From the NCBI GenBank assembly GCA_944380545.1, contig CALWHV010000014.1:124001-188000 (forward strand): a stretch of DNA of 64,000 nt. The letters are read 5' to 3'. Position 1 is the stretch's first letter. Every line of letters begins with the position of its first letter. Below, one piece after another: positions 1-64,000 of this stretch. The position numbers were made by a program, and so were the translations under genes. The notes below the pieces were generated by a model. The model worked only from the letters and a program-made list of their open reading frames with translations, had not been told where the DNA came from and did no database searches. The stretch is from an uncultured Eubacterium sp. Lineage in GTDB: Bacteria > Bacillota > Clostridia > Oscillospirales > Acutalibacteraceae.

Positions 1-177
1 ACCTGCTGCCACGCCGCCGCGGCTGTTTTTGAAATCAGGGCGGCGTACGCCGTTTCTCCATCCGTTTACGAGATTGCCATCCACTCGCAAAACGCCGTGT
101 TGGTTTTTGCCGTGGGTATATTGATCTTATCCTGCTCTTACTTTATTTCAAGGCTTGTTTCGGAAAGAAAAAAGTGA
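1..177 (+). CDS. C-terminal fragment of an unidentified membrane protein
   Basis: Frame 1 is open from the first base to a TGA at 175-177 and gives 58 residues that begin inside the gene. The last 35 residues hold a clear hydrophobic segment (roughly residues 34-50 of the fragment, rich in V, L, I, F), followed by a short basic end, SERKK. This looks like a final transmembrane helix with a cytoplasmic tail. No motif identifies the family. The stop lies 21 bases before the next gene, so the two may be co-transcribed. The reading frame is well supported; the function is unknown. Confidence 0.5.
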   Translation, partial: TCCHAAAAVFEIRAAYAVSPSVYEIAIHSQNAVLVFAVGILILSCSYFISRLVSERKK

Positions 178-198
178 TATCATCAAATCGGTGATGAT

Positions 199-864
199 AT
201 GGATATAAGATCCGAGCTTTATAAGCTTGCCGATTCGGATTATAAAAAATTTCAAATAAAGCTGATTCCGGGCATAAACGAGGATGAGATTATAGGCGTT
301 CGTATGCCGAATCTAAGAAAGCTCGGAAAATCACTTGAAAACGATGATTTTTCATATGAGCTTTATGAGGAGAGGCTGCTTCACGGCTTTTATATAGGCT
401 ACAATAAAAATCTGAGCTTTGAGGAAAGGCTGCGGCTTCTTGATATTCTTGTGCCGCGGCTTGAAAACTGGGCGGAGTGCGACGGCGTTACTTCAACCTT
501 TAAATTCGTAGATAAAAACAAGCCCGAATATTTTGACTATATCCAAAAGTATCTTCGCTCCGATAATGAGATTGAACGGCGCTTCGGCATAGTTTCGCTT
601 ATGCGGCATTATATCACGGACGAATATATTGATTTTATCATTGATTATATTTCTTCTCTCAGCCACGGCCGGTATTATGTTGATATGGCAGCCGCGTGGT
701 GCCTTGCCACGGCGTACCTGTCGTTTCCGCAAAAGGTTTATTCGCTGCTTTCAAAGCGGGATCTTGACGGCGCCGTCAGAAAAATGGCTGTTTCAAAGCT
801 GTGCGACAGCTTCAGGGTGAGCGCCGCCGATAAGGAAAGGCTCAAAAAGCTTCGCAAAATCTGA
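199..864 (+). CDS. AlkD-like DNA alkylation repair protein (HEAT-like repeats)
   Basis: The 221-residue protein matches the DNA alkylation repair family (PF08713, AlkD-like), DNA glycosylases built of HEAT-like helical repeats. Seen here: an N-terminal region with GVRMPNLRKLGK, a mid-protein NWAECD segment typical of the short clostridial members, and a YYVDMAAAWCLA helix near residue 155. Length is normal. The family removes positively charged alkylated bases such as 3- and 7-alkylpurines; whether this branch is active on DNA is not certain. The ATG at 199 has a GGTGAT Shine-Dalgarno just upstream. A hairpin terminator follows directly. Confidence 0.8.
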   Translation: MDIRSELYKLADSDYKKFQIKLIPGINEDEIIGVRMPNLRKLGKSLENDDFSYELYEERLLHGFYIGYNKNLSFEERLRLLDILVPRLENWAECDGVTSTFKFVDKNKPEYFDYIQKYLRSDNEIERRFGIVSLMRHYITDEYIDFIIDYISSLSHGRYYVDMAAAWCLATAYLSFPQKVYSLLSKRDLDGAVRKMAVSKLCDSFRVSAADKERLKKLRKI

Positions 865-873
865 TACTTTTTC

Positions 874-900
874 CGCCGCGCCAAGTCGCGGCGTTTTTAT
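874..900 (+). terminator. Rho-independent terminator after the AlkD-like gene
   Basis: A perfect 7-bp GC stem (CGCCGCG / CGCGGCG) with a 6-base loop is followed by TTTTT. It ends the first transcription unit and lies just before the operator-like dyad of the next promoter. Confidence 0.85.
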
Positions 901-942
901 TACAATTTTGTAATGGAGCTGCGCCGGCAGATATGTTATTAT
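899..942 (+). promoter_or_regulatory. Regulated promoter of the two-component operon, with BceR-type dyad
   Basis: At 899-914 there is an inverted repeat ATTACA-ATTT-TGTAAT. It fits the TNACA-N4-TGTAA site known for BceR-type response regulators of Firmicute peptide-resistance systems. A -10 box TATTAT lies at 937-942, 22 bases after the dyad. No good -35 is present at the expected spacing, which suggests dependence on an activator. The same dyad recurs at 2647-2662 before the ABC transporter. The sequence is observed; the regulator's identity is inferred from context. Confidence 0.65.
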
Positions 943-962
943 GATTTAAAGGATGTGATTAT

Positions 963-1637
963 ATGGATATTTTTCTTTTGGAGGATGACAGCGCCATCGG
1001 CATCGGGCTTTCATATTCGCTTCAAAACGAAGGCTATGCGGTCACGCTTGCAAAAAGCGTTGCCGAGGCTGGCGGCATTATAAAAGATAAGATATTTGAC
1101 CTGTATATTCTTGACCTTACCCTGCCTGACGGAAGCGGCTACGATGTTTGCACAAGCATCAAAAAGCTTGCCGACCGTCCCGTGATATTCTTAACGGCGT
1201 ATGACGACGAGGTCAATGTTGTAATGGGTCTTGAGCTTGGTGCGGACGATTATATTTCAAAGCCGTTCAGAGTCAAGGAGCTGCTGGCGAGAATCAAAAC
1301 CGTTATGCGCCGCTACAATAAGGAGACCGCCGGCGGAATAGTCAATCTTTTTGATCTGGCAGTAAACACAAACGAAGCAAAGGTGTTTAAAAACGGCGGG
1401 GAAATAATACTTACCGCTATGGAATACCGTCTGCTGCTTACCTTTTTAAACAACAGGGGAGTAGTTCTTTCCCGCCAAAAGCTTTTGGAGGATATCTGGG
1501 ATGTTGCCGGCGATTTTGTTAACGACAATACGCTGACCGTCTATATAAAACGCCTCAGAGATAAGATAGAGGAGGATCCCGCCGCTCCGCGTATAATCAA
1601 GACCGTTCGCGGGCTCGGGTATATACTTGAAAAATGA
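963..1637 (+). CDS. OmpR/PhoB-family response regulator
   Basis: The 224-residue protein has an N-terminal receiver domain with the acidic pair around D8-D9, phosphoacceptor D51 in LDLTLPDG, and the conserved lysine K100 in SKPF. A C-terminal winged-helix DNA-binding domain ends in the typical TVRGLGYILEK. It should be phosphorylated by the histidine kinase that follows, whose ATG overlaps this gene's stop (ATGA). The ATG at 963 has an AAAGGATG Shine-Dalgarno. The neighbouring transporter and the shared dyad suggest it activates both its own operon and the ABC genes. Confidence 0.95.
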   Translation: MDIFLLEDDSAIGIGLSYSLQNEGYAVTLAKSVAEAGGIIKDKIFDLYILDLTLPDGSGYDVCTSIKKLADRPVIFLTAYDDEVNVVMGLELGADDYISKPFRVKELLARIKTVMRRYNKETAGGIVNLFDLAVNTNEAKVFKNGGEIILTAMEYRLLLTFLNNRGVVLSRQKLLEDIWDVAGDFVNDNTLTVYIKRLRDKIEEDPAAPRIIKTVRGLGYILEK

Positions 1638-2626
1638 AAAACAGGGAATTTAAAATCTTGATTTGCGTTTGCGCCGCCGTCTCCTGCATTTCCGCGGCAG
1701 TATGCGCTTTTATAAGCCCAGCGTGTGCCGTTATCTGTTTTTTATGCTGCGCTGCTGTTAGCGGTGCCTGCATATTTTATACGCATAAAAGGTATCGCGA
1801 TATCGCAAAACTAAACGACTATTTAACGCGCGTTTGCTCCGGCGAATATGAGCTTGAGCTTTCCGATAATACGGAGGGCGAGCTTTCGATACTTAAAAAC
1901 AATCTTTATAAGATGATGACGATGCTCAGAAAGGCAAGCGAGGACGCGAAAAAAGATAAGCTCTATCTTGCCGATTCGTTTGCTGATATCTCTCACCAGC
2001 TCAAAACGCCGCTAACCTCTATGATGATAATCACCGAGGTGCTCTCAGACGAGCAGGACGCTGATAAGCGCGCCGGATTCATCAAGATCATCGAGGAGCA
2101 GCTTGAAAAAATGAAGTGGCTCATAACAACGCTGCTCAAGCTTTCAAAGCTGGACGCCGGCACGGCGGAGATGGCAAACAGCCCTATAAGCGCGCAGGCT
2201 CTTATAGATAAAAGCCTAACCCCGTTTAAGCTTCAGATAGATATCAGAAATATTCGAGTTGAAAGAAACGATGATGATTTTATTTTTTCCGGCGATGAAA
2301 ACTGGAGCGCGGAGGCTCTTGAAAACATAATCAAAAACTGCCTTGAGCATATTGAGGACTGCGGTGTGCTTAAAATAATCGCAGCTTCCACGCGAGTGTA
2401 TGACGAGATAATTATTGAGGATAACGGCTGCGGTATTGCAAAGGAGGATCTTCCGCATATCTTTGAGCGGTTTTATCACGGCAAAAACTCTTCTGCCGAA
2501 AGCGTCGGAATAGGTCTCGCGCTGTCTAAAGCGGTTCTTGAAAGGCAAAGCGCTGATATCTCCGTTTCAAGCAAAGAGGGCAGCGGTTCGCGCTTTACGG
2601 TTCGTTTTTATAAGCTTAATGTTTAA
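1634..2626 (+). CDS. Intramembrane-sensing sensor histidine kinase (BceS-like)
   Basis: A 330-residue kinase. Two hydrophobic helices (about 8-27 and 32-49) are separated by only a few residues, so there is almost no extracytoplasmic loop. This is the layout of intramembrane-sensing kinases that take their signal from a partner ABC transporter. The phosphoacceptor is H121 in the ISHQLKTPL box. The ATPase part shows the N box (IIKNCLEH), DNGCGI and the glycine box VGIGLAL. It overlaps the response regulator gene by 4 bases and is presumably its partner. The signal may be a membrane-active peptide, as in related systems; that is inference. Confidence 0.9.
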   Translation: MKNREFKILICVCAAVSCISAAVCAFISPACAVICFLCCAAVSGACIFYTHKRYRDIAKLNDYLTRVCSGEYELELSDNTEGELSILKNNLYKMMTMLRKASEDAKKDKLYLADSFADISHQLKTPLTSMMIITEVLSDEQDADKRAGFIKIIEEQLEKMKWLITTLLKLSKLDAGTAEMANSPISAQALIDKSLTPFKLQIDIRNIRVERNDDDFIFSGDENWSAEALENIIKNCLEHIEDCGVLKIIAASTRVYDEIIIEDNGCGIAKEDLPHIFERFYHGKNSSAESVGIGLALSKAVLERQSADISVSSKEGSGSRFTVRFYKLNV

Positions 2627-2646
2627 GCGCGCTGATGTTCTTCAAT

Positions 2647-2700
2647 ATTACCGTATTGTAATATAAAAGTCATCAAGCTGTAAGGCGCGCGTGGTATCCT
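2647..2700 (+). promoter_or_regulatory. ABC-transporter promoter with second copy of the dyad
   Basis: At 2647-2662 ATTACC-GTAT-TGTAAT repeats the dyad found at 899-914 with one mismatch in the left half-site. A possible -10 (TATCCT) lies at 2695-2700, 32 bases after the dyad, against 22 before the two-component operon; the difference is one helical turn. This supports binding by one regulator on the same face of the DNA. The -10 is weak, again as expected for an activated promoter. Confidence 0.6.
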
Positions 2701-2724
2701 TTTGTCAAGAAAGGAGAAATTATT

Positions 2725-3408
2725 ATGAAAATCTTGGAAATTCAAAATCTTTGCAAAACCTACGGAAACGGCGATGTAACGGTTCACGCGCTCAACAATG
2801 TTTCCTTTTCTGTTGAAAAGGGCGAGTTCGTCGCGATCGTAGGTCCCTCCGGTTCGGGAAAATCAACGCTGTTGCATATTCTCGGAGGTGTGGACAACGC
2901 CACCTCCGGCTCGGTAATTATCGACGGCACGGATATATCAACGCTTGACGAAACCTCGCTTGCAATATTCCGCCGCCGCCAGATAGGGCTTATCTATCAG
3001 TTCTATAATCTTATACCTATACTTACCGTTGAGGAAAACCTTACGCTTCCGCTGCTGCTCGACGGCAGAAAGCCGGATAAAAGGCATATAGACGATATCG
3101 TCAAGCGCCTAGGCCTGCAGGAGAGAATGAATCATTTGCCGAATCAGCTTTCCGGCGGCCAGCAGCAAAGAGTCGCGATAGGCAGAGCGCTTATAAACAA
3201 TCCGGCGCTTTTGCTTGCGGACGAGCCCACCGGCAATCTTGACAGCCAAAACAGCCGCGAGATCATAGCCCTCCTCAGAAGATTCAATAAAGAATTCAAT
3301 CAAACGGTTATAATGATTACTCACGATGAGCGCATAGCTCTTTCGGCGGACCGTATAATAGCCATAGAGGACGGCAGAATAACAAGAGACGAGGTGAGGA
3401 TGGGTTGA
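2725..3408 (+). CDS. ABC transporter ATP-binding protein (MacB/BceA/LolD type)
   Basis: The 227-residue ATPase has Walker [10 protein letters not shown] (40-48), Q-loop YQFYNLIP (91-98), signature LSGGQ (142-146), Walker [14 protein letters not shown] (from 162), and switch histidine in MITHDE. The wording is that of the MacB/LolD/BceA subfamily, which works with FtsX-type permeases. The permease gene follows and overlaps its stop. A strong AAAGGAG site precedes the ATG at 2725. It probably powers export or removal of a membrane-active compound under control of the preceding two-component system. Confidence 0.93.
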
Positions 3409-5987
3409 GCATCATACAAAAGCTGACCCTTGCTCATCTCAAGAAAAACAAGGGCAGAACGGTTGTTACTATCCTCGGTATATGCGTTTCGGTTGCAATG
3501 ATAACTGCCGTTTTCGTTTGCATCGCATCGTTTTTTAATTATTTTGAAGATGTTTCCTATTACGGCTCCGGCGACTGGGTTGCCTGCGCCGCTGTAAATG
3601 AAGAAAATATAGAAAAGCTCACGGAGCAGGACGAGATATCAAGGCTCGGCCTTGTCGCCTCGCTTTCGCCCGAAAAAAGCTCTTTCAGCATAGACGGCAG
3701 ATCACCAAGATGGTCGGTAGGCAGCATCTTTGCAGGTGACAGAACCGCACTTTCGCAATTTGTTACGGCAGATTTGGAGGGCGAGCTTCCCGCACTTGAG
3801 GACGAGATAATCGTTTCAAAAGAGTTTATTGAAAAAAACGAGCTTAACTGGAAGATAGGCGACCGAATTTCACTTTCCACAGGCGAAAGAAGCTATAACG
3901 GCGAGTATATCACGGGCAAATATATCCCCGGAGAAGCTTTTACGGCTATTGATGAAGCGGAATATACCATCTCCGGAATAATAGGCGAAAATCTTCCCAC
4001 CCGCAATTATACTATCCTGCGCCTTGCGGATGAAGACGAGCTCAAAAGCAGCTGCACGGCTTATATACAGCTGAAAAGCATTGATTTTAATTCCTATGCC
4101 GCGCTCACAAGGATAATGAAGGACTGCGGCTGCACCGATTACAGCATCAGCGACGATGTGCTCGCCACCAATTTTTCCTTTGCCGCAGACAGCTCGCTCG
4201 TTAAATCAACGCTTCCGATGTGCGCGCTTATTTTGGCTGTGATTATGTTCGCCAGCGTTGCCCTTATCTATAATGCGTTCGGTATGTCCCTGTCGGAGCG
4301 CACGCGCTATCTCGGTATGCTCGCCTCCGCAGGCGCAACAAGGCAGCAGAAAAGCGCGTCGGTATATTTTGAGGGCTTTATTTTAGGGCTTATAGGCATA
4401 CCTGTCGGTATCGGCGCAGGCGTGCTCGGAATATATATTACTCTTCAGGCGGTCGGCTCGAGAATACAGGAATCCGGTATGATTGTAGGCGGCGAAAATG
4501 TAGAACTCAAAGTAATTGTGCCGCTGTGGGTGATTATCGGAGTAATTATTGTCAGCGCGGTAACCATATTCATCTCCGCAATGATACCTGCAAGAAAGGC
4601 TTCGCGCATAACGCCTATATCAGCCATCAGGCAGACTAACGAGATACGCGTAAACGCGCGCAGACTGCGTTCCTCAAGGCTTGTTAGGGTGGTGTTCGGC
4701 TACGAGGGCGAGCTTGCAAACAAAAATATGAAGCGAAACGGCAGAAAGTCGCGCGTTATAACCGGCTCGATTGCCCTCTCGATAGTGCTATTCCTGACCT
4801 GCAACACCTTTTGTGATATGTTCGTAAAGGCAAACGACATCCAAACCGGCGCTCCTTATCAGATTTACGCCGCCGTTGAAACGGCTGAGGATTATGAGCT
4901 GCTGTATAATGAAGCGTCGGAGCTTGAGCAGACCGAGGAGCTGTACAGCGTCACAAATATATCTTATGTTGTAGGCGCTTCGGCGCTTGAAACCAATCAG
5001 GACATCGTTAAGGACGAGTATCTGACCCCTGCATATAAAGACCTGTTTGATGACAATATTGCTTTTCTCAATATAATCGACGACGATGCTTTCAAAAAGC
5101 TCTGCTATGATAACGGAATAGACAGCGCGCCTTATTTTGAAATGAACTCCGATGCGCCGCTAAAAATCAAATCTCTGCTGATGAATAATGTATCTCACGA
5201 AGCATCAGGCCCCAAGGCGTTCAACGATTCCATCATAGGTCAGTCGTTTTGTTATAATGAATTTGGCGAAAACGGCAAGCCCACCGGCGAGCCCGATCCG
5301 AATGTGCCTCAGGCTGTGGTCTCCGATTTTGTAGAATACGACCCCGATAATTATGTCTGCGGCTTAAACAGCGATCTTTCAGTCAGCCTCTACGCTCCGC
5401 TAAGCACATATTTAAAAGCGTGTCAGGCTACGGGCTATCCCGAACATCTGACACTCGGCATAGAAACCGGCGACGCCGATTCGCTTGAGGAGCAGCTCAA
5501 TACGATAGTTGACGATAATTCGCTTACCGGCGCGGTCGTTATGAATATGGAGTCTACAATGCAGACGATGAATACTCTTATTTTTGTGCTCCAGGTGTTC
5601 ATTTACGGCTTCGTAGCGCTGATAACTCTGATTTCCGTGGCAAATATAATCAACACCGTTTCAACCGGCATTGACCTGCGCAAAAAGGAATTTGCAATGT
5701 TTAAATCCGTTGGAATAACGCCGGCGGGCTTCAGAAAGATGATATGCCTTGAAAGCCTTTTCTACGGGCTTAAGGCGCTTCTTTTCGGGCTGCCTGCAAG
5801 CGTGCTGCTGAGCTATCTTATGTATCTTGCGCTGCAGTCGAGCCTGATTCCGTTCACGGTAAATGTGTTCCTCTATTTAGCGGTCGTCGCCGCCGTATTC
5901 CTTATAGTCGGCTTTGCGATGTTCTTTTCCGTTTCAAAGCTCAAAAAGGATTCCATAGTTGAAACTCTCAAAGAAGACATAGTTTGA
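3405..5987 (+). CDS. FtsX-like ABC transporter permease with two extracytoplasmic domains
   Basis: The 860-residue permease has two FtsX-type units. After one N-terminal helix (about 17-40) comes a large external domain (about 45-262), then three helices (about 268-395), a fifth helix (about 448-468), a second external domain (about 470-725) and three final helices. This 1+3+1+3 plan is unlike BceB, which has ten helices and one external domain. The pair is therefore a duplicated FtsX/MacB-like transporter controlled by a Bce-like system. The TTG start at 3405 overlaps the ATPase stop and follows GAGGTGAGGATGGG. The substrate is unknown; an antimicrobial peptide or cell-wall precursor is a reasonable guess. 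Confidence 0.88.
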   Translation: MSIIQKLTLAHLKKNKGRTVVTILGICVSVAMITAVFVCIASFFNYFEDVSYYGSGDWVACAAVNEENIEKLTEQDEISRLGLVASLSPEKSSFSIDGRSPRWSVGSIFAGDRTALSQFVTADLEGELPALEDEIIVSKEFIEKNELNWKIGDRISLSTGERSYNGEYITGKYIPGEAFTAIDEAEYTISGIIGENLPTRNYTILRLADEDELKSSCTAYIQLKSIDFNSYAALTRIMKDCGCTDYSISDDVLATNFSFAADSSLVKSTLPMCALILAVIMFASVALIYNAFGMSLSERTRYLGMLASAGATRQQKSASVYFEGFILGLIGIPVGIGAGVLGIYITLQAVGSRIQESGMIVGGENVELKVIVPLWVIIGVIIVSAVTIFISAMIPARKASRITPISAIRQTNEIRVNARRLRSSRLVRVVFGYEGELANKNMKRNGRKSRVITGSIALSIVLFLTCNTFCDMFVKANDIQTGAPYQIYAAVETAEDYELLYNEASELEQTEELYSVTNISYVVGASALETNQDIVKDEYLTPAYKDLFDDNIAFLNIIDDDAFKKLCYDNGIDSAPYFEMNSDAPLKIKSLLMNNVSHEASGPKAFNDSIIGQSFCYNEFGENGKPTGEPDPNVPQAVVSDFVEYDPDNYVCGLNSDLSVSLYAPLSTYLKACQATGYPEHLTLGIETGDADSLEEQLNTIVDDNSLTGAVVMNMESTMQTMNTLIFVLQVFIYGFVALITLISVANIINTVSTGIDLRKKEFAMFKSVGITPAGFRKMICLESLFYGLKALLFGLPASVLLSYLMYLALQSSLIPFTVNVFLYLAVVAAVFLIVGFAMFFSVSKLKKDSIVETLKEDIV

Positions 5988-5994
5988 TTAACAG

Positions 5995-6022
5995 GGCTGT
6001 TCCGAAAGGGGCAGCCTTTTCT
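5995..6022 (+). terminator. Terminator after the ABC permease
   Basis: The stem GGCTGTTCC / GGGGCAGCC (two G-U pairs) with a GAAA loop is followed by TTTT. It closes the 2725-5987 unit. Confidence 0.75.
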
Positions 6023-6051
6023 TGATTTATTTATGTTTATTAAAATTTTAC

Positions 6052-6080
6052 TTCACATTGAACGCTTGATAGTGTAAAAT
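6052..6080 (+). promoter_or_regulatory. Promoter for the ABC-F / cmk / ispH-rpsA operon
   Basis: The pair is TTCACA (6052-6057), 17 bases, TAAAAT (6075-6080). It lies between a terminator and the Shine-Dalgarno of the ABC-F gene, and no other promoter is evident before 10584, so it may drive the whole run of genes. Confidence 0.5.
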
Positions 6081-6112
6081 AAAACACGGAAATTTTGCCG
6101 GGAGGTGAGCGC

Positions 6113-8020
6113 ATGGCGTGCCTTGATATTCAGGAGCTTTCTCTTTCGTTCGGGGAGGAAACGCTTTTTCAAAATGTTTCGTTTGAGATGCAGGCGCACG
6201 ATAAGGTCGGCTTTGTGGGCGCAAACGGTGTCGGAAAAACCTCTCTTTTTAAGGTTCTTACCGGCGAATATCAGCCCACCTCAGGCGCTGCTTATATAGG
6301 CAAAAATGTGCGCCTCGGCTATATGGAACAGCACACCTGCTCTGCTCAAAACACCGTTTATGACGAGCTTATCTCCGTTTTTTCTGATCTTATCGAGGCG
6401 GAAAGGGAGCTTGATGAGATATCGCAAAGGCTTACCGAATGTGCAAGCGACGAGCTTATAGCTCGCCAGGATATGCTCAATGAAAAATTTATAAGAAACG
6501 GCGGCACAACATATAAAAGCCTCACCCGTTCAGCTCTCATCGGTCTCGGCTTTTCAAAGGCGGATTTTTCAAAGCCCACCTCTCAGCTATCGGGCGGTCA
6601 GCGCTCAAAGCTTATTCTTTCAAAGCTGCTGCTTTCAAAAGCCGACCTGCTGCTTCTTGACGAGCCCACCAATCATCTTGATATTTCCTCCGTTGAATGG
6701 CTTGAGAATTTTCTTCTCAATTTCTCCGGCGCTTTTATCGTAATATCTCACGACAGATATTTTCTTGACAGAGTAACCGATAAAACGATTGAGCTCGATA
6801 ATAAAAAGCTTCGCTGCTATAAAGGAAATTACTCCGTTTTTATGCAGAAAAAAGCCGCGGAGCAAAAGGCTGTTGCAGAAAAATACGAAAACGACTTAAA
6901 GGAGATCGAACGCTTAGAGGGAATAATCGAGCAGCAGCGCCGCTGGAACAGGGAAAAGAATATCAAAACGGCGGAGAGCAAGCTTAAAGTAGTTGAGCGA
7001 ATCAAAGCGCAGCTCGTGCCTCCCGATTCAGCGCAAAAGCGAATTCGTTTTGATTTTACGCCCAAATGTGTGTCGGGCGAGGAGGTGCTCACCGTTCGCT
7101 CGCTTTCAAAATCCTTCGGCGAAAAGCGTGTTTTCGGCGATGTTTCGTTTGATTTGATGCGCGGCGAGCGTATGTTCCTCGTCGGCGCAAACGGCTGCGG
7201 CAAAACAACGCTTTTAAAAATACTTATGAAGGATATTGAGCAGTCCGGCGGCGATTTCAGATTCGGCGCAAATCTTTTTCCCGGTTATTTTGACCAGGTG
7301 CAGGAAAAGCTTGACCTTTCAAAATCCGCGCTTGAGGAGGTTTGGTCGGCGTTTCCGGCAATGACCGAGACCTCCGTAAGAAACGCCCTTGCAGCTTTTT
7401 TGTTTAGGGGAGACGATGTTTATAAGCTCCTTTCCGATTGCTCGGGCGGTGAGCGTGCGCGCGTTGCGCTGCTCAAGCTTATGCTCGGCAGATACAATCT
7501 GCTGCTGCTTGACGAGCCAACGAACCACCTTGATTCCTCCTCGCGCGAGGAGCTTGAAAGCACCCTGCTGGATTATTCCGGAACTCTGCTGATAGTTTCG
7601 CACGACAGGTATTTTATCAATAAGCTTGCCACCTGCGTTTTGGAGCTTACGGAAAGCGGAGTTAAAAGATATATAGGCAATTATGATGATTTTATCGAGG
7701 CAAATCAGCGCGCTCAGCAAGACGCGCCCTTGCCCTTGTCAGTAAAAAAGCGGGAGGCGGCTCAGCCTAACGAATATAAACTGAAAAAAGAGCTTGCCTC
7801 AAGGCAGAGAAAGCTTAAAACAGCGGTGTCGCGCCTTGAAAGCGATATTGAGGACACGGAAGAGCAGATAGCAATGCTTGAAGAGGAGCTCAATTCAAAT
7901 CCGCCGTACGAGCAGTTTTTGGCTATCAGCCGCTCGCTTGAAGAGCTCACGGCAAAAAGAGACGCGCTTTTTGAGGAATGGGCGGAAAAATCAGAGGAAT
8001 TGACAAGCATAGACTTATAA
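6113..8020 (+). CDS. ABC-F family ATPase (ribosome-associated type)
   Basis: A soluble protein of 635 residues with two ABC domains and no membrane segments. Domain 1 has VGANGVGKTS, LSGGQRSKL and LLLLDEPTNHLD; a basic linker (around residues 255-310) contains the arm-like EQQRRWNREKN; domain 2 has VGANGCGKTT, CSGGERARVA and a second LLLLDEPTNHLD. A charged coiled-coil end (from about 560) resembles Uup/YdiF/YfmR proteins. Such proteins act on ribosomes in translation or antibiotic protection; which of these applies cannot be read here. The ATG at 6113 is chosen over an upstream TTG at 6095 because GGGAGGTGAG lies just ahead of it. Confidence 0.93.
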   Translation: MACLDIQELSLSFGEETLFQNVSFEMQAHDKVGFVGANGVGKTSLFKVLTGEYQPTSGAAYIGKNVRLGYMEQHTCSAQNTVYDELISVFSDLIEAERELDEISQRLTECASDELIARQDMLNEKFIRNGGTTYKSLTRSALIGLGFSKADFSKPTSQLSGGQRSKLILSKLLLSKADLLLLDEPTNHLDISSVEWLENFLLNFSGAFIVISHDRYFLDRVTDKTIELDNKKLRCYKGNYSVFMQKKAAEQKAVAEKYENDLKEIERLEGIIEQQRRWNREKNIKTAESKLKVVERIKAQLVPPDSAQKRIRFDFTPKCVSGEEVLTVRSLSKSFGEKRVFGDVSFDLMRGERMFLVGANGCGKTTLLKILMKDIEQSGGDFRFGANLFPGYFDQVQEKLDLSKSALEEVWSAFPAMTETSVRNALAAFLFRGDDVYKLLSDCSGGERARVALLKLMLGRYNLLLLDEPTNHLDSSSREELESTLLDYSGTLLIVSHDRYFINKLATCVLELTESGVKRYIGNYDDFIEANQRAQQDAPLPLSVKKREAAQPNEYKLKKELASRQRKLKTAVSRLESDIEDTEEQIAMLEEELNSNPPYEQFLAISRSLEELTAKRDALFEEWAEKSEELTSIDL

Positions 8021-8037
8021 CTTATAATTAAGACACT

Positions 8038-9267
8038 ATGGCAGATGCAGTAATCATAGGCGGCGGAGCTTCGGGACTTACCGCCGCGGCGGTCTGCGCT
8101 TCGCGCGGGCTTAATACGGTTTTAATTGAAAAAATGCCGGTTTGCGCAAAAAAGGTCAGAATAACAGGAAAGGGCAGGTGCAATGTTACAAACGCCTGCT
8201 TTGATCTTCAGGAGCTAATTGCAAATGTGCCGAGAAACGGCAGGTTTCTCTATTCCGCCTTTTCGCGCTTTATGCCGTACGACACCATAAGGCTTTTTGA
8301 GGACGAGCTCGGCGTGCCGCTCAAGACCGAAAGGGGAGGGCGCGTTTTTCCGGCTTCCGATAAAGCGTCCGATATAGCGCAGGCGCTGATTGGATTCGCT
8401 CGCGGAAACGGCGTCAAAATAATACATTCACGCGCCGTTTCGTTTGAGTTTTCAAACGGCAGAATAAGCGCCGTAAGGCTCGAAAACGGCGAAAGCATCG
8501 CCTGCTCAAGCGCAGCGATTTGCACAGGCGGTGTAAGCTATCCCGCAACCGGCTCATCCGGCGACGGCTATATACTTGCCAAAAGCTGCGGGCACACCGT
8601 GGTCCCGCCCGTTCCAGCTCTTGTTTCTCTTAAAAGCAGCTCTTCCTTTGTTCCGGCTCTTCAGGGGCTTAGTCTTAAAAATGCCGGCGTAACGCTCCTT
8701 AAAAACGGCAGCTCGGTTTACCGTGAGCAGGGAGAGATGCTGTTTACGCATTACGGCGTCAGCGGGCCGGTCATTCTTTCCGCCTCCTGCCATATGGATA
8801 AGCCCGAAAACGGCGGCTACAGCGTTTTGATAGATCTGAAGCCCGCGCTTGATGAGCAGACGCTCGATAAGCGGCTGCTTCGTGATTTTGACGAGTTTAA
8901 AAACCGAGATGTTTCAAATTCGCTCTCAAAGCTCCTGCCTAAAAAGCTTATACCCGTGATTATTGAACTTTGGGGCGTTGATGCGCACAAAAAGGTCAAC
9001 GAGATAACAAAAGCCGAACGGCGCTCTCTTGTTTCGCTCTTGAAAAATTTAAGAATCGATATTTCGGGATTTTACACCATTGATTCTGCAATAATAACAA
9101 GGGGCGGCGTGTCTGTTAAGGAGATAGACCCTAAAACGATGCGCTCGCTGCTTATTCCGAATCTTTATTTTGCGGGCGAGGTTATGGATGTGGACGCGTA
9201 TACGGGCGGCTTTAACCTGCAAATCGCGTTTTCAACCGGCTTTCTGTGCGCAAATAATATGAACTGA
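8038..9267 (+). CDS. HI0933/BaiN-family NAD(P)/FAD-dependent oxidoreductase
   Basis: A flavoprotein of 409 residues. The N-terminus has the dinucleotide-binding AVIIGGGASGLTAA and then GKGRCNVTN, the hallmark of the HI0933-like family. The C-terminus has LYFAGEVMDVDAYTGGFNLQ, which closes around FAD. Family members occur widely in Clostridia beside cmk and plsC; one relative (BaiN) reduces bile-acid intermediates, but most have no known substrate, so that activity should not be transferred here. It lies 17 bases after the ABC-F gene and 12 before cmk. The start has no clear Shine-Dalgarno, which suggests translation linked to the gene before. Confidence 0.9.
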   Translation: MADAVIIGGGASGLTAAAVCASRGLNTVLIEKMPVCAKKVRITGKGRCNVTNACFDLQELIANVPRNGRFLYSAFSRFMPYDTIRLFEDELGVPLKTERGGRVFPASDKASDIAQALIGFARGNGVKIIHSRAVSFEFSNGRISAVRLENGESIACSSAAICTGGVSYPATGSSGDGYILAKSCGHTVVPPVPALVSLKSSSSFVPALQGLSLKNAGVTLLKNGSSVYREQGEMLFTHYGVSGPVILSASCHMDKPENGGYSVLIDLKPALDEQTLDKRLLRDFDEFKNRDVSNSLSKLLPKKLIPVIIELWGVDAHKKVNEITKAERRSLVSLLKNLRIDISGFYTIDSAIITRGGVSVKEIDPKTMRSLLIPNLYFAGEVMDVDAYTGGFNLQIAFSTGFLCANNMN

Positions 9268-9279
9268 AAGGCTGATATT

Positions 9280-9951
9280 ATGATAAATGTTGCCATTGAC
9301 GGACCTGCTGGCGCAGGCAAAAGCACCGTAGCTCGCGGCGCTGCAAAGCTGCTTGGCTTTATATATGTGGATACAGGCGCGCTTTACAGAACCGTTGCGC
9401 TTGCAGCAGAAAGGAAAGGCGCGCTCGGAAACGATGACGCCGTTGCCGCCGCTCTTGATTCATTGGATGTTCGCCTTAAATTTGAAGACGGAGAGCAAAA
9501 GGTATATTTAAACGGCGAGGATGTATCCGCGCTTATACGCACGCCGCAGATCTCTATGGCGGCTTCCGCTGTTTCAAAGATACCGAGGGTGCGCGAGTTT
9601 CTGCTTGATCTTCAGCGCTCGATCGCCGCATCAAATAATGTTATTATGGACGGGCGCGATATTGCAACGGTCGTGCTTCCCGACGCTGATGTCAAGATCT
9701 TCCTTTTTGCGTCGCCCGAATGCCGCGCCGAGCGCAGGTATAAGGAGCTTCTTGAAAAGGGTGAAAAGGTCAGCTTTGAAGAGGTATTAAAGGATGTCAA
9801 CGAGCGCGATTATCAGGACAGCCACAGGGAAATCGCGCCGCTCAAGCCGGCTGACGATTCCGTTATGGCAGATACCACCGGAAACACACTGCAGGAGAGC
9901 ATTGATATGATAGTTTCCGTTATAAAGGAGAAAATAAATGGCAGAGTTTGA
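9280..9951 (+). CDS. cmk: Cytidylate kinase
   Basis: This 223-residue enzyme phosphorylates CMP and dCMP to the diphosphates. The P-loop is GPAGAGKST near the N-terminus, followed by YVDTGALYRT, which binds the nucleotide, and MDGRDIATVV and RDYQDSHRE motifs typical of Cmk. Length is normal. It overlaps the following plsC by 14 bases. The order flavoprotein-cmk-plsC-ispH-rpsA is a recurrent clostridial arrangement. Confidence 0.97.
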   Translation: MINVAIDGPAGAGKSTVARGAAKLLGFIYVDTGALYRTVALAAERKGALGNDDAVAAALDSLDVRLKFEDGEQKVYLNGEDVSALIRTPQISMAASAVSKIPRVREFLLDLQRSIAASNNVIMDGRDIATVVLPDADVKIFLFASPECRAERRYKELLEKGEKVSFEEVLKDVNERDYQDSHREIAPLKPADDSVMADTTGNTLQESIDMIVSVIKEKINGRV

Positions 9952-10606
9952 TTACAGCAAGGTTAAGCATTATAAGTTTTACGGATTTGTAAAAAAAGTG
10001 TTCGGCCCCTTATTTAAGCGCGTATATAAGCTTGAGTTCAGAGGCCTTGAAAATGTGCCGCGCGACGGCGGCAGATACATAGTTGCCATAAACCACACCT
10101 GCGCGTTTGACCCGGTCTTTGTTTCAATCCCCAAAAATGTGCCGCCTCTTCATTTTATGGCAAAGGTGGAGCTTTTCAAAAATCCGATCGTCGGCTGGGT
10201 CATCCGTCATCTTTACGGCTTTCCCGTCAAAAGGGGAAAGGGCGACAACTCCGCCATCGAATACGGCGAAAAGATAATTGAAGAGGGCCATGTTATGGCG
10301 ATCTGCCCAGAGGGCAGAAGAATAAAGGATAAAAACGGCGTGCCGCAAAAAGCAAAGTCAGGAGTTGCCGTGATCGCCGCAAAAACGGGCGCGTCTGTTT
10401 TGCCCGTTGCCATATACTGCAACGGACCTATTAAAGCGGGCAAAAAGGTCGTTATCTCTTACGGCGCTCCGCTTAGCCTTTCGGATATGGGGCTAGACAA
10501 AGAGGAGCTTGCGCCGCACGATATAAAAAATGCCGCTAATCTTGTTATGGACAGTATTATGCAGCTTTGGGAGGCGGAGCATCGTGAACAAAATAATTCT
10601 CGCTGA
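9938..10606 (+). CDS. plsC: 1-acyl-sn-glycerol-3-phosphate acyltransferase
   Basis: The 222-residue acyltransferase makes phosphatidic acid in membrane phospholipid synthesis. Motif I is NHTCAFDP (the NHx4D catalytic pair), motif III is CPEGRR, and PVAIYCNGP resembles motif IV. The N-terminal region has a short amphipathic segment as in other clostridial PlsC proteins. The ATG at 9938 follows AAAGGAG inside cmk. The gene overlaps the start of ispH-rpsA by 23 bases. Confidence 0.95.
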   Translation: MAEFDYSKVKHYKFYGFVKKVFGPLFKRVYKLEFRGLENVPRDGGRYIVAINHTCAFDPVFVSIPKNVPPLHFMAKVELFKNPIVGWVIRHLYGFPVKRGKGDNSAIEYGEKIIEEGHVMAICPEGRRIKDKNGVPQKAKSGVAVIAAKTGASVLPVAIYCNGPIKAGKKVVISYGAPLSLSDMGLDKEELAPHDIKNAANLVMDSIMQLWEAEHREQNNSR

Positions 10607-12776
10607 AACCGCCGGCTTCTGCTTCGGCGTAAACAGGGCGGTGGAGCTTGTATACAAGCTGATAGACGACGGTCAGAAGGCGTGTACGCTGGGCCCGATA
10701 ATCCATAATCAGCAGCTTGTTTCGGATCTTGAATCAAAAGGAGTCACCGCAGTAGACGCTCCTGAGGACTGCCCATCCGGCTGCAAGCTTGTGATACGCA
10801 CGCACGGCATTGAAAAGCAGGTGCTTTCCGACATAGAAAAAGCCGGAATAGAATATATCGACGCCACCTGCCCGTTCGTGCTTAAGATACACAGGATAGT
10901 GAGCACGGCTCAGGAGGGAACGGTAACGCTGATAGCGGGCGATTCCTCGCATCCCGAGGTCAAGGGCATACGCTCCTTTTGCGTGGGGCGCGCTTATGTG
11001 TTTAAAAACGCTTCTGAGCTTGAGAAGCTCATTGAAGAGAACCGCCTTTTTGACGAAAAGTCGCTGATATGCGTTTCTCAAACGACTTTCAGCACCGAAG
11101 AATGGAAAAAATGCGAGAAAATTATAAAAAAGGTATGTACAAATTGCAAAATATTTGCTACAATATGCTGTGCAACCGCTGAAAGGCAGGCAGAGGCGCT
11201 TGCTCTTGCAAAAAAATGCAGCGCAATGATTGTTATAGGCGGTCGCCATTCATCCAATACTTGCAAGTTGAAAGACGTTTGTTCGGAATATGCACCCACT
11301 TTCTTGATAGAGACTGCTGCGGAGCTTGCCGAAATTGATTTTTCGCGTTTCAATGTAGTTGGAGTCACCGCCGGGGCGTCTACGCCGTCGGCAATTATCA
11401 AGGAGGTACTAAAAACCATGTCCGAAGAAATCAAAGAAAAGGAAGTTGAAGCAACACAGGATGTTGCCGAGACAGCAGAAGCCGCTGATAAAGCCGATAA
11501 GGCTGCTGTCGAAGCATCTGCTGATGGTGAAACCTTCGCAGAGATGCTCGAACAGTCATTCAGCTCAAACGAAACAGGCAAGATCGTAAAAGGCGTTGTT
11601 GCCAACATTACGCCCACAGAGGTTTTTGTTGATGTCCCCGGCAGAAAGCAGACCGGCGTTATAGCGCGCGACGACCTTTCAGCCGAGCCGTTTGAAAAGT
11701 GTGAGGATATCGTTTCAAAAGGCGATGTGCTTGATCTCATTATCCTCAAAACAAACGACCAGGACGGCGTTCTCAAGCTCTCCAAAAAGCTTACGGACAG
11801 CTTTAAGGGCTGGGACGATATTGTTAAGGCCAAGGAGGACGACGAGATCGTTGAGGGCGTTATCACAAATATCGTTCGCGGCGGCGTTCTTGCAAGCGTA
11901 AAGGGCACGCGCGTGTTTATTCCTGCGTCGCTCTCCGGCGTTCCCAAGAATGAAGAGCTTGATGTTCTCAAGGGAACAACGGCTAAATTCAAGATTATAG
12001 ACATCAATGAGCAGAGAAGACGCGCGGTAGGCTCTATCCGTGCGGTACTTAACGAAGAAAGAGCCAAGGCGCGCGAGGCTGCCTGGGCAACTCTTGAAGA
12101 GGGTATGAAGCTCACGGGCGTAGTTAAGTCGCTCACCAACTACGGCGCTTTTGTTGACATCGGCGGCGTAGACGGTATGATACATATAAGCGAGCTTTCG
12201 TGGACAAGAATTAAGCATCCCTCAGAGGTCGTTAATGTAGGCGATCAGGTTGAGGTTTATGTTAAGGCGCTTGACCGCGAAAATAAAAAGATTTCTCTCG
12301 GCTTCAAAAAGGTAGAGGATAATCCGTGGGAGATCCTTAAAAGGGATTATCCCGTCGGCACCGTTGTTAAGGGCGCGCCCATCGTCGGCATAACCTCCTT
12401 CGGCGCGTTTGCGAAGATCATCCCCGGTATTGAGGGGCTTATCCATATCAGCGAAATCAGCTGGACAAGAGTTAAGACTCCCGCCGATGTACTCAAGGTA
12501 GGCGACGAGGTCGATGTTCTTATCACGGCTGTTGATTTTGACAAGCATCGCGTAAGCCTTTCAATGAAGAAGCTCACTGAGCGTCCCGAGGGCGATTTCT
12601 CCCTTGCCGATGAGGACAGGGACGATCAGCCCGCCGAGGAAGCCGCCGAAGATACGGCTGAAGAAGCTGCTCCTGTTGAAGAAGCAGCTCCCGCCGAGGA
12701 AGCGGCTGCTGACGAAGCTCCCGCAGAGGCTGCCGCAGAAGAGGCTGCTGCCGAGGAAGCTCCCGCAGAAGAATAA
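10584..12776 (+). CDS. ispH-rpsA: Bifunctional IspH (HMBPP reductase) / ribosomal protein S1 fusion
   Basis: A protein of 730 residues. Residues 1 to about 278 are IspH, the last enzyme of the MEP isoprenoid pathway, with the three iron-sulfur cysteines at C13 (AGFCFG), C96 (DATCPF) and C195 (TICCAT), substrate histidines H41, H74 and H123, and E125. After a charged linker come four S1 RNA-binding repeats (about 330-400, 415-485, 505-577 and 590-665) and a tail rich in Glu, Ala and Pro. The GTG at 10584 is chosen because MNKIILAETAGFCFG is the family start and GGAGGCGG lies 8 bases ahead; an upstream in-frame ATG at 10530 lies inside plsC. The fusion is known in Clostridia. An internal start lies at the junction (see 11401). 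Confidence 0.96.
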   Translation: MNKIILAETAGFCFGVNRAVELVYKLIDDGQKACTLGPIIHNQQLVSDLESKGVTAVDAPEDCPSGCKLVIRTHGIEKQVLSDIEKAGIEYIDATCPFVLKIHRIVSTAQEGTVTLIAGDSSHPEVKGIRSFCVGRAYVFKNASELEKLIEENRLFDEKSLICVSQTTFSTEEWKKCEKIIKKVCTNCKIFATICCATAERQAEALALAKKCSAMIVIGGRHSSNTCKLKDVCSEYAPTFLIETAAELAEIDFSRFNVVGVTAGASTPSAIIKEVLKTMSEEIKEKEVEATQDVAETAEAADKADKAAVEASADGETFAEMLEQSFSSNETGKIVKGVVANITPTEVFVDVPGRKQTGVIARDDLSAEPFEKCEDIVSKGDVLDLIILKTNDQDGVLKLSKKLTDSFKGWDDIVKAKEDDEIVEGVITNIVRGGVLASVKGTRVFIPASLSGVPKNEELDVLKGTTAKFKIIDINEQRRRAVGSIRAVLNEERAKAREAAWATLEEGMKLTGVVKSLTNYGAFVDIGGVDGMIHISELSWTRIKHPSEVVNVGDQVEVYVKALDRENKKISLGFKKVEDNPWEILKRDYPVGTVVKGAPIVGITSFGAFAKIIPGIEGLIHISEISWTRVKTPADVLKVGDEVDVLITAVDFDKHRVSLSMKKLTERPEGDFSLADEDRDDQPAEEAAEDTAEEAAPVEEAAPAEEAAADEAPAEAAAEEAAAEEAPAEE
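11401..11420 (+). promoter_or_regulatory. Internal Shine-Dalgarno and ATG at the IspH/S1 junction
   Basis: AGGAGGT at 11401-11407 is followed after 10 bases by an in-frame ATG at 11418, residue 279 of the fusion. This is exactly where IspH homology ends (after STPSAIIKEVLKT) and an MSEEIKEKE linker begins. Translation from here would give a free S1 protein of about 452 residues. The match to the anti-Shine-Dalgarno is better than that of the annotated GTG start. Use in vivo is not shown by sequence alone. Confidence 0.55.
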
Positions 12777-12783
12777 AACAGTA

Positions 12784-12818
12784 AAACGGACTGTCTCTTG
12801 CCAGGGACAGCCCGTTTT
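12784..12818. terminator. Bidirectional terminator between ispH-rpsA and the DUF4364 gene
   Basis: The stem AACGGaCTGTC / GACAGcCCGTT with one mismatch is followed by TTTTTTT on the plus strand. The A-rich left flank lets it serve the convergent minus-strand gene too, though less well. Confidence 0.75.
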
Positions 12819-12832
12819 TTTATACTCTTGTT

Positions 12833-13411
12833 TTATTTGCCGTTGTCAAGGAAAAGCGCATCTATTGTGCTCATATATATGCTTTCCGGGTCGTTATAAA
12901 AGCGTTCCTTTATGATCTGCGCCTGCGAGTCGGAAGCAACGCGAAGCGTAAGCGCCATCATATCCTCGCCGGAGTCTATAATGTGCATCGTAACAAAATA
13001 GCAGGTGTCGCTTTTTTTAACGATTTCAACATTGTTTTCCTTTTTATATAATGCCCTCAGCGCGGCTTTTGCCGTGTTTTTTACGGCTCTTTCCCGCATA
13101 GTGGGCGGCAGCGAGTCCTGAAGCGCTTCAACATAGTTTCTGCAGTCTTTTTTAACTGTAAAATAGCCCTCTTCGTCAACGCCTATAAAGCCTGTGTCCT
13201 TTATTTTTTGTATTGCATTTGCCGCCTCAAAATAATTGGCAAAGCCGCCTTCGGTAAGCGCGTCAATCAGCGTTTCTTCGGAAAGAGGTTCTTTAACATT
13301 CAAAATAACATAGTAAGCCAGTATAAGAATATCCGTTCTGTTGTGAAGCACATCGGGGTCGTCATACGGCAGTGCGTCGAAATTTGAATCATCACAATTA
13401 TTTTTCTTCAA
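12833..13411 (-). CDS. DUF4364 family protein
   Basis: This soluble protein of about 192 residues belongs, as far as I can judge, to the clostridial DUF4364 family. It starts with a winged-helix-like part (RTDILILAYYVILN, then LSEETLIDAL and a KIKDTGFI turn) and continues with a mixed alpha/beta half. The family has no established function; the first half suggests a transcriptional regulator. TTG at 13411 is preferred to ATG at 13429 because GAGGTGAT lies 4 bases ahead of it, while the ATG has no Shine-Dalgarno. It is convergent with ispH-rpsA and divergent from the DUF1858 gene. Confidence 0.7.
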   Translation of the reverse strand: MKKNNCDDSNFDALPYDDPDVLHNRTDILILAYYVILNVKEPLSEETLIDALTEGGFANYFEAANAIQKIKDTGFIGVDEEGYFTVKKDCRNYVEALQDSLPPTMRERAVKNTAKAALRALYKKENNVEIVKKSDTCYFVTMHIIDSGEDMMALTLRVASDSQAQIIKERFYNDPESIYMSTIDALFLDNGK

Positions 13412-13455
13412 AATCATCACCTCATGCAAAATATGTTATCATAATCTTTCGGCAC

Positions 13456-13484
13456 TTGCAATCAGTTTTTGTTTATAATATAAT
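13456..13484 (+). promoter_or_regulatory. Promoter of the DUF1858-trmK-ispF operon
   Basis: The pair is TTGCAA (13456-13461), 17 bases, TATAAT (13479-13484). TTGCAA is its own reverse complement, so it could also act as -35 for the divergent DUF4364 gene, with TAACAT (plus-strand positions 13433-13438) as a weak minus-strand -10 at 17 bases. Confidence 0.55.
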
Positions 13485-13545
13485 AACAGAGTAAAAAAAC
13501 GGTCGCTGAGTCGGTCGAACAAAAAAGAAAAAAGAGGTAATAAAT

Positions 13546-13746
13546 ATGAAAAAGATAACCAAAGATACTCTGATAGGCGACATTCTTGATATCTGCCCCG
13601 ATGCAGCCCCGCTCTTTCTTGAGATGGGTATGCACTGCCTCGGCTGCCCAGCTTCAAGGGGCGAAAGCGTTGAGCAGGCGTGCGCCGTTCACGGAAACGA
13701 CCCCGAAAAGCTCGTTGAAAAGCTCAATAAGCTTATAGGCGAATAA
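13546..13746 (+). CDS. DUF1858 domain protein (redox-disulfide small protein)
   Basis: A protein of 66 residues made of a single DUF1858 domain, the fold also found beside hybrid-cluster proteins. The pair of cysteines in GMHCLGCPAS near residue 30 is the family's conserved redox or metal site. AAAGAGGT precedes the ATG at 13546. Its stop overlaps the start of trmK by one base (TAATG), so it is the first gene of an RNA-modification and isoprenoid operon. What it does there is unknown. Confidence 0.85.
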   Translation: MKKITKDTLIGDILDICPDAAPLFLEMGMHCLGCPASRGESVEQACAVHGNDPEKLVEKLNKLIGE

Positions 13747-14384
13747 TGGTGATCCTTTCTCCGAGGCTCGCCGCCGTGGCTTCGCTCGTAAGGCGCGGCT
13801 CGCGCGTTGCCGATATCGGCTGTGATCACGGCTTTTTGCCGGTTTGGCTCGTTCAAAGTGGAGCTGTAAACCGTGCCGTGGCAGCCGATATCAACAAAGG
13901 CCCGCTTGACTCCTGCAAAAGGCTTGTTGAGGAGAGCGGACTTGCCGATAGTATAAGCTGCGTTATTTCGGACGGGCTTTCTGCTGTGGAGATCACGCCC
14001 GATACCGATGTCTGCATCTGCGGCGTGGGCGGCGAGCTTGCCGCTTCAATGCTTGATAAGTGTAAGATGTCAAAAACCGCCGGCGTGCACTATATTTTTA
14101 ATCCAATGACGCGGCCGGAGGCGCTTCGCCGTTACCTGTGCGAAAACGGCTTTGAAATAGAAAAAGATTTCATAGTTTGCGAGGGAGAACGGCGTTATAA
14201 CATTTTTGACGCTTACTATACGGGAAAAGCCCAAATCAAAGATGAAAGCTTTTATTATCTCGGAAATATAACTGATTTTTCCGAAAAGGAATATTTTCTT
14301 GGACTGATACGCTCGCTTAAAAAGAAAGAGCGAGGCGGCGGGGATTTTTCCGATGTTATAAAAGATATAGAGGCCAGATTATGA
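13746..14384 (+). CDS. trmK: tRNA (adenine(22)-N1)-methyltransferase
   Basis: This SAM-dependent methyltransferase of 212 residues methylates N1 of A22 in the D-loop of some bacterial tRNAs. The SAM-binding motif is VADIGCDHGFLP near residue 25, followed by AADINKGPL and the NPM motif (FNPMTRPE). It is a little shorter than Bacillus TrmK, lacking much of the C-terminal coiled coil. It overlaps the Nif3-like gene by ATGA, an old and common clostridial pairing. Confidence 0.92.
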   Translation: MVILSPRLAAVASLVRRGSRVADIGCDHGFLPVWLVQSGAVNRAVAADINKGPLDSCKRLVEESGLADSISCVISDGLSAVEITPDTDVCICGVGGELAASMLDKCKMSKTAGVHYIFNPMTRPEALRRYLCENGFEIEKDFIVCEGERRYNIFDAYYTGKAQIKDESFYYLGNITDFSEKEYFLGLIRSLKKKERGGGDFSDVIKDIEARL

Positions 14385-15130
14385 CAACTGTTAAAGATAT
14401 TTATAATTACATAGATTCCTTCGCGCCGTTCATCACCCAGGAGGAGTGGGACAACGCCGGGCTCATAACCGGCAGCTTTAACGCAGCCGTTACTCGCTGC
14501 GTTATGTGCCTTGATGTGACGGCTGCTGCCGTAAAGGCGGCTGTTGACGGAGACGCACAGCTTATCCTGTCGCACCATCCGCTGATATTCAGCCCCGTTA
14601 AAAGGCTTGAGGCCGGTACGGCGCTCTATTCCTGCGCACAAAACTGCATTTCGGTAATCTCTGCTCACACTAATTTTGACAGAGCCGCCAACGGCATAAA
14701 CAGGAATCTCTGCAAGCTTCTTGATTTGAGTGACGCGGCTCCTGTTGAGAACACCTTTATCTGGACCGGCAGTCTTAAAACGCCGATGCCCGCCGCGGAT
14801 TTTGCCGCGTTTGTTTCCGAAAGGCTCGGCTCGCGCACGCTCAGATACACGAACTGCTCTAAGCTTATCAAAACGGCTGCTGTCGGCGGCGGTGCGTGCG
14901 AGGAGTTTTTGCTCCAGGCGATGGAGCTTGCCGACTGCTTCGTTACGGGCGACACAAAATATCATATTATGCTTGAGGCTGCCGAAAGCGATTTCTGCCT
15001 GATAGGCGCCGGTCATTACGAAACGGAACATATGCCGTTTATGATGCTTAAAGACGAGCTTGAAAAGGCGTTTTCTGATGTTGAATTTATTTCTGCACAG
15101 CAGGAAAACTGTGTCTCGGCGGTGGTCTGA
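14381..15130 (+). CDS. Nif3-like dinuclear metal centre protein
   Basis: A 249-residue protein of the Nif3/YqfO/YbgI family, which forms hexameric rings with a two-metal site. The ligands are visible as LSHHPLIF (about residue 66), AHTNFDRA, and near the end GHYETEHM. Bacillus-type members often carry an inserted PII-like domain; this shorter protein lacks it. Its biochemical role is not settled (a GTP cyclohydrolase-like activity has been suggested for relatives). The start overlaps the trmK stop by 4 bases and its own stop overlaps rqcH by one. Confidence 0.9.
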   Translation: MTTVKDIYNYIDSFAPFITQEEWDNAGLITGSFNAAVTRCVMCLDVTAAAVKAAVDGDAQLILSHHPLIFSPVKRLEAGTALYSCAQNCISVISAHTNFDRAANGINRNLCKLLDLSDAAPVENTFIWTGSLKTPMPAADFAAFVSERLGSRTLRYTNCSKLIKTAAVGGGACEEFLLQAMELADCFVTGDTKYHIMLEAAESDFCLIGAGHYETEHMPFMMLKDELEKAFSDVEFISAQQENCVSAVV

Positions 15131-16809
15131 TGGCGCTTGACGGTATATTTTTATTCCATCTGAAAAACGAGGTGGCGCGCTTCGCCGTAGGCTCAAGAAT
15201 AGAAAAGATACATCAGCCCTCAAAGGAGGAGCTGCTGCTTTCTCTTCGCTCGCGCGACGGCGCTGCAAAGCTTGTGCTGTCCTGCCGCGCCGATTCGGCA
15301 GGAGTGTATTTTACATCAAATTCGCCCGAAAATCCCGCCAAGCCGCCGATGATATGTATGCTGCTTCGCAAAAAGCTCTCCGGCGCAAGGATAATAGGTG
15401 TTGAGCAGGACGGGCTTGAAAGAATAATAAAGCTGCGCCTTCAGGCGTCAAACGAACTCGGAGACCCCGTCAGCTATACGCTCGTAACGGAGATTATGGG
15501 CAGATACAGCAATATTATCCTGCTTGACGAGTCGGATGTTATAATAGACGCACTCCGTCGGGTTGACGAGGATAAATCCCATATCAGAACGGTTTTACCC
15601 GGAGTTAAATATTCATCTCCTCCTGCTCAGGATAAGCTCAATATAATGGACTGCAGCCTTGACGAGCTTGAAAAGCGGCTGAAAGAAAGCGGCAAGCCGC
15701 CGGCAAAAGCGTTTCAGGACTGCGTTTTGGGCGTTTCTCCAATAATATGCCGCGAGTATGAAAACGGCGTTTCGCTTAAAACAATCCGCAGCTATGCGCT
15801 TTCTCCTCAGCCAGTAACGGTCATTGCCGATAAACCGATAGATTTTGCTTTTATGCCCGTAGCGCAGTACGGCGAGCTCGCCGAGGTCAGAGCCGGAACC
15901 TCCTTCAGCCAAACGGTTGACGAATTTTACCGCAGCCGTGTGGCGGCGGACAGATTGCGCCAGCGCTCAGGCGAGCTGATGAAGCTGATTTCAAATCTTC
16001 GCGATAGGGCGGCGAGAAAGGCTCTCAACAGGGAAAGAGAGCTTGAAGAATGCGCCGATAAGGAAAAATACAAGATCTGGGGCGATTTGATAACAGCCGC
16101 GCAGTATTCCCTAAAAAAAGGCGGCAGCGTTTATGAGGTCAGCGATTATTACAGCGGCGGCACGGCTCTTATCCCTGCCGATCCTGCGCTGACTCCCGTT
16201 CAAAACGCCCAGCGTTATTATAAGGAATACAGAAAAAAGCAAACCGCCGAGCGTATGCTAACAGGATTTATAGAGGAAGCGCGCAGTGAGGCTGCGTATC
16301 TTGATTCTGTTTTCGACGCGCTTTCAAGGTGCGAAACCAACACGGAGGTCTCGGCTGTCAGGGCAGAGCTTGAAGCGGCAGGGTATATAAAAGCCCGTAA
16401 AAATTCACGAAAAAAATCAGCTCCCGAATTAAAGCCTCTTAAATTTGAAAGCTCGGAGGGCTATTTGATACTTGTGGGCAGAAATAATATGATGAACGAC
16501 CGCCTGACCTTGAAAACCGCACGAGCCGATGATTTGTGGTTCCATGTTAAGGACGCGGCGGGGGCTCATGTTATCGTTAAGTATGACGGCAGGGAGTTTA
16601 CTGACGGCGTTATCAGGCAGGCGGCTATGCTTGCCGCAAAAAACAGCCGCGCAGGCTCTTCGTCAAATATCGCCGTGGATTACACAAGCGCAAAAAATGT
16701 CCGTAAGCCGTCCGGAGCAAAGCCGGGAATGGTCATATATGATAATTATAGAACTGAATTTGTCACCCCAAATCAGTCAGAGCTTGAAAGGATAAAACAG
16801 ATTGTATAA
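15130..16809 (+). CDS. rqcH: RqcH / NFACT-family ribosome quality control factor
   Basis: The 559-residue protein has the full NFACT plan: an NFACT-N domain starting MALDGIFLFHLKNEV, a helix-hairpin-helix and long coiled-coil middle (about 290-420), and an NFACT-R domain containing DDLWFHVKDAAGAHVIVK near residue 470. In Bacillus the family binds stalled 50S subunits and adds C-terminal alanine tails for degradation; older names are FbpA or fibronectin-binding protein. Key N-terminal DxR region residues appear present (ALRRVDEDKS). It is tightly packed between the Nif3-like gene and ispD. Confidence 0.93.
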   Translation: MALDGIFLFHLKNEVARFAVGSRIEKIHQPSKEELLLSLRSRDGAAKLVLSCRADSAGVYFTSNSPENPAKPPMICMLLRKKLSGARIIGVEQDGLERIIKLRLQASNELGDPVSYTLVTEIMGRYSNIILLDESDVIIDALRRVDEDKSHIRTVLPGVKYSSPPAQDKLNIMDCSLDELEKRLKESGKPPAKAFQDCVLGVSPIICREYENGVSLKTIRSYALSPQPVTVIADKPIDFAFMPVAQYGELAEVRAGTSFSQTVDEFYRSRVAADRLRQRSGELMKLISNLRDRAARKALNRERELEECADKEKYKIWGDLITAAQYSLKKGGSVYEVSDYYSGGTALIPADPALTPVQNAQRYYKEYRKKQTAERMLTGFIEEARSEAAYLDSVFDALSRCETNTEVSAVRAELEAAGYIKARKNSRKKSAPELKPLKFESSEGYLILVGRNNMMNDRLTLKTARADDLWFHVKDAAGAHVIVKYDGREFTDGVIRQAAMLAAKNSRAGSSSNIAVDYTSAKNVRKPSGAKPGMVIYDNYRTEFVTPNQSELERIKQIV

Positions 16810-17479
16810 TATAGCTGTAATCGTTGCTGCCGGTAACGGCACCCGTATGGGCGCGCAAAAAAGCAAGATGCTGCTTGAGATAGACGGTAAAACCGTAATT
16901 GAACGCACCGTTTCGGTGTTTGATAATATGGCGGAGATTGACGAGATAATCGTTGTTTGCCGCGAATGTGATTTTGAAGAGTTTTCAAGGCTGCTGCCGG
17001 GCGAAAACATAACCTTTGCAATCGGCGGGGAAACGCGCCAGCAAAGCGTTAAAAACGCTGTTGACACGATCGACGAATGTGATTATATCGTTATTCACGA
17101 CGGCGCGCGCCCCCTTGTGCGTGAGGAAACTATTATAAAAACTCTCGATAAGGCGCAGGAGATGGGAGCCGCAGCCGCAGGCGTATATGTCAAAGATACG
17201 GTCAAGCTTGTTGACGACGACCTCAATATCGCCGGCACGCCTAACAGAAAATATCTCGTGTCCATCCAAACGCCACAGATATTTGAATTTGAGCTTTATA
17301 AAAAAGCGCTTGAAAAGGCTCAGGAGGAAGGCGCGGACTATACGGACGACTGTCAGCTCATCGAGCATATAGGCGGCAAGGTCGGCGTTGTTATCGGAGA
17401 GTATGACAACATCAAGATAACCACCAAAAGCGATATTCCGCTTGCTCAAAGCCTTTTAAACGCAGCGTCAAAGGAGTGA
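16802..17479 (+). CDS. ispD: 2-C-methyl-D-erythritol 4-phosphate cytidylyltransferase
   Basis: The 225-residue enzyme joins CTP to methylerythritol phosphate in the MEP isoprenoid pathway. The nucleotide-binding start is [11 protein letters not shown], with the conserved lysine in [11 protein letters not shown]; the IHDGARPLV motif is at about residue 98, and [10 protein letters not shown] near 181. The start is TTG at 16802, overlapping the rqcH end by 8 bases. ispF follows after 4 bases. Confidence 0.95.
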
Positions 17480-17483
17480 TTAT

Positions 17484-17960
17484 ATGGATATCAGAGTAGG
17501 GCACGGGTATGATGTTCACCGCTTTCAGCAGGGCAGGAAATGTATAGTCGGCGGCGTTGATATTCCTTGCGAGGTCGGTCTTCTCGGCCATTCAGATGCA
17601 GATGTGCTGCTCCACGCCGTAGCTGATTCACTGCTCGGCGCAGCTGCCCTCGGCGACATCGGTAAACACTTCCCGGATACGGACGAGCGCTTTTCAGGCG
17701 CGAACAGCCTTGAGCTGCTCAGAGAAACGGTGCGCCTTGTAGGCGACGCAGGCTATCGCGTAGGCAATATTGACGCAACCGTGATTGCTCAGGCTCCTAA
17801 AATGGCGCCGTATATAGATGAAATGCGCCGCAATATCGCGGATGCGTGCGAAGTCGATATCAAATCCGTATCCGTTAAGGCAACAACGGAGGAAAAGCTC
17901 GGCTTTACCGGCAGTATGCAGGGGATGAGCGCCCACAGCGTCTGCCTGATTTACTCATAA
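17484..17960 (+). CDS. ispF: 2-C-methyl-D-erythritol 2,4-cyclodiphosphate synthase
   Basis: This 158-residue, zinc-dependent trimeric enzyme catalyses the step after IspE in the MEP pathway. Metal ligands and active-site motifs are visible as GYDVHRF (residues 7-13), [15 protein letters not shown] (about 34-48) and [10 protein letters not shown] (about 57-66); the C-terminal [10 protein letters not shown] is also typical. Together with ispD next to it and ispH at 10584, three MEP genes fall in 7.5 kb. It is the last gene of the operon that starts with the DUF1858 gene. Confidence 0.97.
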
Positions 17961-17980
17961 TAAATCTTGAAGGGTTATAT

Positions 17981-18026
17981 AAACGCCTGCTGCGGCATAG
18001 TTTTTTCGCGGCGGGTGTTTCTTTTT
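17981..18026 (+). terminator. Terminator after ispF
   Basis: A 14-bp stem (17981-17994 with 18007-18020; three G-U pairs) has a T-rich loop and is followed by CTTTTTG. It separates the ispDF operon from groESL. Confidence 0.7.
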
Positions 18027-18057
18027 GAAATTATTTTTTAAATATTTGTAAACACTA

Positions 18058-18117
18058 TTGACAAATCGGAAAAACTTGCTAAAATAGTAATTAGCACTCA
18101 GAGGTAAAGAGTGCTAA
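18058..18117 (+). promoter_or_regulatory. groESL promoter and CIRCE operator (HrcA site)
   Basis: TTGACA (18058-18063), 16 bases, TAAAAT (18080-18085) is followed at once by a perfect CIRCE element: TTAGCACTC (18091-18099), a 9-base spacer, GAGTGCTAA (18109-18117). CIRCE is the operator of the heat-shock repressor HrcA, so groESL should be released on heat or misfolding stress. hrcA itself is not in the window. Confidence 0.97.
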
Positions 18118-18153
18118 AACAGTAATTAATATTTTACAGAGGTGAAATTTATT

Positions 18154-18426
18154 ATGACTATCAAACCACTTGCAGATAAGGTTCTGCTCGCTCCTATGGA
18201 GGCGGAGGAAACGACCGCTTCCGGGCTTTTCATCGCCGCATCCGCGCAGGAAAAGCCCGAATTTATGAGCGTTGCCGCAGTCGGCCCCGGCACTGAAAAG
18301 TATCCGATGACCGTTAAGGAGGGCGATAAGGTTATTATCACCAAATACAGCGGCACCAATGTTAAGGTAGACGGCAAAGAATACACAATCGCTTCCGTTA
18401 AGGACATCCTTGCGGTTGTAGAGTAA
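18154..18426 (+). CDS. groES: Co-chaperonin GroES
   Basis: The 90-residue protein caps the GroEL ring. It starts MTIKPLADKVLL and has the mobile-loop region ETTASGLFIAAS (about 18-30) and the roof-forming turn. It is slightly shorter than the usual 94-97. ATG at 18154 is chosen because AGAGGTG lies 9 bases ahead; a GTG at 18142 overlaps that site and is unlikely. groEL follows after 17 bases under the same CIRCE control. Confidence 0.96.
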   Translation: MTIKPLADKVLLAPMEAEETTASGLFIAASAQEKPEFMSVAAVGPGTEKYPMTVKEGDKVIITKYSGTNVKVDGKEYTIASVKDILAVVE

Positions 18427-18440
18427 TCCAGGAGGAATGA

Positions 18441-20084
<1,644 letters not shown>

Positions 20085-20103
20085 AGCATATCAAAGCAAA
20101 AAA

Positions 20104-20136
20104 GGTCCCGAAGGGTGCTTCCTCCGGGACTTTTTC
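20104..20136 (+). terminator. groESL terminator
   Basis: The stem GTCCCGaAGG / CCTcCGGGAC is followed by TTTTTC. It also stands between groEL and the convergent pyrophosphatase gene. Confidence 0.85.
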
Positions 20137-20163
20137 TTGTTGATGAATATTCAGCGTTAAATG

Positions 20164-20697
20164 CTACATTTGAAAGCGGCGTACATATTCCTCAATGCAG
20201 CTCTGGATTATCTCTTCCGCAGCCTCTCGATTCTGAAATTCGTTCACTATTGTGCGCTTGTCGTTTTCAAGTATCTTGTAGACCTCAAAGAAGTGCCTTA
20301 TCTCGTCAAATCTGTGCTTCGGAAGCTCGCTGATATCCGTATAGCAGTTGTAGTTCGGGTCGTTGACAGGCACTGCGATGATTTTTTCATCCCTTGTGCC
20401 GCTGTCCTCCATAATAAGCACGCCTATCGGCGAACATTCAACTATTGTCATAGGCTGTATCTTTTCGCTGCACAGCACAAGCACATCAAGAGGGTCCTTG
20501 TCGCTTGCAAAGGTGCGCGGTATGAAGCCGTAATTGGCGGGGTAGTGCGTGGAGGTAAACAACACTCGGTCAAGCTTGAGCATGCCGGTTTCTTTATCAA
20601 GCTCGTATTTGTTTTTGCCGCCCTTTGAGATTTCTATAACGGCGTAAAAGCGGTTTTTCTTGATTCTTTTTGGGCTGATATTGTGCCATATGTTCAT
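20164..20697 (-). CDS. ppa: Inorganic pyrophosphatase, family I
   Basis: A soluble pyrophosphatase of 177 residues, splitting PPi to two phosphates and so driving biosynthetic reactions. The metal-binding signature DKDPLDVLVL lies at about 65-74, with KNKYELDKETG near 28-38 and YPANYGFIPRT near 52-62, all as in the Mg-dependent family. The C-terminal half (HFFEVYKILE) is also typical. A strong AAAGGAGG precedes the ATG at 20697. It is convergent with groEL and divergent from azlC. Confidence 0.95.
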   Translation of the reverse strand: MNIWHNISPKRIKKNRFYAVIEISKGGKNKYELDKETGMLKLDRVLFTSTHYPANYGFIPRTFASDKDPLDVLVLCSEKIQPMTIVECSPIGVLIMEDSGTRDEKIIAVPVNDPNYNCYTDISELPKHRFDEIRHFFEVYKILENDKRTIVNEFQNREAAEEIIQSCIEEYVRRFQM

Positions 20698-20723
20698 AAG
20701 AACGCCTCCTTTAGTATGCTTTT

Positions 20724-20752
20724 ATGATAACATTTTTCACCGGCAAATACAA
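20724..20752 (-). promoter_or_regulatory. ppa promoter
   Basis: Read on the minus strand: TTGTAT (20752-20747), 17 bases, TATCAT (20729-20724). The Shine-Dalgarno AAAGGAGG follows about 12 bases later, giving a short leader. Confidence 0.5.
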
Positions 20753-20766
20753 CATAAAGATTTTTG

Positions 20767-20795
20767 TTGAAACCAAGATGGATTTGCTTTATAAT
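20767..20795 (+). promoter_or_regulatory. azlCD promoter
   Basis: TTGAAA (20767-20772), 17 bases, TATAAT (20790-20795): a near-consensus vegetative promoter in the ppa-azlC divergent gap. Confidence 0.75.
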
Positions 20796-20860
20796 ATTTC
20801 AGGATAAAATTCAGCCGGTGCGCCGATTTGTCGGCTATGAAGCGGCTCAAGAGGTTAATT

Positions 20861-21568
20861 ATGGATAATGGCAATAAAGCGTCAACCCTGCGCTTTGCAT
20901 TCAGAAAGTCGCTGCCCGTTCTTTTCGGCTATCTTTTTCTCGGCAGCGCATTCGGCATTATGCTTTATAATGCCGGCTATAATTGGATATGGGCGGCGTT
21001 TATCTCGCTTTTCGTTTATGCCGGATCGGGTCAATTTCTGCTCGTCTCTCTGCTCACCTCGGCGGCGAGTATCCCTACGGTCGCGATGATGACTCTGTTT
21101 GTCAACTCGCGCCATATGTTCTACGGCCTTTCGCTTATCGACAGGTTCAAGGCGGGCGGCTGGCGTTATCCTTTTATGATTTTTACGCTAACGGACGAGA
21201 CCTATTCCGTAAATATTTCCTTTGACCGCGTACCCGGCGGCGTTAGCGAGCCGCGCGCCCGTTTTTTGATAGGGGAGTTCGATCATCTTTACTGGATCCT
21301 CGGCTCCGTGCTCGGCTCGCTTCTCGGTCAAAGCCTGCCCGTTGATTTTACTGGTATTGATTTTTCGATGACGGCGCTTTTCACCGTTATTTTTGTGGAT
21401 CTTGTTATAGATATTAAAAATAAGATATGCGGGGCTGTTGGCGTATTCTGCGCTTTTGTGTGCCTGATGCTGTTCGGCGCGGATAATTTTTTGCTGCCCT
21501 CGCTTCTTCTGTGCGTTTTGCTGCTTTCCGCTGCAAAGCCGTTCTTTGAAAAAAGGGGGATTGAATAA
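20861..21568 (+). CDS. azlC: AzlC family branched-chain amino acid exporter, large subunit
   Basis: A membrane protein of 235 residues. It shows the AzlC opening ALRFAFRKSLPV-type segment, LGSAFGIMLYNAG, the conserved AGSGQFLLVSLL near residue 60 and FVNSRHMFYGL near 93, with about five to six hydrophobic helices. With AzlD it exports branched-chain amino acids or analogues (azaleucine resistance in Bacillus). ATG at 20861 is chosen over a start at 20828 because AGAGGTT precedes it. Its stop overlaps azlD by one base. Confidence 0.92.
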   Translation: MDNGNKASTLRFAFRKSLPVLFGYLFLGSAFGIMLYNAGYNWIWAAFISLFVYAGSGQFLLVSLLTSAASIPTVAMMTLFVNSRHMFYGLSLIDRFKAGGWRYPFMIFTLTDETYSVNISFDRVPGGVSEPRARFLIGEFDHLYWILGSVLGSLLGQSLPVDFTGIDFSMTALFTVIFVDLVIDIKNKICGAVGVFCAFVCLMLFGADNFLLPSLLLCVLLLSAAKPFFEKRGIE

Positions 21569-21903
21569 TGCCTCTTTCTTTCAAGCAAACCGTAATTATC
21601 ATCGCCGTTGCAGCGGTCTGCACCTTTGCAACAAGGCTTGTGCCGTTCGTTCTTTTCAGCGGAAAAAAGGAGCCACCTAAATTCGTGCGCTATATCGGCT
21701 CAGTGCTGCCCGTGGCAATAATCGGCGTCCTTATCGTTTACGGAATCGGAGACGCCCGCGAAACAGGCCTTTATGCGCTCTGGCCGAAGCTCATCGCCGT
21801 TGCGGCAACAGCGCTTGTCCATATATGGAGGCGCAACACACTTTTGAGCATTGCGGTCGGTACCATAGGTTATATGCTGCTCATAAATTTTGTTTTTGTT
21901 TAA
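21568..21903 (+). CDS. azlD: AzlD family branched-chain amino acid exporter, small subunit
   Basis: The 111-residue protein has about four membrane helices and matches AzlD: ATRLVPFVLFSGKKEPPKFV near the N-terminus, VLPVAIIGVLIVYG in the middle and a final RNTLLSIAVGTIGYMLL. It is the small partner of AzlC, with the genes joined as TAATG, which implies translational coupling and fixed ratios. Confidence 0.92.
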   Translation: MPLSFKQTVIIIAVAAVCTFATRLVPFVLFSGKKEPPKFVRYIGSVLPVAIIGVLIVYGIGDARETGLYALWPKLIAVAATALVHIWRRNTLLSIAVGTIGYMLLINFVFV

Positions 21904-21918
21904 CGCCGCCCTGCGCAC

Positions 21919-21947
21919 TTGAATATTTGATCCGTTTATTATAGAAT
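21919..21947 (+). promoter_or_regulatory. Promoter of the MIF-like / sirtuin / lipoprotein genes
   Basis: TTGAAT (21919-21924), 17 bases, TAGAAT (21942-21947), with AAGGAG shortly before the next ATG. Confidence 0.6.
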
Positions 21948-21975
21948 AGATGTATAAATTTAAGGAGTTGGTATT

Positions 21976-22314
21976 ATGCCTTTCATAAATGTTAAAACAA
22001 ACACACCCTTAACGGCTTCACAGCGCGAATCCGTAAAATCAAAGCTCGGCACGGCTATAGAAGATCTTGGCAAAACCGAAAGCTGGCTGATGATCGGCTT
22101 TGAGCCGGAGCAGTCAATGTATTTTAAGGGCAGCGACGAGCCTTGTGCCTTTGTGGATGTTTCCGTGTTCGGAAGCTCAAGCGATTCACAGTGTAAAAAG
22201 ATGACGGAGGATGTATGCGCCGTTATTTCCGGCGAGCTCGGAATTTCGGCGGACAGGATATATGTTAAATATTCCGGCACTTCCCAGTGGGGCTGGAACA
22301 ATATGAATTTTTAA
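21976..22314 (+). CDS. MIF/tautomerase superfamily protein
   Basis: This 112-residue protein resembles macrophage migration inhibitory factor and phenylpyruvate tautomerases. It begins MPFINVKTN, leaving proline as the first residue after Met removal, the catalytic base of the superfamily. The length and the pattern (central KTESWLMIGFEP and SMYFKGSDEPCAFVDVSVFG, C-terminal DRIYVKYSG) fit the MIF subgroup better than the short 4-oxalocrotonate enzymes. The natural substrate of the bacterial form is unknown. It is followed after 12 bases by the sirtuin gene. Confidence 0.85.
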   Translation: MPFINVKTNTPLTASQRESVKSKLGTAIEDLGKTESWLMIGFEPEQSMYFKGSDEPCAFVDVSVFGSSSDSQCKKMTEDVCAVISGELGISADRIYVKYSGTSQWGWNNMNF

Positions 22315-22326
22315 GAGGCATTTATT

Positions 22327-23043
22327 ATGACGCTTCAGCAGATTATCGATTGCAGCAGCAATATCGTCTTTTTCGGCGGAGCCGGCGTTTCTACGGAGAG
22401 CGGGATTCCCGATTTTCGTTCCGTTGACGGGCTTTATAATCAAAAATACGATTATCCGCCTGAGGAAATACTGTCGGACGGCTTTTTCAATACTCATACC
22501 GAAGAGTTTTACCGCTTTTACCGTGATAAAATGCTTTGTCTAAACGCAGAGCCGAACGCCGCTCATTACAAGCTGGCTGAGCTTGAAAGAGCGGGGAAGC
22601 TTTCCGCTGTTGTCACTCAGAATATTGACGGTCTGCATCAAAAGGCGGGCAGCAAAACCGTTTATGAGCTTCACGGCACGATTTGGAAAAATCATTGCAC
22701 AGCCTGCGCAAAGCAGTTTTCGGCCGAATATATAAGAGAATGCAGCGGTGTCCCGCGCTGCGATTCCTGCGGCGGCATCATTGCGCCGGATGTTGTGCTT
22801 TACGGGCAGAGCCTTGATATGAGGGTTATGAACGCGGCTGCAAACGCTATCTCAAGAGCTGACTGCCTTATCGTAGCAGGTACGAGTCTCGCCGTTTATC
22901 CCGCTGCGGGATTTATAAATTATTTCATCGGCGCCAATTTCGTGCTTATAAACAAGACGCAAACTCCGGCTGATTCCAAAGCACAGCTCGTTATTCACGA
23001 CAGCGTGGGCAAGGTGCTTTCCGAAATCAAGGTGAACGGGTGA
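22327..23043 (+). CDS. cobB: NAD-dependent protein deacylase (sirtuin)
   Basis: The 238-residue sirtuin removes acyl groups from protein lysines using NAD. Motifs: FFGGAGVSTESGIPDFRS near residue 15, TQNIDGLHQKAG near 97, catalytic histidine in YELHGT, a zinc site of two pairs (CTAC and CDSC), and the late VAGTSLAVYPAAG. All catalytic residues are present. It shares an operon with the MIF-like gene upstream and a lipoprotein gene 4 bases downstream. Confidence 0.94.
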   Translation: MTLQQIIDCSSNIVFFGGAGVSTESGIPDFRSVDGLYNQKYDYPPEEILSDGFFNTHTEEFYRFYRDKMLCLNAEPNAAHYKLAELERAGKLSAVVTQNIDGLHQKAGSKTVYELHGTIWKNHCTACAKQFSAEYIRECSGVPRCDSCGGIIAPDVVLYGQSLDMRVMNAAANAISRADCLIVAGTSLAVYPAAGFINYFIGANFVLINKTQTPADSKAQLVIHDSVGKVLSEIKVNG

Positions 23044-23047
23044 TAAG

Positions 23048-23929
23048 ATGAAAAAGATAATTTCTCTGCTTTTATGCCTGCTTTTGATTTGCTTGTCATT
23101 TAGCGGCTGCGCTGATAAAGCGCCGGAATATGAGCTTAAATATACTTATGATTCCCACTACTCGTTAGATGACGGCTCGCTTGAAATATATTCCGCGCTT
23201 TGCAAGGCTGCAGAAGCCGGCGAAAGCTCTGTCAGCATCGGTGAAACGGATTATGACGCAGCATTGAGGCTCTTTTACATTTCCTGCCCATTTTCTGCGT
23301 TTGTCAGCGATATGAATGTCAATTCAGACGGCAGCCTGAGAATTTCGTATAAGGAAACTCAGTCTAACATCGCTAAAAAGGCAGAACAGTTTGAGGAAGC
23401 TGTTGCCGCTGCGCTTTATGAGTGCGGTTACCCGGACGAGCCCGCCGAGGAACAGCTGCTGAATATTTATTCCTATGTTTCGCAGAATGTTTCATATAAC
23501 GGCGAATTGTCAACGGCATATGACGCTGCTGTGCAAAAAGAAGGCTCATCATCTGCGTATGAGGGAATGTTTCGCTATCTTGTGCAGCAGGCGGGATTTT
23601 CCGCGTCAAGAGTCTACGGCGTGGCGCACGATTCAACACATTTCATCACGCAGGTGGAGCTTGACGGCGAACTGTATTATTTTGATCCCTGCGCAGAAAA
23701 TTCTTTTTCCGGCGGCAAAGGCCTTTCGTATTTTGCAATGGATACGCTTGGACTTCAGAAGATGGGCTTAGGGGAGGGAACATGCTATTCCGATAATGAG
23801 CCTATAAGCTTTGACTCCTCCTCGGGCAGGTTTTCAAAGCTGTACCGCACGGTTTCATATGAATATAAAGACGGCGTTATAACAGCAACCACAAAAAGCG
23901 GAGAAGTTGTGCAAGTTGCACTAAAATAG
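23048..23929 (+). CDS. Lipoprotein with transglutaminase-like domain lacking the catalytic cysteine
   Basis: A protein of 293 residues with a signal peptide and lipobox SFSGC (lipid-modified C21). The later half (about 135-215) looks like a transglutaminase/protease core: GSSSAYEGMFRYLVQQAGF at 166-184, H198 in STHFIT, and D213 in YYFDP. In the family the first motif reads G-x-C, but here the position is serine (S168), so thiol catalysis seems lost while His and Asp remain. It may bind peptides or glycans at the membrane surface. The assignment rests on motif spacing only and is moderate. Confidence 0.6.
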   Translation: MKKIISLLLCLLLICLSFSGCADKAPEYELKYTYDSHYSLDDGSLEIYSALCKAAEAGESSVSIGETDYDAALRLFYISCPFSAFVSDMNVNSDGSLRISYKETQSNIAKKAEQFEEAVAAALYECGYPDEPAEEQLLNIYSYVSQNVSYNGELSTAYDAAVQKEGSSSAYEGMFRYLVQQAGFSASRVYGVAHDSTHFITQVELDGELYYFDPCAENSFSGGKGLSYFAMDTLGLQKMGLGEGTCYSDNEPISFDSSSGRFSKLYRTVSYEYKDGVITATTKSGEVVQVALK

Positions 23930-24016
23930 CTCTAATTGCTCGCTGTGAGTTTTCGCTCACTGTTTAATATGCACAAATATAATTGTAAAATAATTATTAA
24001 CAATACTCTTGCTTTG
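23930..24016. other. Intergenic gap between the lipoprotein gene and the small unit
   Basis: AT-rich sequence. It holds a weak 5-bp hairpin (GTGAG / CTCAC at 23945-23959) without a proper T-run, possibly a poor terminator for the lipoprotein gene. I see no other feature here. Confidence 0.4.
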
Positions 24017-24071
24017 TTGACTTTCGTTTCACTGTGAATATAATGTTGTTGCAATGCAAAAGGTGTTGCAA
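24017..24071 (+). promoter_or_regulatory. Strong promoter with start-site direct repeat, before the 22-codon ORF
   Basis: TTGACT (24017-24022), 16 bases, TATAAT (24039-24044): a near-perfect promoter. An exact 8-base direct repeat TGTTGCAA stands at 24047-24054 and 24064-24071, around the expected transcription start, where a repressor could bind. No larger gene lies between it and the terminator at 24204. Confidence 0.7.
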
Positions 24072-24096
24072 AATTCAGTTTTGGAGGCGAAAGTCG

Positions 24097-24165
24097 ATGT
24101 TCAAGCTTCTGATGAAATGCGCGCGTATTCTTGCCGAGTGCGATACCGCTTATTTTGAAAGATAA
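24097..24165 (+). CDS. Candidate 22-residue microprotein
   Basis: ATG at 24097 has GGAGG 9 bases ahead and opens a 22-codon frame ending in TAA at 24163-24165. The peptide begins MFKLLMKCARILAEC and ends DTAYFER; the first 14 residues would make an amphipathic helix with basic and hydrophobic faces and two cysteines. The ORF sits alone between its own promoter and a strong terminator, so a transcript of about 190 bases is expected. It could be a true small protein, a membrane-active peptide, or a translated region in a regulatory RNA. I know no family match. Confidence 0.45.
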   Translation: MFKLLMKCARILAECDTAYFER

Positions 24166-24203
24166 GCTGCGCCGAAAGATACCGCGGCATAGCAGAAATA
24201 ACC

Positions 24204-24243
24204 GCTCCGAAGCAGATCGGTCTGTTTCGGAGCTTATTTTTTT
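24204..24243 (+). terminator. Strong terminator of the small transcription unit
   Basis: An 8-bp stem GCTCCGAA / TTCGGAGC extended inward by CAGA / TCTG around a TCGG loop is followed by TTATTTTTTTT. One of the best terminators in the window. Confidence 0.92.
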
Positions 24244-24273
24244 AATATTCGCATAAATTTTGTCAAAATTCGG

Positions 24274-24302
24274 TTGCCAATCGGTCTGAAATATGTTAAA
24301 AT
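24274..24302 (+). promoter_or_regulatory. Promoter of the GPH-type transporter gene
   Basis: TTGCCA (24274-24279), 17 bases, TAAAAT (24297-24302). It lies after the terminator, so the transporter is transcribed separately from the small unit. Confidence 0.6.
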
Positions 24303-24354
24303 TGTATAGAACGCGTCAGCCGATGCGTTCAGGCAAATATTAAGGGGTGATAAA

Positions 24355-26808
24355 ATGGCTGATAAGGTTTCAGTCAAACAAAAAGTAGGCGGGTTTTTAG
24401 ACAACCTGCGCTACTACTGGAATGAGCCGCCCAAGGGCAAGTATATGACATTTAAAGAGATCGTGTCATATGCCGGCGGCGGTATCGGATGTTATTTCAT
24501 TATTCTGTTCGGTACGCAGCTCTCGGTTTCAACAACCAATATGATCGTCGGCGGCGCCATCGGCATCGGGCCCACCGATATGTATATCCTCTACATAATT
24601 TCCACGCTTGCCGGCATACCTCTTACCGGTATTCGTGCCAATATGGTAGACAACACGCGCGGGCGCGGCGGTAAATACAGGCCATACCTTATCTCTATCG
24701 GTATTCCCACTATCATATGCGCGCTCGGCTATGTTTATTTCCCTTATGACAGTCTGCAAAATCTCGTTTCCGGCGAGGTTTTCGGCCGCGAGGCGTATTA
24801 TGTTCTCAAATGCGCGGTCGTGCTTGTTTTCAACCTGCTGCTGTCTTTCTTCTACGCGTTCTTTAACGATGCATACACCAATCTTATCCATGTTCTTTCA
24901 CCGAACACGCAGGAAAGAACGGATGTTCTTGCGATTAAATCCGTTGTTTATTCGCTTGCTCCGTCCATTTCAAATATAGTTCTTCCTCTCGTTGCGCAGA
25001 TATTCACAAACGATGATCTTTACGATATCAATGTTTACAGGATCGCATATCCTCTTTATGCGCTTGTAGGTATTATAGGCACCGTTATTGTTTATGCCAA
25101 CACGCAGGAAAAGATCGTTCAGGCAAAGACACATACAATCCAGATCGGCTTTTGGGACGCTCTTAAAGAGGTTGCCAAAAACAAGTATTTCTGGATCATC
25201 TCACTTGCCGGCTGGCTCGGCTTCCTTGAGGGCGCCTACGGCAATATACTCACCTGGTCCTACAACTACGGTCATACCGCCACGGGCGGCGAGTTTGCCC
25301 TTATTCAAACGCTTACGGGTAATGCTTCCCTGTGGGGCATGCTGCTTGCCCCGTTGTGTATCAGAAAATGGGGCAAAAAGCGCGTGCTTATCGGCATCAA
25401 TATTCTCAATATCCTGTTTATTCTTGCCATGGGCATAAATATGGACAGTATTTGGTGGCTCTTCATCTGCGTTTACTTCAACTGGCTCGTCGGCGCGTTC
25501 GAGCAGATAACTACGCCTGCTATCCAGGCTGATATACGCGACTATCAGCAGTATAAGTCCGGCGAGCGCATAGACGGAATGTTTGCCGCAGTAACCACCA
25601 TCGGCGGCGTTATAACTCTGTTTACCTCCGGCGTGCTTCCCGCAGTTCAGGAGATGTACGGAATTAAGGACGGCAACGGCTATGAAAGTCCGTACGATAT
25701 TCTTGATGTAACCACCGGCCAGCCCGGCCTGCTGCACGATATGATGTGGGCGGTAATCATAATGGCTGCCGTCGGCGCTTTCCTCAATATGGTTCCGTAT
25801 CTGTTTTATGATTTCACGGAGAAAAAGCAAAAGTCCGTCGTTCGCGTACTCCAGGTCCGCGCGCTGTTTGAGGATTACGGCAATAACGCACTTGATAATC
25901 ATCAGATAGTTGAAGCCATTGATATGGTTGAGGAAGCAAGAACCATGTCCGTAGCTAAGCCCAAAAAGGCTGACAAGGATTCGTATAGAAACATCAAGGA
26001 TAAAGCTCAGTACAAGGCTGCAAAGAAGGCTTATAAGGACGCAGTTGCATATAACGAAGAGATAGATATCGCAAAATTCGTCTGCAACGAGCTTGATAAG
26101 TTCGACACAGAGCTTTATAAATATCAGATAGATGTTTACGAAAAGATCTACGAGAACGGAATCGAAGGCCTTGTAGGCACTTCTTACGACAGCATTGCAA
26201 AAGAGCTTGCAGCCGCAAAGGCTATGCCTCAGCACAGCGAGGAGCAAAAGGAGATACGCAAATTTGCCGTTAAGCTTGCAAAATCAAAGAAGTCTGCAAA
26301 GAAGGCGTTTGAAAAGTATTACGGCTCGATAAAGGATTTCACGGAGCCGGATATGGCGGATCTTACCAAGCTGTTTGACGAGGAAGACGCTATTGAGGAT
26401 AAGATTTATAAGCTTGTGGATAAAAGAACCGCAGCCAAAAAGGCAAAAGACAATGCTGCGTTTGAAGCCGCTAAGGATGAGATCAAAAAGCTCAATATTC
26501 AGCTCAAGGCGGCAAGAGCAAGAAGCAAGAAAAAGATGGATGAATTTGCACAGTTCAATAAGTCCGCAAAGCCGTTTATCGACGCGCGCAAGCTTCTGCT
26601 TCAAAAAGAGAATTACAGCCATTTTGACGAGATCGCGGCTCTTTACGAGGATGCAAAGCTCAAGGCAGACGCCGAAGATCGCGAAAAAGAAGAGCTTGCC
26701 GCTCTCAAGCGCATGGAGCAGGAGGCCGAGCTTGCTGCAAGAAAGGCTCAAAAGGCTCTTAAGAAATCTCAAAAGGCAGAAAAGAAGAATAATAAAAAGA
26801 ACGATTGA
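24355..26808 (+). CDS. GPH-type (MelB-like) MFS sugar transporter with long charged cytoplasmic tail
   Basis: An 817-residue protein. Residues up to about 485 form a 12-helix transporter of the glycoside-pentoside-hexuronide cation symporter family: the loop DNTRGRGGKYRPYLIS near residue 100 is the family signature, and the later QADIRDYQQYKSGERIDG is also GPH-like. The remaining 330 residues have no membrane segment, are very rich in Lys, Ala, Glu and Asp, and are predicted helical to coiled coil, ending in KKSQKAEKKNNKKND. Usual GPH proteins are 450-500 residues. The tail is not a PTS IIA domain. Substrate is likely a glycoside; no sugar gene is adjacent. Start: ATG after GGGGTGATAAA. Confidence 0.85.
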   Translation: MADKVSVKQKVGGFLDNLRYYWNEPPKGKYMTFKEIVSYAGGGIGCYFIILFGTQLSVSTTNMIVGGAIGIGPTDMYILYIISTLAGIPLTGIRANMVDNTRGRGGKYRPYLISIGIPTIICALGYVYFPYDSLQNLVSGEVFGREAYYVLKCAVVLVFNLLLSFFYAFFNDAYTNLIHVLSPNTQERTDVLAIKSVVYSLAPSISNIVLPLVAQIFTNDDLYDINVYRIAYPLYALVGIIGTVIVYANTQEKIVQAKTHTIQIGFWDALKEVAKNKYFWIISLAGWLGFLEGAYGNILTWSYNYGHTATGGEFALIQTLTGNASLWGMLLAPLCIRKWGKKRVLIGINILNILFILAMGINMDSIWWLFICVYFNWLVGAFEQITTPAIQADIRDYQQYKSGERIDGMFAAVTTIGGVITLFTSGVLPAVQEMYGIKDGNGYESPYDILDVTTGQPGLLHDMMWAVIIMAAVGAFLNMVPYLFYDFTEKKQKSVVRVLQVRALFEDYGNNALDNHQIVEAIDMVEEARTMSVAKPKKADKDSYRNIKDKAQYKAAKKAYKDAVAYNEEIDIAKFVCNELDKFDTELYKYQIDVYEKIYENGIEGLVGTSYDSIAKELAAAKAMPQHSEEQKEIRKFAVKLAKSKKSAKKAFEKYYGSIKDFTEPDMADLTKLFDEEDAIEDKIYKLVDKRTAAKKAKDNAAFEAAKDEIKKLNIQLKAARARSKKKMDEFAQFNKSAKPFIDARKLLLQKENYSHFDEIAALYEDAKLKADAEDREKEELAALKRMEQEAELAARKAQKALKKSQKAEKKNNKKND

Positions 26809-26824
26809 TCGCTCTTTAACCAAC

Positions 26825-26857
26825 AGGCTGTTCGCATTTCGCGGGCAGCCTTTTTTA
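26825..26857 (+). terminator. Terminator after the transporter gene
   Basis: An 11-bp stem AGGCTGTTCGC / GCGGGCAGCCT (two G-U pairs) with loop ATTTC and a TTTTTT run. Confidence 0.88.
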
Positions 26858-26897
26858 CTGCAAAACACAACAAAAAAATAACGCTTCGCCTCGGTTA

Positions 26898-26926
26898 TTA
26901 CATTTCAGCATTTTTTCGCATATTAT
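26898..26926 (+). promoter_or_regulatory. Promoter of the DUF3343-cysteine desulfurase pair
   Basis: TTACAT (26898-26903), 17 bases, TATTAT (26921-26926), followed by ATGAGGT near the start of the DUF3343 gene. Confidence 0.5.
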
Positions 26927-26955
26927 GCAGTATGAATTGAAATGAGGTAATCGCA

Positions 26956-27183
26956 ATGAGCTATTATATAAAAGTAGGCAGTATAACTAACGCGCAGCGC
27001 GCAAGAAGTTTTCTTCATTCAGCCTCCGTTAAGGCGCAGATAAGAAAGCTTCCCGATCCTAAGCCCGGCGACGGCTGCGGATATGTGCTTCTTGTAGACG
27101 AGCAGGATTTGCAAAGATCTCTTTCAAGACTTGAAAGAGCCGGTATACGGGTTTTGGGGGCGCAAAAATATGATTTATCTTGA
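26956..27183 (+). CDS. DUF3343 small protein (putative sulfur/selenium carrier)
   Basis: A 75-residue protein of the DUF3343 family (PF11823, named a putative Se/S carrier-like protein). The conserved cysteine lies in GDGCGYVLLV near residue 40, corresponding to the SCG motif of the family. It overlaps a cysteine desulfurase gene by 14 bases, which fits a role in receiving persulfide or selenium from it. The acceptor downstream is not visible here; no selD or selenoprotein genes lie near. Confidence 0.8.
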   Translation: MSYYIKVGSITNAQRARSFLHSASVKAQIRKLPDPKPGDGCGYVLLVDEQDLQRSLSRLERAGIRVLGAQKYDLS

Positions 27184-28300
27184 TAACGGCGCAACTTCAT
27201 ATCCCAAGCCGGCGCAGGTGCTCAGAAGCACGGTTGAAGCTCTAAAAAATTTCAGCTTCAATTCCGGCAGAGGAGGCTACAGGCAGTCGGTCAAAGCAGC
27301 CGAAAAAATATATCAGGTCCGCGAAAAGGTTTCCGGAATGTTTTCCTGCGAACCGCAAAACATCGTTTTTACGAAAAACTGCACGGAAGCGCTCAATATA
27401 GCGATAAAAGGCTCGGTAAAAAAAGGAAGCCATGTTATCATTTCCTCTTTGGAGCACAATGCCGTTTGGCGCGTTGTTTCAAAGCTCAAAGAGCAGGGAA
27501 TTATTGATTTTGATATTGCTGATTTTGATTATGACGATGATGTATGCGTTTCAAATTTTGAGTCGTTCATCAGAGAGAATACCGACCTTATTGTTTGTAT
27601 GACAGCTTCAAATGTTTTCGGGGTAGCTTTTCCTGTCAGGCGGCTCGCCGCGCTCGCTCACAGATACTCGGTGCGCTTTATTGCCGATGCCGCTCAGACT
27701 GCCGGCATTATGCCTGTCGGCATAGAAAGCGACGGAGCTGACATTATCTGCGCTCCCGGTCACAAATGCCTGTATGCTCAAATGGGAACGGGCTTTATGG
27801 CTTCTGCAAAAAATATCAAGCTCGATACGCTGATACAAGGCGGCACGGGCAGCGCATCACTGAGCGCCTCTCAGCCCTCCGAGCCTCCCGAACGCTTTGA
27901 AGCCGGTACGCTCAATAACAGCGGCATAATCTCTCTCGGTGCGGGAATTGATTTTATAAATAATAGGGGAATGGAGAATATTTACGGCCACGAGATGCGA
28001 CTCGCTCGGTTTTTATACGACGGAATAAATCAATCGCCCAACACTCGCCTTTATGTGCCGCGGCCGGAAAACGGCAAGAGCGCGCCGATTATTGCGTTTA
28101 ATATGGACGGAAAATCAAGCGAAAGTGTCGCCGCTTCTCTTGCGGCTCACGATATCGCGGTCAGGGCGGGCTATCACTGCTCGGCTCTTGCCCATTCGTT
28201 TTTTAAAACGCTTGATACGGGAGTCGTTCGCCTCTGTCCGTCCGTGTTCACCACGCAAAGGGATTGTGAAGTTTTTTTAAATACTTTAAAAAAACTTTGA
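27170..28300 (+). CDS. Cysteine desulfurase-like class V aminotransferase
   Basis: This PLP enzyme of 376 residues starts MIYLDNGATSYPKP, as in the SufS/CsdA-type group. EHNAVWRV near residue 98, DAAQTAGIMPV near 176 and the PLP lysine in APGHKCLYAQMG near 198 are clear; the catalytic cysteine is in RAGYHCSALAH near 342. It would take sulfur (or selenium) from cysteine (or selenocysteine). The ATG at 27170 is chosen because the family start follows it; the ORF extends 13 codons upstream into DUF3343. No SufU or IscU gene is nearby, so iron-sulfur assembly is not implied. Confidence 0.92.
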   Translation: MIYLDNGATSYPKPAQVLRSTVEALKNFSFNSGRGGYRQSVKAAEKIYQVREKVSGMFSCEPQNIVFTKNCTEALNIAIKGSVKKGSHVIISSLEHNAVWRVVSKLKEQGIIDFDIADFDYDDDVCVSNFESFIRENTDLIVCMTASNVFGVAFPVRRLAALAHRYSVRFIADAAQTAGIMPVGIESDGADIICAPGHKCLYAQMGTGFMASAKNIKLDTLIQGGTGSASLSASQPSEPPERFEAGTLNNSGIISLGAGIDFINNRGMENIYGHEMRLARFLYDGINQSPNTRLYVPRPENGKSAPIIAFNMDGKSSESVAASLAAHDIAVRAGYHCSALAHSFFKTLDTGVVRLCPSVFTTQRDCEVFLNTLKKL

Positions 28301-28379
28301 TTTATCCTTTATTATTTTAATTTTTTATGCTACAATAAATTTGTAAGTTTATAAATAGTTAATATTGGATGGTTTATCA

Positions 28380-29249
28380 ATGAAGGAAAGTATCTCTGAA
28401 TTCTTCAACAGAATACTAAGCGTGTTCTCAACTTTCAGGTTCACGGATTTCCTTGATATCGTGCTTGTGGCGATTATGATCTATCTCTGCGTTCGCATCA
28501 TCAGGGAAACAAGGGCAATGCAGCTCGTAAAGGGCATAATATTCGTTGCGGTTATATTTTTAATCGTTAACCTGCTTGATATGGAGGCGTCCGCTAATAT
28601 TTTCAGAATGATATTCAGCAATATCATTTTGATTGTTTTTGTGCTTTTTGCGCCGGAAATAAGAAAAATCTTAGAGCAGGTAGGAAAGGGAACGGCAAGA
28701 AAGAATTTTAAAACTATCATCCACCCCGGCGTTGCCGTTGAGCTTGATGAGATTCAAAATGCCATCGAGAGCACTATCAAGGCGTGTTCAAATCTGAGCG
28801 ACAGCAAAACGGGCGCGCTTATAGTTTTTGAAAACGACACCTTGCTCGGTAATGTGATAGACAGCGGCACTGTTTTGAACGCCAAGCCGTCAAGAGAGCT
28901 GATTGAAAATATATTCTACCCTAAAACGCCGCTTCACGACGGTGCAATGGTCATAAGAAACGGCGAGATAATCGCCGCCGGCTGCATCCTGCCGCTGACT
29001 AAAAAGGAGCTTAAGTCAAAATACGGCACGAGGCACAGGGCCGCCGTAGGCCTGTCTGAGGAGAGCGACGCGATAGTCGTTGTCGTTTCCGAGGAAACGG
29101 GAGCGATTTCCGTTGCGCGCGGCGGAGTGCTTTCAAGCAATATTTCTGACGGCGAGCTGCGCGATATTTTAATGAGCACATTCATACCGAGCGGCTCTTC
29201 AGCAGACGATAAGATTATCACAAAGCTGGTAAGGAGGGTGAAAAAATAA
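28380..29249 (+). CDS. cdaA: Diadenylate cyclase CdaA (c-di-AMP synthase)
   Basis: A membrane-bound enzyme of 289 residues that makes cyclic di-AMP from two ATP. Three N-terminal helices (about 15-85) precede the DAC domain with the catalytic DGAMVIRNG and RHRAAVGLSEESDA motifs. It runs with cdaR, joined as TAATG, as in most Firmicutes; glmM, the usual third gene, is missing here. ATG at 28380 is preferred; an in-frame TTG at 28365 would add five residues. The Shine-Dalgarno is weak. c-di-AMP controls potassium, osmotic balance and cell wall state. Confidence 0.95.
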   Translation: MKESISEFFNRILSVFSTFRFTDFLDIVLVAIMIYLCVRIIRETRAMQLVKGIIFVAVIFLIVNLLDMEASANIFRMIFSNIILIVFVLFAPEIRKILEQVGKGTARKNFKTIIHPGVAVELDEIQNAIESTIKACSNLSDSKTGALIVFENDTLLGNVIDSGTVLNAKPSRELIENIFYPKTPLHDGAMVIRNGEIIAAGCILPLTKKELKSKYGTRHRAAVGLSEESDAIVVVVSEETGAISVARGGVLSSNISDGELRDILMSTFIPSGSSADDKIITKLVRRVKK

Positions 29250-30526
29250 TGCCTTCCTCAAAAAACGGCAAAAAAAAGAAATTTTCTATCCGCAAGCTCA
29301 TTTATAACGATAAATATCTTATCGTTATTTCGGTTCTTGCCGCCGTTGCGATATGGGTTGCAACCTCTATAAATCTGAGCCCGGAAACCACAAAAACCAT
29401 AACCGTTCCCGTAACGGTCGATTTTACGGGCACTCTTGCGGAGCAGCTCGGCATACAGTATTTTGACTCAACGGATGTAACGGTCGATGTCACGGTATCC
29501 TGCCAGCGATATCTTGCAAAGGATATCACGGCAGACAGCATTTCGGCAACTCTGAGAACGGATACCGTTACCTCCGCCGGTTATCAGTCCGTGCAGATTC
29601 TTGTTTCTTCTCGCAGTGAAGACGATTTCACCATAGAAAGCTATTACCCGACCTCTGTTGCAGGGCTTTACGATGTTTATCAGGAGCAGAGCTTTCCGCT
29701 GGAGCTTGATTACACCAACACCGATTTCTGCGCGGACGGCTATGTTGCCGGTGAAACAACGCTCAGTTCCGAGGAGGTCGTTGCGTCAGGTCCGCGCACC
29801 TATGTCTCTCAAATCAGCAGGGTGGCGGCGTCTGTTAGCCTCGATTCGGGACTCACGGAATCTCAGCTTGTTGATCTTGCGCCCGTTGCGTATAACGCTG
29901 AGGGCAGGCAGCTTGATTATATAACATTTAATGACGCAGTCAGCGCCAATATCCCGATTCTAAAGGTTGAAACGCTTTCCCCGCATGTCGATCTGGTGAA
30001 CGCTCCCGCCGATGTCGCTTCCGCTGCAAGCGTAACTTATTCGGCTGACCGAGTTCAGGCGGGCGTTCTTGAGTCCAACAGCCAGCAGTATCTCGATATA
30101 GGCGATATAGATTTTTCCGAGGTATCTGCCGGTGAAAATGAATTTACCTTTGATCTGACTCAGCTCAGCGGCGTCGTTGTGCTTGACGGTACGCAGAGCA
30201 TAACCGTTACAGTAACGATGCCGGAGGATTATGAAAGCCGTGATATATCCGTTGCCGCTTCCGCTGTTACCGTAACGGCGCCGGACGGGTTTTCGGCAAG
30301 GGCACTCAGTATCTCGCCGTCTCGTATTACGGTATTCGGCCCCGCCTCACAGCTCGACGAGCTCAGCTCGGATTCTATTTCCGTTTCGTGCGATCTGCGC
30401 TCGTCTGCGGATAATGCCGCTATCGGAACGCGGGATTATGACGCAGCTGTTTCCGTATCCGGAGCTTCGTCCTGCTGGGTTTACGGCAACTATTCTGCAA
30501 CCGTGCGACTCACTGCGGATGAATAA
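29249..30526 (+). CDS. cdaR: CdaR-like YbbR domain protein
   Basis: The 425-residue protein has a basic N-terminus, one membrane helix (about 26-46) and an extracytoplasmic part made of about four YbbR repeats, seen as repeated ITVPV / VTVSC beta strands. CdaR binds and modulates CdaA at the membrane. The gene directly follows cdaA and is the last of the operon, ending at a strong shared terminator. Confidence 0.92.
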   Translation: MPSSKNGKKKKFSIRKLIYNDKYLIVISVLAAVAIWVATSINLSPETTKTITVPVTVDFTGTLAEQLGIQYFDSTDVTVDVTVSCQRYLAKDITADSISATLRTDTVTSAGYQSVQILVSSRSEDDFTIESYYPTSVAGLYDVYQEQSFPLELDYTNTDFCADGYVAGETTLSSEEVVASGPRTYVSQISRVAASVSLDSGLTESQLVDLAPVAYNAEGRQLDYITFNDAVSANIPILKVETLSPHVDLVNAPADVASAASVTYSADRVQAGVLESNSQQYLDIGDIDFSEVSAGENEFTFDLTQLSGVVVLDGTQSITVTVTMPEDYESRDISVAASAVTVTAPDGFSARALSISPSRITVFGPASQLDELSSDSISVSCDLRSSADNAAIGTRDYDAAVSVSGASSCWVYGNYSATVRLTADE

Positions 30527-30532
30527 TATGAT

Positions 30533-30569
30533 AAAAAAGCCTTTTGCCACAGCGGCAAAAGGCTTTTTC
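30533..30569. terminator. Bidirectional terminator between cdaR and rodA
   Basis: A perfect 15-bp stem (AAAAAGCCTTTTGCC with its complement) around ACAGC. Its T-tract works on both strands, ending cdaAR and the convergent rodA. Confidence 0.95.
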
Positions 30570-30579
30570 AATATTCGGA

Positions 30580-31740
30580 TCAATCTGAATAAAACAGCGC
30601 TTTTGATTGATTTTTACTGTATCTGTATACCGAAAGCACTATGCCCAGCGCAAGATAGATGCTGAGGCTTGATGAACCGCCAGATGAAAACAGCGGCAGC
30701 GTAATGCCGATACAGGGCAGAAGCGAAAGCTCCATACCGACATTTATGAATGTCTGCGCAAGGAGCATTATGCCCACTCCCATACACATCAGATAGCCCA
30801 CATTATCCCTTGCTTTAAGCGCAACGGAAAATATCTTGATAATCAGCACGGCAAGCAGCAGTATTACTGCCATTGCACCAACAAAGCCGAATTCCTCGCC
30901 CGCAACCGATAAAACAAAATCGTTTTGATTTTCAGGCACACGGTGATTCTGCGTCATCCCGCCGTTAAGAAAGCCCTGACCGAACCAGCCGCCGCTTCCT
31001 ATTGCAATTTTGGCGTTGTTTTGCTGGTACATAACATCCTCATAATGCTCGGGATAAAACAGCGCAACTATTCTTTGCCGCTGTATTCCTGAGATCAGAT
31101 TGGTTTGCCACGCCACCATAAAGCCAACTATAATCGCGCAAAAACCGGCCACGAAATAGCCGATGTTTATCTTCGCCATAAAAAGCATCCCGATAAACAT
31201 AATAAGGAATATAAGCGCAGAGCCCGCGTCGCCCGTCAGCACAACAAGCGCTATCGGGATAAGCCCGTGAATAACGAGCGGCACGATGGTCTTGAGCCGG
31301 TTTATATTATCCTTAACCATATCAAGGTGATAGGAAAATGAAATAATAAAGCCTACCTTCATTATCTCCGAGCTTTGAAGCGTAAATGCGCCGAACCGCA
31401 GCCAGCTTCGCGCCGTGGTTCTGTCTGACGGGGCTTCGCCGAAGAAAAAGGTTACTATCATCAGCAGTATGCACCCGCCGGCGATTATAGGCCAGAGCTT
31501 GCTTATGACTTCGTAATTTATCATAGAAAGCGCAAGCGCTATTATAACGCCGCCCACAACGGTTATCAGCATCGCTATAAGCTGCCGCGAGATAATTTCA
31601 CCCTCGTCAAGAGCGTAGTAGGTGGCGCTGTACACGAGCGTAAGCCCGTATGCGGAGGCGCACAGCGCGGTCAATACGGTAAAAATATCAAGTCCTGAGA
31701 AAAAATCAAACGCCGTTGTTTTTTTCTTCAGTGTGTTCAA
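30580..31740 (-). CDS. rodA: RodA-type SEDS peptidoglycan glycosyltransferase
   Basis: The 386-residue protein has about ten membrane helices and SEDS motifs: ARSWLRFGAFTLQSSEIMK near residue 110, the conserved aspartate in LTGDAGSALIF (about 170), PENQNDFVLSVAGEEFGF near 280, and the ending FSSGGSSSLSIYLALGIVLS. It polymerises lipid II with a partner class B PBP. The wording fits RodA better than FtsW. The start is TTG at 31740, with GGAGGTGG ahead; no ATG is near. It stands alone, without mreBCD. Confidence 0.92.
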   Translation of the reverse strand: MNTLKKKTTAFDFFSGLDIFTVLTALCASAYGLTLVYSATYYALDEGEIISRQLIAMLITVVGGVIIALALSMINYEVISKLWPIIAGGCILLMIVTFFFGEAPSDRTTARSWLRFGAFTLQSSEIMKVGFIISFSYHLDMVKDNINRLKTIVPLVIHGLIPIALVVLTGDAGSALIFLIMFIGMLFMAKINIGYFVAGFCAIIVGFMVAWQTNLISGIQRQRIVALFYPEHYEDVMYQQNNAKIAIGSGGWFGQGFLNGGMTQNHRVPENQNDFVLSVAGEEFGFVGAMAVILLLAVLIIKIFSVALKARDNVGYLMCMGVGIMLLAQTFINVGMELSLLPCIGITLPLFSSGGSSSLSIYLALGIVLSVYRYSKNQSKALFYSD

Positions 31741-31770
31741 TGCACCACCTCCGCCGAAATTGATAAATAT

Positions 31771-31799
31771 ATTATATTATTCTTGCTTATCAAATGCAA
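31771..31799 (-). promoter_or_regulatory. rodA promoter
   Basis: On the minus strand: TTGCAT (31799-31794), 17 bases, TATAAT (31776-31771). It lies just upstream of the rodA Shine-Dalgarno in the gap shared with fhs. Confidence 0.7.
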
Positions 31800-31816
31800 G
31801 CTTATTTAATATAGAG

Positions 31817-31844
31817 TTGAAATAATTTAATTATATGTTATAAT
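31817..31844 (+). promoter_or_regulatory. fhs operon promoter
   Basis: TTGAAA (31817-31822), 16 bases, TATAAT (31839-31844). A leader of about 85 bases follows before the fhs ATG. It includes a GC-rich hairpin near 31895-31910, but I recognise no riboswitch in it. Confidence 0.7.
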
Positions 31845-31935
31845 ATCCTTGCGATTAAAAAGCTGTCGTTTCAAACACGCGCTGCGCCTTGTGCCGGCGT
31901 TCGGCGGCTTGATTATTTTTAACGGGGGAATAGCA

Positions 31936-33603
31936 ATGCTGTCTGATATAGAAATAGCACGCGGCGCCGATATGAAAAAAATCACCGATGTGGCTCAAAC
32001 CATCGGTATAAACGCTGAGGAGCTTGAACTTTACGGAAGCTATAAGGCAAAGCTTTCCGATGAGCTTCTTAAAAGCCTCGAGAGCAAAAAAGACGGCAAG
32101 CTTGTTCTTGTTACCGCCGTTAATCCCACTCCTGCCGGCGAGGGCAAAACCACCGTTACCATCGGTCTGGGCGACGGTATGCGCAGAATCGGTAAAAACG
32201 CGGTTATCGCGCTTCGCGAGCCGTCCCTCGGACCCGTGTTCGGAATAAAAGGCGGCGCTGCGGGAGGCGGCTACAGCCAGGTGCTGCCTATGGAGGATAT
32301 CAACCTTCATTTTACAGGAGATATGCACGCGATTACAAGCGCAAACAACCTGATGTGCGCCGTGCTCGATAATCATATCCAGCAGGGGAACGCGCTCGGA
32401 ATCGACCCCAGACGGGTGCTTGCAAAGCGCTGCCTTGATATGAACGACCGCGCGCTCAGAAATATCGTCTGCGGTCTCGGCGGCGCGGTCAACGGCGTGC
32501 CCAGAGAAGATCATTTTATAATCACCGTTGCGTCAGAGGTTATGGCAATCCTGTGCCTTGCAAGCGATGTTTTCGACCTTAAAAAGCGTCTCGGAAATAT
32601 ACTCGTTGCGTACACCTATGACGGCAAGCCGGTATACTGCCGCGACATAAAGGCAAACGGCGCGATGACCGTTTTGCTCAAGGAAGCCATCAAGCCCAAT
32701 CTTGTTCAAACAATAGAAAATAATCCGGCTATTATGCACGGCGGCCCGTTTGCAAATATCGCTCACGGCTGCAACAGCGTGCGCGCCACGAAAGCCGCGC
32801 TGAAGCTCGGCGATTACTGCATAACAGAGGCGGGCTTCGGCTCGGATCTCGGCGCTGAAAAGTTCCTTGACATCAAGTGCCGTCTTGCCGGCTTAAAGCC
32901 AAGCTGCATCGTGCTGGTTGCAACCGTGCGTTCAATGAAGTATAACGGCGGAGTGCCTAAAGAGGAGCTTACAAAAGAAAACCTTGAGGCTCTCAAAAAA
33001 GGCTCGGTAAACCTTGCCGCGCATATAGAAAATCTTAAAAAATTCGGCGTTAATGTTGTTGTTGCAATAAATCATTTTTATGCCGATACACAGGCGGAAA
33101 TTGATTTTGTAAAGGATTTTTGCAGCTCACTCGGCGTTGAGGCAGCCGTTACAAAATGCTTTGCAGAGGGCTCAAAGGGCTCTGTTGAGCTTGCCGAGTT
33201 GGTTGCCGCTGCGTGTGAAAAAGAAAGCTCATTCAAGCCTATTTACGAGCTTGATATGCCTATCAAGGAAAAAATCAGCACAATAGCGCGCGAGATTTAC
33301 GGCGCAGACGGCGTTGAGTATTCTGCCGCCGCCGAAAAGAGCATTGCTCAGTTTGAAGAGCTCGGCGCCGGTAATATGCCGGTTTGCATTGCAAAAACGC
33401 AGTACAGCCTTTCGGATAACGCCTCGCTTCTCGGCAGACCGAGCGGATTTAATCTGCATATTGCCTCCGTGGAGCTTTCAGGCGGCGCGGGCTTCGTTGT
33501 GTGCAGAACCGGCTCCGTTATGACTATGCCCGGCCTTTCCAAAAATCCCGCGGCTTATAATATAGATATTGATAAAAACGGCAATACCGTAGGGCTTTTC
33601 TGA
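31936..33603 (+). CDS. fhs: Formate-tetrahydrofolate ligase
   Basis: This 555-residue enzyme joins formate to tetrahydrofolate using ATP, feeding 10-formyl-THF into purine synthesis or one-carbon metabolism. The P-loop [12 protein letters not shown] is near residue 65, followed by [21 protein letters not shown], both family signatures. ATG at 31936 ([13 protein letters not shown]) is chosen because GGGGGAA lies ahead; the frame opens further upstream at 31849, but that part is not conserved. It heads an operon with tsaE, tsaB and rpiB. Presence of Fhs alone does not show acetogenesis. Confidence 0.97.
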
Positions 33604-33604
33604 T

Positions 33605-34036
33605 ATGCAGATCTACCGTTCCGATTCAAGAGAGGATACCGTTTCGTTTGCCGCTGAATTTGCAAAAACACTTCCTAAAGGCGCCGTCATTGCTTTTTTG
33701 GGCGGTATGGGCGCCGGTAAGACCGCGTTTGTAACCGGTCTTGCCTTAGGCCTCGGTATAAAAGACGATGTTTCATCACCCACTTTTGCCATCTGCAACC
33801 GATATGAAACCGACGGCAGGGTGCTTTATCATTTTGATATGTACAGGGTAAACGGCTGGGACGACCTTTATACCACGGGTTATTTTGACTGTATTGAGAG
33901 CGGCGCGTATGTTGCCGTTGAATGGGCTGAAAATATTTTCGGTGCGCTGCCGGACGACTGCGTTGTTATTGACATAAAAAAGCTCTCTGATAACGGCAGG
34001 GAATTTCGAATATGCAATAAGGAAGAGATAAAATAA
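33605..34036 (+). CDS. tsaE: tRNA threonylcarbamoyladenosine biosynthesis ATPase TsaE
   Basis: The 143-residue ATPase is part of the complex that makes t6A37 in ANN-decoding tRNAs. The Walker A is GGMGAGKTAFVTG near residue 36; SSPTFAICNRYE and HFDMYRVNGWDD follow, and the late AVEWAEN is typical. It starts 1 base after the fhs stop and overlaps tsaB by one base. TsaB is next; TsaC and TsaD are not in the window. Confidence 0.96.
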   Translation: MQIYRSDSREDTVSFAAEFAKTLPKGAVIAFLGGMGAGKTAFVTGLALGLGIKDDVSSPTFAICNRYETDGRVLYHFDMYRVNGWDDLYTTGYFDCIESGAYVAVEWAENIFGALPDDCVVIDIKKLSDNGREFRICNKEEIK

Positions 34037-34716
34037 TGCTTCTTTTAAGCCTTGAATCGTCGGCAGTCACGGCATCCGCCGCGCTGTTTGACGGCTCTGC
34101 GCCTATAAAAAGTGAATTTTTGAATAACGGACTGACGCATAGCGAAACGCTGCTTCCTATGGCTGTGAGCGTTATGCAGGGCCGCTCCTTTTCCGAGCTG
34201 GACGCAATAGCCGTATCCACAGGTCCAGGATCATTTACAGGCGTTCGCATCGGCGTTGCAACGGCTAAGGGCATAGCATTTCCGTATGATATTCCGTGTA
34301 TCTCCATTTCACCGCTTGAGGCGGCCGCATATAATTTTATTGATATGAACTGCACTATTTGCTGTGTTATGGACGCGCGCCGCAATCAGTTTTATAACGC
34401 GCTTTTCAAGGTGGAAAACAAAACGGTCACCCGCCTTTGCGATGACAGAGCCGTTTCCTGCGACGAGCTGCAAGGCGAGTTGTCCGATTACGATAAAGTG
34501 ATCGTTGCCGGTGACGGCGCTCGGCTGTTTTGCTCTTTATGTGGTCTTGAAAATATCGAACTTGCCCCGCAGAACAGAATCTATCAAAACGCCGTCGGCG
34601 TTGCTCTTGCGGCTCAGAATAAAAAGCCGGTTTCCGCCTCTATGCTCGCGCCGGTATATCTCAGGCCGAGCCAGGCGGAAAGGCAGCTTGAGCTGAGAAG
34701 AAAAAGTAATGATTAA
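34036..34716 (+). CDS. tsaB: TsaB, t6A complex dimerisation subunit
   Basis: The 226-residue protein has the degenerate ASKHA fold of TsaB: LLSLESSAVTASAALF at the N-terminus, NNGLTHSETLLP, and STGPGSFTGVRIGVATAKG near residue 65. It holds TsaD and TsaE together in t6A synthesis. The start overlaps tsaE (TAATG). Confidence 0.95.
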   Translation: MLLLSLESSAVTASAALFDGSAPIKSEFLNNGLTHSETLLPMAVSVMQGRSFSELDAIAVSTGPGSFTGVRIGVATAKGIAFPYDIPCISISPLEAAAYNFIDMNCTICCVMDARRNQFYNALFKVENKTVTRLCDDRAVSCDELQGELSDYDKVIVAGDGARLFCSLCGLENIELAPQNRIYQNAVGVALAAQNKKPVSASMLAPVYLRPSQAERQLELRRKSND

Positions 34717-34727
34717 AGGAGATTATT

Positions 34728-35177
34728 ATGATTGCACTCGGTTGTGACCACGCGGGCTTTCCGCTCAAAGAGGAAATAAAGCAGTATCTTGATTCGCAGA
34801 ATATTGCCTATCACGATTACGGCTGCTATTCGCCTGAAAGGTTCAATTACGCCGTTTCCGCGCAAAAGGCTTGCGACGCCGTTGTAAAAGGGGAGTGCAG
34901 CAAGGCGCTTTTGTTTTGCGGCACGGGCATCGGTATCTCTATGGCTGCAAACAAGGTTAAGGGCATCAGAGCCGCGGCTTGCTCGGATTATTTCAGCGCC
35001 AAATATACGCGCGCTCACAACGATGCGAACTGCCTTTGCCTCGGCGCGCGCGTTGTGGGAGCAGGTCTTGCAGAAGAGCTTGTTTCCGTTTTTCTGAACA
35101 CCGAATTTGAAGGCGGAAGGCACCAAACAAGGATAGACCAGATAACCGATATAGAAAACGGTAAAAAATTATATTGA
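34728..35177 (+). CDS. rpiB: Ribose-5-phosphate isomerase B
   Basis: The 149-residue RpiB interconverts ribose 5-phosphate and ribulose 5-phosphate. Motifs: ALGCDHAGFPLKEEI at the N-terminus, active cysteine in LLFCGTGIGISMAANK (about residue 65), and the C-terminal GGRHQTRIDQI. AAAGGAG precedes the ATG. It is the last gene of the fhs operon. RpiB relatives can act on other sugar phosphates, but the cysteine and GTGIG loop fit RpiB well. Confidence 0.93.
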   Translation: MIALGCDHAGFPLKEEIKQYLDSQNIAYHDYGCYSPERFNYAVSAQKACDAVVKGECSKALLFCGTGIGISMAANKVKGIRAAACSDYFSAKYTRAHNDANCLCLGARVVGAGLAEELVSVFLNTEFEGGRHQTRIDQITDIENGKKLY

Positions 35178-35206
35178 TCGTTATTGTTTATACAGAAACC
35201 TATAAA

Positions 35207-35234
35207 AAGAGAGCCGCCCGTTTGGGCGGCTCTT
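35207..35234. terminator. Bidirectional terminator after rpiB
   Basis: A 9-bp stem GAGCCGCCC / GGGCGGCTC, with A and T runs on either side, serves rpiB and the convergent lipoprotein gene. Confidence 0.92.
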
Positions 35235-35260
35235 TGCTGTTATTTATTCGTTGCTGCTCC

Positions 35261-36214
35261 TCAGCTCCATTTTAGCGCTTTAACCGAGAAGCCGAGCGAT
35301 GTATCAAGCCTGTTCTTCTGAATAACAGCCACAAGCTTTGTTGCCTTGCAGCTTGAATCAAGACCTTCAACATCCGCAATTACCTTATAGTAGTTATTGT
35401 TGCCGAGATCCTGAATTTCGGTTATGTTGACGCGGTGCGTAGGCTCTTCATAGGAATCGGCGGTAATCGTAAATGTATCGCGCGAGCCGTTATATCTTAT
35501 AGGAGCGGGGTTAGTAGCGCCGTCGTCAGTATAATCGTTGCAGCTTGTTTTAAATGATACGACCGTTCTTGCAAAGTAGCTGAAAAGGTCAACAACAACG
35601 GTTGTGCTGGCAAAATTATTTGTGTTAAGATTTTCTCTTTGCAGCATCCAGCAGGCAACATGGGTAGCAATGCTTATCGGCACCTGCTGATTGCTCTCGT
35701 AGCTTTCAGTGTAAAGATAGGGCACCTCAAGCATATTGGTAATTATTTTTACATCTCTGTCGCTGAAGGTGACGCTTGTGCCGGATTCAGATGTGCCGGG
35801 CACGGAATCCTCGTCTATCGGCAGGGTGGTGAGCTCTGCTGCGGTAGTGCCTGAACCGCCTGTGTTATTGGAAACATCCTCGCGGTCTGTAACCTGTTCA
35901 GGTCCGGTTCCGGGCTCGATATCCTCTTCCTCGTCTTCCTTATCTTCTTTAGAGGACTGCGCGCTGTTATAATTCTTAGGGTTGTCAATAACCTCTCCGG
36001 TCCGATTACCGTCGGAGTCTAAAACATACGCCTTGCCGTCCTCGTATTCAACGGGAACCTCGTTGCCTTCGGCATCAACCTCAAAGCCGTAATCATTAAC
36101 GCTGTCTGCAAGTCCGCCGGCGGTCTCCGCGGTTTGCGGGTCGTCGCTGCATCCTGCAAAGCAGCACGCCAAAAGGCAAACGCACATCAAAACAGCGCTT
36201 ATTTTTCTAATCAT
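35261..36214 (-). CDS. Predicted lipoprotein of unknown function
   Basis: A protein of 317 residues. A signal peptide ends in lipobox FAGC (C22), so it should be anchored on the outer face of the membrane. Residues 23 to about 155 are acidic and low-complexity (many E, D, T, S, G), a likely spacer through the cell wall. The region from about 155 on (SVTFSDRDVKIITNML onward) looks globular, with alternating beta strands and a SCKATKL pair near the end. I do not recognise the domain. AGAGGTG lies 7 bases before the ATG. It has its own promoter. Confidence 0.75.
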   Translation of the reverse strand: MIRKISAVLMCVCLLACCFAGCSDDPQTAETAGGLADSVNDYGFEVDAEGNEVPVEYEDGKAYVLDSDGNRTGEVIDNPKNYNSAQSSKEDKEDEEEDIEPGTGPEQVTDREDVSNNTGGSGTTAAELTTLPIDEDSVPGTSESGTSVTFSDRDVKIITNMLEVPYLYTESYESNQQVPISIATHVACWMLQRENLNTNNFASTTVVVDLFSYFARTVVSFKTSCNDYTDDGATNPAPIRYNGSRDTFTITADSYEEPTHRVNITEIQDLGNNNYYKVIADVEGLDSSCKATKLVAVIQKNRLDTSLGFSVKALKWS

Positions 36215-36246
36215 TGACGAACACCTCTGATTTTTGCTTTTTATTT

Positions 36247-36275
36247 ATTATAAATAGTTTTTTTTGAAATGTAAA
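36247..36275 (-). promoter_or_regulatory. Promoter of the lipoprotein gene
   Basis: On the minus strand: TTTACA (36275-36270), 17 bases, TATAAT (36252-36247). Confidence 0.65.
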
Positions 36276-36313
36276 TACGCTTTTAAATATAGAACACAAA
36301 TATTTACGATTCG

Positions 36314-36344
36314 TTTACAAATTAAAGAATTTTTATTGTATAAT
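36314..36344 (+). promoter_or_regulatory. Possible promoter of the small membrane protein gene
   Basis: TTTACA (36314-36319), 19 bases, TATAAT (36339-36344). Spacing is long. The transcript would begin close to the Shine-Dalgarno AGGTGAT at 36351, so the leader would be unusually short. Confidence 0.4.
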
Positions 36345-36361
36345 ATTGGCAGGTGATAGTT

Positions 36362-36898
36362 TTGAAAAAATCGTTGAGCGCCGCCGTTTCGGGGCTTGCC
36401 GCTGCTTTGTCGCTTGCCGTTATGTGCGCGTCCGGATTGTTTTACGGCCTTACCTACGCCGTTCCTATGCTGCTGGGAATAATCGTTGTCAGCATAAGAA
36501 AAACTTTTTCTCTTTTTGCTGCGTGGAGCGTTTACGCCGCCGTAAGTATTCTTTCTCTTATTCTTGCGCCCGAAAAGGAAGCAGTGCTGTTTTATATTCT
36601 GTTTTTCGGCTGGTATCCGATAATCAGACCGTCCCTTTCAAAGCTGCGCCCTGCACTTATATCGGTTTTCATTAAAATCGTTTTGTATAATACGGCGGTG
36701 TTTTTAGCGGAGCTCGCGGCCGTCAGTATTTTTGGTATACCGTTTTTTGAAGACGGCAATTTTTCCGCTGTGATGCTTGCGGTGTTTGCCGTTTTGATGA
36801 ATATACTGTTTTTGCTTTATGAGATATTGTTAAAGTATTACACAGCCTTTTACGAAAAAAAGCTTGAAAAGCAGCTTCTTAAGATATTCAAAAAATAA
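36362..36898 (+). CDS. Membrane protein of unknown function
   Basis: A protein of about 178 residues with five or so hydrophobic helices and a basic C-terminal end (EKKLEKQLLKIFKK). The general look recalls small integral membrane proteins such as ECF S-components, but I see no family motif. The start is taken as TTG at 36362, which has AGGTGAT ending 4 bases ahead; the in-frame GTG at 36353 lies within that site. The same AGGTGAT-N4-TTG layout occurs before the DUF4364 gene at 13411. It is divergent from the lipoprotein gene. Confidence 0.65.
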   Translation: MKKSLSAAVSGLAAALSLAVMCASGLFYGLTYAVPMLLGIIVVSIRKTFSLFAAWSVYAAVSILSLILAPEKEAVLFYILFFGWYPIIRPSLSKLRPALISVFIKIVLYNTAVFLAELAAVSIFGIPFFEDGNFSAVMLAVFAVLMNILFLLYEILLKYYTAFYEKKLEKQLLKIFKK

Positions 36899-36963
36899 TT
36901 ATTGTTTTATATTTTGTTTATATAAGCGGCTTTTTTGATTGAGCGAATCTTGGCAAAGTGTGA

Positions 36964-36998
36964 AAAAAGCGGGGGCAAGAAGCTTGCACCCGCTTTAA
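36964..36998 (-). terminator. Terminator of the NifX-like / racemase / FemAB-like genes
   Basis: The stem AAAGCGGGtGCAAG / CTTGCcCCCGCTTT is followed on the minus strand by a TTTTTT run. Confidence 0.85.
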
Positions 36999-37005
36999 AT
37001 ATAAA

Positions 37006-37392
37006 TCAGCATTTATGTGTGCAGCTGCCTGATGAACAGCTGTGTCCGTGCTCTGCGTCGTGATGGCTGCAATGCGCATCGGGATCAAATTCAAGCTCGC
37101 CTGCGGCAAATTTCTGCGCTGCTTCGTCTGCATTGCCGAAAACTCCGGGATAAAGATCAATCCCCGCCGCGCCGAGCGCATTTACGGCTCCTGCGCCGAT
37201 GCCTCCGCAAATCAGCGCGTCAGCCCCAAGCTCCTTTAAAAACACAGCAAGTGCGGAATGGCCCGCGCCGTTAGTGTCAACTGTTTTTGCGCTCTTGATT
37301 TGACCGTCCTCAATCTCGTAAACGCGAAATTGAGCGGTTTTTCCGAAATGCTGAAAAACGCTGCCGTTTTCATAGGTTACTGCTAATTTCAT
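37006..37392 (-). CDS. NifX/NifB-C-type FeMo-cofactor-binding-like protein with His/Cys tail
   Basis: A protein of 128 residues. The first 100 match the dinitrogenase iron-molybdenum cofactor-binding fold: MKLAVTYENGSVFQHFGKT, and LKELGADALICGGIGAGA near residue 55. The end is unusually rich in His and Cys (HCSHHDAEHGHSCS, then a CTHKC end), a likely metal-binding tail. No nitrogenase genes are near; stand-alone members occur in many anaerobes and may carry iron-sulfur or molybdenum clusters. It lies 15 bases after the racemase gene on the same strand. Confidence 0.88.
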   Translation of the reverse strand: MKLAVTYENGSVFQHFGKTAQFRVYEIEDGQIKSAKTVDTNGAGHSALAVFLKELGADALICGGIGAGAVNALGAAGIDLYPGVFGNADEAAQKFAAGELEFDPDAHCSHHDAEHGHSCSSGSCTHKC

Positions 37393-37407
37393 TTTGATTT
37401 CCTCCGA

Positions 37408-38484
37408 TTATCTGTATATTCTTTCTATCCTCGGATTTACCAAAAGCGGGGATATGTCAACTGTTGCAGGGTCGCCCGGCTTCACTCCGCCGCCCGTTAC
37501 ATCAACGGCGGTGTGCGAAAGCCCGATTTCGCCGATAACATGAAACATACGGCCGTTTATACGCATATACATCTGCTTTTTCTTTGCGTATTGCTTTGCT
37601 GCGGATAAAACGGAATGCAGATCGGCGGTTTCGCGTTCCTTTTGAAGCCCGAAGCCGTCGTAATGCCCTATCGGCACGATTGCAACCTCAGTCTGACGCT
37701 TTGTTTTGAACAGACCGTTATAACCGATGCTGTAGCCTGCGGGCACCGTTTTCATATCTACCACCTGCGCCTCAAGGCTGCCGAGTCTGTGAAGCGGCGT
37801 ATTTCGGCTTGTGATAACTCTGCCCGTAAACGCTGAGCCTATGCGCACGGCGTCAAGGCTTACACCGTCCACATTAAGCAGGGCGGGGGAGTTTGCGCAG
37901 TGAGCTATTCCCGGTTCATAGCCGGCTTTTTTTATCTGCTCAATGCAGTCTTTAAACATAGCGAGCTGAGCCTTTGTTAGTTCTGCGTTTCTGAATGCAC
38001 TTGAAAAATGCGTGTAGATCCCGCAAAAATCAAGAGAATCGCTTTTGTAACATTCGATAGCGTGGGATATTTCGCTCGGCATAAAGCCGTATCTGCCCAT
38101 ACCGGTGTCTATCTTTAAATGGCAACGCACCTTTTTGCCGAGGTTTTTAGCCGTTTCGTTCATAACTCGGCAGGACTCCGCCGAACCTATCGTGGCAATA
38201 CAGCCGTTTTGCGCGATCTCAATCGCCTCGTCGGCAAGGCAGGTGGAGCGCATAACCAGAATATCATCCTTTGGCGAGATTATCTCGCGAAGCACTTTTA
38301 TGTCGCTTACCTCGGTTACGGCAAAGGTGCTTATGCCACACTCCTTAAGACAAAGCGTCAGCTCTCTAATTCCGAAGCCGTAGCCGTTGCCCTTAACAAC
38401 GCCTATAACCGGCACACCGGCAAGCTTCTTTATATATTCAATGTTTTCTTTAAGCTTGTCTTTTTCAATAATATATCTGCTCAT
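37408..38484 (-). CDS. Alanine racemase-like PLP enzyme (divergent)
   Basis: A protein of 358 residues with the alanine racemase barrel and C-terminal beta domain. The PLP lysine is K31 in VVKGNGYG (usual VVKANAYG), HLKIDTGMGRYGF is conserved, and the second catalytic tyrosine fits in AGYSIGY. The family's active-site CMDQ is replaced by GLSH (321-324), though flanking residues align (HVIGEI before, TAVDVT after). This suggests altered substrate preference, perhaps another amino acid, or a secondary racemase. The gene overlaps the FemAB-like gene by ATGA, which links it to cell-wall synthesis. Confidence 0.8.
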   Translation of the reverse strand: MSRYIIEKDKLKENIEYIKKLAGVPVIGVVKGNGYGFGIRELTLCLKECGISTFAVTEVSDIKVLREIISPKDDILVMRSTCLADEAIEIAQNGCIATIGSAESCRVMNETAKNLGKKVRCHLKIDTGMGRYGFMPSEISHAIECYKSDSLDFCGIYTHFSSAFRNAELTKAQLAMFKDCIEQIKKAGYEPGIAHCANSPALLNVDGVSLDAVRIGSAFTGRVITSRNTPLHRLGSLEAQVVDMKTVPAGYSIGYNGLFKTKRQTEVAIVPIGHYDGFGLQKERETADLHSVLSAAKQYAKKKQMYMRINGRMFHVIGEIGLSHTAVDVTGGGVKPGDPATVDISPLLVNPRIERIYR

Positions 38485-39527
38485 CTCAGTTTTTTCTTTA
38501 ACTCCATAGCAAGATTATAAAGCTTATATACGGGCTTGTTTATCACATAATCAAATTCGCCTATAAATTCTTTCATATACCCGCCGAAGCCGTGCTTGAA
38601 TCTCCACAGACCGTAGTGCGGGTTATCGGGATTTTGGCAGTCTCCGCTGATGCCGCCGAAATCGTAAACCGCGCAGCCGCATTCAAGCCCCCACTTCATC
38701 ATAGCCCATTGAAGCGCATAGTTCGGATACACATTTCTGTGCGCGTTGGAAGAGGCGCCGTATTGATATTTCATAACATTTTTGCCCCAGCGAATCGCAA
38801 GAGTTCCCGCGATTGCGCCGCCATCATAATACGCCATATAAAGGCGCGCGTCATCTCCCATACAGTCGAGTATTTTTTCAAAATACCATTTAGGCCTTGT
38901 TGAAAAGCCGTCTCTTTCACCGGTCTCCTGCATAATACGAACAAAATCGTCAAGCGCTTCCTTGCCGCATATCTTTACCTCAACGCCTTTTTTTGCGGCT
39001 TTTCTGATTCTGTTTCTGTAGTCCGGCTTAAAGGTGAGCATAAGCTCTTCTTCATTCAAGCCGTTATAATCAAAGCAGTACACGAAGCGCGGCTGCACAT
39101 TTTCAAAATCAAGGCAGCCGGGATTCAGCTCAATAAAGCCCTTATCCAAAAGGCGGCGCTTATATTCCTTGTTTTCTACGGTTATTTCAGGGTCTATTTT
39201 GATGCAGTACGCCTTGTATTTTTTTGCAAGCTTAAGCAGCGCGTCAAAAAGCGCGTCAAAAACCTCTGCATCGTCCTCATCCGCAACAAAGCCCCTGCAA
39301 ACATAAAAGAGCGAATAATTTATAACGGGAACGGTGCGTATAAGCGCCGCTGCGCTGCCTTTGATATTTCCGCTTTCATCCTTAAGCATCAGGGCTTCCC
39401 ATTTCCAGGCGGATTTGACCTTAGCCCATTTTGACGAATGTTGAAAAAGCCCCTTCGGATGGCGCTTTATAAAATCCTCGTATTCATCTAAATTATCTTT
39501 GTTTACTGTTTCTGCGGCAAATGCCAT
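38481..39527 (-). CDS. FemAB/FemX-type peptidoglycan interpeptide bridge aminoacyltransferase
   Basis: A cytoplasmic protein of 348 residues with two GNAT-like halves, as in FemX/FemA proteins that add amino acids to lipid II from aminoacyl-tRNA. Seen: HPKGLFQHSSKWAKVK at the N-terminus, CRGFVADEDD, FKPDYRNRIRKAAKKGVEV in the middle, and late YDFGGISGD followed by GLWRFKHGFGG. ATG at 39527 is chosen because GGAGGTG lies 5 bases ahead; the frame opens at 39551. The next gene is the racemase-like one, so a D- or L-amino acid for the bridge could be made and attached by this pair. The amino acid is not known. Confidence 0.9.
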   Translation of the reverse strand: MAFAAETVNKDNLDEYEDFIKRHPKGLFQHSSKWAKVKSAWKWEALMLKDESGNIKGSAAALIRTVPVINYSLFYVCRGFVADEDDAEVFDALFDALLKLAKKYKAYCIKIDPEITVENKEYKRRLLDKGFIELNPGCLDFENVQPRFVYCFDYNGLNEEELMLTFKPDYRNRIRKAAKKGVEVKICGKEALDDFVRIMQETGERDGFSTRPKWYFEKILDCMGDDARLYMAYYDGGAIAGTLAIRWGKNVMKYQYGASSNAHRNVYPNYALQWAMMKWGLECGCAVYDFGGISGDCQNPDNPHYGLWRFKHGFGGYMKEFIGEFDYVINKPVYKLYNLAMELKKKLR

Positions 39528-39632
39528 ATATACACCTCCGGCAAAGGTCAATGAATGTAAATATTTACCTTTGCTTTAACACAAATTATATCATAACTGC
39601 GTTAAACTTGTCCATATATATCGCCCCTTTTA

Positions 39633-44850
<5,218 letters not shown>

Positions 44851-44863
<13 letters not shown>

Positions 44864-45891
44864 ATGAAAAAACGCTTAAGGCACAAATTAAAGAAGAAAG
44901 CTTTTCGCGCGCATATTTTATCTTCGGCGACGAAGATTATCTTAAAGAGCTTTGCACAGCGAGGCTTTTGAAAAAGCTCGCGACCGGCCCGCTTGCCGAT
45001 TTTAACCTGCACAGGTTTGACGGAAAGCAGTGCTCGCTTGACGATGTGCTCAGAGACGCCGATCTTCTTCCTATGATGGGCGGCGTGAATGTTGTCGTGT
45101 GCAATGATTATCCTTTTGATAAAAGCGAAAAGGACTGCAAGGCGATCAAGGAATATCTTGCCGACGCTCCGGAAACCACAGTTTTGATTTTCAGCTATGA
45201 AGCCGTTTCTCCCGATATTAAAAAAAGCAGCCGCTGGAAGGGCGTTGAGGCGGCTTTTGCAAAATACGGCTCAAGCATTCAGCTTAACAGAAAATCCCAG
45301 TCAGAGCTTATAAAGCTTATAATCTCGGCTTGCAAAAAGAGGGGAGCGGAGATTTCAACCGCCGCGGCAAATTATCTTATTTCCGTTTCTGGAAACGACA
45401 TCAAGGCGCTGCTAAGCGAAGCCAATAAGCTCAGCGCCTATTCAAATGGCGGTGAAATCACAAGGGAGATGATTGATTCCCTTGCCGTTAAAAGCCTTTC
45501 CGCGCGCGTCTACGACCTTTCAAACGCCGTTGTGCGTTCAAGATATGACGATGCTTTCAAGATACTTGATTCTCTTTTTGCAACAAGGGAGGATCCTTCG
45601 TTTATCCTTTCCGCGGCAGCCAACTGCTTTGTTGATATGTACAGGGTCAAATGCGCGCGCACGGCAGGGGAGGCTTATCAAAATATCACTCAATATTACA
45701 GCTACGGCAACCGTGCCTTTGCGCTCGATAACGCAGCGAGAGACAGCAGAAACCTCTCTGTTGAGCAGCTCAGGCGGTGCCTTGATGTTATAATGAAAGC
45801 GGATAACGACCTCAAAAGCACCTCGCTTGACGAAAAGCTCGTTTTTGAAGAAATGCTCGTAAAGCTTCTTATCATAACAAAGGGTGCCTGA
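44851..45891 (+). CDS. holA: DNA polymerase III subunit delta
   Basis: The 346-residue delta subunit opens the sliding clamp in the clamp loader. The N-terminal part has YFIFGDEDYLKELC, a standard HolA opening; the middle shows ISVSGNDIKALLSEANKLSAY, and the end the helical DLKSTSLDEKLVFEEMLVKL. It follows comEC with a 13-base overlap, the normal neighbour relation in Firmicutes. AAAGGAG lies ahead of the ATG. Confidence 0.93.
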
Positions 45892-45892
45892 T

Positions 45893-46471
45893 ATGATTAA
45901 GATTCAAGAGGCTGTTGTCGTTGAAGGGAAATACGACAAAATCAAGCTGTCGAACATAATAGACGCGTTTATTATTGAAACAAACGGCTTTGGTATATAT
46001 AAGGATAAGCGCCGCCTTGATTTTATACGCTCCCTTGCCGAAGAACGCGGCGTAATCATTCTGACGGATTCTGATCATTCCGGTTTTCAGATAAGAAATT
46101 TCATCGCCTCCGGTATTCCGAAAGAACGGCTAAATCATATCTATATTCCGGATTTATTCGGGAAAGAAAAAAGAAAGGATACTCCGTCGGCTGAGGGAAA
46201 GCTCGGCGTTGAGGGTATGCCTGATGATGTGCTGATAAAGCTGTTTGAAAAAGCAGGTGTTTCCTGCAAAAAAGCTGAGCAGACAGAGCGTATAACAAAA
46301 TGCGATATGTATCTTGCCGGGCTTTCCGGCACACCGGACGCTTCCGTAAAAAGAAAAAAACTCCTGAAAGCGCTTGAGCTTCCGGAGTTTCTTTCAGCCA
46401 ATTCACTTTTAAGCTATCTCAATTTCAATATGAGCAAAGCGGATTTTTTAAATTACATCAAAACTATCTGA
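45893..46471 (+). CDS. rnmV: RNase M5-like Toprim protein
   Basis: A protein of 192 residues. The Toprim domain has EAVVVEGKYDKIKL at the start, with the catalytic glutamate, and LTDSDHSGFQIRNFI near residue 60, with the paired aspartates. The second half corresponds to the RNase M5 C-terminal region. RNase M5 trims 5S rRNA precursors in Firmicutes. The usual partner ksgA does not follow. ATG at 45893 is used; GTG at 45884 is also possible. Its last 19 bases overlap the convergent tmcAL. Confidence 0.85.
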   Translation: MIKIQEAVVVEGKYDKIKLSNIIDAFIIETNGFGIYKDKRRLDFIRSLAEERGVIILTDSDHSGFQIRNFIASGIPKERLNHIYIPDLFGKEKRKDTPSAEGKLGVEGMPDDVLIKLFEKAGVSCKKAEQTERITKCDMYLAGLSGTPDASVKRKKLLKALELPEFLSANSLLSYLNFNMSKADFLNYIKTI

Positions 46472-47514
46472 CTTCTTTGCTCTTCGCCTCTCGGCAGAGG
46501 CTCCTTGAAGCCGAGCGAATATAAGTCCGTATACTCGCACAGCTTCAAAAATGCGACGCGGTTTGAATTATCACAGTCCGAAAGCTTCGTTATGATGCTT
46601 TTCGGGCTGCTGCTTTTTATTTGAGCAAGAATCTTTTGACCGGCGGGGTTGAAGCCGAGCACGCGTATAAACGGAGTATCGCAGGATGCGCCCTCAATGC
46701 CGAGATAGGCTCTTACGGCAATTCTTCTTATGCGGGAAAGCGTATATCTTTTGGATTTTACAAGATGTATAAATTCTTCAAATGAGCCGGCTTTTCCCGC
46801 AGCCTCGTAAAGCCTGTTTTCAAGTCCCTCGGCAACATCGGCAACCGCTGCGAACTGCTCCTTGGTAGTTGTTCGCATTTTATACAGAAACGCTCTTTCA
46901 CAATTTTTGATGCTTGCAAAGCTGCCGGGTGCAAGATTTTTTCTTATTTCGGTTGCGCTGTATTCGGGGTCGCAGCTGTCGTGTCCGCCGCCTATACGCT
47001 TCACGGGCAGACATTCCAGTTTGGTTTCCTTTATATATTCGCAAGCAAGGATATTGTTGGGGCTGTCGAGTACATCTCCGCCGATAACTGCTTTTCGCGC
47101 CGCGGGGTAGGATATGCCTTTTTTCATCTCTGCTTTTATTCTGTTTTGTATTTCAGGGCTTTTGAGCAGCTCAGCTGTTTTTGAAAGCTTGTCAATATCA
47201 TCGTTCTCCGCGCCGAATGCAAGCGCGTCGCAGCAGCTAAGGCTCTCTGCCAGGCGAACGGCGCTTCTTGCAAATCCCTCAGCCGAAAGCAGCGCCTGCT
47301 CCGGCAAAAGCTCTATAACAAGATCCGCTCCTCCTTCAAGGGCGGCTCTTGCTCGCTGAAATTTGTTGAAAACGGCAAAATCGCCGCGCTGAACGAAATT
47401 ACCGCTCATAATGCAGATGACAGAGGCGTTTTTATACGCTTCCTTTATTTTGTTAAATAAATATTCGTGTCCTTTGTGAAATGGGTTGAATTCACATATG
47501 ACGGCTACATTCAT
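46453..47514 (-). CDS. tmcAL: tRNA(Met) cytidine acetate ligase
   Basis: The 353-residue protein is TmcAL (older name YlbM), which activates acetate with ATP to form N4-acetylcytidine at the wobble base of elongator tRNA(Met). Motifs: ICEFNPFHKGHEYL (nucleotidyltransferase HxGH-like site), IMSGNFVQRGDFAVFNK, and LPVKRIGGGHD; YSATEIRKNL is also present. ATG at 47514 gives the family start MNVAVICEFNPF; the frame opens 4 codons earlier. It is convergent with rnmV and divergent from ackA, whose product uses the same substrate, acetate. Confidence 0.94.
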   Translation of the reverse strand: MNVAVICEFNPFHKGHEYLFNKIKEAYKNASVICIMSGNFVQRGDFAVFNKFQRARAALEGGADLVIELLPEQALLSAEGFARSAVRLAESLSCCDALAFGAENDDIDKLSKTAELLKSPEIQNRIKAEMKKGISYPAARKAVIGGDVLDSPNNILACEYIKETKLECLPVKRIGGGHDSCDPEYSATEIRKNLAPGSFASIKNCERAFLYKMRTTTKEQFAAVADVAEGLENRLYEAAGKAGSFEEFIHLVKSKRYTLSRIRRIAVRAYLGIEGASCDTPFIRVLGFNPAGQKILAQIKSSSPKSIITKLSDCDNSNRVAFLKLCEYTDLYSLGFKEPLPRGEEQRSQIVLM

Positions 47515-47550
47515 AAAACGCACCAAACCGAAGAAAATTGATTATTCCAC

Positions 47551-47579
47551 TTGACATTTTTAATATAAATATATATTAT
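47551..47579 (+). promoter_or_regulatory. ackA promoter
   Basis: TTGACA (47551-47556), 17 bases, TATTAT (47574-47579), in a very AT-rich stretch. A strong consensus-like promoter, as expected for a fermentation gene. Confidence 0.78.
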
Positions 47580-47623
47580 TATATTATTAAAAGAAAGATT
47601 TTGCAAGAGCGGAGGATGAAACA

Positions 47624-48847
47624 TTGAAGATTCTTGTTATCAACTGCGGCAGCTCGTCGCTTAAATTCCAGCTTATCAATATGGAAGACGAATCCGTTGT
47701 CTGCAAAGGCACAATAGAAAGAATCGGGCTTCCCATTCAGGGCGGCGAGAAAAATATCATCTACCATGTCGGGGAAGAGAGCCTTGTTTTTGATAAAGAG
47801 GTTCCGTCGCATATAGACGCGTTCAACACCGTTATGGAGCTGATGACGAAGAGCGACCTCAAGGTTCTTGATTCTCTTGATGAGATTGATGCCGTCGGTC
47901 ACAGAGTCGTGCAGGGCGGCGAAAAATACACCAAGAGCGTGCTTTTTGACAAGAATGTTGTTTCTGATGTTGAAAATATGATACCTCTTGCTCCGCTTCA
48001 CAACCCAGCTAATCTTCAGGGATACGAGGCCTGTCTTTCTCTCCTCGGACCGAATGTTCCGCAGGTAGCCGTTTTTGACACCGCGTTTCACAGCACGATG
48101 CCCCCGATGGCTTATATGTACGCGCTTCCTTATGAATATTTTGAAAAATACGGCATACGCCGCTATGGCTTCCACGGCACATCGCATAAATATGTAAGCC
48201 AAAGATGCGCAGACAGAATGGGCGTCAATATAGAAAAGCTCAAGATGATAACCTGCCATCTCGGAAACGGCTCGTCGATTGCGGCTATCAAGTTCGGCAA
48301 GGTTTTTGACACATCAATGGGCTTCACCCCGCTTGACGGCTTTATGATGGGCACTCGTTCCGGCGGTATTGATCCGTCCGTAGTTACCTTCCTTCAGCAA
48401 AAGCTCAGCCTGTCACCGAAGCAGGTTGAGGAGATACTCAATAAGCAATCCGGCGTAAGCGCTATTTCCGGCGGTTATTCAGATGACCGCGATATAGTGG
48501 CAAAGCAGAACGAGGGCGATGAAAGAGCTATTCTTGCCCACGAGATGCAGGCGTATCAGATTGCAAAATACATCGGTTCATATGTTGCCGCAATGAACGG
48601 CGTGGACTGCATTGTTTTCACCGGCGGCATCGGTGAAAACGGTTTCTGGCTCAGAGCAAAGGTCTGCTCATATCTCGGCTTTCTCGGCGTTAATATCAAT
48701 CAGTCCGTTAACCAAAAGGCCGTAAAAGGCGCCGAGGCGGAGCTTACGCTGCCATCCGATAAGGTCAGGGTGTTTGTGCTTGCCACAAACGAAGAGCTTA
48801 TGATAGCCAGAGACACCAAAGAAATCGTTGAAAATTTAAATAAATAA
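47624..48847 (+). CDS. ackA: Acetate kinase
   Basis: The 407-residue kinase makes ATP and acetate from acetyl phosphate. Motifs of the ASKHA fold: VINCGSSSLKFQL at the start, HNPANLQGYEAC, FHSTMPPMAYMYALP with HGTSHKYVSQRC, THLGNGSS-like CHLGNGSSIAAI, and FTGGIGENG near the end. The TTG start at 47624 has GGAGGATG ahead. pta is not adjacent. A small YdbC-type gene follows after 20 bases. Confidence 0.97.
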   Translation: MKILVINCGSSSLKFQLINMEDESVVCKGTIERIGLPIQGGEKNIIYHVGEESLVFDKEVPSHIDAFNTVMELMTKSDLKVLDSLDEIDAVGHRVVQGGEKYTKSVLFDKNVVSDVENMIPLAPLHNPANLQGYEACLSLLGPNVPQVAVFDTAFHSTMPPMAYMYALPYEYFEKYGIRRYGFHGTSHKYVSQRCADRMGVNIEKLKMITCHLGNGSSIAAIKFGKVFDTSMGFTPLDGFMMGTRSGGIDPSVVTFLQQKLSLSPKQVEEILNKQSGVSAISGGYSDDRDIVAKQNEGDERAILAHEMQAYQIAKYIGSYVAAMNGVDCIVFTGGIGENGFWLRAKVCSYLGFLGVNINQSVNQKAVKGAEAELTLPSDKVRVFVLATNEELMIARDTKEIVENLNK

Positions 48848-48867
48848 TAAAGAAGGAGGAGTGGAAA

Positions 48868-49083
48868 ATGCCCGAAATCAAGTATGAGATAACCGAGCAT
48901 ATCGGCGTTATCTCTGAAACGGCAAGAGGCTGGACGAGAGAAGTCAATATGATTTCATGGAACGGACGCGACCCCAAGATCGATGTAAGAGATTGGTCTC
49001 CCGACCATTCCAAGATGAGCAAGGGCCTTACCTTTACCAAGGAAGAGATTCTTGAGCTCAAGAAGTTAGTTGACAAACTTTAA
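48868..49083 (+). CDS. YdbC/PC4-family single-strand nucleic-acid-binding protein
   Basis: A protein of 71 residues matching the YdbC family, whose structure resembles the eukaryotic coactivator PC4 and which binds single-stranded DNA. It reads EITEHIGVISETARGW, then REVNMISWNGRDPKIDVRDW and a C-terminal helix (TFTKEEILELKKLVDKL), the usual order. AAGGAGGAG precedes the ATG. It follows ackA by 20 bases and may share its transcript. Confidence 0.88.
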   Translation: MPEIKYEITEHIGVISETARGWTREVNMISWNGRDPKIDVRDWSPDHSKMSKGLTFTKEEILELKKLVDKL

Positions 49084-49092
49084 TCTGAATTT

Positions 49093-49124
49093 TAAGGGCA
49101 GCTTAATTTGTTAGGTTGCCCTTG
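49093..49124 (+). terminator. Probable terminator after the ydbC-like gene
   Basis: The stem AAGGGCAGC / GGTTGCCCTT (with a wobble) has an AT-rich loop and a weak GAAATTTT tail. The tail overlaps the -35 of the alaS promoter. Confidence 0.5.
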
Positions 49125-49150
49125 AAATTTTGTTTGAGAGTTATTATAAT
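49122..49150 (+). promoter_or_regulatory. alaS promoter
   Basis: TTGAAA (49122-49127), 17 bases, TATAAT (49145-49150). The leader to the ATG at 49193 is only about 35 bases, too short for a T-box riboswitch. Confidence 0.72.
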
Positions 49151-49192
49151 ATCACTGTTTTGATATTAGTTTATATAGAGGAAGTTTTACCA

Positions 49193-51820
49193 ATGCAATG
49201 GACATCTTTAAACGATCTTAGAGAAAAATATCTTTCTTTTTTTGAAAGCAAGGGTCATCTGCGCCTGCCTAGCTTTTCGCTGGTGCCGCAAAACGACAAT
49301 AGCCTGCTGCTTATAAATTCAGGTATGGCGCCTATGAAAAAGTATTTCACGGGCGAGGTCACGCCGCCGTCAAAGCGGGTTACCACCTGCCAGAAATGTA
49401 TAAGAACGCCTGATATTGAAAGAGTTGGCAAAACAGACCGTCACGGCACTTATTTTGAAATGCTCGGCAATTTCAGCTTCGGCGATTATTTCAAGCACGA
49501 GGCAACGGCGTGGGCTTGGGAATTTTGCACGAAGGTTCTTGAGATGCCGGTCGACAGGCTTTGGGTCACCATATATGAAAACGACGATGAAGCTTTTGAT
49601 ATCTGGACAAAAGAGGTCGGCGTTGACCCGTCCCGTATCGTTCGCCTCGGCAAAGAGGATAATTTCTGGGAGCACGGTCAGGGACCCTGCGGCCCATGCA
49701 GCGAGATCTATTTTGACCGCGGCGAAAAATACGGCTGCGGCAAGCCGGATTGCGGACCCGGCTGCGACTGCGACAGGTATACGGAATTCTGGAACAATGT
49801 TTTCAGCCAGTTCAATAATGACGGAAACGGCAATTACACCGAACTTGCGCAGAAAAATATAGACACCGGTATGGGTCTCGAGCGTCTTGCCTGCATACTT
49901 CAGGGCGTTGATAATCTTTTTGAAGTGGATACCGTTCAGAATATTATGAAAAAGATATCCGAGATCGCCGGCGTCAAATACCACGAGGATGAAAAAAAGG
50001 ATATTTCACTTCGCGTTATTACCGACCATATCCGTTCCTCCGTCTTTATGGTGGGAGACGGAGTTATCCCCTCTAATTCGGGCAGGGGATATGTGCTTCG
50101 CAGACTTATCAGACGAGCCTGCCGCCACGGCCGCCTTTTAGGCGTTTCGGAGCCGTTCCTTTATAAGGTCGTTGATACGGTTATTGACGAAAATGTGTGC
50201 GCGTATGATTATCTTGAAGCAAAGCGCGAAATCATTTCAAAGGTTATTGAGGCTGAGGAATGTTCGTTCGGAAAAACCATCGACGCCGGTCTCGAGCTGC
50301 TCCAGCAGTATATTGATAAAATGGACGGCAATGTTTTCTCCGGCGAGGACGCATTTAAGCTCAACGATACCTACGGCTTTCCGCTTGACCTTACGAAAGA
50401 TATTCTTGAGGAGCGCGGCATAACCGTTGACGAAGATAAGTTCAATGCGCTTCTTGCCAATCAAAAGGCGACCGCGCGTGCTGCAAGAAAGGACGCCGGC
50501 GCTGACGCGTGGAAAAACTCCGCGGCAAAGCTGTCCTGCCCTGCAACGGTCTTTACGGGCTACGATGAATTTGAAGCACAGGCAACAGTTCTTGCTCTTC
50601 TCAATTCAAACGGTGAAGAATGTGATATGCTCGGCAGCGGCGAAGAGGGGAGCGTCATCCTTGATAAAACGCCGTTTTATGCGGTTTCCGGCGGTCAGGT
50701 AGGAGACAGCGGCGTTATCACCGCGGATGAAAACACATTCATTGTTGCCGATACGGTTAAAAATGCCGACGGTCATTATCTTCACAACGGCAGCGTTACA
50801 AAGGGCATTATAAGCGTCGGAGATAAGATGACCGCTTCACTTAATGAAAAGCGGCGAGAAGCCATTATGAAGAACCATACTGCGGCGCATCTTCTTCAGG
50901 CTGCGCTTCGCGAGGTTCTGGGAACTCATGTTGAACAGGCGGGTCAGCTTGTAAACGAATATGAGGTTCGCTTTGATTTCACTCACTTCAACCCGATGAC
51001 GGCCGATGAGCTTTCAAAGGTTGAATATCTCGTAAACGATTTCATTATGCGCGCAGTTCCCGTTGAGATGAAGGAAATGCCTATCGACGAGGCTAAAAAG
51101 CTCGGCGCGATGATGCTTTTTGGTGAAAAATACGGCGATGTTGTGAGAGTAGTTAAGGCCGGCGATTTTTCACTTGAGTTTTGCGGCGGCACCCATGTTT
51201 CAAACAGCGGTCAGATTGGTCTTTTCAAAATTGTTTCCGAGGCGTCCGTTGCGGCGGGCGTGCGCCGTATTCAGGCTGTAACAGGCCTCGGTCTGCTCAG
51301 AAGATTCAGCGTTAACGAAGGCTTGCTCAAAACCCTTGCAGCAGTCCTTAAAACAGGCGAGAGCGAGCTTGAAAACCGTGTCGGTTCGCTGATTGCGGAG
51401 CTTCACGACAAGGAGCGTACCATTAAAGAGCTTGATATGGAGCTTTCAAAGCTCAAGAGCGCAGACGCGCTTTCAAAGCCCGTTGATGTGGGCGGCCTGA
51501 AGCTCTATGTAGGCAGAATAGACGGCGCCTCCGCCGATGTGCTTCGCAAAATGGGCGATGAGCTTAAAAATAAGGGCGAAGACATCATAGGCGTAATCGG
51601 AGGCGTTTCGGGCGAAAAAGCAACGATAACGGCCGTTTGCGGCAAAGCTGCCATATCTCAAGGCGTAAAAGCGGGCGACCTTGTGCGCGAGATCGCCAAG
51701 CTTGCCGGAGGAGGCGGCGGCGGCAGACCTGATTCCGCTATGGCGGGCGCAAAGGATGTTTCCAAGCTTGACGACGCGCTTGCAGCCGCAAAGCAGATAG
51801 TTTTGTCATTTATAAGGTAA
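49193..51820 (+). CDS. alaS: Alanine-tRNA ligase
   Basis: The 875-residue synthetase charges tRNA(Ala). It has the class II core (LRLPSFSLVPQNDNSLLLINSGMAPMK across motif 1 and 2, and DTGMGLERLA), the editing domain with zinc ligands NHTAAHLL and CGGTHV, and the C-terminal glycine-rich domain (LAGGGGGGRPDSAMAG). A four-cysteine cluster, CGKPDCGPGCDCD near residue 185, is a further metal-site candidate seen in clostridial AlaS. ATG at 49193 is chosen; the frame opens at 49130, but MQWTSLNDLREKYL is the family start and AGAGGAAG lies ahead. Confidence 0.97.
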   Translation: MQWTSLNDLREKYLSFFESKGHLRLPSFSLVPQNDNSLLLINSGMAPMKKYFTGEVTPPSKRVTTCQKCIRTPDIERVGKTDRHGTYFEMLGNFSFGDYFKHEATAWAWEFCTKVLEMPVDRLWVTIYENDDEAFDIWTKEVGVDPSRIVRLGKEDNFWEHGQGPCGPCSEIYFDRGEKYGCGKPDCGPGCDCDRYTEFWNNVFSQFNNDGNGNYTELAQKNIDTGMGLERLACILQGVDNLFEVDTVQNIMKKISEIAGVKYHEDEKKDISLRVITDHIRSSVFMVGDGVIPSNSGRGYVLRRLIRRACRHGRLLGVSEPFLYKVVDTVIDENVCAYDYLEAKREIISKVIEAEECSFGKTIDAGLELLQQYIDKMDGNVFSGEDAFKLNDTYGFPLDLTKDILEERGITVDEDKFNALLANQKATARAARKDAGADAWKNSAAKLSCPATVFTGYDEFEAQATVLALLNSNGEECDMLGSGEEGSVILDKTPFYAVSGGQVGDSGVITADENTFIVADTVKNADGHYLHNGSVTKGIISVGDKMTASLNEKRREAIMKNHTAAHLLQAALREVLGTHVEQAGQLVNEYEVRFDFTHFNPMTADELSKVEYLVNDFIMRAVPVEMKEMPIDEAKKLGAMMLFGEKYGDVVRVVKAGDFSLEFCGGTHVSNSGQIGLFKIVSEASVAAGVRRIQAVTGLGLLRRFSVNEGLLKTLAAVLKTGESELENRVGSLIAELHDKERTIKELDMELSKLKSADALSKPVDVGGLKLYVGRIDGASADVLRKMGDELKNKGEDIIGVIGGVSGEKATITAVCGKAAISQGVKAGDLVREIAKLAGGGGGGRPDSAMAGAKDVSKLDDALAAAKQIVLSFIR

Positions 51821-51833
51821 AGGAGAAAGCTTT

Positions 51834-52166
51834 ATGTGCGTGTTCTGTGAAATAATAGACGGCAAGATTCCGTCTCAGAAAGTTTATGAGGACGAGAATA
51901 TACTTGCTTTTAAGGATATAAATCCCGTTGCGCCGGTGCACATCATCGTTGTTCCGAAGCATCATATCGAAAGTATGAACGGTATTACCGAAAGCAACAG
52001 CGCGCTCGTTGCCGCAATATTTGAAAAGATACCTCAGATAGCAAAATCACAGGGTATCGATTCATACAGGGTAATAAGCAACTGCGGCGCGGACGCGGGG
52101 CAGAGTGTTATGCACCTGCATTTTCACATCATAGGCGGCGTTGAGCTTGGGGAGAAAATCATATGA
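51834..52166 (+). CDS. HIT family nucleotide-binding hydrolase (HinT type)
   Basis: The 110-residue protein has the HIT motif HLHFHIIGG near the end and CVFCEIIDGKIPS at the start, with FKDINPVAPVHIIVVPK in the middle, as in HinT enzymes that hydrolyse AMP-N links such as adenosine phosphoramidates. AAAGGAGAAAG precedes the ATG. It overlaps the phosphoribosyltransferase gene by ATGA, so both may act on adenine nucleotides. Confidence 0.93.
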   Translation: MCVFCEIIDGKIPSQKVYEDENILAFKDINPVAPVHIIVVPKHHIESMNGITESNSALVAAIFEKIPQIAKSQGIDSYRVISNCGADAGQSVMHLHFHIIGGVELGEKII

Positions 52167-52705
52167 GCAGCGAGTATTACGACATAAACATAGCGGGCCT
52201 CAAGCGCAGACTTAAAAAATTCCCCGTTTCTGATAAGATGGATATAGCCGCATTTATTCTTTTCGGCGATGTTGAGCTTACCGAGCATTGCGCAAAGACT
52301 CTTCTTGAGCGCTGCCCGGAATTTGACTATATTGTTACTCCGGAAGCAAAATCGATTCCACTTGCCTATGAGATGAGCCGTCTGAGCGGCAAAAAATACA
52401 TAGTTGCAAGAAAAAGCACAAAGGTTTATATGGACGATCCCGTTGAAATATCTGTAAACAGTATGACAACAAAGAGCACTCAAAAGCTTTATATGGGTCA
52501 CGAGGACGGAGATCTCCTAAGCGGTAAAAAAGTGCTTATTGTTGACGATGTTATTTCTACCGGCGAAAGCCTTAACGCGGTTTCACAGCTTGTAAAAGCG
52601 TTTTCGGGCAATATCGTTGCCTGCTGCGCGCCGCTTGCAGAAGGCGATGCCGCAGAGAGAAAGGATATAATCTTCCTTGAAAAGCTGCCGCTGTTTTTTA
52701 AATAA
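52163..52705 (+). CDS. Purine phosphoribosyltransferase (adenine-type, divergent)
   Basis: The 180-residue type I phosphoribosyltransferase has the PRPP-binding motif VLIVDDVISTGES near residue 125 and a hood region TPEAKSIPLAYEMSRLSGKKYIV split around 60-82, like adenine or xanthine enzymes. Members of this branch are often annotated as Apt, but the substrate cannot be fixed from motifs. Translationally coupled to the HIT gene (4-base overlap), which would release AMP. The inverted repeat before ldh lies 35 bases downstream. Confidence 0.85.
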   Translation: MSSEYYDINIAGLKRRLKKFPVSDKMDIAAFILFGDVELTEHCAKTLLERCPEFDYIVTPEAKSIPLAYEMSRLSGKKYIVARKSTKVYMDDPVEISVNSMTTKSTQKLYMGHEDGDLLSGKKVLIVDDVISTGESLNAVSQLVKAFSGNIVACCAPLAEGDAAERKDIIFLEKLPLFFK

Positions 52706-52739
52706 ATTTAAAATTCCTTATCAACAATATCTATAAATA

Positions 52740-52777
52740 ATCACCCGTGGGTACGGCAATAATACTCACGGGTGATT
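52740..52777 (+). repeat. Perfect inverted repeat covering the ldh Shine-Dalgarno
   Basis: ATCACCCGTG (52740-52749) and CACGGGTGAT (52767-52776) are exact reverse complements around 17 bases. The right arm contains the GGGTGAT ribosome-binding site of ldh, 3 bases before its ATG at 52780. In RNA it would form a GC-rich hairpin hiding the start site. The right arm is followed by TTTTA only, so it would be a poor terminator for the previous gene. Confidence 0.7.
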
Positions 52778-52779
52778 TT

Positions 52780-53727
52780 ATGCTTAACGACAGTAAAAAG
52801 GTGGCGGTCATCGGCGTAGGAATGGTTGGAATGAGCTACGCTTATGCACTGCTCAATCAAAATATATGCGACGAGCTTTGTCTTATCGACATAAACAAAG
52901 AGAGGGCCCGCGGCGAGGCGATGGACCTTTCTCACGGACTTCCGTTTGCTCCCGGCAGCACAAAGATATACGCAGGCGATTACGGTGACTGCGGCGATAT
53001 GGATTTGATAGTCATCTGCGCAGGAGTTGCCCAGCTTCAGGGCGAGTCAAGGCGCGAGCTGCTGAAGAGAAATTACGAGGTTTTTAAAACGATTATCAAT
53101 CCTGTCATCAATTCTGGCTTCAGCGGCGTGTTCCTTGTTGCCACAAATCCCGTTGATGTTATGACCGAGGTCGTGCGCAGTCTTTCAGGCTTTCCGGCTC
53201 AGCGTGTCATCGGTTCCGGCACAACGCTTGATACGGCGCGGCTCAGATATATGATAGGCGAATACTTCAAGGTGGATCCGAGAAATGTGCACGCTTATGT
53301 TATGGGAGAGCACGGCGATTCGGAATTTGTTGCGTGGAGCAGCGCAATGCTTTCCGTAATAAGAATCAAAGAGCTTGAAAATCATAATGAAAATATGATG
53401 GCGCAGCTTGATGAAATAGCCGTAAATGTGCGTGAATCCGCATATAAGATTATCAAGGCAAAAAAAGCAACTTATTACGGCATCGGTATGGTGCTCGCCA
53501 GGCTCACAAAAGCGGTTCTCGGCGATGAAAATTCAATATTTACGGTTTCAGCCCGTTTAAACGGCGAGTATTCTCAAAGCGGGATTTATATCGGCGTGCC
53601 GTCTTTGATAAACCGGCAGGGCGTAAGAAAAATCATTGAGATAAATTTAAGCGATGATGAAAAGCAAAAGCTCTTGCGCTCCTGCGGCGTTATAAGAGAA
53701 ATGCTCGGTGAAATAGATATGAAATAA
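52780..53727 (+). CDS. ldh: L-lactate dehydrogenase
   Basis: The 315-residue enzyme reduces pyruvate to L-lactate with NADH. Motifs: AVIGVGMVGMSYAYALL (Rossmann), the Q of AGVAQLQGESR that marks LDH rather than malate dehydrogenase, ATNPVDVMT, SGTTLDTARLRYMIG and GEHGDSEFVAWS with the catalytic histidine. ATG at 52780 gives MLNDSKKVAVIG; an in-frame GTG at 52747 would add 11 residues encoded by the hairpin. Regulation by an SD-covering hairpin is possible. rex lies downstream on the other strand. Confidence 0.95.
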   Translation: MLNDSKKVAVIGVGMVGMSYAYALLNQNICDELCLIDINKERARGEAMDLSHGLPFAPGSTKIYAGDYGDCGDMDLIVICAGVAQLQGESRRELLKRNYEVFKTIINPVINSGFSGVFLVATNPVDVMTEVVRSLSGFPAQRVIGSGTTLDTARLRYMIGEYFKVDPRNVHAYVMGEHGDSEFVAWSSAMLSVIRIKELENHNENMMAQLDEIAVNVRESAYKIIKAKKATYYGIGMVLARLTKAVLGDENSIFTVSARLNGEYSQSGIYIGVPSLINRQGVRKIIEINLSDDEKQKLLRSCGVIREMLGEIDMK

Positions 53728-53729
53728 AT

Positions 53730-53761
53730 AAAGCTGTGTTTCAAAAGAGACACAGCTTTTG
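53730..53761. terminator. Bidirectional terminator between ldh and the rex operon
   Basis: The stem AAAGCTGTGTtTC / GAgACACAGCTTT around AAAA, with A and T runs at its ends, serves both converging units. Confidence 0.9.
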
Positions 53762-53764
53762 GTT

Positions 53765-54457
53765 TTATTGATTGTTTTGCAGCAGATATGTGCCGCTTTG
53801 AAGAACGGCTATCGCGTAGTCGCCGAATTTATGAAACCGCCTGACCGGCTCTTCAAATGTGATATAATCGGAAACAGTTAAATCGTTTCCGTCAATCTTG
53901 CGCACCTTGTTGCCGCCTGCGCAAACATAGATGTTTCCGCCGTCCGTCGAAATATGCGTAGGCTTCGGAAAGGTGGCGGCGTCCCTGCCGCCGAGCCTAA
54001 GGTCAACCTGCATATTTTGGCTGGAATATCTTATTGCGCAGCTCTCCGCGGGGCATATGCACCAGAAATATTTGCCGTCAAGAGAAAGAGAGCATACGGC
54101 TTCTTCGTGGTATTTAAAATAGCCGTTCCAGACAAGCTCGCCGTCCCTGTCAAAAATGCCCGCCTCGCCGTTGGGGTAGAGCACCAATACGCGGCGGTCG
54201 TAAAGAATCGCGGCGTCGCACTGAACGAAATTAGGCATTGCAGTGCTTATCTGCTCGTATGCAGTGCCGAATTTTTTGTAAAGATACGCCTTTTTGGTAA
54301 GCACCTCAAGCTCTTTCTTTTCAAAATCCACAACGCTGTAGCCGGCCTTGAACTGATTTGTGTCCAAAATAGGATTTTTTTCAACAATCACTGCCTTGCC
54401 GTCGTCATATCGCAAAACATCAACTATTTCCTTTGAACTAATCTTTATCAAATTCAA
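53765..54457 (-). CDS. Uncharacterised protein coupled to rex (beta-propeller-like)
   Basis: A 230-residue soluble protein with no signal peptide. Repeated short beta-strand units, such as DAAILYDRRVLVLYPNGEAGIFD, AVCSLSLDGKYFWCI, ISTDGGNIYVCAGG and FGDYAIAVLQSGTYLL (each about 40-45 residues apart), look like blades of a small or partial beta-propeller; a WD- or NHL-type fold is likely but no signature is clear. Its ATG overlaps the rex stop (ATGA), so it is translated with Rex and could modulate it or act in the same redox response. I recognise no family. Confidence 0.65.
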   Translation of the reverse strand: MNLIKISSKEIVDVLRYDDGKAVIVEKNPILDTNQFKAGYSVVDFEKKELEVLTKKAYLYKKFGTAYEQISTAMPNFVQCDAAILYDRRVLVLYPNGEAGIFDRDGELVWNGYFKYHEEAVCSLSLDGKYFWCICPAESCAIRYSSQNMQVDLRLGGRDAATFPKPTHISTDGGNIYVCAGGNKVRKIDGNDLTVSDYITFEEPVRRFHKFGDYAIAVLQSGTYLLQNNQ

Positions 54458-55089
54458 ACCTCCGTTGAAGTCAGATAGCCGAGGGTCATAAGGCTGTCCG
54501 TAAGATGCACATTTTCAACAAGCACCTCCGGGTGAGCCATGGAAATATCGTAGTTGCTGAAATTCCAGAAAGCCTTAACTCCGAGGTTGATAAGCAGGTC
54601 CGTAAGCTCTCGCATATCGTTTGACGGGATGCAGATAACTGCGCAAAGCGGGCGGTTGTCTATACAGAAATTTTCTATATAATCGATATTTCTTACGGGA
54701 ATACCTTTTATCATCTTGCCGCATATCGCTTCGTTTTTATCAAATATGCCGATAACCTTGAAGCCGCTGTTGACGCTGAAGATTTTGTTGCAAACGGCTT
54801 TGCCGAGATTGCCGGCGCCGATAAGGATGGTTTTGCGCTCTTTTTCAACACCGAGTATCTCGCCGATCTTGGCGTGAAGCTCCGGCACATTGTAGCCGTA
54901 GCCTTGCTGACCGAAGCCGCCGAAGCAGTTGAAGTCGTGGCGTATTTGAGACGCGGTAAGCCCCATTCTGTTTGCAAGCTCCTTAGAGCTGATCCTGACT
55001 ATCCCGTTTTCCTTAAGGCTTTGAAGAAATCTGTAATATCTCGGCAGTCTTTTTATAACGGATATTGATATTTCTTCTTTTTTCTCCAT
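54454..55089 (-). CDS. rex: Redox-sensing transcriptional repressor Rex
   Basis: The 211-residue repressor has an N-terminal winged helix (RLPRYYRFLQSL, and MGLTASQIRHDFNCFGGFGQQGYGY) and a C-terminal Rossmann domain with ILIGAGNLGKAV. It leaves its operators when NADH rises, and in anaerobes controls fermentation and hydrogen genes. The second ATG (55089) is preferred because AGAGGT lies 6 bases ahead; the first ATG (55095) touches that site. It is co-oriented with icd and acn, 15 bases after icd. No clear full Rex operator was found in the acn or ldh promoters. Confidence 0.95.
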   Translation of the reverse strand: MEKKEEISISVIKRLPRYYRFLQSLKENGIVRISSKELANRMGLTASQIRHDFNCFGGFGQQGYGYNVPELHAKIGEILGVEKERKTILIGAGNLGKAVCNKIFSVNSGFKVIGIFDKNEAICGKMIKGIPVRNIDYIENFCIDNRPLCAVICIPSNDMRELTDLLINLGVKAFWNFSNYDISMAHPEVLVENVHLTDSLMTLGYLTSTEV

Positions 55090-55104
55090 AATCATACCTC
55101 TCGG

Positions 55105-56283
55105 TTATTTGGTCATCTCGGTTATGGTCTGCATAACATAATCGCCGAATTCTTCGCAGGTGCAGCCGTCTTCACGGCCTGTAACGGCAAGCTTCTTTTC
55201 CTCGAACATACATTTGTCAAGAGCTTTTTCAAGCGCGTCTGCCTTATCCTGATAGCCGATGTGGGAAAGAAGCATTGCGGATGCCCTGAGCATACTGCAG
55301 GGGTCTGCATATTTTCCTCTGCCCTCGGCAATCATTCTGGGAGCAGAGCCGTGGATCGCCTCAAACATTGCGTATTTCTTTCCGATATTTGCCGAACCGG
55401 CAGTGCCAACGCCGCCCTGGAACTCGGCAGCCTCGTCGGTAATGATGTCGCCGTACAGATTGGGAAGCACAAAAACCTTGAAATCCTTTCTTCTATTCGG
55501 GTCTATCAGCTTGGCTGTCGTTATATCGATATACCAGTCGTCCGTAACGATATCTGGGTACTCCTCGCCGATTTTCTTTGCCGTGTTGAGGAATTTGCCG
55601 TCCGTTGTCTTGATGATATTAGCCTTTGTTATGATTGAGACCTTGCCCTTGTTGTTTTTCTTCGCATATTCGTATGCAAGGCGCGCGATGCGCTCGCAGC
55701 CCTCCTGTGTTGCAACGGTAAAATCAACGGCAAGATCATCGGTGATATTGACTCCGTAAGAGCCTACGGCGTAGCCGCCCTCTGTGTTTTCACGGAAAAA
55801 GGTCCAGTCGATGCCCTGCTCCGGAACACGAACAGGACGCATATTTGCAAAGAGGTCAAGCTCCTTTCTCATTGCAACATTGGCGGACTCAACATTAGGC
55901 CAGCCGTCGCCCTGCCTCGGTGTTGTTGTGGGGCCCTTAAGAATAACATTGCAGGACTTAAGCTCCTCAAGCACATCGTCCGGTATCGCCTTAAGGCATT
56001 TTGCGCGGTTTTCAATGGTAAGGCCGTCTATCTCCTTAAATACTACCTTTCCGCTCTTAACCTCGTCGCTTAGAAGAAATGCAAGCACTCTTTCGCTTTC
56101 CTTTGTGATAACGGGGCCTATTCCGTCGCCGCCGCAAATACCTATCACGATTTTATCAAGGCTCTGATAATCAACAAAATCCTTTTCCGCCTTTATGCGC
56201 TTCGCTCTTTCAAGCTGACCCTCCATAAGGCTTCTGAATCGTTCAACGGCTTTGTCTATTGCAAGCTTTTCGTTGTTTTCCAT
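55105..56283 (-). CDS. icd: Isocitrate/isopropylmalate dehydrogenase family protein, probably NAD(P)-isocitrate dehydrogenase
   Basis: A 392-residue beta-decarboxylating dehydrogenase. The substrate motif SANVAMRKELDLFANMRPVR, with its serine, fits isocitrate dehydrogenase, as does location next to aconitase. GGDGIGPVI is at about 51-59, and the metal-site NLYGDIITDEAAE near 277. The NAD/NADP selectivity loop (HGSAPRMIAEGRGKYADP) suggests NAD. It yields 2-oxoglutarate for glutamate synthesis. It sits between acn (14-base gap) and rex on the minus strand. Confidence 0.9.
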   Translation of the reverse strand: MENNEKLAIDKAVERFRSLMEGQLERAKRIKAEKDFVDYQSLDKIVIGICGGDGIGPVITKESERVLAFLLSDEVKSGKVVFKEIDGLTIENRAKCLKAIPDDVLEELKSCNVILKGPTTTPRQGDGWPNVESANVAMRKELDLFANMRPVRVPEQGIDWTFFRENTEGGYAVGSYGVNITDDLAVDFTVATQEGCERIARLAYEYAKKNNKGKVSIITKANIIKTTDGKFLNTAKKIGEEYPDIVTDDWYIDITTAKLIDPNRRKDFKVFVLPNLYGDIITDEAAEFQGGVGTAGSANIGKKYAMFEAIHGSAPRMIAEGRGKYADPCSMLRASAMLLSHIGYQDKADALEKALDKCMFEEKKLAVTGREDGCTCEEFGDYVMQTITEMTK

Positions 56284-56297
56284 CGGTTATATCCTCC

Positions 56298-58235
56298 TTA
56301 TTTGTTCATTTCTCTTGTGTAGTCAAGCAGTCCGCCGCAAAGCAGCATATCTCTCTGCCTGCTTGAAAGGTGGGATGAATCAAGCTCGTATTCTTCGCCC
56401 TTTGTCAGGTTGGCAAGCATAATCGTATCGTTGCTTTCAAGCCTTTCTCTTATCTGAGGAAGAGCAAGCTCGTCAAGCTGGTCTATCCTGTCGTAATCGC
56501 CTTCGTTTTTAAATGTGAACGGCAGGATGCCGGCGTTAACGAGATTTGCAACATGGATGCGTGCAAAGCTCTTTGTGATAACAGCCTTTACTCCGAGATA
56601 AAGGGGAACAAGCGCTGCGTGCTCTCTGCTTGAGCCCTGACCGTAGTTTGAGCCGCCGATTACGATGCCCTTGCCCTCTTTCTTGATCCTTTCGGGGAAG
56701 CTCTCATCGCAAACAGCAAAGCAATACTGTGAAAGGTGCGGTATGTTGGAGCGGTAGGGGAGGATCTTTGCTCCTGCGGGCATAATGTGGTCGGTCGTGA
56801 TATTGTCGCCGACCTTGAGAATGGCTTTTGCCGTGATTTCCTCAGGTAGAGCTTCGGTCTTGGGGAACGGCTTGATGTTGGGACCGCGCAGTATCTCAAC
56901 ATTTTCAGCTTCCTCAGCGCTTGCAGGAGGCACAATCATATTGTCGTTCACAACAAATTTCTCAGGCATTTCGACCTGCGGCGCTTCACCCAGCTCACGG
57001 GGGTCGGTCAGATAACCCGTAAGCGCCGAGGCTGCTGCAACTTCTGGGGATACAAGATATATGCCGGCGTCCTTTGTGCCGCTTCTGCCCTCAAAGTTTC
57101 TGTTGAAGGTTCTGAGCGAAACGCCGCCGGAGTTCGGGCTTTGGCCCATCCCTATGCACGGACCGCAAGCTGATTCAAGGATCCTTGCGCCGGCGTTTAT
57201 CATATCTGAGAGCGCGCCGTTGAGCGCAAGCATATTGAGCACCTGCTTTGAGCCGGGTGCTATGCACAGAGAAACGCTCGGGCAGACGGTTTTTCCTTTG
57301 AGAATCGCCGCAACCTTCATCATATCAACATAAGATGAATTCGTACAGGAGCCGATTGCTATCTGATCAACCTTGATTTTTCCGATTTCTTCGGTTGTTT
57401 TAACATTATCGGGCATATGGGGGCAGGCTGCCATCGGCTCAAGCGAGCAGAGGTCAATGTCAATGATCTCGTCATAAACTGCGTCACTGTCAGGCAGGAT
57501 TTCTGTCCAGTCTTTTTCTCGTCCCTGAGCCTTGAGGAATGCAAGCGTTATCTCGTCCGACGGGAAAATAGAGGTGGTTGCGCCGAGCTCTGCGCCCATA
57601 TTCGTGATAGTTGCGCGTTCGGGAACGCTGAGAGTTTTAACTCCGTCGCCGCCGTATTCGATTATTTTGCCTACGCCGCCCTTAACGCTCATAATGCGCA
57701 GCACTTCAAGAATTATGTCTTTTGCGGAAACCCAAGGCTTAAGATAGCCGTGAAGATTTATTCGGGTCATCTTCGGCATCGGGATATAATATGTACCGCC
57801 GCCCATTGCAACGGCAACATCAAGACCGCCCGCACCCATTGCAAGCATACAGATTCCGCCGCCGGTAGGCGTATGGCTGTCCGAGCCGATAAGAGTTTTG
57901 CCAGGGATGCCGAATCTTTCAAGATGCACCTGATGGCATATGCCGTTGCCGGGGCGCGAGAAATAAATTCCGTGCTTTTTGGCAACGGATTGGATATAAC
58001 GGTGGTCGTCCGCATTCTCAAACCCCGTCTGCAAGGTGTTGTGGTCGATATAAGCAACGCTTCTCTCCGTTTTAACACGGTCCACGCCCATTGCCTCAAA
58101 TTCAAGATAAGCCATCGTGCCGGTAGCGTCCTGAGTAAGCGTCTGGTCTATTTTAAGACCTATCTCACGGCCGGGCACCATCTCTCCTTCAACAAGATGT
58201 GCTTTGATAAGCTTTTGTGCCAATGTAAGTCCCAT
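56298..58235 (-). CDS. acnA: Aconitate hydratase
   Basis: This iron-sulfur enzyme of 645 residues is the short single-chain aconitase of anaerobes (about 640 residues, compared with about 890 for AcnA of E. coli). The cluster cysteines lie in GSCTNSSYVDMM (about 293-304) and SACGPCIGMGQSPN (about 353-366); substrate motifs SDSHTPTGGG and GGSNYGQGSSREHAAL are clear. With icd it forms the citrate-to-2-oxoglutarate arm; citrate synthase is not in the window. GGAGGGTG precedes the ATG. It is the first gene of the acn-icd-rex operon. Confidence 0.94.
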   Translation of the reverse strand: MGLTLAQKLIKAHLVEGEMVPGREIGLKIDQTLTQDATGTMAYLEFEAMGVDRVKTERSVAYIDHNTLQTGFENADDHRYIQSVAKKHGIYFSRPGNGICHQVHLERFGIPGKTLIGSDSHTPTGGGICMLAMGAGGLDVAVAMGGGTYYIPMPKMTRINLHGYLKPWVSAKDIILEVLRIMSVKGGVGKIIEYGGDGVKTLSVPERATITNMGAELGATTSIFPSDEITLAFLKAQGREKDWTEILPDSDAVYDEIIDIDLCSLEPMAACPHMPDNVKTTEEIGKIKVDQIAIGSCTNSSYVDMMKVAAILKGKTVCPSVSLCIAPGSKQVLNMLALNGALSDMINAGARILESACGPCIGMGQSPNSGGVSLRTFNRNFEGRSGTKDAGIYLVSPEVAAASALTGYLTDPRELGEAPQVEMPEKFVVNDNMIVPPASAEEAENVEILRGPNIKPFPKTEALPEEITAKAILKVGDNITTDHIMPAGAKILPYRSNIPHLSQYCFAVCDESFPERIKKEGKGIVIGGSNYGQGSSREHAALVPLYLGVKAVITKSFARIHVANLVNAGILPFTFKNEGDYDRIDQLDELALPQIRERLESNDTIMLANLTKGEEYELDSSHLSSRQRDMLLCGGLLDYTREMNK

Positions 58236-58278
58236 TTATGCACCCTCCTAAAATAGTTTTTTATTTTTTTGTCAATCT

Positions 58279-58307
58279 ATTTTATAATATCGCTAAACTT
58301 GTGTCAA
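58279..58307 (-). promoter_or_regulatory. Promoter of the acn-icd-rex operon
   Basis: On the minus strand: TTGACA (58307-58302), 17 bases, TAAAAT (58284-58279). A lone Rex-like half-site TTAACAA occurs just upstream (minus strand, near 58313-58319), but the second half is poor. Confidence 0.65.
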
Positions 58308-58364
58308 TCATTTTGTTAAAAAATTCATATTAAATATAATAAGATATAATATTTTAAGCAATTA

Positions 58365-58393
58365 TTGAAATAAACCCGATTTTATGATAAAAT
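58365..58393 (+). promoter_or_regulatory. tepA promoter
   Basis: TTGAAA (58365-58370), 17 bases, TAAAAT (58388-58393), in the divergent gap opposite acn. Confidence 0.62.
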
Positions 58394-58414
58394 ATATAGG
58401 AATAAGGGCATAAT

Positions 58415-58446
58415 AAATTACGAAAGCGAATCTCGTAATTTTTTAT
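58415..58446 (+). terminator. Terminator-like hairpin in the tepA leader
   Basis: A perfect 9-bp stem AAATTACGA / TCGTAATTT with a 9-base loop is followed by TTTTAT. It lies after the tepA promoter and 14 bases before its ATG, so it could act as an attenuator or 5' stabiliser. No gene upstream on this strand needs a terminator. Confidence 0.55.
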
Positions 58447-58459
58447 ATCAGGTGGTCAT

Positions 58460-59146
58460 ATGCCCGAAGAAAATCAAAAGGATCAGCAAACAGAAGCTTC
58501 ACAGTCTGATTTTGAAACAGGCTCAATAACAGTAAAAAAGAACGGCCATTTTATTCATTGCCTCACTATAATAGGACAGATCGAGGGGCATTATATCCTG
58601 CCGAGCCAGAACAAAACAACAAAATATGAGCATGTTATTCCACAGCTTGTTGCGATTGAGGAAAGCCCGGAAATAGAAGGGCTGCTCATCATTTTGAACA
58701 CCGTTGGCGGCGATGTTGAAGCAGGGCTCGCCATTGCCGAGCTGCTTTCAACTATGAACACTCCGACGGCGTCACTCGTTCTCGGCGGAGGTCATTCTAT
58801 CGGCGTGCCGCTTGCCGTTTCCTGCAGAAAAAGCTTTATAGTGCCGAGCGCCACGATGACGGTGCATCCCGTTCGTATGAACGGCCTTGTGCTCGGAGTG
58901 CCGCAAACGCTTTCCTATTTTGAAAAGATGCAGGATCGTATCGTTAATTTCGTTGAGAGCAACGCCAAGATTTCGTCCGATGATTTCAGGGCGCTGATGA
59001 TGAAAACGGGAGAGCTTGTTATGGATGTTGGCACTGTGCTTGACGGCGAGGGCGCAGTTGATTGCGGACTTGTGGACGAGCTCGGCGGACTTTCAGACGC
59101 GCTTAAATATTTAAACGATGTTATCGAAAGCGGTGAAAAGCAGTGA
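58460..59146 (+). CDS. tepA: ClpP-class serine protease TepA
   Basis: The 228-residue protein has the ClpP/crotonase fold of TepA (YmfB) from Bacillus. After an acidic low-complexity start come [36 protein letters not shown] (about 79-95), the nucleophile S113 in [11 protein letters not shown] and H136 in TVHPVRM, so the active site is intact. Bacillus TepA helps degrade signal peptides after secretion. The Bacillus order tepA-ylzJ-ftsK/spoIIIE is partly kept here. AGGTGG precedes the ATG. Confidence 0.92.
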
Positions 59147-59358
59147 TTTGGTCCGTTATCTGTGCTGATGATATCTTTTACAGTGCCAAAGCTTTTGCGG
59201 CTTCTGGCGCTTGCCGCTCCAGCAATCCGTATTCCTATATCAGATGCGGCTTTGCAATAGACAGCGCATCCATGTTCGGAGGTAAGAACATTGTCGATTA
59301 TAACAGCGATATTTCAGGCGATAGGTCAGGTAATAACTTATTTTTTTCCCTTATCTGA
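59143..59358 (+). CDS. Possible YlzJ-like small protein
   Basis: The GTG at 59143 overlaps the tepA stop and opens a 71-residue frame starting [14 protein letters not shown]. Position directly after tepA and the opening pattern recall YlzJ-like proteins, but similarity is faint. The last 68 bases overlap the next gene in another frame. Without it, the 144 bases between tepA and the TTG at 59291 would be non-coding. Treat as tentative. Confidence 0.35.
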
Positions 59359-60154
59359 GGACGGACATTCGGCTATATTTCACGATTTTGCCGGCAGGCT
59401 TTCGGGCGGCGGCTCCGAGCTTACCGGCCTGATACATATAGCAATGGCTATCGGACTTATCGCAGCCTTTTATAAGGTGTTTTTAAAGCTGATACTTGAA
59501 TTCGTATCAACAATAACTCAGCTTTTTAAAAAGCAGCTTGATATAAAAAAGACGGGCAATTCAAGAAAATTTATGTACTACACATTTATTCCGTACATAT
59601 TTATGCTCGTTTATCTGATACCTGTGGGCGACGGCGGCAATATTTATAAGCTGCTGCACTCCTACTCCTACGACGGCAATCTGCTCTCCGAGGGAATATG
59701 CTTTATTTTTGATTCTCTCTTGCTTTTATTTGCGTGCATCAGGCTTTCAAAAAATGAAAAGGGGATTCAGCTGTCTGCTCCCGCTGTGCTTGTTACAAGC
59801 GTGCTTGTATTCTTCACCGTGCCGGTATCGGGATTATCTCTGTGCGCAGTAGTGCTTTCGGTTTTGGCGCTTTTCGGTGTAAACAGAAGCATAGCGTTCA
59901 GGTATTTTGTAAGCCTCAGCGCGCCCATATTGATAGTGCGAGGTATTTCGGAAATTGCCGGCTGCGTTACATATGTTGATATATTAACGGGAATAATCGG
60001 CGTAGTTATAGCCGGAGCTCTCGCATATTTTGTATCAAAGCTGTCGCTGAGCTTATTCAAGAATAACAAATTCATATATTTTGCTTATTACGGCTTTGCG
60101 CTCGGCGCGCTTTGCCTGATAATAGGCATCGTAGAAATAATTATAAGCAGGTAA
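59291..60154 (+). CDS. UppP/BacA-fold membrane protein lacking the catalytic residues
   Basis: A 287-residue membrane protein with about eight helices. The first 35 residues ([19 protein letters not shown]) align with the undecaprenyl-diphosphatase motif EGLTEFLPVSSxGH, but the two catalytic glutamates are replaced by Q13 and Y17; H26 is kept. The second motif, PGxSRSG in the family, reads PVSGLSLC here, so its arginine is lost, while the following GVNRSIAFRYFVSLSAPILI still matches. An active phosphatase is therefore unlikely. The start is TTG at 59291, with GGAGGT 7 bases ahead. It lies between tepA and ftsK/spoIIIE. Confidence 0.7.
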   Translation: MSIITAIFQAIGQVITYFFPLSEDGHSAIFHDFAGRLSGGGSELTGLIHIAMAIGLIAAFYKVFLKLILEFVSTITQLFKKQLDIKKTGNSRKFMYYTFIPYIFMLVYLIPVGDGGNIYKLLHSYSYDGNLLSEGICFIFDSLLLLFACIRLSKNEKGIQLSAPAVLVTSVLVFFTVPVSGLSLCAVVLSVLALFGVNRSIAFRYFVSLSAPILIVRGISEIAGCVTYVDILTGIIGVVIAGALAYFVSKLSLSLFKNNKFIYFAYYGFALGALCLIIGIVEIIISR

Positions 60155-60163
60155 GAGGAGTTT

Positions 60164-62641
60164 ATGGCGTCTAACAAAAAATCAGTCAATAAAAAGTCTA
60201 AAACTAAAAAAGCAGCTCAGGCAGAGCAGCGCAGAAGCAATGAGATAAATAGAATCGTGGGAATTCTGCTGTTTGCCGTTTCCATAATATTCTTTTTCAT
60301 TGCCGTCGTAAAAGGGCAGGGCGCCTGGCTTTTCGTACACAATCTTTATGTAGGGCTGTTCGGATTGTTTGCAGCATGCGTTTTCCCGCTTCTGACTATG
60401 GTGATAACCGTGCTCTATTCGCTCAAAGACCCCGAGCCGAAGCTGCTTGCGGTCAAAAGCGCGGAATGTGTGGTAATGGTTCTGCTTCTTTCGGCGTTTA
60501 TACATATTGTTTTGAATCAGCCGGGTGCGGAATTTGCTCAAAGCGTCAAGGATTCATATTCGCTTGCCGTCAGCGAATTCAACGGCGGCTTATTCGGCGC
60601 TCTAATCGGCTGGCTTATGCTCACTCTCGGCAAAGCGCCCGCAGTTATACTTTGCGTGATTTTCCTTTTTGTGGATTTTATGCTGCTCAGCGGAATCACC
60701 ATCATTCAGTTCCTCAAAGGCGCGGCAAAGCCGGCCAAGGCTACTTATGAGAAAGTGGACGAGCGCGTGCGCCAAAAGCGTATGACTAAGGAAAGCATTG
60801 ATATTCCGCTTGACGGCGAAAATACGGCGCTAAACGAAAAGCCGAAAAAAAGCGCCGATAAAAGCGGCGCACAACAGCCTATGAAAGAGCTTGAGGACAC
60901 GCAGCAGATAATCGACGAGATCAACGCAGCAAACGCCAAAAACAAGAGCGCAAGAGCGGCAAAAAAGCAGCGCTCGATAGACGAGATAGTAGAGGATGCC
61001 TCAGCGCCCGAAAAGGCGGCGGAAAATGAAGACGGCAAGTCTTTTGAGGTCACCTCTGAGCAGATGAAGGCGTCAGTTGAGGACTATATTCTTCCGCCCG
61101 CCGATATTCTTGAAATGGGCGCGCACGCATCCGTTAAGGATGTAAGCGGCGAGCTCAAGGCAAACGCTCAGCGGCTTGTTGAAACACTTCGCTCCTTTAA
61201 TGTTGAGGCTTCAATAACCGATATAAGCCGCGGCCCTACGGTAACAAGATACGAGCTGAAGCCTGCCGCGGGAATACGAATCGCTAAGATAACAAATCTT
61301 TCAGACGATATTGCCCTCAACCTTGCAGCAACAAATGTAAGGATAGAGGCGCCGATTCCCGGCAAAGCCGCAGTGGGCATCGAAATCCCCAATTCCGTAA
61401 AAAATATGGTCTATATGCGCGAGCTTATAGATACTCCCGAATTTACTCAGCAGCGCTCTAAGCTTTCGGCAGGTCTCGGCAAGGATATCGCAGGAAACTG
61501 TGTTTACTGCGATATCGCAAAGATGCCGCATCTTCTTATTGCCGGCACAACGGGCTCTGGTAAATCCGTGTGCCTTAATTCCATAATCGTTTCCATACTT
61601 TACAGAGCCAAGCCCGACGAGGTCAAATTCCTTATGGTTGACCCCAAGCAGGTTGAATTTTCAAAATATGCCGGTATCCCGCACCTGCTTGTTCCCGTTG
61701 TAACCGACGCAAAGAAAGCCTCGGGCGCGCTCGGCTGGGCTGTTTCGGAAATGCTTCAGAGATACAATAAGTTTTCCGAAACAGGCGTTCGCGATATTGA
61801 CGGATACAATAAATATGTTTCAAAGCACGACGATATGGAACCGATGCCGAAGATATGTATTTTTATCGACGAGCTTGCAGACCTTATGATGGCTGCGCCC
61901 AAGGAGGTTGAGGATTCCATATGCCGCCTTGCGCAGATGGCGAGAGCTGCCGGTATGCACCTTGTTATCGCCACTCAAAGACCTTCCGTCGATGTTATCA
62001 CAGGCCTCATCAAGGCAAATATTTCCTCAAGGATCGCGCTTACGGTTTCTTCACAAGTAGATTCGCGCACCATCCTTGATTCAAGCGGCGCAGAAAAGCT
62101 TTTGGGTCACGGCGATATGCTTTACGCTCCGATCGGCGCAAGCAAGCCGATACGCGTTCAGGGCTGCTTTATAAGCGATGAAGAGATCGAATCTCTTTGC
62201 GATTACATCAAGAAGCAGGGCGAGTCTGAATACGACGAAAACATCCAAAAAGAGATAGAGGAAAAAGCCGTTAAGGATAAAAAGAGTCCGTTTGAGGGCG
62301 ATGAGGAATCAGACGGCAGCTATGATCCTTTATTTGAAAAGGCAGCGGAGGTCGTTATTGAAACGGGCACCGCGTCAACCTCGTTCCTTCAAAGAAAATT
62401 ATCCGTCGGCTATGCGCGAGGCGCAAAAATAATAGATCAGCTTCAGGAATACGGCGTTATAGGTCCTCCCGACGGCTCTAAGCCGCGTAAGGTGCTTATG
62501 AATATGCAGATGTGGCTTGAAAAGCGCGCTTATGACGGCACTGTGCCGATTACGGATGAAAATATGGAGCAGATAACATTTGACTCGAACAGCGGCACGG
62601 ATGATTTTTCCGATGATATAAACGAAAACAGCGAACAGTAA
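60164..62641 (+). CDS. FtsK/SpoIIIE-family DNA translocase
   Basis: The 825-residue motor has four N-terminal membrane helices (about 30-190), a charged linker, then the translocase: alpha domain, beta domain with Walker A AGTTGSGKS (460-468), LMVDPKQVEFSKY, Walker B ICIFIDELADLMM, ATQRPSVDVITG, and the DNA-reading gamma winged helix near the end (TASTSFLQRKLSVGYARGA). It pumps chromosome through the septum in division or sporulation. Sequence alone does not separate FtsK from SpoIIIE. It starts 9 bases after the UppP-like gene with AAGAGGAG. Confidence 0.95.
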   Translation: MASNKKSVNKKSKTKKAAQAEQRRSNEINRIVGILLFAVSIIFFFIAVVKGQGAWLFVHNLYVGLFGLFAACVFPLLTMVITVLYSLKDPEPKLLAVKSAECVVMVLLLSAFIHIVLNQPGAEFAQSVKDSYSLAVSEFNGGLFGALIGWLMLTLGKAPAVILCVIFLFVDFMLLSGITIIQFLKGAAKPAKATYEKVDERVRQKRMTKESIDIPLDGENTALNEKPKKSADKSGAQQPMKELEDTQQIIDEINAANAKNKSARAAKKQRSIDEIVEDASAPEKAAENEDGKSFEVTSEQMKASVEDYILPPADILEMGAHASVKDVSGELKANAQRLVETLRSFNVEASITDISRGPTVTRYELKPAAGIRIAKITNLSDDIALNLAATNVRIEAPIPGKAAVGIEIPNSVKNMVYMRELIDTPEFTQQRSKLSAGLGKDIAGNCVYCDIAKMPHLLIAGTTGSGKSVCLNSIIVSILYRAKPDEVKFLMVDPKQVEFSKYAGIPHLLVPVVTDAKKASGALGWAVSEMLQRYNKFSETGVRDIDGYNKYVSKHDDMEPMPKICIFIDELADLMMAAPKEVEDSICRLAQMARAAGMHLVIATQRPSVDVITGLIKANISSRIALTVSSQVDSRTILDSSGAEKLLGHGDMLYAPIGASKPIRVQGCFISDEEIESLCDYIKKQGESEYDENIQKEIEEKAVKDKKSPFEGDEESDGSYDPLFEKAAEVVIETGTASTSFLQRKLSVGYARGAKIIDQLQEYGVIGPPDGSKPRKVLMNMQMWLEKRAYDGTVPITDENMEQITFDSNSGTDDFSDDINENSEQ

Positions 62642-62652
62642 CGGGGCGTTCT

Positions 62653-63111
62653 ATGGAGAAAAAGTCTAAAGCAACAAACGGCAGCAGGCACAGCGATATC
62701 CTTGTCGGGGTAGCGCTGCTGCTTCTTGCGGCCGTTTTTGCATATCTCGGCTTTTCCCAGCCCAAAATTTCAAACAATTATATCATTTCTTCACAGGAAG
62801 AGCTTACCGAGCAGTCGCCCGTTTTCACTGAAAACACAGAAAGCGCCGATGCCGGTGCTTCATACACTCAAAGCGCGCAGGCAGCCGGAGATAATAAAGG
62901 CAGCGAATCGTCCGTCAGCTTCCCGCTTGATCTCAACACCTGCACGGCTGCCCAGCTTATGCAGATAGACGGGATAGGCGAGGTAAGAGCAAGCGCGATT
63001 ATAGCATACAGAAACGAGCTCGGCGGCTATACTTCCGTTGAACAGCTCAAAAACATCAAGGGAATAGGCGAGGCAACCTTTGCAAAAATCGCTCCGTATG
63101 TTACCGTATGA
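62653..63111 (+). CDS. comEA: ComEA-like helix-hairpin-helix DNA-binding protein
   Basis: The 152-residue protein has one N-terminal membrane helix (about 17-35), a low-complexity spacer (40-90), and a C-terminal pair of helix-hairpin-helix motifs: LDLNTCTAAQLMQIDGIGEVRASAIIAYR (split over 93-121) and LKNIKGIGEATFAKI. This is the plan of ComEA, the DNA receptor for uptake, although the SLBB domain of Bacillus ComEA is not present. It lies 11 bases after the ftsK/spoIIIE gene and overlaps comFC by 4 bases. comEC is at 42872. Confidence 0.9.
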   Translation: MEKKSKATNGSRHSDILVGVALLLLAAVFAYLGFSQPKISNNYIISSQEELTEQSPVFTENTESADAGASYTQSAQAAGDNKGSESSVSFPLDLNTCTAAQLMQIDGIGEVRASAIIAYRNELGGYTSVEQLKNIKGIGEATFAKIAPYVTV

Positions 63112-63809
63112 GTATATTAAACGAGATTATCCATATCCTTAAAAGATCGCTTTTTCCGAACAGATGCAGATTATGCTCCGAAATCATCGACTACAATAAA
63201 ATAATCTGCGATGAATGTCTTTCGGCTCGCCGAATCGAGCCGCCGCTCTGCCTGAAATGCGGCTGCAAGAAGAGCGAATGTATATGTAAGCGCGAGCGTC
63301 ATAAGCCGGAATACAGGTCTGTTGTAGCTCCTTATTATTACGAGGATTCGATTGCGCGCGGAGTGCTTTCCTGCAAAATGAACGATCTGCCGGATCTTAC
63401 AAAGACGCAGGGAGCTTGCATCGCGCAAACCGTTAAGAAATACTACGGCCCTATACAATTTGATTGCGTTACTTATATCCCGATGCGCCGGTATGACGAG
63501 CGATACAGAGGATATAACCAATCCGAGCTGCTTGCGGCGCGTGTTTCGGAAATATGCGGCATACCGTTAAAGCCGATGCTTTATAAGAAGAGGCGAACAA
63601 AGATTCAAAAGCGGCAAAAGGCGTCAAACAGATATGTCAATATGTATAACGCGTTTGATCTTTTGGAGGATGCCGACGCTGACGGCAAAAATATTCTTTT
63701 GATTGATGATGTTAAAACTACAGGCGCAACACTTTCTTCAGCGGCGCTCACGCTTAAGGCATACGGCGCAAAAGCCGTTTACTGCGCTGTATTTGCCATA
63801 GTAAAATAA
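63108..63809 (+). CDS. comFC: ComFC-like phosphoribosyltransferase-type competence protein
   Basis: A protein of 233 residues. The N-terminal zinc-type cysteine clusters (CRLCSEII, CDEC, CLKCGCKKSECICK) and the PRPP-motif LLIDDVKTTGATLSSAA near residue 200 define ComFC. YIPMRRYDERYRGYNQSELLA near 125 is the family's most conserved region. ComFC helps DNA uptake or processing. It overlaps comEA by ATGA. A hairpin for the opposite strand follows. Confidence 0.93.
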   Translation: MSILNEIIHILKRSLFPNRCRLCSEIIDYNKIICDECLSARRIEPPLCLKCGCKKSECICKRERHKPEYRSVVAPYYYEDSIARGVLSCKMNDLPDLTKTQGACIAQTVKKYYGPIQFDCVTYIPMRRYDERYRGYNQSELLAARVSEICGIPLKPMLYKKRRTKIQKRQKASNRYVNMYNAFDLLEDADADGKNILLIDDVKTTGATLSSAALTLKAYGAKAVYCAVFAIVK

Positions 63810-63832
63810 AAACCCACGGCAAGCCGTGGGTG
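63806..63832 (-). terminator. Terminator of the tRNA genes (minus strand)
   Basis: The stem ACCCACGGC / GCCGTGGGT is followed on the minus strand by TTTTTATTTTAC. On the plus strand it has no T-run, so it mainly ends the tRNA transcript. Confidence 0.8.
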
Positions 63833-63906
63833 TGGAGCGGCTGATGGGAGTCGAACCCACCTGTCAAGCTTGGGAAGCTTGCATTCTACCGATGAACTAC
63901 AGCCGC
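63833..63906 (-). tRNA. tRNA-Gly (anticodon CCC)
   Basis: Read on the minus strand: acceptor GCGGCTG pairs with CAGCCGC; D arm GTTC / GAAT; anticodon stem CAAGC / GCTTG with loop TTCCCAA, giving anticodon CCC; T arm with TTCGACT; encoded CCA end at 63835-63833. All arms pair well. Confidence 0.95.
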
Positions 63907-63919
63907 GTATGGATAAATA

Positions 63920-64000
63920 TGGTGCGGGTAACAGGACTTGAACCTGCACGGTTGCCCACAAGATCCTAAATCTTGCGTGTCTGCCAATTCCACCATACCC
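63920..64000 (-). tRNA. tRNA-Leu (anticodon TAG), first two bases beyond the window
   Basis: On the minus strand the sequence begins GGGTATGGTGG, lacking the GC that would complete acceptor GCGGGTA, and ends TACCCGC-A-CCA. The anticodon stem CAAGA / TCTTG holds loop TTTAGGA, anticodon TAG. A long variable arm (GTGGGCAACCGTG region) and TTCAAGT loop confirm a class II leucine tRNA. It is 13 bases upstream of tRNA-Gly and likely co-transcribed. Confidence 0.95.

Follow-up and report, generated by a model that had tools for sequence, protein, structure and literature searches.

In the window, that is, the whole 64-kb stretch of DNA analysed here, a compact unit lies at 24017-24243, between a lipoprotein gene and an MFS_2 sugar transporter gene separated by 425 bases. 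The sequence-only reading had described a promoter, a Shine-Dalgarno sequence, a 22-codon open reading frame (ORF) and a terminator, and direct reading found all of them where it had placed them (Table 1). The promoter scores 11/12, which ties for the best within 20000-28000. Nine bases separate the GGAGG from the ATG at 24097, the 22 codons run to 24162 and TAA occupies 24163-24165. The terminator had been called strong and, indeed, its stem has the most stem pairs among the 16 terminator-like sites of the interval 20000-28000; a promoter-like site lies 3' of it. The whole transcript is predicted to fold stably (z -4.2), much of this fold being the terminator and a 5' hairpin.

Table 1. Coordinates of the parts of the microprotein unit in the window
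Feature	Position	Strand	Details and basis
A/T-rich upstream element, degenerate in the window copy	23968-23997	+	promoter alignment of relatives
Sigma-70/A promoter, TTGACT-N16-TATAAT	24017-24044	+	-35 at 24017-24022, -10 at 24039-24044; sequence read directly
5'-terminal RNA hairpin, containing the TGTTGCAA repeat	24049-24071	+	fold; covariation across long-leader relatives
Shine-Dalgarno sequence, GGAGG	24083-24087	+	read directly; shared by nearly all relatives
ORF of the 22-residue microprotein MFKLLMKCARILAECDTAYFER, plus stop	24097-24165	+	homologue alignments; codon test
Intrinsic terminator	24204-24243	+	stem at 24204-24233, then a T tract

We scanned the 64-kb window for units combining a promoter of at least 10/12, a GGAGG, an ORF of 15-40 amino acids and a terminator, and the only match was the unit at 24017-24243. 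Forty Markov-1 resamples, each of 64 kb, contained no matching unit. The arrangement of promoter, Shine-Dalgarno sequence, ORF and terminator is not a product of chance.

A first DNA search of 60 related genomes gave clear homologues confined to the same genus, whose translations aligned with the 22-residue ORF. Degenerate patterns led to 19 named loci, mostly from uncultured Clostridia and in several cases from animal guts and rumen; Clostridium sp. CAG:678 and rumen 'Eubacterium' assemblies are among them. One of these patterns, MKCAxILA, also caught another gene, GlmU, by its start (MKCAIILAGG), and these hits were removed. A profile search of the genus was positive in 43 of 80 genomes and a diverged copy, MYKFLVTCVKILVALDREHY, added one more, so that 44 genomes carry 48 copies of 20-31 residues, one of them truncated at a contig end; in four genomes the gene is present twice, as a paralogue pair. 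The carriers share the same anatomy of promoter, Shine-Dalgarno sequence, ORF and terminator: an ATG with a GGAGG or close variant is found in nearly all copies, and terminator-like stems follow the stop codon in nearly all relatives. The other 36 of the 80 genomes have no detectable copy, hence the gene is not essential genus-wide.

Outside the genus, the first profile found no relative in about 390 genomes from other genera of the family, and with the refined profile the only matches in these genera were chance ones, to parts of longer ORFs. A sample of 391 genomes drawn from across the class added further hits, all judged to be chance. Of the hits outside the genus, those in genomes G1048, G484, G663 and G739 are fragments within longer ORFs, and the one in G919 does not have the motif context. 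A segment resembling the start of the microprotein, MFRLLxKCAEIAA, is present in these other Clostridia in a longer ORF (L191, in G1048) and in a short frame (L190, in G919), and was also judged to be chance. Profiles from Pfam, NCBIfam and PHROGs gave no significant match (a PHROG hit with E = 0.063 falls short of significance), no copies turned up in the phage, plasmid and viral collections, a profile search of PDB sequences for solved structures returned nothing significant, and Rfam 15 gave no match at gathering score. As far as the tools used reach, the family is restricted to the genus.

The ORF was then judged by its codons. Among 45 copies, pS is 0.74 and pN 0.26, a ratio of 0.36, whereas the two other frames yield 1.16 and 1.48, and third codon positions take 54% of the changes. 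Synonymous sites are thus near saturation while the amino acids are conserved: between the window copy and its nearest relatives (G027 and G030), 83-89% of synonymous sites differ and only 10-12% of non-synonymous sites. Since codons are conserved in frame and the out-of-frame ratios exceed 1, the ORF is a real, unannotated protein gene under purifying selection on its amino-acid sequence. The sequence-only reading had named codon conservation in relatives as the sign of a protein, and its microprotein option is borne out. The family consensus is MxKLLxKCAxILAxxDxAYV, with Cys8, Ala9, Ile11, Leu12, Ala13, Asp16 and Tyr19 near-invariant, and the highly variable positions 10, 14, 17 and 21 interspersed among them; Pro17 is frequent. 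Aligning the transcripts by eye, we saw no conserved sequence outside the promoter, the Shine-Dalgarno sequence and the ORF.

The promoter is equally recurrent. Nearly every copy has TTGAC(T/A)-N16-TATAAT with its 16-base spacer, the mean score across copies is 11.1/12, and the matches of a promoter-anchored pattern across the genus are mostly the microprotein gene. Relatives at the lipoprotein locus carry, just 5' of the -35 box, an A/T-rich element with an 11-base period, ACAAAAATCAA-ATGTAAACAAA-TTATAAACTAA, a candidate UP element or activator site. In a search of nine genomes, its exact and one-mismatch copies were found almost only at microprotein genes. We also considered a regulon defined by this element and rejected it: sites with two mismatches precede unrelated genes, and no regulator could be named. 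Likewise, the other promoters of the same design in the window's genome are ordinary strong ones with no common theme, for example before a ribosomal-protein-like gene.

An exact direct repeat had been noted at the start of the transcript. Both copies of TGTTGCAA are present (24047-24054 and 24064-24071), but the repetition results from the palindromic core TTGCAA, and relatives preserve the inverted repeat at 24049-24071 instead. When the transcript start is set 6-7 bases after the -10 box, as we infer, the hairpin lies within or next to this start in 33 copies with a long leader. It is upstream of the Shine-Dalgarno sequence and leaves the ribosome site open. The stem sequences differ widely (GCAATGC/GCATTGT, AACAGTT/AACTGTT, ACAAATG/CATTTGT, AACGAGG/CCTCGTT), and yet 217 of 231 positions pair in these 33 copies, against 174 ± 3.7 in shuffles; the arms were taken from the best stem near the start and the shuffles underwent the same choice, which makes the comparison fair. 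In addition, an arm pairs at 6.6 of 7 positions with its own partner and at 3.2 of 7 when partners are swapped. A minority of the long-leader copies have only a weak or long-looped best stem. In a DNA operator the sequence itself would be conserved; since the stem sequence changes, the constraint acts on RNA pairing. In most long-leader copies it is the pairing of the hairpin, not its sequence, that is kept by compensatory change. Compensatory changes had been proposed as the mark of an RNA; they do exist in the 5' leader, but are limited to this short hairpin at the mRNA start. Twelve further copies have a short leader of 24-28 bases, most without a hairpin, so a stabiliser hairpin is not essential. 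According to works listed in PMC3997798, E. coli and B. subtilis have mRNAs that are stabilised by a 5'-terminal stem-loop; by this analogy the hairpin is probably an mRNA stabiliser, which is its simplest reading.

The unit occurs in at least three neighbourhoods (Sir2/lipoprotein, aspS/HD-nucleotidase and dnaC-like), where gene names other than Sir2 and MFS_2 were assigned by reading the sequences. In 20 genomes it follows the lipoprotein gene, usually after Sir2, and precedes the MFS_2 transporter or a phosphohexomutase gene; other copies follow aspS and an HD-domain nucleotidase gene, or else a dnaC-like gene. We also found empty sites, at which the transporter directly follows the lipoprotein gene after a gap of about 20-190 bases, in 8 non-carriers and in 6 carriers whose copy lies at another place. 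Changing neighbourhoods together with empty sites indicate a discrete unit and not a leader of its neighbour: it is an autonomous cassette.

Some features of the surroundings were recorded in their own right. The lipoprotein of the window (23048-23929) has no Pfam match and shows transglutaminase-like sequence features; it occurs in 52 of the 80 genomes of the genus and frequently precedes the MFS_2 transporter. The transporter (24355-26808) carries a Lys/Ala-rich extension of about 330 residues past the transport domain, the Pfam match stopping at residue 488 of the 817. Beside the Sir2 gene, 21976-22314 encodes a bacterial member of the macrophage migration inhibitory factor (MIF) family (Pfam E = 1.2e-14). 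Finally, a site TATAAACTAATTCTAAACA (L140, L147, position 1501) is found in four genomes and, in the two that were read, between divergent genes for an NAD-dependent epimerase-like protein and a secreted protein.

A model built with the family alignment predicts helices at residues 2-14 and 17-30 with a mean pLDDT of 88; the protein modelled is a longer, 31-residue relative, and for single helices even a high pLDDT is no strong evidence of a fold. The first helix is amphipathic, charged residues lie inside it, and Asp16 heads the second helix, as is typical of a helix cap. The peptide is thus predicted to consist of an amphipathic helix (2-14) followed, after a kink, by another short helix with Asp16 as its cap. 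An amphipathic start and two cysteines had been pointed out earlier; the amphipathic first helix and the conservation of Cys8 agree with this, but Cys15 is found in few relatives. In the copies computed, GRAVY ranges from -0.29 to 0.56 and the mean hydrophobicity of residues 2-14 from 0.13 to 0.43.

Several other explanations were weighed. The size of about 190 bases and the good fold would fit a stand-alone regulatory RNA with an incidental ORF, as had been suggested; however, codon-level selection and homologues in 44 genomes make this, as well as a chance arrangement (no unit in the 40 resampled windows), extremely improbable. Indeed, the codon pattern and the absence of conserved sequence from the remaining transcript exclude a stand-alone RNA for practical purposes. 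It is unlikely that the transcript has a dual function, acting by base pairing as a small RNA besides coding for the peptide. An autonomous short transcript with a terminator, a stable whole-transcript fold and a covarying 5' hairpin would suit such a role, but the fold is largely terminator and 5' hairpin, no Rfam family matches, synonymous sites are near saturation, and no conserved sequence was seen beyond promoter, Shine-Dalgarno sequence and ORF. The position of the unit before the MFS_2 transporter in 11 genomes might recall a leader peptide or attenuator of this gene. We consider this very improbable, given that 11 other genomes have a phosphohexomutase gene downstream and further ones have unrelated genes, that in 14 genomes the transporter comes directly after the lipoprotein gene with no unit between, that a promoter-like site follows the terminator, and that conservation concerns the peptide sequence and not one codon type.

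The peptide itself might be exported, as a signal or as the precursor of a modified peptide, in keeping with its 20-31 residues, its positively charged amphipathic start and its invariant Cys, Asp and Tyr. This proposal, which the sequence-only reading had put forward for signalling, now appears unlikely: the hydrophobicity of residues 2-14 is low in the copies computed, unlike that of a signal peptide, the whole chain and not a C-terminal mature part is conserved, locations vary, and the recurrent neighbours include no regulator, exporter or modifying enzyme. A toxic peptide had also been envisaged. A type I toxin-antitoxin toxin or a membrane-active peptide would be short and amphipathic, and could be encoded by an autonomous cassette at changing sites, twice in some genomes. 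It is nevertheless quite improbable here, because the antisense strand has no promoter signal above chance (score of 8.74 versus 8.82 in shuffles, for sigma-70-type promoters only), a membrane-spanning segment is not evident from the GRAVY values, and no copies were found in the plasmid, phage and viral collections searched. Moreover, a consensus promoter, an open Shine-Dalgarno sequence and a 5' stem-loop speak for high expression, which is not what a repressed toxin would show.

We therefore favour, as the likely reading, a strongly expressed, autonomous microprotein gene of a genus-restricted family, whose predicted helix-kink-helix peptide would act in trans on a putative conserved partner. 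The consensus promoter and the A/T-rich upstream element would yield an abundant peptide, and the 5' stem-loop, by shielding the mRNA start from decay enzymes, would increase its amount. The peptide, presumably soluble, would act in trans in the cytoplasm. Its near-invariant residues alternate with freely varying ones, the pattern expected of a binding or docking surface; a surface formed by Cys8, Ala9, Leu12, Ala13, Asp16 and Tyr19 might thus dock on one putative conserved partner, a protein or a complex, and the peptide may be a small regulator or an accessory subunit. More tentatively, and with a rather low probability, the unit could be a cassette of about 240 bases (promoter, 5' stabiliser hairpin, 22-28 codon gene and terminator) that moves or duplicates between intergenic sites without mobile-element genes, the peptide serving a core cellular machine as its dedicated helix-kink-helix regulator.

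Evolution here reveals a clear gene that is too small for standard gene finders, in a large uncultured lineage of gut and rumen. With all regulatory parts in 230 bases, more than 40 aligned variants and natural sets of genomes with and without the gene, its partner and role are directly testable.

Among bacteria, functional microproteins such as SpoVM, MciZ and SgrT bind to larger proteins or to a membrane surface. The present peptide resembles them as a short amphipathic or helical peptide that would act in trans, and no sequence relation to them was found. As for the leader, the E. coli ompA mRNA is stabilised by a 5'-terminal stem-loop. The same holds for E. coli papA and the B. subtilis aprE leader, according to works listed in PMC3997798. 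As in these three cases, the stem-loop described here stands a few bases from the putative mRNA start and precedes an open ribosome site; in contrast, the mRNA has 22 codons, the stabiliser is putative and most of the 12 short-leader copies do without it. Finally, the GMSC catalogue holds over 52 million genus-specific small-protein families, and few small-protein families have a known domain (PMC11364881). As far as tested against Pfam, NCBIfam, PHROGs and phage, plasmid and viral records, the family is new and its kind is already known: like the GMSC families it is a short ORF confined to one genus with no known domain, but here the anatomy, the selection test, the leader structure and the changing sites are also defined.
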